NCBI GenBank assembly: GCA_905479805.1
Contig: CAJQNY010000070.1
Coordinates: 1 to 36,459, forward strand
Length of the DNA stretch: 36,459 bases
Reading direction: 5' to 3'
Source: an uncultured Arenicella sp.
Lineage (GTDB): Bacteria > Pseudomonadota > Gammaproteobacteria > Arenicellales > Arenicellaceae
How positions within the stretch are numbered: position 1 is the first letter of the stretch; each line of letters begins with the position of its first letter. This document shows, piece after piece, positions 1 through 36,459 of the stretch. Both the position numbers and the translations under genes were made by a program. The notes under the pieces were generated by a model. The model searched no databases. It saw nothing but the letters and a program-made list of their open reading frames with translations, and had not been told where the DNA came from.

Positions 1-1
1 A

Positions 2-292
2 TTTACAATTAATGCAACCGCAAGGAACCAGGGTGAGACAGCGTCTTCGGGCAGCACCACCTTAAGTTATCGCCGTTCGACTAATAGCACAATCACAGTG
101 AGTGACACGCAGATTGGTACCGACGCTGTCCCTATTCTTGCTGCAGGGGGCAACAGCCCCGAGACTATATCGGTTTCGATTGCGGCCGCCGGCACTTACT
201 GGGTTGGCGCATGCATCACCGCTGTCAGCGGTGAGTCACCAATCAACAACCAATGCTCGAGCGGCGTGCAAGTTACCGTTTCTGCCCCATAA
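2..292 (+). CDS. C-terminal fragment of a secreted/surface protein with a CARDB-like beta-sandwich domain (5' truncated by window edge)
   Basis: Open frame from base 2: FTINATARNQGETASSGSTTLSYRRSTNSTITVSDTQIGTDAV...GTYWVGACITAVSGESPINNQCSSGVQVTVSAP*; NQGxxxSxxTTLxYxxSxxxxIxxxDxxxGTDxV and the GACxxxVxGES..NxCS tail are typical of CARDB-type repeats. Confidence 0.7.
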   Translation, partial: FTINATARNQGETASSGSTTLSYRRSTNSTITVSDTQIGTDAVPILAAGGNSPETISVSIAAAGTYWVGACITAVSGESPINNQCSSGVQVTVSAP

Positions 293-406
293 ATTACTGG
301 TTCAGGTAGACCTTATGATTATTTTATTTGCGGATGAAGTTAAGATGGTTTTCTCCTGTCGTTGATCTTACAATTAGAGTCAGACAAAAAATGTAATTAC
401 CTAACG

Positions 407-940
407 ATGAACTCACTAAAAGATCAATTATTAAAGGCTGGCTTAGTTAGCCAAAAAAAAGCGACCAAACAGCCCAAGAAAAAAGCGCCGACTAAGGCCA
501 AAGCAGCGCGTAATAAACCCAGCGAGCAAACTCTGCGTACGCAACGCGCTATGCTGGATAAGGCGAAAAAGGATAAGAAGCTCAACGCACAGCGTCAGCG
601 TGAAGCTGAAAAACGCGAACTAGCCGCGCAGATCAAACAATTGGTTGATGGCAGCAAGCTGGATCGTAGCGATGGAGAAGCCAGCTACAGCTTTACCTTT
701 GGCAAAAAAGTGAAGTCGCTCTACGTCACTAGCGAGCAACAAACACTGTTGAGTCGAGACCAGATTTGTATCGTTTCTTTGGGCGATCAACGCTTTGAGC
801 TAGTGCCAAAAACTGTGGCGAAAAAAATAGCCGAACGGGACTCAGCATCCGTAATCAAAAATGAGGTGATTGATTCAAAACAGAATGACGAAAACGATCC
901 TTATGCGGACTACCAAATTCCTGATGACTTAACTTGGTAA
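407..940 (+). CDS. DUF2058 family protein (YaiL-like nucleoid/polynucleotide-associated protein)
   Basis: MNSLKDQLLKAGLVSQKKA... Lys-rich N-terminus, then DG(S)..., YSFTFGKKVKSLYV, QICIVSLGDQRFELVPKTVAKKIAERD, characteristic of DUF2058. Internal ATG at 407 preferred over ORF start 362. Confidence 0.8.
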   Translation: MNSLKDQLLKAGLVSQKKATKQPKKKAPTKAKAARNKPSEQTLRTQRAMLDKAKKDKKLNAQRQREAEKRELAAQIKQLVDGSKLDRSDGEASYSFTFGKKVKSLYVTSEQQTLLSRDQICIVSLGDQRFELVPKTVAKKIAERDSASVIKNEVIDSKQNDENDPYADYQIPDDLTW

Positions 941-1132
941 CGACAGCGTATTTAGGCCCTATCTATGTAGTGCATCTTCCAGCCCAACTATACAAAGGTT
1001 TACATCTGCTACATGCTAAATAGGTCAAGTTCGCTTATTATCGTTACAGAAAAAACAACAGGATAGAGTTTTAGGCGATGTTAATGCATTGTTTCTCCGT
1101 ACTTCTTTTAACGCACCTCCTTTAACGCACAT

Positions 1133-2962
1133 ATGTCTTCATTACTCACACTTGGACTTATCGGAATGCTCGGCTTCTTATGCCAATGGGTGTCTTATAA
1201 AGTAAAGTTGCCCGCGATCCTGCTGCTATTGCTATGCGGTTTGGTGCTTGGCCCACTATTTTCGGTGATAGATCCCAACGCATTGTTTGGCGATCTGCTG
1301 TTTCCTTTTATTTCATTGTCAGTGGCGGTGATTCTATTTGAAGGAGCGCTGACACTTAAGCGCAATGAATTAAATGAAATTGCTACACCTGTACGACGCA
1401 TGGTGACAATAGGTGTGTTGGTCAATGGCCTAATAATGACCGTAGCCACACACTATCTGGCAAATTTAAGTTGGTCCTTATCCGCCCTCTTTGGCGCCAT
1501 CATGGTAGTGACCGGCCCTACCGTCATTATGCCGATGCTTAAAACAGTTCGCCCCACTCCCAAGATTGGCAATGTATTGCGCTGGGAGGGCATTGTTATC
1601 GACCCCATTGGCGCATTAATAGCGGTATTAGTGTTTGAATGGATTGTAGTCCAGCACACATCATCTGATATCTCAGAAATTTTCAAGGTGTTTAGTATCA
1701 CGGTATTGGTCGGCACTGTAGTTGGTTTGGTAGCCGGCTATATTTTAGGCGTCATTCTCAGAAATCATTTCGTGCCGGAACGTATGCAGAATTTTGCTGC
1801 TTTGGCTCTGGTATGTGCCACCTTTGCAGTCTCCGACTCATTAATGCATGAATCAGGCTTGCTGGCTGTGACTTTGATGGGCGTACTGGTTACCAACATG
1901 AAAGGCGTGCATATAGAAGCCATCTTGGAGTTCAAGGAAGACCTAACCATGGTGTTTGTTTCTTCTTTGTTTATTGTGTTGGCTGCGCGGCTTGATTTTG
2001 CCGCATTTCTTGCGCTTGGCTCAGGCGTCATTCTCTTGTTGTTAGTTATGCAATTTATTGCTCGCCCAGCAAAAGTAGCCCTTAGCTTTATCGGCTCTAA
2101 CTTTACCTGGCGCGAACAGGCCATGATCGCCTGGATTGGCCCTCGCGGCATTGTGGCAGCGGCTGTATCCGCTGTATTTGCGCTTCGTTTGGAAGAGCTA
2201 GGCATGGACGGAGCAGACAAGCTGGTGCCATTGGCATTCCTGATCATCATTGGAACCGTAGTATTACAGAGCCTCACCGCCCGTCCGATGGCGAAACTCC
2301 TTAAAGTTGCCCTACCCAGCACCCAAGGCGCTTTGATCGTCGGCGCCAACAGGCTATCAATTAGCCTGGCGGAAGCATTAAGCAAAGAAGACATCGACAC
2401 CCTCATTTGTGACACCAATTGGGACAATCTACGTGAAGCGCGTAATGCCGGTCTAACCACCTACTACGGCAACCCCAGCTCTGATCACGCGGACCTACAC
2501 TTAGATTTATCTTTATATGGCTCTGTGCTGGCGCTTTCTAGTCATTTCGAATTTAATGCTACACAAGCCACCAGTTTTCGCGATGAGTTCGGTGCCCGCA
2601 ATGTGTACATGTTGCCGCCCAATCAATCCAGTGAGCGATTGCACAAGCACTCTGTCAGCGAGAAAAAGAGTGGCCGCTTACTATTCGGGGAAGAGCATTC
2701 TTTTCGTAAGGTAAACCGCCAATTAATGGCAGGTGCGCAGGTTAAGGTAACCGAATTAAGTAACGAGTTTACTAGCACAGATTGGGGGGCTGCCAACCCA
2801 GATGCCATCGCTTTGGCTTGGCTAAAGCCTAGTGGCGAATTAAAGTTCAATACCACAGACAACCAATCAAATATTGATGATAACGCCAAGCTTTTTTATC
2901 TCAGCGAGCGTGAACAACCACAAAGCGTCACCACAAAAGAGCAAAAACCGGATCCAGTCTAG
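1133..2962 (+). CDS. Cation:proton antiporter, CPA family (NhaP-like), with C-terminal TrkA-N-like domain
   Basis: Multiple TM helices, VILFEGALTL, GPTVIMPMLKTVRPT, WIGPRGIVAAAVSAVFALRL; C-terminal ALIVGANRLSISLAEALSKEDIDTLICDTNWDNLREARNAGLTTYYGN resembles a Rossmann/RCK domain. Confidence 0.88.
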   Translation: MSSLLTLGLIGMLGFLCQWVSYKVKLPAILLLLLCGLVLGPLFSVIDPNALFGDLLFPFISLSVAVILFEGALTLKRNELNEIATPVRRMVTIGVLVNGLIMTVATHYLANLSWSLSALFGAIMVVTGPTVIMPMLKTVRPTPKIGNVLRWEGIVIDPIGALIAVLVFEWIVVQHTSSDISEIFKVFSITVLVGTVVGLVAGYILGVILRNHFVPERMQNFAALALVCATFAVSDSLMHESGLLAVTLMGVLVTNMKGVHIEAILEFKEDLTMVFVSSLFIVLAARLDFAAFLALGSGVILLLLVMQFIARPAKVALSFIGSNFTWREQAMIAWIGPRGIVAAAVSAVFALRLEELGMDGADKLVPLAFLIIIGTVVLQSLTARPMAKLLKVALPSTQGALIVGANRLSISLAEALSKEDIDTLICDTNWDNLREARNAGLTTYYGNPSSDHADLHLDLSLYGSVLALSSHFEFNATQATSFRDEFGARNVYMLPPNQSSERLHKHSVSEKKSGRLLFGEEHSFRKVNRQLMAGAQVKVTELSNEFTSTDWGAANPDAIALAWLKPSGELKFNTTDNQSNIDDNAKLFYLSEREQPQSVTTKEQKPDPV

Positions 2963-2975
2963 CTAATTCATTAGC
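2962..2975. terminator. Possible weak bidirectional terminator hairpin between convergent genes (GCTAA-TTCA-TTAGC)
   Basis: Perfect short inverted repeat in the 22-bp gap between convergent stop codons; AT-rich, no strong U-tract. Confidence 0.25.
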
Positions 2976-2984
2976 GCGGTGAGT

Positions 2985-3365
2985 TTATAGCTCTCCGGCT
3001 TCTTCGAGCACTTTTCGGGCAATGCGAAAACACTCCACGGCTTGTGGCACGCCACAATAGATGCCGATGATGTGAATGGTTGCTCTGATTTCTTCTTTAG
3101 TGACGCCATTCGTTAACGCGCCTTTTAAGTGCAATTCCCACTCATGCATTTTCCCTAATGCAGCAATCATCGACAAATTCATCATTGACCGTGTTTTCAC
3201 ATCGATTGATTCGTCGCCCCAACCAAAGCCCCAACACCATGCGGTCATTGCCTCCTGAAAGGGCATGGTGAAATCATCAGCCGCCGCTAAGTTCTTCTCA
3301 ACATACTCATCGCCCAGCGTTGCTTTTCGTTTAGCTAAACCTTTTTCAAAAAAATCTTTGTTCAT
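2985..3365 (-). CDS. Carboxymuconolactone decarboxylase family protein
   Basis: MNKDFFEKGLAKRKATLGDEYVEKNL...DVKTRSMMNLSMIAALGKMHEWELHLKGALTNGVTKEEIRATIHIIGIYCGVPQAVECFRIARKVL; typical CMD/PcaC-like fold motif. Internal Met at 3365 preferred over 3386. Confidence 0.85.
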   Translation of the reverse strand: MNKDFFEKGLAKRKATLGDEYVEKNLAAADDFTMPFQEAMTAWCWGFGWGDESIDVKTRSMMNLSMIAALGKMHEWELHLKGALTNGVTKEEIRATIHIIGIYCGVPQAVECFRIARKVLEEAGEL

Positions 3366-3403
3366 TGTATTTCTCTTCTGCCACAAGCTAGTTGTTCGTC
3401 AAT

Positions 3404-3892
3404 TTATGGTGATGGTATCGCGTGGGCAACCATGGTATTGCCTTCAAACACTGGCGCATCCATTACCACGGTGTCAGTGACGAAAATGAAATCCAATATT
3501 CCGTTTTCATTGGAATCTCGGTGCAGCATCACTATAAACATCTCACCCGTATCGATACCCTTATGAACTTTAAGGGGAACGTCAATATTCTTTCCATCTT
3601 CGAGGAACGTTGCGGCGACGTATTTATCGCCGTTGGGCTTGCCATCTTCAAATGGATGCATGACCAACCAGCCATTGCCATTAATCTGAACCTCAGGAAA
3701 CGTCAAAGTAGATTCGCTACGACTAAGGCCTTCGACAACGATCCAATTTTTTTCACCATTCCCGAGTGTAATAGCGGCTTTTTCAGGTGTTTTATAGGCT
3801 GCTGTGTCATCAGTCGTTTTAGACTCGGCAAAGATCGACGTTGACAATAATGTTACAGCGAGTGCGATAAAGTATTTATGAATAGATGGCAC
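3404..3892 (-). CDS. Secreted protein of unknown function (DUF7282-like)
   Basis: N-terminal signal peptide (MPSIHKYFIALAVTLLSTSIFAES) and a beta-rich domain with DGKPNGDKYVAATFLEDGKNIDVPLKVH...DSNENGILDFIFVTD. Confidence 0.5.
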   Translation of the reverse strand: MPSIHKYFIALAVTLLSTSIFAESKTTDDTAAYKTPEKAAITLGNGEKNWIVVEGLSRSESTLTFPEVQINGNGWLVMHPFEDGKPNGDKYVAATFLEDGKNIDVPLKVHKGIDTGEMFIVMLHRDSNENGILDFIFVTDTVVMDAPVFEGNTMVAHAIPSP

Positions 3893-3975
3893 AGCATTAC
3901 TCCGAGTTAGTTAAGCGTTATAGTTGCAGTCTAGCATGCTTGAAAGTATGCCCTAAATCCTTCAGATCGAATCCT

Positions 3976-4551
3976 TCAGATCGAATCCACCCAGTGTTCA
4001 CATAGCTTACGGCATTGTAATGGCTTGATCGCACCCTCTTCCAAGCACATTTCCAGCCAAAGACCATCGATAAGCGCGGTTAAACCGAGTGCAGCCATTT
4101 TAGGAGAAATTTGCTTACCTTTTAGTTCTTGAAGCTGCATAAATAATTGTTCTAAGTAGCTTGTAAATGAGGAGTTAGAATCGGATTGTGCTGACTGAAT
4201 CGCGGGCGATGAATCAATCAAACCCCAGAAAACAACCCAGGCGCGAAGCACTCTGCGCTGTAACACTTGCCCTGAAAATATTTCTTTGATAAACGCTGAT
4301 AGCTGCTGTCGAGCATCTCCTTCTGATTTCATGCTCGCTTCAATAGCGCTATCCAAAAATGTAAATGCTAAATAGCTATACGCAGCGGCGATTAGATTAT
4401 CGATTGACCCAAAATGGTAGTTAATAAGCCCCGTGGAAACCTGCGCTTTCTCCGCAATTTTTCTTACCGAACAGCCATCAACGCCCTCTTCCATTAGGCT
4501 TTCAATGGTTGCTTCAACTAATTTGAGCTTGGCTTTACTTAGTGGCTTCAT
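3976..4551 (-). CDS. TetR family transcriptional regulator, BetI-like
   Basis: N-terminal HTH GVDGCSVRKIAEKAQVSTGLINYHFGSIDNLIAAAY; C-terminal ALGLTALIDGLWLEMCLEEGAIKP resembles the BetI C-terminal domain; divergent from the next cluster. Confidence 0.85.
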   Translation of the reverse strand: MKPLSKAKLKLVEATIESLMEEGVDGCSVRKIAEKAQVSTGLINYHFGSIDNLIAAAYSYLAFTFLDSAIEASMKSEGDARQQLSAFIKEIFSGQVLQRRVLRAWVVFWGLIDSSPAIQSAQSDSNSSFTSYLEQLFMQLQELKGKQISPKMAALGLTALIDGLWLEMCLEEGAIKPLQCRKLCEHWVDSI

Positions 4552-4595
4552 TAACTCTATGACCCAAATACCATGTTAAGAAGGATAATCCCATT

Positions 4596-4624
4596 TTGAC
4601 AGCGTTTCTCATTTAAGGTAAATT
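4596..4624 (+). promoter_or_regulatory. Sigma70-type promoter: -35 TTGACA (4596-4601), 17-bp spacer, -10 TAAATT (4619-4624)
   Basis: Consensus -35 hexamer with optimal 17-nt spacing to a near-consensus -10, upstream of the ATG at 4671. Confidence 0.65.
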
Positions 4625-4637
4625 GAACGAGTGTTCA
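4624..4637. promoter_or_regulatory. Palindromic operator candidate TGAAC-GAGT-GTTCA overlapping the -10/+1 region
   Basis: 5-4-5 inverted repeat in TTGAACGAGTGTTCA, the kind of site bound by TetR/BetI-type regulators; the TetR gene is immediately adjacent and divergent. Confidence 0.6.
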
Positions 4638-4670
4638 GTTTATATTGAGAATAGCTATTTGGGAACAAAA

Positions 4671-5882
4671 ATGTCAAACAACCTCGCAACGCCTCAGTTG
4701 AGCGAATCTTTAGCACCTGACTTTTACACGCCATTGTGCTCAAAAACAATTCAATCCGTCAATGCACAGCCAGATGGCCTTGAGATTACGCTTGGTGATG
4801 GCACTGTGTTGGATGGTTTTTCTTGGTTCTGGGTTCGTGATCATGGCATTGATGCAAAGAGCATGGACCATACAACCTTGCAGCGCAATACTGATACATT
4901 CGCGTTAGAACAAGGACAAGCGAAGCCGGAGGTAACCTTAGATTCGGATGATCAATTAATTGAAGTTTTTTGGCCTGATGGTGATAAATCTCTACTGTCA
5001 GCATATTCCCTACTTAGTATTAAACAGGAGGCATCTTCGCAACATCATTTAGCACCCAAAATCGGTCGCATATTATGGGATAAAGATCGGCCATTAGAAA
5101 ATTTGCCCACCGTAGATCACTCACGAGTTATGTCAGAAGATTCAGCCCTTTTGGATTGGCTTGAAAAAATACACTCTTATGGTTTTTGTGTGGTCGAAGG
5201 CGTTCCCTCTACAGAACAAGCAACGGCCGATTTAGCCAAACGAATCGGTATTGTGCAAGAAACCATCTTTGGCGATATGTGGAAACTGTCTGCTGAACTT
5301 ACCGAGCACGGCGATACCGCTTACACGACGCAATACCTCGAACCGCATACGGACGGAACTTACTATCATGACGCTGCGGGGCTTCAAATGTTCAATTGCT
5401 TTGAGTTTGACGGTAAGGGTGGCGAAAGCGTTCAAGTAGATGCGTTCGCGATTGCGGATCAAATAAAAACCGCGGATCCAGAGGCCTATCAAACCCTATG
5501 CCAGACGATTGTTCCTGGTCACTACATCGAACCACAGGTGCATCTCCGCGCAGAACGGCCAACTTTTCGCCTTGATTCCAACGAGGATCTTGCGCAGGTC
5601 TCGTTCAATAATTATGACCGTGCGCCGATGATGATGACGGATAATCAAACCAAAAAATTTCATCACGCCTACGGATTATTCCACGAACTTGCTAACAACC
5701 AAGACAATTGGATAAAGATTCCGCTGCGCCCAGGCATGACGCTGATCTTCGATAATTGGCGTAATATGCACGGTCGTATGGGTTATGTAGGCAAGCGTGT
5801 CTTCTACGGTTGTTACCATAATATGGCCGTCTTCGAGAGCAAACTGCGTGTATTGCAGTCAGCTAGCGCCCGGTTATTGTAA
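4671..5882 (+). CDS. Fe(II)/2-oxoglutarate-dependent oxygenase, gamma-butyrobetaine dioxygenase/TauD-like
   Basis: N-terminal DUF971-like region followed by TauD fold: YLEPHTDGTYYHDAAGLQMFNCFEFDGKGGESVQVDAF (HxD) and TLIFDNWRNMHGRMGYVGKRVFYGCYHN (distal His, 2OG Arg). ATG at 4671 preferred over the TTG start at 4623, which lies inside the promoter/operator. Confidence 0.8.
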   Translation: MSNNLATPQLSESLAPDFYTPLCSKTIQSVNAQPDGLEITLGDGTVLDGFSWFWVRDHGIDAKSMDHTTLQRNTDTFALEQGQAKPEVTLDSDDQLIEVFWPDGDKSLLSAYSLLSIKQEASSQHHLAPKIGRILWDKDRPLENLPTVDHSRVMSEDSALLDWLEKIHSYGFCVVEGVPSTEQATADLAKRIGIVQETIFGDMWKLSAELTEHGDTAYTTQYLEPHTDGTYYHDAAGLQMFNCFEFDGKGGESVQVDAFAIADQIKTADPEAYQTLCQTIVPGHYIEPQVHLRAERPTFRLDSNEDLAQVSFNNYDRAPMMMTDNQTKKFHHAYGLFHELANNQDNWIKIPLRPGMTLIFDNWRNMHGRMGYVGKRVFYGCYHNMAVFESKLRVLQSASARLL

Positions 5883-5884
5883 CG

Positions 5885-7963
5885 ATGAACCCGAATCACA
5901 AAATATTATTTGAGCCGGTTAAAATTGGGCCCGTAACCGCGCCCAATCGTTTTTATCAAGTTCCACATGCAAGTGGCATGACGGAGGCTAACCCACGGGT
6001 GCGAGCAGCATTCCGCGGCATGAAAGCTGAAGGTGGCTGGGGTGTTGTGTCAACAGGCGCTGTATCAATTCACCCATCTTCTGATGATAGCCCATTACCC
6101 TTTGCACGACTTTGGGATGATAATGATATCGCTTCGCACGCACTCAGCTGTGATGCCATTCATGAACACGGTGCACTCGCCGCAGTGGAGCTTTGGCACG
6201 GTGGTGCGTCGGTAATGAACCGAACCTCACGTATTGCTCCTTACTCACCTTCGGGAATCCCATGGGCCGCAACTCACGTCGGCTTTATGGGTCAACAACG
6301 CCCCAAGATAATGGATAAGGACGATATTAAGGATGTCATCGCCTGGCAGGTTGCCGCGGCACTTCGCGCCCAACAAGCGGGCTTCGATATCGTGTATATC
6401 TATGCTGGCATGGGTTATCTCGGATATGAATATCTATTGGAAGAATACAATCACCGAACGGACGAATACGGCGGCTCAGTGACTAACCGAACACGCTTTG
6501 TCCGAGAGTTAATCGAAGCAACTAAGGACGCGGTTGGAGATAAATGTGGTGTAGCCTTACGAATAAGCCTTGAAGAGCTTCGCGGCAAGCGAAACGATAA
6601 TTTCGCATCCGAAGCGCATGCGGTTGTCAGTTTGCTCGCAGACGTTCCGGACCTGTGGGATGTCAAAATGGATTCAAGCCCAACAGATTGCGGAGCCTCA
6701 CGTTTTCGTGAAGAAGGAGCACACGAACCTACCATCGACTTCGTAAAATCGGTAACCGATAAACCTGTAGTAGGAGTCGGAAGATTCACCTCTCCTGATA
6801 CCATGGTTTCGCAAGTAAAGAGAGGCATACTTGATCTCGTTGGTGCTGCTCGAGCATCTATCGCTGACCCATTCCTACCTGAGAAAATTCGCACAGGCGA
6901 CGCCGACAGAATTCGCGAATGCATTGGTTGTAATATTTGCATCGCTAGTTGGCATGATGGCGTTCCCGTTAGATGTACTCAGAACGCAACGATTGGTGAG
7001 GAGTGGCGGAAAGGTTGGCACCCCGAGAGCTTTAACAAACCTGGCAGTGACGATCGTATCTTGATAGTCGGCGGCGGGCCATCCGGGTTAGAAGCAGGCT
7101 TGGTGGCGGCACGTCGCGGCTACCACGTGACCATCGCTGACAAAGCCTCTTCAATGGGCGGACGACTTAACTTCGAGACCAGCCTACCAGGCCTAAATGC
7201 TTGGGGAAGAGTTCGTGATTATCGCCTCTATGCCTTACAGCAAATGGGCAACGTTGATTTGTTTCTCGAGAGCGAGTTGACGGCTGAAGACATTTTGGAA
7301 CTCGGCCACCAACAAATCGCCATCGCTACTGGCGCATACTGGACCAAATCTCTGTACTCCGCCCTCGAGATACCACTTGGCACCTTAGATTCTCCCAATG
7401 TGTTTACTCCCGATGATCTTGCCAGCGGAGTGGTGCCGCCGGGCCCTGTATTAGTTTATGACTTTGACAATTATTACCTAGGTGGTGTTATCGCAGAGTC
7501 TTTGGCACAACAAGGCAGCAAAGTTTGTTACGCCACCCCTGCTGGCCATGCGTCGGCTTGGACTATCATGACGAACGAGCAACCATTCGTTCATCAAGCA
7601 ATGCACGAACTATCAATAGACGTCAAAACTCAGACTTTGTTAACGGCGTATGAAAACGGCCTCGCGCAACTCGAGAATATCTTCACCAACGCACCCGATC
7701 AGCTCAAGGTGAATTCGATCGTCATCGTTGGATTGCGATTACCCAACGATGCCCTCTATCAAACTCTCGTCAGCCGTAGTGACGACCTGCAGAAATCTGA
7801 CATCGCCGCCGTGCAACGAATAGGGGATTGCTCCGCAGCTGGCGCTATCGTGCACGCCGTGTATTCCGGACATGAATTTGCACGCTCACTTGATAACTCC
7901 GAACAGAAAAGTTACCTACGAGATATTCCGATTCAATTGAACCCACCAGGTCTCGCAATCTAA
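5885..7963 (+). CDS. FMN/4Fe-4S/NAD(P)-binding oxidoreductase of the trimethylamine dehydrogenase / 2,4-dienoyl-CoA reductase family
   Basis: N-terminal OYE-type TIM barrel (FEPVKIGPVTAPNRFYQVPHASGM), CIGCNICIASWHDGVPVRCTQNATIGEEWRKGWHPE (CxxCxxCx11C cluster motif), then ILIVGGGPSGLEAGLVAARRGYHVTIADKASSMGGRL. Confidence 0.88.
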   Translation: MNPNHKILFEPVKIGPVTAPNRFYQVPHASGMTEANPRVRAAFRGMKAEGGWGVVSTGAVSIHPSSDDSPLPFARLWDDNDIASHALSCDAIHEHGALAAVELWHGGASVMNRTSRIAPYSPSGIPWAATHVGFMGQQRPKIMDKDDIKDVIAWQVAAALRAQQAGFDIVYIYAGMGYLGYEYLLEEYNHRTDEYGGSVTNRTRFVRELIEATKDAVGDKCGVALRISLEELRGKRNDNFASEAHAVVSLLADVPDLWDVKMDSSPTDCGASRFREEGAHEPTIDFVKSVTDKPVVGVGRFTSPDTMVSQVKRGILDLVGAARASIADPFLPEKIRTGDADRIRECIGCNICIASWHDGVPVRCTQNATIGEEWRKGWHPESFNKPGSDDRILIVGGGPSGLEAGLVAARRGYHVTIADKASSMGGRLNFETSLPGLNAWGRVRDYRLYALQQMGNVDLFLESELTAEDILELGHQQIAIATGAYWTKSLYSALEIPLGTLDSPNVFTPDDLASGVVPPGPVLVYDFDNYYLGGVIAESLAQQGSKVCYATPAGHASAWTIMTNEQPFVHQAMHELSIDVKTQTLLTAYENGLAQLENIFTNAPDQLKVNSIVIVGLRLPNDALYQTLVSRSDDLQKSDIAAVQRIGDCSAAGAIVHAVYSGHEFARSLDNSEQKSYLRDIPIQLNPPGLAI

Positions 7964-7996
7964 TGCGCTCTTTAATGCACTTTCTAATGCACTTCC
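7961..7996 (+). repeat. Three tandem imperfect 12-bp units (TAATGCGCTCTT / TAATGCACTTTC / TAATGCACTTCC)
   Basis: Read directly; the first unit contains the TAA stop of the upstream CDS. Confidence 0.75.
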
Positions 7997-8065
7997 AGCT
8001 GGCTTTAGCTGTAATGGCAGCATGTAAAACCATCGAATTTGACCGTGCAAGATCAGGAGAACGCA

Positions 8066-9250
8066 ATGGTTGAAAGCAAAGCAACCGGTATGGAAGGATT
8101 GGAAACTACTCTGCCGAGTAGTTGGTATTTAGACGATTCTATCTACGCGCTAGAGCGCGAACATATCTTTATGCAGGAATGGATATGTGTTGGTCGAGAA
8201 GAAGAGATACCAAACCAAGGAGATCATAAAATCATCGATGCCTACGGCGAAAGTATTTTATTAGTCAGGAGCAAAACTGGAAAACTAAATGCTTTCTACA
8301 ATGTGTGTCGTCACCGTGGCTCTCTACTCTGCGCAGTTGAGCCAGAGTCAAATTCTGACGTAGATATCAATGATCGCGTAGAGCTAAAAGGCGGAGTCAT
8401 CGGAAAAAACAGAATACTCTGCCCCTATCATGGCTGGAGCTACGGGCTCGACGGCCAATTGCAACGTGCACCGCATATGGCCGACGTCGCTAATTTCAAG
8501 CCCGAAAAAATACAGCTGTATAGTGTATTGCTTGAAACTTGGGGCGGATTTATCTTTATTAACCTTAACCCCAGTCCTGGCGCCACGTTTGGAGACCATA
8601 TTGCTCAAACTGCGCATAATTTTCGTCGTTACCCACTCAGTGATCTGCGAATTGCAAAGACCATTCGTTATGAGGTCAACGCGAACTGGAAGGTGATCTG
8701 TGAGAATTACAACGAGTGCTACCACTGTGGACCTGTCCACCCTGAGCTATGTAAGATAGTCCCCGCATTTTTGGAAAGTGGCGGCTCAGAACTAGACTGG
8801 GAGCAAGGCGTCCCGCACCGCGATGGCAGCGACACATTCACTTTTAGCGGAGTTTCAGATCGCCCTTCTTTCCCCAACCTAAACGCCAGCGAGCAAAACA
8901 GCCACAAGGGTGACTTATTATACCCTAACCTATTCTTAAGCTTTGCTAGAGATCACGTAGCCGTGTTTATCCTCCAAGCCAAAGGAGCCAATAGAACGAT
9001 TATTGATTGCCTTTTTCTTTTCGAGGAAAGCGAAATAAACAAAGACCTGTTCAACCCAGATGATGCGATTGAATTCTGGCACCTGGTAAACCGCCAAGAT
9101 TGGACGATTTGCGAACGTGTACAGCAAGGCATGAGCGCTCGAATTCACAATCATGGCGTGTTCTCGCCTATGGAGGATTGGAATTTGGATATTAGAAAGT
9201 ACGTGATCGATCGCATTGGCCAGCTGGTGCCAGTAGAAACAAGCAGTTAA
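8066..9250 (+). CDS. Aromatic-ring-hydroxylating/N-demethylating Rieske oxygenase, alpha subunit
   Basis: Rieske CRHRGSLLC...CPYHGWSYGLDGQLQRAPHM; mononuclear iron region VICENYNECYHCGPVHPELCKIV, as in quaternary-amine (GbcA/stachydrine-type) Rieske oxygenases. Start 8066 or 8039. Confidence 0.87.
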   Translation: MVESKATGMEGLETTLPSSWYLDDSIYALEREHIFMQEWICVGREEEIPNQGDHKIIDAYGESILLVRSKTGKLNAFYNVCRHRGSLLCAVEPESNSDVDINDRVELKGGVIGKNRILCPYHGWSYGLDGQLQRAPHMADVANFKPEKIQLYSVLLETWGGFIFINLNPSPGATFGDHIAQTAHNFRRYPLSDLRIAKTIRYEVNANWKVICENYNECYHCGPVHPELCKIVPAFLESGGSELDWEQGVPHRDGSDTFTFSGVSDRPSFPNLNASEQNSHKGDLLYPNLFLSFARDHVAVFILQAKGANRTIIDCLFLFEESEINKDLFNPDDAIEFWHLVNRQDWTICERVQQGMSARIHNHGVFSPMEDWNLDIRKYVIDRIGQLVPVETSS

Positions 9251-9399
9251 ACATAGCGCAATGACCTAGCGAGTGTGAGAAAACGGGCACATCGATCGTT
9301 CAATAGGTTCCAAAATTAGTCAAACGTCCTTTATTGCACTATGATTTAGGTAACAACCAGATAGATAAATTAGGCACAATTGGTGATAAGGAGATTTAT

Positions 9400-10665
9400 A
9401 TGAGTGATCAGGCCCTCAAGCAAGCAGCTTTAAAGCAATCAGACCCTTGGTCTTTGCCGCTTGAAACACTGGACCCTAGCGATGGGGTCATCTTTCAAAA
9501 TGAATGGCATCACGAATACTTCAAACGTCTGCGAGAAGAAGACCCTGTTCATTGGTCTCCAACGGGACCGACAGGACCGTATTGGTCTATTACCAAATTT
9601 AATGACATCATAGAGATAGAAAAGAACCACAAAGTGTTCTCATCTGAAAGAGATATTGTGATTGGAGATAACCCAGAAGGATTCTCCCCAACCATGTTCA
9701 TATCAAAGGACCAGCCAGTACACGATATTCAGCGTAAAGCAGCCATACCAGCCGTTGGGCCACAACGAATTAGCGAACTTGAAGACTTAATACGATCTAG
9801 AGTGGGCACTATCCTAGATAGCCTTCCTCTCAATGAGGAGTTTGATTGGGTAGATACGGTATCCATCGAGCTCACCACCCAGCTATTGGCGACGTTATTT
9901 GATTTCCCTTGGGAGGACAGGCGGCTTCTGCCATATTGGTCCGATGCCACGACCACCACTGACACTGTGGGTAATCCAGATGCGGACGAAGAAGAGCGGC
10001 AACGAGTGTTAATGGAATGCCTTGAGTACTTCACCAAGCTTTGGCACGAACGTGCCGCACAACCCCCTAAGTTTGATTTCATCTCCTTGCTAGCCCATAA
10101 CCCGAACACTAAAGACATGATCGATGACCCTTTGGATTTCTTGGGTAATTTGATGCTCCTCATTGTGGGAGGTAATGATACTTCGAGAAACTCAATCTCA
10201 GGCGGGGTAAGGTTCTTAAACCAATTCCCTGGAGAGTATGCCAAGCTAAAGTCGGACCACAGTCTAATCCCTAGCATGGTGTCTGAAATCATCCGCTTCC
10301 AAACCCCGCTCGCACATATGCGTCGAACGGCTCTTGAAGATATTGAGTTTGGTGGCAAACTCATTAAAAAAGGCGACCGAGTTGTGATGTGGTACATATC
10401 GGGCAATCGTGATGCTGAAGCAATAGATAACCCTGATCAGTTCATCATCGACCGCGATCAAGCGCGTCGCCACCTGTCTTTTGGGTTTGGTATTCACAGG
10501 TGCATGGGCAACAGGGTCGCCGAAATGCAGATTCGCGTTCTTTGGGAAGAAATAATGAAACGGTTTGAGAATATCGAAGTGGTTGGTGAACCTGAACTTG
10601 TACCATCGAATTTTGTTTTAGGCTACACCAAGCTACCTGTGAAACTGACCCCTCTTTCACGCTAA
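9400..10665 (+). CDS. Cytochrome P450, CYP153-like
   Basis: DPWSLPLETLDPSD...FFDWVDTVSIELTTQLLATLFDFPWEDR-type region, I-helix LLIVGGNDTSRNSISGG, heme loop HLSFGFGIHRCMGNRVAEMQIRVLWEEIMKRF, and IEVVGEPELVPSNFVLGYTKLPVKL all match the remembered CYP153 pattern. RBS-like AAGGAG just before ATG 9400. Confidence 0.87.
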   Translation: MSDQALKQAALKQSDPWSLPLETLDPSDGVIFQNEWHHEYFKRLREEDPVHWSPTGPTGPYWSITKFNDIIEIEKNHKVFSSERDIVIGDNPEGFSPTMFISKDQPVHDIQRKAAIPAVGPQRISELEDLIRSRVGTILDSLPLNEEFDWVDTVSIELTTQLLATLFDFPWEDRRLLPYWSDATTTTDTVGNPDADEEERQRVLMECLEYFTKLWHERAAQPPKFDFISLLAHNPNTKDMIDDPLDFLGNLMLLIVGGNDTSRNSISGGVRFLNQFPGEYAKLKSDHSLIPSMVSEIIRFQTPLAHMRRTALEDIEFGGKLIKKGDRVVMWYISGNRDAEAIDNPDQFIIDRDQARRHLSFGFGIHRCMGNRVAEMQIRVLWEEIMKRFENIEVVGEPELVPSNFVLGYTKLPVKLTPLSR

Positions 10666-11232
10666 GCAAAGGATTGCCAGGCTCGGGAATATAAAATTAG
10701 GTGAGTAGCTCACAAATAAATTTAATCTAAATTGGGGAATAAGATCCATACTTAGAAAAACGGCACGAATCCATGTGCCCACAAAATTCACACTATTTAG
10801 CGTATAAATTTCCGATCCCTACCTAACCAGTTTTAGCTCCCTTTTTTATAATTACCCTTATTCTTGTATAAACAGATTAGTTTCCATTCAATATGTCTAT
10901 GCGACGATGTTAACAATCCTGACATGCCGGTGTACAGATTTATTTTTATTGGTGTCTGTAATTCGACATCTTTAAAAGAATATAATTTACATGAGCCTGA
11001 TTCCCAGAATATTTGATACAACCCTGTTTTTAAAAGATCTATTCCATTATCAGTTCAGGCTTCATGAAAAACCTAGTGTCAGCGTTTTCCAGCCTAATTA
11101 ACACAAGAGTTGAAGTTTCTCTAAACCTCAGATCAAACAGATAGAGATAGACTGCGGGGCAATATGGCAGATTAAAACAACTCGCAGCGAATGCTACCAA
11201 TTTGAACGGCCTACAAAATGAATGCCAATCAC

Positions 11233-11259
11233 CTATTCGTAGCGTTTATCTTCGAATAG
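11233..11259. terminator. Hairpin (CTATTCG ... CGAATAG) between convergent P450 and PepSY genes
   Basis: 7-bp perfect arms plus internal AG/CT pairing, ~20 bp downstream of the PepSY stop codon (minus strand); no clear U-tract. Confidence 0.3.
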
Positions 11260-11279
11260 TATATTTAGGCACTAAAATA

Positions 11280-12098
11280 CTAACGCACTTTGTTTGCACG
11301 ACCCAGCCAGATGTAGATCCCGCTACCGGCCAATAACATAAATAGAATCGCGAATAAGTCCATCAACCAGGCCCCAGCCTGACCAAAAAACCTACCACTA
11401 TGAACATCTTGTAGCACTTTGCTCTTGAGCAATGAAAAATTACGGGATTGGGAATAAGCTTTGCTTTCCTTGCCTTGCTCTTTAACCACAGAAGGCCTGC
11501 CCTTCATTAGCTGTTGCCGACCAGCTTGCGGTATGTCTTCAATTAAATCACTGATAAATTCAAGGGCATCCAAGTTAAATAGATAACTCTTGGTTTCAGA
11601 ATCAAGTCGCACATGCGAAGGTTCAACATTACTTAACACTGATAAAACAAAGCGCTTACCTTCGAATTCAATAGACTCAATACGCTCTCTGCCTAAAGTA
11701 AAAAGATGAACACCGTTAGCTGTAATTAGATGCAAAATACCATTTCGCTCAATCACATCCAGTAGCCTAGCCTGGTTATAAAGAACCGCATGGCGGTTAA
11801 TAATAATTGTGCCATCGGACCACACAACATTTTGAGCGGAATCAGTATCGGCAGCCAATACTAAACGCGCTGGCTCGACCCCATACCAATCGAGAACAAT
11901 ATTACTCGTAATATATTTATTGCTAGTAAACAATGTCCCCATATGATTCAAGGCGATACCCGTTGCGGCCAGAAAAAAAACCGCCACGGCTGAACACAAG
12001 CCGATACGCCGATGCCACCTCACAAAAGAACGCCTACGCTGAGTTTTAACGCTCTCAATGGCTTTTCTATTGCTGCTATTTCGGTTCGTCTCTGACAT
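11280..12098 (-). CDS. PepSY-associated TM domain protein
   Basis: RRRSFVRWHRRIGLCSAVAVFFLAATGIALNHMGTLF and C-terminal KVLQDVHSGRFFGQAGAWLMDLFAILFMLLAGSGIYIWLGR are typical PepSY_TM signatures. Start 12098 or 12119. Confidence 0.8.
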   Translation of the reverse strand: MSETNRNSSNRKAIESVKTQRRRSFVRWHRRIGLCSAVAVFFLAATGIALNHMGTLFTSNKYITSNIVLDWYGVEPARLVLAADTDSAQNVVWSDGTIIINRHAVLYNQARLLDVIERNGILHLITANGVHLFTLGRERIESIEFEGKRFVLSVLSNVEPSHVRLDSETKSYLFNLDALEFISDLIEDIPQAGRQQLMKGRPSVVKEQGKESKAYSQSRNFSLLKSKVLQDVHSGRFFGQAGAWLMDLFAILFMLLAGSGIYIWLGRANKVR

Positions 12099-12645
12099 GT
12101 TGTTCCAGTAATAAAGCAATCTTCGCCACTTTTTTTAATGCGCGCACAGAAAGAGTCGCGCCACTTATACCATCAATCGACCCCGACAATCGTACCTTTG
12201 ATTTCTGAGTCTTGAGGCCCAAACCAATGAACTGTTTTGTGAAAAAATCATGCTTCACCTCCCACCCGCGGGACTCACGATAAGCCAACACTTTAACCTC
12301 GTCTATGTTTGTTTCACTCTCGATGTAACTCAATGATATTCCTACTGTTATAGGTTGTTCTTTGCCAATTTCATTCAGAATCCAAACCGACTTCGATTCA
12401 TTTTGCCAGTACTTGAGTCGTAAATAATTGGTACGATGCTGGAGTATTTCTTCGACCTGTTTCTTAATGTCTCCTCGCACCCAGACCCTCTGAATAGATG
12501 GAACTACACCATCAAACTGGTCTTGTAAAAACTCCTGGTTAGAGTGTTGAAATTTCTCTTGGGATTCACCTGCGCGAGCGTAGGCACCGCTGAAACCTGA
12601 GAGGAACAACAATAGAAATAGAAAACTGGCGGTCTGACGAATCAT
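12076..12645 (-). CDS. Exported FMN-binding domain protein (likely ApbE-flavinylated)
   Basis: Signal peptide; LSGSIDGISGATLSVRALKKVA contains the SGATxS flavinylation motif; overlaps the start of the PepSY gene. Confidence 0.78.
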   Translation of the reverse strand: MIRQTASFLFLLLFLSGFSGAYARAGESQEKFQHSNQEFLQDQFDGVVPSIQRVWVRGDIKKQVEEILQHRTNYLRLKYWQNESKSVWILNEIGKEQPITVGISLSYIESETNIDEVKVLAYRESRGWEVKHDFFTKQFIGLGLKTQKSKVRLSGSIDGISGATLSVRALKKVAKIALLLEQHVRDEPK

Positions 12646-12767
12646 AAAAACAAATAGTTACTCATTAAAACCACAAGATGGAGCGCTCATTTCTGAACAC
12701 CCCATCGGTATAAACCCATGATCTTTCACTTGTCAGAAATTAATCCAACGCAGCAAAAAAAACCGAA

Positions 12768-13967
12768 TTAGAATTGATAGCCAACACCTAGATTAAAACC
12801 ATCGTCGTCTTTTGACCCGCTTTGGTTTTGAATATCTGCTTTGATCACTACATTCTCATGCAAATTCCAGTTTACGCCAACATCAAACTGTTCAACGGCT
12901 TCTGAACTAGAAAAACCGGCGGTTGTGTTGTATTCGCTATAGCGTAGAAATGCTGACCAATTATCATTGAATGTGTACGAAGGCTCAAGATAAAAACCAT
13001 CTTGTGAATCTTTACCTAGAGCAGCTGCGTTATCACTGTCGATGTCCCATTCTGCATACAAGGCACGCATTCCAAATGGGCCGCGTCGATACACGGCGTG
13101 CGCTTCAATCAAGGTAGCACTCGCCTCTTCCGAGCCTTGCGTTATATCCGCTTGACGCATAGCCGTAAGAGACAACTCGAGACCAGGTACACCTGTATAT
13201 TTTACGCGACCAGTTAGGGCGAAATCTTCAGCCTTCGCTTCAGCAACTTTTTGGCGGCCACTGCGTATTCTATAAGCGTTCTTACCTTCTGTCGGCACGT
13301 TCAAACCTGAATGGAATGCGACATCATAAGACAGACCGTTTGCTAAGCTACCGCTGTAGGCAGCACCGGCTTCCCACCACGTACTTGGAATAATTTCTTT
13401 CTCTACGCCATTTCGCTCAACCCCATGGAATGTGGGTGGCTCATGCGTTTCGTTTAATATACCGACCGGAACCAAGAATAAGCCCGCTTTTGCTGATGAA
13501 TAATCACCAAAACTGTACTCAATAAACGCCTGTTCCAACTCAACTTCGCCCGGCTTACCATCGCCAGCAAGCGCATGCTCAAGTTCGAATTCAGAGAAGA
13601 ATCTTAATTTATCGGTAAACTGCTTACCAAAAAATAACACAAAACGATGAAAATCAATTTCGCTGCCACTGTCTAGATTATTATAATGCAGCTCTCCATA
13701 GCCACCCAGGCTAACGCCCTCTAACGCGCTGCTGGTGAATCCATTGCCGAAGGATTTCTCTTCAATCGTTTCTATTGCAACTTCAGCTGTTTGGTTCGCC
13801 GTTTGCGCAGTTGTTTTAACTTCTTTCACTTGCGCTTCTAACATTTTGATATGAGATTTTAGGTTTTCAATTTCCGCCAAAACCTTATCCAGGTCTACTC
13901 CTTGAGCAGAAACACTGGTACTCAATAGAAAAGCAAATGCACCGATCAGGCTACTTCGTATTTTCAT
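12768..13967 (-). CDS. Outer-membrane porin with N-terminal coiled coil
   Basis: Signal peptide, coiled coil (DLDKVLAEIENLKSHIKMLEAQVKEVKTTAQ), alternating beta strands (VSLGGYGELHYNNLDSGSEIDFHRFVLFFGKQF...), terminal Phe (GFNLGVGYQF). Confidence 0.8.
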   Translation of the reverse strand: MKIRSSLIGAFAFLLSTSVSAQGVDLDKVLAEIENLKSHIKMLEAQVKEVKTTAQTANQTAEVAIETIEEKSFGNGFTSSALEGVSLGGYGELHYNNLDSGSEIDFHRFVLFFGKQFTDKLRFFSEFELEHALAGDGKPGEVELEQAFIEYSFGDYSSAKAGLFLVPVGILNETHEPPTFHGVERNGVEKEIIPSTWWEAGAAYSGSLANGLSYDVAFHSGLNVPTEGKNAYRIRSGRQKVAEAKAEDFALTGRVKYTGVPGLELSLTAMRQADITQGSEEASATLIEAHAVYRRGPFGMRALYAEWDIDSDNAAALGKDSQDGFYLEPSYTFNDNWSAFLRYSEYNTTAGFSSSEAVEQFDVGVNWNLHENVVIKADIQNQSGSKDDDGFNLGVGYQF

Positions 13968-14027
13968 TTTACTGATTACTTCTGTTAATAATTAATGGTG
14001 AAACTGGATTCTAATCAAACATTAATC

Positions 14028-14056
14028 TAAATGCAAATCATTCTTGTTTGCATTTA
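14028..14056. promoter_or_regulatory. Fur-box-like palindrome TAAATGCAAA-TCATTCTTG-TTTGCATTTA (core GCAAATCATTCTTGTTTGC, 14033-14051)
   Basis: Perfect 10-bp arms with 9-bp centre, 61-89 bp upstream of the porin start; the 19-bp core resembles GCAAATGATTCTCATTTGC-type Fur boxes. Confidence 0.55.
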
Positions 14057-14170
14057 CCAGAACATGAATGGTCTATTACTGATCAGAAGCTTCACGTAAG
14101 TAATTCTGTAAGGATGACACATGTAACGGTAGAATCTTCTATGCAATAAACGAGGTAACCTGAGAGAAAG

Positions 14171-16498
14171 ATGAATATCGTACAAGCAATTGAAGCTTTA
14201 GGCTTAGCAATCTCAAACAAGGTGTTAGCGCGCCCTATTCTGGCAATTGTAGTGTGTTCTATTATCGTGGCGATTACCGCACCAGGCTTGCCAGGCAATT
14301 CGATTGCCACGGACCATCGTGCGTTTTTCGGTCCTGACAATCCCCAGTTAATTGCCTATGACGGAATAGAGGATACCTATAACAAACTCGACAATATTGT
14401 TTTCGTTATCAAAACAGAAGGCAAACAAGCATTAGCAGAGGACACCTACCCCATCATTCACTATATGACCGAGCGTGCTTGGCAGTTACCCGCTGCATCC
14501 CGTGTCGACTCTTTGAGTAACTACCAGCACACTTCTGTCGAACAAGACGATTTACTAGTTGAAGATTTTTTAGATGAGTTTAGTGATTACACTAGTGAGC
14601 AGCTGAAAACTAAAAAACAAGTTGTACTAAGCGAACCACTACTGGCAGGCAACCTATTGTCTCTTGATGGAGAAACTACTGCGATTAACGTCGTTGCGCT
14701 ATTCGGTGATGATGAAGAAACAAATATAGAGAGTTTCGTTATGGCTGCCAGAGCCCTAGCAAAGGAAACAGAACAACGCTTCCCGGGTACAAAAGTGGCA
14801 TTGACTGGATCTTCCATGATGTCGATCACATTCACCGAAGCAGGTACTACTGACAGTAAAACACTCATCCCGGGAATGTATGGCCTACTACTTATCGCCT
14901 TACTCTTGGTGTATAGAAGCGTCACTGGCGTTATCGCGACCTTTGCAGTTGTATCAACGTCGACAATCGTACCCTTAGGCATGATGGGCTACACCGGCAT
15001 TCAACTTACGTCACTCTCTATAATCGCCCCGATAATCATAATGACATTAGCCGTGGCTGATAGTGTCCACATTATTGTCACCATGTTGAATCTGATGCGC
15101 TCCGGAATGGAAAAGCGCGAAGCACTACGCGAAAGCTTAAGAATTAACTTCCTTGCTGTATCCGTTACCAGCATCACGACTATCATTGGCTTTTTATGCT
15201 TGAATTTTTCAGACACCCCGCCTTATCACCACCTTGGCAATATCAGTGCGATTGGTATCTTGTCCGCGTGGTTTTTCTCTGTGGTACTTCTGCCTGCTAT
15301 CGTTTGCGTAATGCCACTTAAGGTAAAGGTTAGAACACAGGACCCGAACACCAAATCCAGATCAATAATGCAAAGCTTGGCTTACTTCACTACACAAAAA
15401 AGCAAGCCAATATTAATTGTTTCGGCCATGATAAGTGTTGGACTCATTAGCCAATTACCAAAACTAGAATTGAATGATCAGTTCATTCATTTCTTCGATA
15501 CTAAGATACCGTTTCGCGCAGATACTGACTTCGCCCGAGAAAACCTTGGCGGCATCCTCTATATTCACTTTGACTTAACAACCAATACCCCTAACGGCAT
15601 TAATAACCCAGAGTATTTGCGATCACTCTCGGACTTCTCAGATTGGTTACGTTCTAAGGAATTGGTCACATCGGTATATAGTTTTAGTGATATTGCGAAG
15701 CGTTTGAATCGAAACATGCATGGTGACGACGCAGCGTTCTACAGCGTTCCTGACACGCAAGAACTGGCATCACAATACCTGTTGCTTTATGAACTATCCC
15801 TCCCCTATGGTCTGGATTTGAATGACCGCATCAACATCGACAAATCAGCTACACGCCTCACAGCCACATTAGACAATCCAACAGCTCGCCAAATCAGAGA
15901 GTTTAGTGCTGAATCGCGGGATTGGCTGAATAACAACGCACAAAATACTATGCAAGCCGAGCCAACCGGAACAGCTCTATTATTCGCGCATATTTCACAA
16001 CGCAATATAGATAGCATGATCACCGGCAACAGTGTGGCCTTAATCGCCATTGCCTTGGTACTGATTATTGCTTTGGAGCACTTTGGGCTAGGAGTACTCA
16101 GCCTGCTCCCAAATGTGTTGCCTGTCGTACTGGCACTCAGCCTTTGGGCCGTACTCGTTGGCATGGCAGGGATGGCTACAACCATTGTCGCCGCCTCGTC
16201 TTTGGGAATCGTGGTCGACAATACTACGCACTTTCTGAGCAAATATATTCGCGCACGCCGCGAACAAGGCAAAGACAAACGTGCTGCAATCACCTATGCG
16301 TTTGAAATGGTAGGCACCGCCATAGTCGCTAATGCATTTGTGTTAATTTGTGGCTTCGCACTCCTCGCATTTTCACTATTCCAACCCAACCTACAGATGG
16401 GCCTTCTTACCGCTCTCACAATAGCCATAGCCCTAGTCGTGGACTTGATATGCTTACCAGCGCTGCTAATGTTGGGGAAAGATACGCCGGCTTCTTAA
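14171..16498 (+). CDS. RND superfamily exporter, MMPL/SSD type
   Basis: 775 aa with two repeated TM modules: LTSLSIIAPIIIMTLAVADSVHIIVTML and GMATTIVAASSLGIVVDNTTHFLSKYIRARREQG, typical of MMPL family exporters. Confidence 0.85.
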   Translation: MNIVQAIEALGLAISNKVLARPILAIVVCSIIVAITAPGLPGNSIATDHRAFFGPDNPQLIAYDGIEDTYNKLDNIVFVIKTEGKQALAEDTYPIIHYMTERAWQLPAASRVDSLSNYQHTSVEQDDLLVEDFLDEFSDYTSEQLKTKKQVVLSEPLLAGNLLSLDGETTAINVVALFGDDEETNIESFVMAARALAKETEQRFPGTKVALTGSSMMSITFTEAGTTDSKTLIPGMYGLLLIALLLVYRSVTGVIATFAVVSTSTIVPLGMMGYTGIQLTSLSIIAPIIIMTLAVADSVHIIVTMLNLMRSGMEKREALRESLRINFLAVSVTSITTIIGFLCLNFSDTPPYHHLGNISAIGILSAWFFSVVLLPAIVCVMPLKVKVRTQDPNTKSRSIMQSLAYFTTQKSKPILIVSAMISVGLISQLPKLELNDQFIHFFDTKIPFRADTDFARENLGGILYIHFDLTTNTPNGINNPEYLRSLSDFSDWLRSKELVTSVYSFSDIAKRLNRNMHGDDAAFYSVPDTQELASQYLLLYELSLPYGLDLNDRINIDKSATRLTATLDNPTARQIREFSAESRDWLNNNAQNTMQAEPTGTALLFAHISQRNIDSMITGNSVALIAIALVLIIALEHFGLGVLSLLPNVLPVVLALSLWAVLVGMAGMATTIVAASSLGIVVDNTTHFLSKYIRARREQGKDKRAAITYAFEMVGTAIVANAFVLICGFALLAFSLFQPNLQMGLLTALTIAIALVVDLICLPALLMLGKDTPAS

Positions 16499-16537
16499 GG
16501 CGAAAACGTAGCCCGTAGGAAGTTATTTACAGATACT

Positions 16538-17470
16538 CTATTTTTCCTCTCGGTACTTTTTTAAGTCCAGACCGTGCTCATTGATTAGAAAGTAAAGGCT
16601 CGATCTAGGCTCCTTCATTGAAACGGCGGTATGAGCTACATTTCCTTTTAGTTTTCTGAGTTTGTAATCAACGTCCGCCTTATTAAGCGCACTTATCAGT
16701 TCTTTATGGGATAATTTTTCTTGAGAATACAGACTGATAGCATCTCTAGTTTTCGAAGATAGTCCACTTTCCAGAGAGTTAGGTATATATTGACGAACAT
16801 CAGTTAACCGGTGTTTGCGTTCACTCAAAACTAATATAAATATAAACGCAGTGGTAGATATCGGGTAAACAGCCATTGCGTTGAATTTATAACCTATTGC
16901 CATTAACGCAAGAACAAAGAGCACCGTTACAATAACTGGGAGAAAAGCTAACAAGCCATATGCACACCTAAGCTGCGCAACTTGGTTTAACTCCCTCCTA
17001 TATCCACTCACTAGGATATAACCAACAAAAAAGACGACCGCAAGCACCATGATTTGAAAACACCAATACGCTTTTCCTTTAACGGCTGTTATCCCATAAC
17101 TAATTGGGGTAGAGCCAACGATAATATAGTCGGTCGCCATCACGGTGAGTATCAACAAGCCAAATGCAGGCAATAGAATATAGTGCAATAGCGTACTCAG
17201 TTGATTATTACGTTCGATCTCAAACGCATAATAGCAAGCAAAAATGCTGGTTACCGAAGCAGCCACATAGTAAGCCCGAGTAACAAAATAGCCACTATTA
17301 CCAAAATCGTATTCAATAAAAAGCGAAAGCTCAGCAATATTCTGGAACACAAAGACAATGATTAAACCAAACAAATATTCGGACTTAATCCCTTTACGTT
17401 TAGCAAATATCATCAGCCCTACTTTTATCAGCAATGCTAAGATAATGGGTATTGCATAAAGTTTAAACAT
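16538..17470 (-). CDS. 7-TM membrane protein with apparent C-terminal Fis-type helix-turn-helix
   Basis: About seven hydrophobic helices in residues 1-215, then a soluble tail ending KLRKLKGNVAHTAVSMKEPRSSLYFLINEHGLDLKKYREEK, which resembles the Fis/NtrC-C HTH pattern (GNxxxAAxxxxxxRSxLYxxLxxxGL). Confidence 0.6.
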   Translation of the reverse strand: MFKLYAIPIILALLIKVGLMIFAKRKGIKSEYLFGLIIVFVFQNIAELSLFIEYDFGNSGYFVTRAYYVAASVTSIFACYYAFEIERNNQLSTLLHYILLPAFGLLILTVMATDYIIVGSTPISYGITAVKGKAYWCFQIMVLAVVFFVGYILVSGYRRELNQVAQLRCAYGLLAFLPVIVTVLFVLALMAIGYKFNAMAVYPISTTAFIFILVLSERKHRLTDVRQYIPNSLESGLSSKTRDAISLYSQEKLSHKELISALNKADVDYKLRKLKGNVAHTAVSMKEPRSSLYFLINEHGLDLKKYREEK

Positions 17471-17574
17471 ACAACCTTAACTCCAACATGCAAGTAACCT
17501 ATTTTCTGGGTCTGCAGGCAACATAAACAAATTCATCGAACAGATCTCTTTCCAAGCGACCTTATTATAAGCTT

Positions 17575-18399
17575 ATGATTACAAAAGATAGAATGCAGTC
17601 TAATAGTAAAATATCACTCCTCGGTATCCCTTTTGATGCCTATTCTTCACATTTAAAAGGTGCCGCAAAGGCTCCTGATGCTATTTGGGAAATGATTAAA
17701 TGCGAATCTGCTAATCAATGGACTGAACTTGGTACTGATTTGAAAAATCACCCAGGCATTAATCAGCTCGGCAACCTCTCTTGGGAAAATGACTCAGAGG
17801 CATTTGATAAAATTGAAGAAAAGATCTCATCAGTATTAGCTGCAGACTCAAAACCTTTGGTTTTCGGTGGCGATCATTCAATTACCTATCCAATATTCAA
17901 GGCAATCAACCAAAGACACCCTAAAATCACAATTCTGCATTTCGACGCGCACCCGGATCTTTACGACGAGCTTGATGGCAACCCACTATCTCATGCTTGT
18001 CCGTTTGCTCGAATTATGGAGAACGATCTAGCTGAACACTTGGTTCAAGTCGGGATTCGCACACTGAATGAGCATCAAAGAGAGCAAGCAGAAAAATTCA
18101 ATGTCGAAATACATGAAATGAAGGATTGGCAAGGCCCCCATCAATTAACACTAGAAGGCCCAGTTTACGTTTCCATTGATATTGATGCACTTGACCCAGC
18201 CTTCGCACCAGGTGTTTCTCATCACGAACCGGGCGGCTTAAGTGTTCGTCAAATCATCGATGTTTTACACAGTATCAATGTGCCTATCATCGGAGCTGAC
18301 ATCGTCGAACTCAACCCAAATAGGGATATCAATGGCATGACAGCCATGGTGGCGACTAAGCTCTACAAAGAGCTCTGTGGGAAAATGCTTGAAAGATAA
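17575..18399 (+). CDS. Agmatinase/arginase (ureohydrolase) family protein
   Basis: Mn-binding motifs FGGDHSITYP, HFDAHPDLYDE, SIDIDALDPAFAPGVSHHEPGGLS. Confidence 0.88.
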   Translation: MITKDRMQSNSKISLLGIPFDAYSSHLKGAAKAPDAIWEMIKCESANQWTELGTDLKNHPGINQLGNLSWENDSEAFDKIEEKISSVLAADSKPLVFGGDHSITYPIFKAINQRHPKITILHFDAHPDLYDELDGNPLSHACPFARIMENDLAEHLVQVGIRTLNEHQREQAEKFNVEIHEMKDWQGPHQLTLEGPVYVSIDIDALDPAFAPGVSHHEPGGLSVRQIIDVLHSINVPIIGADIVELNPNRDINGMTAMVATKLYKELCGKMLER

Positions 18400-18415
18400 C
18401 GAAGTAATAACGTGA

Positions 18416-19645
18416 TCAGCTAAGCGCTTTGTCTAAGCCTTCCATCAACTGCGCCACCTCAGCTTCGCTGGTGTAGTGAATGAAGGACATCCTAATGACA
18501 CCCGGATCGAGGTCAAGCCCCAGGGATGAAAGTGGCCGAACCCCATAAAAATCACCGGTCCCGACCATCAACTTATACTCAAGTAAGGATTGCGCTACTT
18601 CGGGCACGCTTTTTTTCAACGGCAAAATAGAGACCGTTGACGCTCGGACAGACGGATCCACTGGGCCAATAATAGCGACATCATCTCTGGCATTTAGGTA
18701 CCTAAGCAACGGCGTTAATAGAGTCGTTTCATAATCAGAAAACAAGGTATGAAGTTGCCGGCCTTTTTCTGCAGAATCTACCTTCTCATCAAAATGATGG
18801 TCATAAACGACATCTAGATATTCAGCGATCCCAGCTGCTGAGGCAATTTGTGCATGATCCGGCCCAGCTGGTGTCAACATTGACCGGGGCTTACCGGCAT
18901 TAAAATAATGGGATTGATTCTCCATTTGGTCGCGTAAACTGGCACGCACATACATAGCACCAAGATGCGGCCCCCAAGTCTTGTATAAAGAAAAGAGATA
19001 GATATCGGCATCCAAAGATTGAATATCAGGCAGCCCGTGTGGGGCGTACGAAACACCATCGACGACCGCAATAGCACCGACAGTGTGCGCTCTGTCAGCA
19101 ATCTCTCGAACAGGGTTAACGTGTGCCACAATATTGGAGGCGTGTGGGAATACTACGATTCGAGTTTTGCTCGACAGTAGTTCATCCAAAGAATCTAACT
19201 CCAGCAAGCCGGTTTCCTTGTCTAGATCCCACTCTTTGACCAGTAAACCAGACTCGGCTAATTTACGCCAAGCGCCTGCATTGGCTTCATGATCCTGACA
19301 AGAAACAATTATTTCATCGCCCTCCGCCCACATTGGTCGAAGTGCATTAACCAAAACATATACATTCTGTGTCGTCGAAGGTCCGAAATTTAGTTCATCC
19401 TTATCGACATTGAGGTATGCAGCAATTCGCGCATACGACTCATCCATCTTTTCGCCTGCAACAACCGATGCAGGGAACGGGTAGTAAGGCTGCACTTTAG
19501 TCTTAGTGTAAAAGTCAAAGAGCCGATCAATAACTTGCTGACAAGTATAAGAGCCGCCTGCATTTTCAAAGAAACCCCAGCCCTCAAGAGAAGGCTCACT
19601 GAACGCCGGGAATTGCTGTCTAACAAAATCTACATCAAAGTTCAT
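18416..19645 (-). CDS. Aminotransferase class V-fold PLP-dependent enzyme (cysteine desulfurase-like)
   Basis: GPSTTQNVYVLVNAL, SNIVAHVNPVREIADRAHTVGAIAVVDGVSYAPHGLPDIQSLDADIYLFSLYKTWGPHLGAMYVR (PLP Lys in SLYKTWGPH). Confidence 0.87.
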   Translation of the reverse strand: MNFDVDFVRQQFPAFSEPSLEGWGFFENAGGSYTCQQVIDRLFDFYTKTKVQPYYPFPASVVAGEKMDESYARIAAYLNVDKDELNFGPSTTQNVYVLVNALRPMWAEGDEIIVSCQDHEANAGAWRKLAESGLLVKEWDLDKETGLLELDSLDELLSSKTRIVVFPHASNIVAHVNPVREIADRAHTVGAIAVVDGVSYAPHGLPDIQSLDADIYLFSLYKTWGPHLGAMYVRASLRDQMENQSHYFNAGKPRSMLTPAGPDHAQIASAAGIAEYLDVVYDHHFDEKVDSAEKGRQLHTLFSDYETTLLTPLLRYLNARDDVAIIGPVDPSVRASTVSILPLKKSVPEVAQSLLEYKLMVGTGDFYGVRPLSSLGLDLDPGVIRMSFIHYTSEAEVAQLMEGLDKALS

Positions 19646-19710
19646 AACATCACTCCGCTGTCTATCGCTAACTCTTCGAGTTATTTCGGGTGCTGGTCAA
19701 ATGTTCAGAC

Positions 19711-20082
19711 TCAGTCAATAAGGCGTCGTGAAGCAATCAACAAAAGAACGGCCAAAACTACCTCAACAGCAATCTGCGGCCCGGCAAAACTTGCTCCCTG
19801 CAGACCCCATGCAAGAGTGCGAAAGACTGCTGTGCAGGCCAGCAATAGAGCCGGAGCTTGAAACCATATCGCTTGCTTTTTCCATAAACCCAAAAGCACC
19901 ATTGATCCACCAGCGAAAAAGAAAGATCCTAAATCACCAATTTGCGTGCTCAAACCTAAACCTTCCATCAAAGGCATACCAAACTCAGCCGCGACACCGG
20001 CAGGATCAATAAGCCATCTCAATCCAATAAAAATAAACAGTAGCGCGGGTAAGCCGACCAGAACCCTAAGAGCATTATTCAT
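19711..20082 (-). CDS. Small integral membrane protein (DUF4345-like)
   Basis: Four hydrophobic segments; RWLIDPAGVAAEFGMPLMEGLG...GDLGSFFFAGGSMVLLGL. Confidence 0.55.
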   Translation of the reverse strand: MNNALRVLVGLPALLFIFIGLRWLIDPAGVAAEFGMPLMEGLGLSTQIGDLGSFFFAGGSMVLLGLWKKQAIWFQAPALLLACTAVFRTLAWGLQGASFAGPQIAVEVVLAVLLLIASRRLID

Positions 20083-20162
20083 ATGAAACCTTCGTTATTT
20101 TTTATTTTTGTAGAAACAGATATTACACTAAGTTGCTCGCTTACGTTAACCGAGTATGACCT

Positions 20163-20178
20163 GGGCCTATCTAGGCCC
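20163..20178. other. Compact GC-rich hairpin GGGCCT-ATCT-AGGCCC in intergenic DNA
   Basis: Perfect 6-bp GC-rich stem with a 4-nt loop between two minus-strand genes; no U-tract follows on either strand. Confidence 0.5.
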
Positions 20179-20191
20179 GATAATGAACACC

Positions 20192-20452
20192 TTAGCCGAC
20201 AGCTTTTTTCAAAAGAGGCTGCCAATACAGAAAACCGTAGAGCATGGTCTGAACAAAAGAATCGACGCCGCTCTCCCCTGCCTCGTGTAACGGTTTGCGT
20301 TTTATCAAAAACTCAAAGAGATGGGCGATTGCCATAACATTGCCCGCCCAGAAAATAATGGTGCGTCCACTGGCAAACCAGGGAACAAAAAAATTAAGGA
20401 CGTACACCAACCAGAAAAGAGTAACAAAGGACTTTATATAATTTGTGTTCAT
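20192..20452 (-). CDS. Small membrane protein (DUF1145-like)
   Basis: TLFWLVYVLNFFVPWFASGRTIIFWAGNVMAIAHLFEFLIKRKPL...FVQTMLYGFLYWQPLLK; length and composition fit DUF1145. Confidence 0.55.
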   Translation of the reverse strand: MNTNYIKSFVTLFWLVYVLNFFVPWFASGRTIIFWAGNVMAIAHLFEFLIKRKPLHEAGESGVDSFVQTMLYGFLYWQPLLKKAVG

Positions 20453-20493
20453 ATATTTCGTTTCACTGTTTAAAGTTGATTAGCAGCGTTAAT

Positions 20494-21951
20494 TCAAATT
20501 CTCCTGAAATCAATACTATCATCTACGACAGATTGGTAGCCCAAACTAAAACGATCAAGCATGTAATTCTGATACAGCTTCCACGGTTTTTCACTGCCTT
20601 GTTTTGCCATTTCTTCGGCCGCACGTAGTACGTAACCAGACTGGAAATCAATAATAGGTTCAGCCTTAAGACCTTCGGCAGGGACAACGGGTATACAGAA
20701 ATCGTATTTGTGTTTATCCATGTGCTTTACCAGTCGACAAACATACTCCCCTACTAAATCCGATTTCAGTGTCCATGAAGCATTGGTATAGCCAACGGAA
20801 TAGGCAAAATTGGGGAATTCACTCAGCATCATGCCCTTATAAACAAATGATTGCGACGGATCTAACACTTCCTTATCCTTCGACAATGACATACCGCTAA
20901 ACATCTCAAGTTTAAGCCCGGTTGCGGTAACGATGATATCTGCTTCAATCTCTTCACCGGATCGAAGTAAAATACCGGTCTTGGTGAAACGTTCGATGTG
21001 ATCTGTCACTATGCTCGCTGAGCCACTTTTGATAACCTCAAATAGATCCCCGTCGGTCACAGAGCAAACACGTTGATCCCATGGGTTGTAGTCAGGCGTG
21101 AAGTGCTTAGCAACATCACAGTCGTCACCAACCGCTTCTTTGACACCATTAATGATAAATTTCTTGATAGCGTCAGGTTTGCGTTTCGAGATACTGTAGA
21201 AATACATTCCTAGTAAAATATTTTTCCATCTGTTCAAGGCATAGGCTATTTTCTTAGGTAGAAATTTATTTAGCGTGTTGGCAAGATCTTGGCATTCAGG
21301 ACGAGATACCACGTAACTGGGTGATCGCTGCAACATGATTACCTGGCTCGCTTTAGCCGCCATGGCAGGCACTAAGGTGACCGCTGTCGCACCGCTCCCT
21401 ATTACCACAACCCTCTTACCTGAATAGTCAAAATCCTTTGGCCACTGTTGAGGGTGAATAATAGTCCCCTCAAAAGCATCAACACCGTTGAAGCGTGGGG
21501 TATAACCGGCATCAAAATTGTAGTACCCCCCACATGAAAATAGGAACTTACTTACAACCTCGCTAAGCACTCCAGTCGCCAGGTCTTTTACTTGCGCTGT
21601 CCAAGCTCCATTTTTACTAGACCAATCTGCCGAGATAACACGGTGTCCAAACTGTATATGTTGTGCAATTCCATTCTCTTGCGCAGCCTCTTTGATATAA
21701 GCTAGAATTTTATCTCCCGGTGCGATAGCCTCAGGCTCAACCCATGGCTTAAAATTAAAGCCAAAGGTATACATATCCGAATCGGAGCGAATGCCTGGAT
21801 AGCGAAATAAGTCCCATGTTCCTCCAACCTCATCACGGCCTTCAACGATCAAATAACTCTTATCCGGACAGTGTTTTTGTAAATGATAGGCTGCACCAAC
21901 ACCAGAAATACCAGCGCCAATAATCAACACATCTACATGGGACTTATTCAT
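20494..21951 (-). CDS. Flavin-containing / Baeyer-Villiger type I monooxygenase
   Basis: FAD motif VLIIGAGISGVGAAYHL, GGTWDLFRYPGIRSDSD, BVMO fingerprint FEGTIIHPQQWP (FxGxxxHxxxWP), NADPH motif VVVIGSGATAV. Confidence 0.87.
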   Translation of the reverse strand: MNKSHVDVLIIGAGISGVGAAYHLQKHCPDKSYLIVEGRDEVGGTWDLFRYPGIRSDSDMYTFGFNFKPWVEPEAIAPGDKILAYIKEAAQENGIAQHIQFGHRVISADWSSKNGAWTAQVKDLATGVLSEVVSKFLFSCGGYYNFDAGYTPRFNGVDAFEGTIIHPQQWPKDFDYSGKRVVVIGSGATAVTLVPAMAAKASQVIMLQRSPSYVVSRPECQDLANTLNKFLPKKIAYALNRWKNILLGMYFYSISKRKPDAIKKFIINGVKEAVGDDCDVAKHFTPDYNPWDQRVCSVTDGDLFEVIKSGSASIVTDHIERFTKTGILLRSGEEIEADIIVTATGLKLEMFSGMSLSKDKEVLDPSQSFVYKGMMLSEFPNFAYSVGYTNASWTLKSDLVGEYVCRLVKHMDKHKYDFCIPVVPAEGLKAEPIIDFQSGYVLRAAEEMAKQGSEKPWKLYQNYMLDRFSLGYQSVVDDSIDFRRI

Positions 21952-22008
21952 AGATAAATATCTCGTTCAATTAGACAGAATGAGTCTAAGCTCAACACGG
22001 TTTGGGTA

Positions 22009-22048
22009 CAGGGTTAAATACGTTCATTATCAGGGTCAAATTCGTTCA
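22009..22048. promoter_or_regulatory. Direct-repeat operator candidate: CAGGGTTAAATACGTTCA / CAGGGTCAAATTCGTTCA, 22-bp pitch
   Basis: Two 18-bp direct repeats with 16/18 identity in the divergent AraC/monooxygenase interval. Confidence 0.65.
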
Positions 22049-22069
22049 AATAACGTTTACAATAACGAC

Positions 22070-23128
22070 ATGCATGAATATTACGCCCAGAGCTTTCTCG
22101 ATACCCTCTCAGATTTAGGAGTTAGCGAGTTAACCTTTCGATCAGAGTTGCATGAAAGAACCAATTCTCCGCATCAAGCGCTCTTTCTGAAACAAGATCA
22201 AATAGCGATAGAACTTGCTATGGAGCTGACCAATGATCCGCAATTAGGGCTTAAATTTGGTAGTCGGCTTAAATTGACCGAACAGGGCATATTCGGCTAT
22301 GCCGTTATGAGCAGTGCATGCGTGCTGGATGCACTGAAGCTATTGATCCGCTATAGCCAAATAATCTTGCCCAGCGTTGAAATCAATCTGAGCAGAAGCG
22401 AAACCGGTGCATCTCTTATTATCAGCGCTGCTCACTTGCCACAGAAGTTGGAACAATTCTATTGCGAAGCGATGATGGCTTCAATAATGTACAACGGCTC
22501 TATATTGATAGACGAGCCAGCCGGTCACGCCCAAGTAAACCTAAGCTATATTCCACAAAACAACCTTAACGCTTACGAAAAATATTTTAGTGCTGAGGTG
22601 AGCTTTGCCGCCAATGACAATTCCATATTTTTTAGTGAACTAAGCCTGCAATCAAAAATCTCAACGGCCAATCTCCAAGCCGTTGAAGCATACCGAAAGG
22701 AATGTGATCGATTATTTTCGTTGGATATTAATCGAGGGTCCTTAGTAAAAAAGGTTAAGCAAAAACTGATCAGTTTGGGCTCAGAATACCCAAACTGCGC
22801 CTCGATGGCACGACAGCTACACACGAGTGAGAGCACCCTTCGACGAAGATTAAAAGCCGAGGGCATGAACTACCAAACCGTGATGGACCAGGTCCGATAT
22901 CGAATGGCAAGGGAGTATCTATTCAATACCTTGCTTCCTGTATCGGAAATTGCATACCTCTTAGGGTTTAGTGATAGCTCAAACTTTCGGCGCTCGTTTA
23001 GACGTTGGTCCGGTTCCACTCCCGCTAAGGTGCGCAAAGCAATTCAATCATCGCAAGGCGACGCCCAATCACCAACTTTACTTAAAACAAATAAAAACAA
23101 GTCTCAGCCCATTCAACAACAAACCTGA
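22070..23128 (+). CDS. AraC family transcriptional regulator (Arabinose_bd N-terminal domain type)
   Basis: C-terminal HTH: CASMARQLHTSESTLRRRLKAEGMNYQTVMDQVRYRMAREYLFNTLLPVSEIAYLLGFSDSSNFRRSFRRWSGSTPAKVR. Start 22070 preferred because the upstream extension overlaps the direct repeats. Confidence 0.9.
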   Translation: MHEYYAQSFLDTLSDLGVSELTFRSELHERTNSPHQALFLKQDQIAIELAMELTNDPQLGLKFGSRLKLTEQGIFGYAVMSSACVLDALKLLIRYSQIILPSVEINLSRSETGASLIISAAHLPQKLEQFYCEAMMASIMYNGSILIDEPAGHAQVNLSYIPQNNLNAYEKYFSAEVSFAANDNSIFFSELSLQSKISTANLQAVEAYRKECDRLFSLDINRGSLVKKVKQKLISLGSEYPNCASMARQLHTSESTLRRRLKAEGMNYQTVMDQVRYRMAREYLFNTLLPVSEIAYLLGFSDSSNFRRSFRRWSGSTPAKVRKAIQSSQGDAQSPTLLKTNKNKSQPIQQQT

Positions 23129-23138
23129 GGCCCACTCT

Positions 23139-23954
23139 CTAATGATTGTAAACGTGTACATCCCGCTGCGGGTAAGGAATGCCGATACCGGCTTCGTCTA
23201 GCGCATCCTTAATAATTTCAAGAAGTTCCAGCGTTGCTGCGGGATGATCTGCGGCTTTGGCCCAAGGACGCACAGTCAGGTTAACGCTATTGTCAGCTAG
23301 TTCAGTAACGCCAACAGCAGGCGCCGGGGTATCCAGCACATAATCTGACTTTGCAATAGCAGCAAGAATCACCTTACGCGCCTCTTGAATATTTGCGTCA
23401 TAAGAAATACCCACTGACAAATCCATTCGTCTATTCCCGGCTTCTGTGTAATTGATGATGGGTGCATCCAAGGCTTGCCCATTAGGTATTATAATTTTGG
23501 TTTTATCTGGCAAACGCAAAGTCGTGGTAAAAATATCTAACTCCTCTACCTGCCCGACTTGACCTGCTATCTCAACGACATCTCCATTATTATAAGGACG
23601 AAAGACAATCGCCATAACGCCAGCAGCGAAGTTTGAAAGTGAACCTTGCAGCGCCAGACCTACCGCCAAGCCAGCAGCACCCAAGATAGCAACTAATGAC
23701 GCTGTCTGTACTCCGAGCTGAGAAATAGCGGCAATAAGCACGAAGATGAGCATCAGCGCGTAAACAATATTACTGACAAACTTCGCCAGCATAGGGTCAG
23801 AACCTGATCGTGACACACTTTTGCCAATTGCCTTGGAGACAAACCTTACAATAATTCTCCCGATAAAAAATATTGCCACAGCCTTAGCAAAGTTAAGTCC
23901 ATAGATAAGAGCATTCTCTTGAATTATGGGTAAATATTTTTCAACGTATTCCAT
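23139..23954 (-). CDS. Small-conductance mechanosensitive channel, MscS family
   Basis: LVAILGAAGLAVGLALQGSLSNFAAGVMAIVFRPYNNGDVVEIAGQVGQVEELDIFTTTLRLPDKTKIIIPNG. Start 23954 or 23972. Confidence 0.92.
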   Translation of the reverse strand: MEYVEKYLPIIQENALIYGLNFAKAVAIFFIGRIIVRFVSKAIGKSVSRSGSDPMLAKFVSNIVYALMLIFVLIAAISQLGVQTASLVAILGAAGLAVGLALQGSLSNFAAGVMAIVFRPYNNGDVVEIAGQVGQVEELDIFTTTLRLPDKTKIIIPNGQALDAPIINYTEAGNRRMDLSVGISYDANIQEARKVILAAIAKSDYVLDTPAPAVGVTELADNSVNLTVRPWAKAADHPAATLELLEIIKDALDEAGIGIPYPQRDVHVYNH

Positions 23955-24097
23955 GGAGCCTCCTGAGGCCAAGTTTTGCTCGCCAAAATTAGGCCGAGTG
24001 AATTAACAAAAATCTGCGGTTATAGTAAAACAAAAAATACTCATTTTCTAAACCCTATAAAGGTAAACAAGCGTAACGATTTTTTGCCTGTAGCACA

Positions 24098-24883
24098 CTA
24101 TTCAAGTAACCCTATCAGCTGCAATGCTTGAAGCGTTAAATCTTTCCGTAGGTGCGCTTGGGTAGCGTCTGTTAACTTCATATTAAGTGCGAATAAGAAT
24201 AGCTCATCATCTTTTCGTAGAAAGCCGACGTACCAACCAACGGCTAACTCAGGACCCGTCCAGCCACTCTTCGCAAATACCGTTTCCTGCGCTCCATCCA
24301 ATTGCATTATCGATTCAAGTATTTTGAGTGATCGATCAGTGAGCCATGCGTATTCACCATTCATCACATCGCTCAAAAAAGCTATTTGCTCATCCGCCGA
24401 AATTTTAAGTGTCCCGTCTAACCAAAACGTCCTCACCCCTTTACCGACCTCACGGTTCCCATACGATATTTCTGCAAGCTTTTCTCGGTAATTTACCAAA
24501 CCAATGCTGGTCGCAATATCTTGGTAACACCAAACGCAGGAAGCTCTAAATGCAGAATTTAATGTGTGGTCTCTATTCCAGGCTGACACACTCCTGGAAA
24601 TACCATCCCATTTAAAGCGATCCTCCTGCCCCTTTAACACGCCATTTTCTAGGGCGATTAAGGTATTCAATATTTTAAACGTCGAGGCCGGCGAAAACCG
24701 CTGTTCAGCGCGGCTGGGGTTATGCACAGACAATGTTTGACCTTGAACATTTGCAACCACCAAAGTCCCTTCAACGCCATGAGACTTGAACAATTCTGCG
24801 ATGAGCTGGCTATCACCGTCCGCTAGAATATTATTAGACATGATCAATAAAACAGTAGCGAACAACTGTATCTTAAATTTCAT
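24098..24883 (-). CDS. Class D (OXA-type) beta-lactamase
   Basis: Signal peptide; RFSPASTFKILNTLIALENG (STFK), ASCVWCYQ (SxV), SYGN, FWLDG, FAKSGWTG (KSG). Confidence 0.9.
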   Translation of the reverse strand: MKFKIQLFATVLLIMSNNILADGDSQLIAELFKSHGVEGTLVVANVQGQTLSVHNPSRAEQRFSPASTFKILNTLIALENGVLKGQEDRFKWDGISRSVSAWNRDHTLNSAFRASCVWCYQDIATSIGLVNYREKLAEISYGNREVGKGVRTFWLDGTLKISADEQIAFLSDVMNGEYAWLTDRSLKILESIMQLDGAQETVFAKSGWTGPELAVGWYVGFLRKDDELFLFALNMKLTDATQAHLRKDLTLQALQLIGLLE

Positions 24884-24942
24884 CTGTGCTTTGTAATGTT
24901 ATAGTTATGGCCCGATAAGTTTAATCCATTGAGCGTATTAAT

Positions 24943-25902
24943 ATGGCCCTATTCAAGATCATCGCAATCATTTCTCTGAGCATAGTGATTAATTCAAATT
25001 CTTATGCACATAGTGATAATGCTCCAAAACCTCTTGAACTCGATGCGCTGCTTGGCGCTTTCGGCTGGGATCTAAACGCAACTGAGATCAAAACAGAAAA
25101 GCTTACCGACAACTTGTATGTCCTGTTTGGAGCTGGCGGAAACATAGCGGCAAGCGTTGGAGAGGATGGTGTTTTCATTGTAGACAATCAGTTCCCTCAG
25201 TTGATGCCAAAAATTGAGGCTGCAATTCGAAAAGTCGGCGGAGAGCGTATCGATTTCGCTGCCACCACCCATTGGCATTTCGATCATGCCGAGGGTAATC
25301 TTGCACTGGGACCAAAGGGAACCACTCTAGTTGCACACAAAAACTCCCGCGCCATGATGCTACAAGACAATATCGTCAACCTTGTCTCCGTTGCCTATGA
25401 TCAAAAAGCGTATCCTAGTGATGCACTACCAGACATCACCTTTAGTGAAGAACTACAGTTTCACTACAACACTCAAGCGATTGAACTCATGCATTTCGGC
25501 CCAGCACATACCACCGGTGACGCAGCCGTTTGGTTTCGTGGAGCGAATGCCATTCATTTAGGTGATGTATTCAACAATAGCGGCTACCCATTTATTGATG
25601 CGGATAACGGTGGTGAGTTAAAGGGAATGATCAGTTTTTGTGAACAGGTTTTATCACGCATAGATCAAGACACCATTGTTATCCCTGGCCACGGGCCAGT
25701 GAGCAACTATGCTGGTCTTGAGCACTACATTGTGATGCTAAAAACGACCTTAGCCCGATTGGAAAATCTTGTTGCTGAAGGCGCTAGCCTAGAAGAGGTT
25801 TTTGCCGCTAACATAACTAAAGAATTTGATGAAAAAATGGGCAACAACCAGCTATTCATCAATCGCGCCTACGAAAGCCTGCAGGGCAAGCACAAGCACT
25901 AA
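24943..25902 (+). CDS. MBL-fold metallo-hydrolase (exported)
   Basis: Signal peptide; ATTHWHFDHAEGN (HxHxDH), HFGPAHTTGDAAVWF, HLGDVFNNSGYPFIDADNGG, VIPGHGPVS. Confidence 0.9.
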   Translation: MALFKIIAIISLSIVINSNSYAHSDNAPKPLELDALLGAFGWDLNATEIKTEKLTDNLYVLFGAGGNIAASVGEDGVFIVDNQFPQLMPKIEAAIRKVGGERIDFAATTHWHFDHAEGNLALGPKGTTLVAHKNSRAMMLQDNIVNLVSVAYDQKAYPSDALPDITFSEELQFHYNTQAIELMHFGPAHTTGDAAVWFRGANAIHLGDVFNNSGYPFIDADNGGELKGMISFCEQVLSRIDQDTIVIPGHGPVSNYAGLEHYIVMLKTTLARLENLVAEGASLEEVFAANITKEFDEKMGNNQLFINRAYESLQGKHKH

Positions 25903-25906
25903 GCAA

Positions 25907-27202
25907 TTAGCGTTGATCGGTACGTGGAATGGATGAAAGAAGTTCGTTGTAGTAGCTTTTTATAGAGCTTAAATCGACCCCATTCAGAAAGGAAGAGTAC
26001 GAGAGATAACAAAGCAAAAACCGCATATCTAAGGCCCACGGCGGTAGGTATTTCGGAGGCTTACACAAGCCTCGCTCGGTTAACTCATGCATCACCGGGA
26101 TATCTTCTATCCCTAGCTTTCCACAGAATAAATAGTGTAAGCAGTCAGCGCGGCCGGTCGAAACTATTGTTCTTAAAAAATTATGGACACGTACTAACCC
26201 ATCCAAGTAAACGCCGTCTTTGGTGAATGGCGCGCCGCCCTCCATAACGCCACCGCGAAATACTCTGCGGGCATTCTCAAACGATTGCTCTTTCGCGCCG
26301 GTGCGCTCTAAATAGTAACGATAAACGTCAATAAAGTTTGCGCCATCGACCGCCATTTGAATAGCAATCACTCGGTCGGCAAGACGCCGCATTCGATCAA
26401 TGTCGATAGAGCCAGTAATGAACTCGGCAAAGACCGCCAAGCCTTCCTGAGTTTTAGTCGTCCCTGGATGACCAGCCCCCAAAATTTTGAGATCCGTTTG
26501 CGCGTGACCGTTTAACGACGTCGCAACGTGGATATAGGCCTCATGATTAATCAGCTGGGCTATATCCTTATCCGTAAAGCACGCTGTACGCCGCAAACGT
26601 ATGCGGCTTGGGCCTGCTAGTGCGTTGGCCGATAGCTCATCCACTATTTGTATTTTAGGCGCTTCATCCTTGAACATTCTATCCACAGCCTTCTGCATCT
26701 CATCAGCGACGGTCTGAGCCAAATGACAGGCCTCTGGCGGTTCGCCAATATCAATACCTGCTATAGCGTCAACATGGCGATCAAATTGCTGTGCGAGATC
26801 CAAGGACGTGGTCTCTCCATCATTCTGAAAGCTCATCGGCGTACCGTAGAGCTCACTTGAGTATTTAAAGAAATCTGTCGTACCGCAAGACTCTAGCATC
26901 TTTGCGCTATTCTCAATAACCGAACAGAGTCTTAGCAACCAATCATCAACCGCTGAATGTTTTATGTGTTGTTTTGCCTGAGCTACCAAGGCCAACGGTT
27001 TACTTGAATCAAATGGCTTATATTGGACTTGAGGTAACTCGCACCCATGGCTAGCCAGAAAAGATTCTCGAACCTCTGGACCCCAAGCCAAACGGCTTAA
27101 GATACGAATAGATCGTGACGCGTCATAGAGCATATCGCTAACGAGGCTAATTCGTTCATTATCAGCGTAGTCCTGCACTCTCTTCACCTCCGCATCACGC
27201 AT
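25907..27202 (-). CDS. DUF1704 / QEGLA-motif protein (MATCAP-like metallopeptidase family)
   Basis: LINHEAYIHVATSLNGH (HExxxH) and GTTKTQEGLAVFAEFITG (QEGLA motif). Confidence 0.82.
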   Translation of the reverse strand: MRDAEVKRVQDYADNERISLVSDMLYDASRSIRILSRLAWGPEVRESFLASHGCELPQVQYKPFDSSKPLALVAQAKQHIKHSAVDDWLLRLCSVIENSAKMLESCGTTDFFKYSSELYGTPMSFQNDGETTSLDLAQQFDRHVDAIAGIDIGEPPEACHLAQTVADEMQKAVDRMFKDEAPKIQIVDELSANALAGPSRIRLRRTACFTDKDIAQLINHEAYIHVATSLNGHAQTDLKILGAGHPGTTKTQEGLAVFAEFITGSIDIDRMRRLADRVIAIQMAVDGANFIDVYRYYLERTGAKEQSFENARRVFRGGVMEGGAPFTKDGVYLDGLVRVHNFLRTIVSTGRADCLHYLFCGKLGIEDIPVMHELTERGLCKPPKYLPPWALDMRFLLCYLSYSSFLNGVDLSSIKSYYNELLSSIPRTDQR

Positions 27203-30200
27203 TCATTAACGATTCATCAAACTCATAATCTGAGTAATTGACGCTGTAGAACACACTATATAAACATGGTATCAGTATCAATGTAATCAATGTGCCGAAC
27301 AGTAATCCACACATAATGCTTATTGCCATCCCTTCCCACATTGCTCCGCCACTAATATACAAAGGCAATAAACCCAACACCGTGGTAAGGGTGGCCAACA
27401 GAATGGGCCTGAACCGTTGTAAGCACGCGGCAATAATAGCTTCGTTGATAGGCCGACCAACCTGCGTATTTTCAAAGTCAATTCGGTCGAGTAGAACAAT
27501 CGCATTATTGATGACAATTCCGGCTAAGGATATCAAGCCAAGAAACGGCATAAATCCAAACGGTTTCTGAAACACCAGCAGACCCGCAGTAACACCAATC
27601 AGACCCAATGGAATGGTCGCTAACACCATGCTCGTTTTGCGAAATGAGTTAAACTGAATAACCAACAGTAAAACAATAATTATTCCCGATAAGGGCAACC
27701 ATTTTACGACAGCCCCCATACTATCCGCACTGCTCTTCGCGTCGCCTCCGGTTGAGTAACTGTAGTCATTCGCCCAATTAATCGCTTGCTCTTCCAGCCA
27801 AGGATCCATTATGGCCATAACTTCTGAGGCATTCCCTGAACTATTCAATTCACTGGATACGTTCATGGTCCTCACAAGGTCAAGCCTCTTTATTTTTGCG
27901 TATTGCCAGGCCGGTATTATCTTAGCGACTTGCAACAATGGAACGCTCGCACCAGAGCTTTGAGCAAACACATTCATACTTTCGAGTGATTGCAAACTCT
28001 GTTGATTCAGATTACTTTTCAACAAAATGGGAATTGATTTATCCCCTTCACGATATTCGCCTGTATCAAAACCATCTAAAGTTGTTTGCAATGACGTTGC
28101 GATATCATTACTCGAAATGCCCGCGCTTTGGGCACGCGCCTGATCAATTTCGATAATGAACTTTTTACTCTTTGGCCCCCAATCATCCTTTACATTTTTG
28201 GTTCCTGGAATGGAAAGCAACTTCAACTTAATTGTTTCCCCTACACGCACTAACTCATCAGGTTCGGGGCCAGATATTTTGATTTCGATCGGCGTACCGG
28301 TACCGCCTGCACCTAAGGTGTTTGCTAAGATATCAGCCTGAGGAAAATTCTCGGATGCGTATTTGTCTAATTGCGCAACCACCATCTCATTTTGCTCTGG
28401 CGCACCTGTATTCACTAAGATATGAGCGTAGCTTGAATTTGCCTCATCAGCGGAGTAACCATTATCGTAGGATGAAGGACCTTCACCGATGTAAGAAGAC
28501 CATGCAATCACACCCTGCTCTCGTTCCTCGTTAATCAACATCTCCGAACGCAAATAGCTCGACATCTTATCAACAATATCTTCCGTAGATTCAACGCGTG
28601 TACCCAAGGGTAAATTGACATCAACGGTTATTAAATTACGATCACTATCAGGGAAAAATACGAATGCTACATAGCGAAAACCGAACAAAGAAAGCATAAA
28701 CAGGCCAAACGCGACCCCTATCACTAATGCCTTTCGGGACAATGAAAACAGAATCACATCTTTGTATAGACCTTTTAAACGTGCAATCGTTCTATCAACC
28801 AAACTTGGTGTTGCCGTCTCCGGATCATCTACTCTCAGGAACATGTAGCACAACATAGTGATGACAGACATGGCAACCAACCAAGATGACGCCAACGCAA
28901 AAGTGATAACCATAAATATCGGCCCAACAATATCGCCCATATTCGACTCAGCCAAGAAAAATGCGAGAAAAGCCACTGATGAAGTAAGAGTTGAAATAAG
29001 CAACGACATCCACAATTCAGAAAAGGATTCCATCGCGGCAATCCTGGCTTTGATGCCTTTCTCCATTTTAACCTGAATTGCTTCTGCGACGACTATGGCA
29101 TTATCCACCATCATTCCTAGTGCCATAATCAATGCGGCCAAAGTCACTTGATTGAGGCCGATTTTAAACCACCCCATCAACACAAATGTGAGAATGGTTA
29201 CAATCGGGATGAGACTCGCTATTACAAACCCTGTTCGCAAGCCAAGAAAAACCAACATCACCACCAAAATAATACCGATCGACTGCGCAAGGTTGATCGC
29301 GAAATCGTTTACTTTCTTTTCGATATAGGTGTCCATTGATACGATACGCTCAAGTTCCAAGCCAATCGGCAACTTACTTTGCCAGCGCGCAATAATCTTA
29401 TCGATCTGCCTACCCAGTTTAATAACATTCGCATTTTTCTTAAGAGACACGTGCAGGGTCAGCGCTTTATTCCCGCCGACTGTCACTACTTGAGATGGCG
29501 GGTCAACATAACCTTTGCGCACTGAGGTAATATCACCCAAGTAAACCAATTGATTCGCTTCACCAACAGGTATCAAAGTGCTTCGCACGTCATCTATGGA
29601 TGAGAAATTACCTGTTGGTTCGAGATTGATTCGCTCGGAGCCTAAGTTGACCTCGCCTCCAGAGCTTAGAATGTTTAGCGATGCCAAAATACTACGTAAT
29701 TTCGTGGCGCTGAGACCATACTCCGACAAGCGCGAATCATTGAACTCGATGAACACTCTCTCACCTTGGGCGCCATTCATCTCAACTTTGGAGGCTTCTC
29801 CCAATTTAATTAGTTCATCTTTGATATCGTCCGCATAGTCTTTCATCTCTGCGTAACTGAAGCCATCACTGGTCAAGGCGACAGCGATGCCGTAGGTAAC
29901 CCCGACATCATCGTCTTTTAACTCTGGGTTCACTCCGTCTGGCAGTCCCTCTACATCTTCCAACTTGCGCCGCAACCTATCCCAGATACTTTGCAGCTGC
30001 TCGGGCTTAACATCATCCTTTAAGGTGATCACCACCACAGACAAGCCAGTCCTAGAAGTACTGCTAATCTCCTTTAACTCGGGCAATTCTTGGGCTTTCT
30101 TTTCGATTTTATCGGAAACGAGTAACTCCACTCTTTCGGGGCTAGCGCCCGGAAAACTCGATACAATACTCGCTACCCGAATAGTGAACGGCGGCATACT

Positions 30201-30305
30201 GTCACGAGAAAGCGATTGATACGCGGATATCCCCATGATCAGTGCCATCGCCAGCAAAAAAAGCGTAATGCGATTATTGTCGATTGAAAATTTAGCCAGA
30301 TTCAT
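27195..30305 (-). CDS. RND efflux transporter permease (AcrB/HAE1-like)
   Basis: MNLAKFSIDNNRITLFLLAMALIMGISAYQSLSRDSMPPFTIRVASIVSSFPGASPERVELLVSDKIE; VTLAALIMALGMMVDNAIVVAEAI; LISLAGIVINNAIVLLDRID. Start 30305 preferred over 30386. Confidence 0.92.
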   Translation of the reverse strand: MNLAKFSIDNNRITLFLLAMALIMGISAYQSLSRDSMPPFTIRVASIVSSFPGASPERVELLVSDKIEKKAQELPELKEISSTSRTGLSVVVITLKDDVKPEQLQSIWDRLRRKLEDVEGLPDGVNPELKDDDVGVTYGIAVALTSDGFSYAEMKDYADDIKDELIKLGEASKVEMNGAQGERVFIEFNDSRLSEYGLSATKLRSILASLNILSSGGEVNLGSERINLEPTGNFSSIDDVRSTLIPVGEANQLVYLGDITSVRKGYVDPPSQVVTVGGNKALTLHVSLKKNANVIKLGRQIDKIIARWQSKLPIGLELERIVSMDTYIEKKVNDFAINLAQSIGIILVVMLVFLGLRTGFVIASLIPIVTILTFVLMGWFKIGLNQVTLAALIMALGMMVDNAIVVAEAIQVKMEKGIKARIAAMESFSELWMSLLISTLTSSVAFLAFFLAESNMGDIVGPIFMVITFALASSWLVAMSVITMLCYMFLRVDDPETATPSLVDRTIARLKGLYKDVILFSLSRKALVIGVAFGLFMLSLFGFRYVAFVFFPDSDRNLITVDVNLPLGTRVESTEDIVDKMSSYLRSEMLINEEREQGVIAWSSYIGEGPSSYDNGYSADEANSSYAHILVNTGAPEQNEMVVAQLDKYASENFPQADILANTLGAGGTGTPIEIKISGPEPDELVRVGETIKLKLLSIPGTKNVKDDWGPKSKKFIIEIDQARAQSAGISSNDIATSLQTTLDGFDTGEYREGDKSIPILLKSNLNQQSLQSLESMNVFAQSSGASVPLLQVAKIIPAWQYAKIKRLDLVRTMNVSSELNSSGNASEVMAIMDPWLEEQAINWANDYSYSTGGDAKSSADSMGAVVKWLPLSGIIIVLLLVIQFNSFRKTSMVLATIPLGLIGVTAGLLVFQKPFGFMPFLGLISLAGIVINNAIVLLDRIDFENTQVGRPINEAIIAACLQRFRPILLATLTTVLGLLPLYISGGAMWEGMAISIMCGLLFGTLITLILIPCLYSVFYSVNYSDYEFDESLMNA

Positions 30306-30342
30306 ATGACTACACCCAGATAATGCTCCTTTTGGCTGAACA

Positions 30343-31431
30343 TTACTGGGCCCGAACCTGTTGCCCATCCAACACACTGTGGACACCTGCGGTGATAATC
30401 AGATCACCAACTTCTAATCCGGTTATCACTTGAAAATTATTCCCAATCAAACGACCTATCTCCACAGGTCGTTTGCGAACGAAGGCTGACTCGCCATCAT
30501 CAGATTCTTCTAGTATAAAAACAAACTGGCTCTGCGAATCTTCACCGATAGCAGTGGCGGGCACCAATAATTCGGATACTTGATTACTGCCACCGTCAAA
30601 ATCAAAATCAACCGTCGCTGCCATACCTGATCTAATGGCTTCGGAAGCTTCAGTCAGACGAACTCTAATAGGATACGTCGCGGTTTGTCTGTCAACCGAA
30701 GGCGAGATTTCTGAGACTTCTCCCGTAAATTCACGTTCTGGTATCGCCGCGAATTTCACTGCGACTTTAGTATTTTTCTTAACCTTGTTAATCACACTTT
30801 CTGGCAAACCCAAAGCAATCTCCATATCTGAGCCTGCGTTCAAAATGGCAACGGTTTCGCCCGCAGTAACATTCTCATCTACCTCCTTATTTACCACGGC
30901 AATTACACCTGTCTCCGGGGCATAAATTTTACCGTAGCGAATTTGTTCTTGTTGAATCTCTACACTCCGTTGCGCAGACCGATAACTTCCTCTTGCAGAG
31001 CGAAATGAATTTTTAGCGTTTTCGTAATCACTCAGCGACGACCCACCTTTTTCGAACAAATTCTGGACACGCTTGTAATTCGATTCCTTAGTGTCCAAAT
31101 CAGACTTCGAACTGTTTCTTGAAGCAACGGCCTGCTCATAAGATAAACGAGCTGAAACGTTATCTAACTCGGCAAGCAGATCTCCTTTTGTGACCTTTTG
31201 GCCAAGCGTAATATTGAAGAGAGTGATAATACCGGTGCTTCGAAAGCTTAAATTCACCACGCGATCTGTTTGCGCGGCCCCGTTAAACGATCTTTGTGCA
31301 TTACCAGAACCTAGCCCCACAGCCATCGTGCGTACGCTACGTAAAGTGACTTCTTCTATTTCCTCTTGGGCACATGAACTAACCCCCAACAAGGTTATGA
31401 GCATTAACGCAAAATTCTTCATATTAACCAT
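30343..31431 (-). CDS. RND efflux periplasmic adaptor (membrane fusion protein), probable lipoprotein
   Basis: Lipobox-like LLGVSSC, SFRSTGIITLFNITLGQKVTKGDLLAELD, IYAPETGVIAVVNKEVDENVTAGETVAIL; start codon overlaps the upstream stop (TAATG). Confidence 0.9.
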   Translation of the reverse strand: MVNMKNFALMLITLLGVSSCAQEEIEEVTLRSVRTMAVGLGSGNAQRSFNGAAQTDRVVNLSFRSTGIITLFNITLGQKVTKGDLLAELDNVSARLSYEQAVASRNSSKSDLDTKESNYKRVQNLFEKGGSSLSDYENAKNSFRSARGSYRSAQRSVEIQQEQIRYGKIYAPETGVIAVVNKEVDENVTAGETVAILNAGSDMEIALGLPESVINKVKKNTKVAVKFAAIPEREFTGEVSEISPSVDRQTATYPIRVRLTEASEAIRSGMAATVDFDFDGGSNQVSELLVPATAIGEDSQSQFVFILEESDDGESAFVRKRPVEIGRLIGNNFQVITGLEVGDLIITAGVHSVLDGQQVRAQ

Positions 31432-33833
31432 TATTTAGCCCCCGCTTTGCGGTTTCCGTGTTGTATTCGATAGGCTTCATAACCCTCGATAAACTCACGG
31501 TTGTGTAAGGAAAAATTATCTAAGAATATGAAGTTACCGACCGCTCTCTCTAAACTCACTGCACTTTCCAAAAAGTTATATAAGGCATTAGAGCTCCCCA
31601 ATTGCGCTTGCAAATAATTATTCTGTGAATCGATTAACTCGGTAATCGTAACGGCGCCGTTTGCGTAGGACGCCTCGATCAACTGCAAACCCTGCAACGC
31701 TGCTTTTTCAGCGACGGCTGAAAGCTCGATATTAGCGATGCGCCCCGAAAGATCGAGCATTGAATCTCTTACTCTGGTTTCTATCTGCTGCGCTTGATTC
31801 GCCATTTGAATCTCCAACTGTTCAAGTTGCTTCCTAGCAACCCTCAGTTTCACGTTATCAGAGTTACGATTAAACAAAGGCACAGAGAACATCAAGCCTA
31901 GGTTGTAATCATCATCAAGCGCCAAATTAGGGTCAGGCACGCCAACCCCGCTTCGATCAAACACATTATTGTATTGTGCCGACGCGCTGACCGTGGGGAT
32001 ATAACGGCGCCATCCGTATTGTTTAATATCTCTTTCGCTAGCAGCTTGATTGTGACTTAACGCAGCCAACTCAGGGGAGGACTCAAACGCTATATCAATC
32101 AAATAGTTTTCGAGGATAATTGACTCAGAGGGGTCATCCATAATCGCGCTCAGTCGACGATAGCTAAATTCTTCCGGTTCAAACGGACCATTCTCTAGCT
32201 CAACCTCTTCGACCGCCACACGAGTGTCGATCGGGTTATTGAGTATTCGATTTAATGCATGCTGTCCTTGTTGAAACGAATTTAATGCATCAATCAATGA
32301 CTGGGTGTTTGTCGCCATTTCACTTTGAAAACGAAAAATATCAGCCTTGCTTGATTGACCAGCATCAAAGTTGAGCTTTGCAACATTGAGGTTACGCTTG
32401 GTGATCTCAAGGTTTTCAGATTGTGATTGCAATGCATTCTTCAAACGCAATAAATTAAAGCATGCTTGTGTTGTCGTCAGTACCGTATCCAATACATCGG
32501 TATTGTAATTTTCTTTCTCCGCTAGCAACAAACTTCGTTGTATACCAATAGCCGCACTAGCATCTTCAGAATATAAAGTTTGCGACACGCCGATGGATCC
32601 AGAAACCGTTTCCTCTGGGTTCTGTCCACCGGATAAGCGAGCCAAATCAGGGTCTACATAACGACCGCTTGCGCTCAATGATAAATCAGGTAGGTAGTTG
32701 GTCCTAGCAGAAGCCACATTTTCAGCAGCCAAATCGACATCTAGAGCACTAGAACTAAGAGAAAGGTTGTTTTTTAGCGCTATTTCTACCGCGTCTAATA
32801 CTGTCAATGTTTGGTCGACTACAAAGTCATCGAAACTCCCAACCACATCGGTGGTTGCGATTTGGCTAAACCGTAACGCCACACCAATTTTCTCTGCGGT
32901 GTTGTAGTTGAGTGTAATTACTTCGCCTAAGTCGATATATACGGGACGCTGTGAAAGGTTCTCACCATTGACAACCGCATCAACACTCAATGCTATTCGA
33001 CGAAACAAGCGCTCAAAACTAGAATCCGATTGGTTAGTTGCCAACCAACCATCTCTCACATCAGATGTGGCAGTATTGGTAAAGGATGGGAGCTTCTTTC
33101 GAATAAAAATATCTGCCAACTCTTTAACTTCGGCTCTCAGAATCCCGAAGCCTTCTGCCATGTAAACTGAATCCACGTTCTCCAACTCTTGTTCCAACTG
33201 CTGCGGAGATTCATACGTCAACAGTTCATACTCTGCACCGATTTCGGCAAATACGGAATCGAGAACGTCTCTGGTCTCCACAGTATCCCAAGGCCCATAT
33301 GCACCTATCACTCCGACTCTTTCAAACGGGAATATGGTTCTGAAATCGAGCATGTCTTTTCGGTAAGAGTTCGATAGCAATATATACGTGAAGTTCCGAA
33401 TTCCTGACACTCTCTTCGCTGCATCAATATCAACAACATCCGTATTCACAGCACCAAATAAAATCGTCGGTTTTGGAAAGGACTTTTGATTGACGATTAC
33501 TTCGTTATTAATCGGACCAAACGCGAGGATTATATCAACACTGCTTTTCTGTAATTCTTGGTACTGCTGTCGTGCTAACTTGATATCGAAATTATTCGCG
33601 AGAATACCCTGTTTCGAAAAGACAATATTGGCATCACTGCCCACAACAGCGACTATCTCAGAACGCAATTGGTCGAATATAGGAATAAACTCATCGTTTT
33701 TATAGTCAACCAACACACCAATTTCGTAAGTCCGTTGCGCTAAAGCATTGCCCGTCGATATTGCCATCACAATAAGGCACGCGATGGCATTCCTTAATAG
33801 TAAGGTAACAATGACTCTCATGATGGAATTCAT
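31431..33833 (-). CDS. TolC-family outer membrane factor with N-terminal ABC_sub_bind-like periplasmic binding domain (fusion protein)
   Basis: Signal peptide; residues ~36-325 resemble PF04392-like substrate-binding proteins (VDIILAFGPINNEVIVNQKSFPKPTILFGAVN ... RRIALSVDAVVNGENLSQRPVYIDLGEVITLNYNTAEKIGV); residues ~342-800 have two OEP repeats (LTVLDAVEIALKNNLSLSSSALDV..., YNLGLMFSVPLFNRNSDN..., GAVTITELIDSQNNYLQAQ). Confidence 0.82.
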   Translation of the reverse strand: MNSIMRVIVTLLLRNAIACLIVMAISTGNALAQRTYEIGVLVDYKNDEFIPIFDQLRSEIVAVVGSDANIVFSKQGILANNFDIKLARQQYQELQKSSVDIILAFGPINNEVIVNQKSFPKPTILFGAVNTDVVDIDAAKRVSGIRNFTYILLSNSYRKDMLDFRTIFPFERVGVIGAYGPWDTVETRDVLDSVFAEIGAEYELLTYESPQQLEQELENVDSVYMAEGFGILRAEVKELADIFIRKKLPSFTNTATSDVRDGWLATNQSDSSFERLFRRIALSVDAVVNGENLSQRPVYIDLGEVITLNYNTAEKIGVALRFSQIATTDVVGSFDDFVVDQTLTVLDAVEIALKNNLSLSSSALDVDLAAENVASARTNYLPDLSLSASGRYVDPDLARLSGGQNPEETVSGSIGVSQTLYSEDASAAIGIQRSLLLAEKENYNTDVLDTVLTTTQACFNLLRLKNALQSQSENLEITKRNLNVAKLNFDAGQSSKADIFRFQSEMATNTQSLIDALNSFQQGQHALNRILNNPIDTRVAVEEVELENGPFEPEEFSYRRLSAIMDDPSESIILENYLIDIAFESSPELAALSHNQAASERDIKQYGWRRYIPTVSASAQYNNVFDRSGVGVPDPNLALDDDYNLGLMFSVPLFNRNSDNVKLRVARKQLEQLEIQMANQAQQIETRVRDSMLDLSGRIANIELSAVAEKAALQGLQLIEASYANGAVTITELIDSQNNYLQAQLGSSNALYNFLESAVSLERAVGNFIFLDNFSLHNREFIEGYEAYRIQHGNRKAGAK

Positions 33834-33881
33834 ACTAAGTACCCGTGCGCAGTTGGGGTCTGGCTGGTTTCACAATCGATT

Positions 33882-33887
33882 ATTATA
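33882..33887 (-). promoter_or_regulatory. Candidate -10 box (TATAAT on minus strand) upstream of the SBP-TolC/RND operon
   Basis: Perfect TATAAT on the minus strand ~50 bp upstream of the ATG at 33833; no convincing -35 recognised. Confidence 0.35.
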
Positions 33888-33950
33888 CACCGTTCAATGC
33901 ACCATATTGTTATCGACGATACCATCTCAGATACGCGTTGAGCGATAACT

Positions 33951-35864
33951 TTAACCGTTACGGTAGATGCCTGCCGGGTAGTCGTCACACCCTAGTTCAC
34001 TGTATTCAGTCGGATCCCAATAATCACTGGCCTGGTAACCATGTAAAAAGAGCGCGGCATAGGCTTCGCAGCGTTCCGATTGTGATCCAAAATCCGGGTC
34101 GGCCGTAAGCTGCGCTTTTATATCCACCACACGGTTGCGTATTTCCGCCATCCTTATCCCATGATCTTCTGGACTATCAAATACTAATAGATTATCGCCC
34201 TCGGGTTGCCATTGTTGCCACACAGGCAGCTTCCCGCTACGCCCCCTTCCTGGCGTGCCGTTGTAAGCAAACTCTGCCCAATACTCCATCATTGCCATTG
34301 ATAGTGAATTTCGGCCAGGAGCATTCGCTTTATTTAGTAACGGGCCCAAAGGTGCGCCACCGATGAAGTCGCCAAACACGAAACTTATTTCCAAGCCATG
34401 TGCCGCTCCTATTAAACTTGGCATATCAGCCAACCAATTATTTGGCGAGTCATCCCAATCAAAACGATAGGCAAAAACTTTAGACGCTCCATGCTTAGTA
34501 ATTAGCGCAGCAGGTTCATCAACGGCGCCTGCCTTCCAATTTTGTGACACATAGTCAGAGATTCGCTGATACTTGCTCTCATCTATGATCCGAGGAAAGA
34601 CGCCCAACAGATTATCGACAAGTTCATCATCACCCATCATAAACAACTTATTCTCATCACGATTCGCGCCAACGATGAGTGGTACCGCATTGTAGGTTCC
34701 AGCTTGACTAAGGCTCTGCAGCACCGATGCTTTAGGTATTACGTGCCCGTCACGAACAATTCTAGCGACTCTAATCTCATCCGCTTCTCCGAGATTGTTT
34801 GATGCCAGACTCATGAGGGAATCCGCTGATTCAGCGCGCATAAGCTCTAACAATTCAGCGGCGTTAGATGATTCAATTCTTGATTTTATTTCGACTGCGG
34901 TTTCATTCGGAAATCGATGGCTGAACACTAGGTTCAGCAGAGCGTTGGAGCTGTTCTTCAATCCGGAAATTGGTTTTCCGGCTGCGTCTTCAGGCAAGTC
35001 TTCTGCAAGAGACAACAACGTCGTATCAGCGCTGCCGCTTTGTGATATCGCCTTATGAAACAGGCCTGCGGCAAGCGGTGAAGCCAACATAGAGAATACA
35101 TTTTTACCTCCAGCTGACTCGCCAAAGATAGTGACATTGGAGGGGTCGCCACCAAATTGTTCGATATTGTTTTGCACCCATTTGAGCCCAGCAATAATAT
35201 CTAATGTTCCAAAGTTACCTGAAGCATCTTCTAAATTGTTTGCTTGCTCGCGTATTGAAGAGTGACTCAACCAACCCATCAAACCTAAACGATAATTTAG
35301 CAACACCACAACCACATCTTGTGCCCCAGCTAAATGATGTGCTTGATAACTGTTAGCGGTGCCTGAGTCGTTCCCGCCCCCGTGAATCCAGACCATCACG
35401 GGCCGTTTCTTTTCGGGCACATCTTTAGACACGATCTCTTTCGGGGCCCAAAGATTCAAATACAAACAATCTTCAGAGCCAACAATATCGCCCTGCTCAC
35501 CTTCAACGCCAGCCAATCGCCCCCAATATTGCACGCACGGATTACCGTGTTCGGTCGCTTGGTAAACGTCATTCCACCTGTCTACAGTTTGTGGTGCTCG
35601 CCACCGCAATTCTCCCACTGGCGCCTTCGCAAAAGGGACCCCAAGCCACGCTTGGGTGTCATAGGCATCACTGAATCCAACGATAGAACCACTATCAATT
35701 GTTCGCAAAGAGTCTTCATCGACTATTCTTGCCCCTTCATAATACAAGCCTCCAGTACTTGGCTCAGAAAGTGATGGTGACTCATTCACCTTAAAATACC
35801 CGAAAGCCATTAATGACGTTAGCAATACAAGGCCTATTACCACAAAGATTATTTTTTTGATCAT
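33951..35864 (-). CDS. Carboxylesterase/lipase family protein (type-B carboxylesterase)
   Basis: N-terminal membrane anchor/signal; YLGVPFAKAP-like WLGVPFAKAPVGELRWRAPQ, SEDCLYLNLWAP, VMVWIHGGGNDSG, TIFGESAGGKNVFSML (GxSxG). Confidence 0.9.
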   Translation of the reverse strand: MIKKIIFVVIGLVLLTSLMAFGYFKVNESPSLSEPSTGGLYYEGARIVDEDSLRTIDSGSIVGFSDAYDTQAWLGVPFAKAPVGELRWRAPQTVDRWNDVYQATEHGNPCVQYWGRLAGVEGEQGDIVGSEDCLYLNLWAPKEIVSKDVPEKKRPVMVWIHGGGNDSGTANSYQAHHLAGAQDVVVVLLNYRLGLMGWLSHSSIREQANNLEDASGNFGTLDIIAGLKWVQNNIEQFGGDPSNVTIFGESAGGKNVFSMLASPLAAGLFHKAISQSGSADTTLLSLAEDLPEDAAGKPISGLKNSSNALLNLVFSHRFPNETAVEIKSRIESSNAAELLELMRAESADSLMSLASNNLGEADEIRVARIVRDGHVIPKASVLQSLSQAGTYNAVPLIVGANRDENKLFMMGDDELVDNLLGVFPRIIDESKYQRISDYVSQNWKAGAVDEPAALITKHGASKVFAYRFDWDDSPNNWLADMPSLIGAAHGLEISFVFGDFIGGAPLGPLLNKANAPGRNSLSMAMMEYWAEFAYNGTPGRGRSGKLPVWQQWQPEGDNLLVFDSPEDHGIRMAEIRNRVVDIKAQLTADPDFGSQSERCEAYAALFLHGYQASDYWDPTEYSELGCDDYPAGIYRNG

Positions 35865-35873
35865 AGCTATCTT

Positions 35874-36459
35874 CTATAACTGGAATTGGCGCGCGGCGAG
35901 GTCGCGCATGATTTCTTCGGAGCCGCCACCGATAGAGTTGACTCTAACTTCCCGATAAATTCTCTCAACCTTACTGCCCCGCAAATAGGACGCTCCGCCT
36001 AAAATTTGGCTTGCTTCACGAGCGCAAAACTCCATCGTCTCACTCGCCTGAACTTTCAACAAAGCAAGGTCAGCCACATCGGGACGGCCGGCCATCACTT
36101 CACGTGTAGTATGTTGCGCATAAGCCTGGGTAGCGTTAATTCGTTGTTTCATTTGCGCGATTTTATGTCTAATGACTTGATGCTTTGATAGCGGTTTACC
36201 AAAGGTTTGGCGCTGCTTTGCCCATTCAACAGCTTCGACCAAACAACAACGGGCCGCACCTTCCATGCTGTAAACCATGCCCAAACGTTCACTGTTAAAA
36301 TTATTCATTATGACAAGGAACCCCTGCCCTTCAACACCAATTAAGTGACTTTTGGGGACTCGAACATCATCAAAGTAAATTGTCGCGGTATCGGAACACC
36401 ACCAACCCTGCTTTTTGTCTAAAGGCGTGCGTGATACTCCAGGCGTATCCATAGGAATC
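35874..36459 (-). CDS. Acyl-CoA dehydrogenase, C-terminal part (5' truncated by window edge)
   Basis: FDDVRVPKSHLIGVEGQGFLVIMNNFNSERLGMVYSMEGAARCCLVEAVEWAKQRQTFGKPLSKHQVIRHKIAQM...QILGGASYLRGSKVERIYREVRVNSIGGGSEEIMRDLAARQ; frame stays open to base 36459. Confidence 0.92.
   Translation of the reverse strand, partial: IPMDTPGVSRTPLDKKQGWWCSDTATIYFDDVRVPKSHLIGVEGQGFLVIMNNFNSERLGMVYSMEGAARCCLVEAVEWAKQRQTFGKPLSKHQVIRHKIAQMKQRINATQAYAQHTTREVMAGRPDVADLALLKVQASETMEFCAREASQILGGASYLRGSKVERIYREVRVNSIGGGSEEIMRDLAARQFQL

Follow-up and report, generated by a model that had tools for sequence, protein, structure and literature searches.

Why should the outer membrane duct of an efflux pump begin with a domain resembling a periplasmic substrate-binding protein (SBP)? 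The question is raised by one gene in the window, the 36,459-nucleotide contig of an uncultured Arenicella sp. analysed here (CAJQNY010000070.1), for which a preliminary description had reported an uninterrupted 800-aa open reading frame. The frame occupies precisely positions 31431-33833, is read from the minus strand and runs through its 800 codons uninterrupted; the plus strand of this interval is stop-rich. On the basis of Pfam, modelling and fold comparison, we annotate it as a fused substrate-binding-fold/TolC-family outer membrane factor (OMF), with all of its parts on the minus strand. A signal peptide of the signal-peptidase-I type (residues 1-32, ending GNALA before QR; 33738-33833) is predicted from the sequence and coincides with a model helix at residues 2-28. 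It is followed by an N-domain with a type I periplasmic-binding (ABC_sub_bind/TrpX-like) fold (residues 33-330; 32844-33737), assigned from relatives' profiles and the model, and by a linker placed by alignment and model (residues 331-344; 32802-32843) that joins the N-domain to two OEP repeats identified by Pfam (PF02321; 32238-32795, residues 347-532, and 31536-32102). The TolC region, residues about 345-770, is complete, as had been described: PF02321 matches twice (E=1.9e-50 overall; stretches of 95.4 and 94.0 bits) and the model has a TolC fold, while TIGR01844 scores 125 bits, under its cut-off of 225. A weak lipobox-like string at C19, within the hydrophobic stretch of the signal peptide, is probably not real; checking the lipobox pattern across the family gave only 4 weak matches among 76 members.

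Searched alone, the N-terminal part of the window protein had no significant match in Pfam, NCBIfam or PDB sequence searches, and an ABC_sub_bind assignment is therefore unobtainable from this one sequence by profile search. At the level of sequence profiles, the ABC_sub_bind/TrpX-like identity becomes firm through relatives: PF04392 matched the N-domains of 7 of 20 (best 4.4e-9), the TrpX model NF041285 matched 10 of 20 (best 4e-8) and a profile of the N-domain family found 3LKV (E=4.5e-8), 6HNI (E=1.6e-4) and 3LFT (E=2.8e-3) in the PDB. A single-sequence AlphaFold2 model was discarded (pLDDT 34), whereas an alignment of the 76 relatives as input gave a model with pLDDT 89.1 and pTM 0.79. Compared with the PDB by Foldseek, this model matched TolC best (7NG8 from Klebsiella, TMt 0.86; 1EK9, TMt 0.82), and the first non-OMF matches were 3LFT, 6HNJ, 3LKV and 6HNI (TMt 0.74 for 3LKV, 0.71 for 3LFT and 0.69 for 6HNI), which are ligand-bound SBPs for tryptophan, tyrosine and phenylalanine (PMC6816091). 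The SBP architecture, two lobes with a hinge, is retained whole. The SBP fold that had been proposed is thus borne out by relatives and by the model, and the signal peptide supports a predicted export of the domain that carries it. The N-domain and the TolC part are likely to be fairly fixed relative to each other, because freely moving domains would be expected to bring pTM nearer to the fraction of the larger domain.

The architecture recurs widely. A search with the N-domain found matches in 23 of 369 same-class genomes, the window's own included, and nearly all lie in open frames of 770-830 aa; a few hits, in genomes G177 and G265, are unfused SBPs of about 400 aa, and the copy in G214 is broken. 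Twenty full-length fused proteins from this search align to the window protein at 22-29% identity. Scanning GTDB contigs yielded 171 relatives, and of the best 80 nearly all are fused. The full-length fusion occurs in at least 12 phyla, and these best 80 of 171 loci, some of them on complete isolate chromosomes, are drawn from Bacteroidota, Thermodesulfobacteriota, Pseudomonadota, Acidobacteriota, Gemmatimonadota, Calditrichota, KSB1, Aminicenantes, Latescibacterota, Krumholzibacteriota, Ignavibacteriota, Nitrospinota, Nitrospirota, Hydrogenedentota and Myxococcota. The median length of the 76 aligned members is 796 aa. Plasmid records had no match to the N-domain alone; searched with the whole fused protein, one record matched most of that protein, which adds Campylobacterota through a Sulfuricurvum plasmid. 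Although the window contig comes from a 280-contig assembly that is 78% complete, the chance that a sequencing or assembly error joined two genes here is negligible, because scores of independent genomes across these phyla share the fusion, including the complete replicons NZ_AP021874, NZ_AP024488, NZ_CP071793 and NC_014754.

The neighbouring genes point to an exporter. On the minus strand of the window, the fused gene is followed by a periplasmic adaptor gene (30343-31431; TIGR01730 above cut-off), the stop codon of the former and the start codon of the latter sharing bases in TAATG, and by an RND pump gene (27195-30305; PF00873, 516 bits), whose likely start is the ATG at 30305 and not the listed GTG at 30386. 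The tripartite set of RND pump, adaptor and OMF is therefore complete in this operon, in keeping with the proposed coupling to an RND pump. The run ends with a MATCAP gene (25907-27202, minus strand; PF08014, E 8.5e-126), which is probably co-transcribed with the pump gene, since its start overlaps the RND stop (TGATG). The MATCAP family is named after eukaryotic tubulin carboxypeptidases. A carboxylesterase-family gene lies on the same strand (33951-35864), about 118 bp upstream of the fused gene. Neither of these two genes is a recurring partner in the relatives' neighbourhoods. Just downstream of the efflux operon is a class D beta-lactamase-like gene (24098-24883, minus strand; NF012161, 248 bits against a cut-off of 250; nearest to the OXA-198/OXA-372 families), with a SoxH-related metallo-hydrolase gene (24943-25902, plus strand) divergent from it.

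Adaptor and RND pump genes sit beside the fused gene in 63 of the 80 best loci. Another 4 have an adaptor, RbbA and an ABC-2 permease, and 1, at a contig end, has an ABC-type adaptor; 4 have an adaptor or a pump only (3 of them at contig ends) and 8 have no partner (4 at contig ends). Fused genes with no adaptor or pump nearby are found at L056, L088/L152, L089 and L094, and L088/L152 belong to a small genome of 1.3 Mb at 72% completeness. The RbbA assignment is well above threshold (equivalog NF033858, 1494 bits against a curated cut-off of 1050). The 20 gammaproteobacterial loci, 3 of whose contigs recur in the 80-locus set, divide into 9 of the RND type, 9 of the RbbA type, 1 broken and 1 solitary. 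On the Sulfuricurvum kujiense plasmid pSULKU01 (NC_014754.1), the fused protein (L185:6911-9322) is annotated as nothing more than 'ABC transporter substrate binding protein'; the gene order is TetR, fused gene, HlyD, rbbA and permease. In this second group of loci the operon of the RbbA-YhhJ-YhiI ABC exporter includes the SBP-OMF gene, whereas the window operon uses RND. By gene content, then, a single duct family serves two types of exporter that are unrelated to each other, and the N-domain is accordingly not tied to one pump.

A small K+-channel-like gene (PF07885, with a T[IL]G[YF]G[DE] filter) adjoins the fused-OMF operon in 13 of the 80 loci, from at least 6 phyla and with varying position and orientation (L027:16628-17323, L030:16647-17300, L039, L045, L055, L072, L048:12278-12982, L104, L085:8938-9699, L081, L074:243-1076 and L096:9287-9736, both on the minus strand, and L038). 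It is present at 1 of 20 gammaproteobacterial fused loci versus 0 of 20 unfused OEP loci, and a search of the window's own genome gave no match.

How old is the fusion? In a tree of the OEP parts, a quick reconstruction with long branches that should be read with care, a branch with SH-aLRT 98 separates 41 fused rows from 28 ordinary, unfused OEPs of the same gammaproteobacterial class. Distances in the N-part and the C-part correlate at r=0.89, whereas permutations reached at most 0.24. Given these two results, the simplest reading would be a single old fusion inherited as a unit. The nearest relative of the window protein, from Aureivirga marina, a member of the Bacteroidota, matches it at 36% across the full length and is paired with it in the tree with a value of 100, and the window RND pump scores best with pumps of Bacteroidota and related groups. 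The operon (27195-33833) therefore looks Bacteroidota-derived within a genome that is itself gammaproteobacterial, and horizontal transfer is likely.

Set against known systems, the protein shares with the TolC/OMF family (PF02321, TIGR01844) its two OEP repeats, its fold and its position alongside adaptor and pump genes, and differs by an SBP domain of about 300 residues ahead of the OEP region. With TrpX and other ABC_sub_bind proteins (PF04392, NF041285; 3LKV, 3LFT, 6HNI) the N-domain shares the two-lobed fold and a weak but consistent sequence similarity. However, TrpX partners an importer, whereas the fused protein is joined to an OMF and partnered with an exporter; in the loci examined, the neighbours of the fused gene are exporters. 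We class the protein as an outer membrane factor variant and not as a TrpX protein, because it has neither the ligand residues nor the importer context of TrpX. From its sequence and neighbourhood, it is predicted to be the OMF of a tripartite RND efflux system, and to belong to an old family whose protomers all bear an SBP fold at the N-terminus.

The ligand site is central to what the N-domain might do. In TrpX-type SBPs, the amino acid is held by T108, A127, T129, D152 and N233 (S. suis numbering; PMC9382623). At the columns judged equivalent to T129, D152 and N233, the first of which was assigned by alignment from motif position and not by structure superposition, I/V/L, L/F/T and L/P/F predominate in the fused family, whereas the commonest letters in stand-alone PF04392 controls are T, D and N. 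With these proteins as control, we reject a TrpX-like amino-acid ligand on the residue check: the signature is absent throughout the fused family. Any ligand would not be held as the amino acid is in TrpX, and the site would therefore bind something else or nothing. The family has invariants of its own, namely D43 (76/76), Y150 (74/76, where controls have Gly in 30/30), N147, S143 and R278 (75/76). Asp43, where strand 1 ends, and the conserved residues S143-G144-N147-Y150 together suggest that a special site has been kept. The ratio of cleft to overall entropy, with cleft positions read from strand ends of the model and not from coordinates, is 1.03 in the fused family versus 0.98 in stand-alone PF04392 proteins. 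Because stand-alone SBPs show an equal ratio, the variability of the cleft loops argues neither for nor against a ligand, nor does it prove that one was lost.

We favour ligand-conditioned export as the leading mechanism, with a probability of roughly 45%, and a structural role follows close behind. The protein would be exported by its signal peptide and would trimerise as TolC does, placing three SBP domains around the duct at the level of the equatorial ring, because the TolC polypeptide starts there; each would lie beside the duct, neither in the bore nor at its adaptor-facing tip. Each N-domain may bind a small periplasmic ligand other than an amino acid held as in TrpX, and by opening and closing in response to that ligand could condition adaptor docking or duct opening; alternatively, the domain may concentrate substrate near the pump. 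Either way, export would depend on substrate. Capture for the pump would need hand-over along the length of the duct, and conditioning of the duct or of assembly would be nearer at hand. This reading draws on the match of the model to both TolC and ligand-bound SBPs, the kept operon with either exporter type, the joint inheritance of the two parts and the site around invariant Asp43. The N-terminal helix of TolC also extends out of the equatorial domain in the direction of the membrane (PMC13082787). Against it stand the absence of the TrpX residues for amino and carboxylate groups and cleft loops that are no more conserved than the remainder. The stronger proposal, that the duct's own SBP domains, on binding periplasmic cargo, decide when it engages an RND or ABC-2 exporter, is doubtful.

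A plausible alternative, though short of even odds, is that the N-domain is a ligand-less SBP fold serving as a collar or anchor, which would brace the equatorial ring, set duct height or touch peptidoglycan or the adaptor. It would then be the in cis equivalent of the lipidated N-terminus of OprM or of the lipoprotein YbjP for TolC. In E. coli YbjP-TolC an extra periplasmic domain sits at the equatorial ring, three per trimer (PMC13082787, PMC13095208), as may also hold for the fused protein; however, YbjP is a separate, lipid-anchored lipoprotein of another family (DUF3828) without an SBP fold. Occupying this same place on TolC, it is a precedent for an anchor, and according to PMC13082787 it does not support a role in signalling, which counts against ligand-conditioned export. 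Loss of the TrpX ligand residues fits a collar, as does the scarcity of lipoboxes in the family, which would make a substitute anchor useful, and among the lowest-entropy positions of the N-domain are some on the side facing away from the cleft, as well as the helix residue Arg278. Yet the two-lobed architecture is entire, hinge included, and an anchor needs no such binding fold; moreover, Asp43, at a cleft position, is invariant in all 76 members.

It is improbable that the domain instead senses the state of the envelope or of efflux and, through another protein, regulates expression or pump assembly and not transport itself. In an Ignavibacterium genome, an unfused, SBP-like protein of 481 aa that shares the N-terminal motif of the fused family, INIAVVRDGP (L090:606-2048, minus strand), is encoded some 1.6 kb away from a sensor kinase of the Reg_prop/Y_Y_Y kind (3679-7311), and TetR genes flank the Sulfuricurvum operon, but no recurring kinase or regulator is directly tied to the operon in the neighbourhoods examined. 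Uptake, in which the duct admits a ligand that the SBP domain catches, is very improbable: the nearest solved relatives of the N-domain serve importers (PMC6816091), whereas every partner found is an exporter, either RND or RbbA/ABC-2 with HlyD-type adaptors.

Our literature search, which had most subscription journals outside its reach, found no description of the SBP-OMF architecture; the parts are known, and what is apparently undescribed is their conserved union, how widely it occurs and its pairing with two kinds of exporter. Judged by its distribution, the family represents a widespread variant of the outer membrane factor. Such proteins are easily misnamed, as the Sulfuricurvum annotation illustrates, and the family is open to direct test in cultured strains. 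In tripartite efflux, the pump and adaptor are credited with substrate choice, and the outer duct is mostly seen as a passive pipe. With a conserved binding-protein fold as part of the duct itself, in more than 10 phyla and alongside two unrelated types of exporter, one class of ducts would join in recognition, gating or placement.
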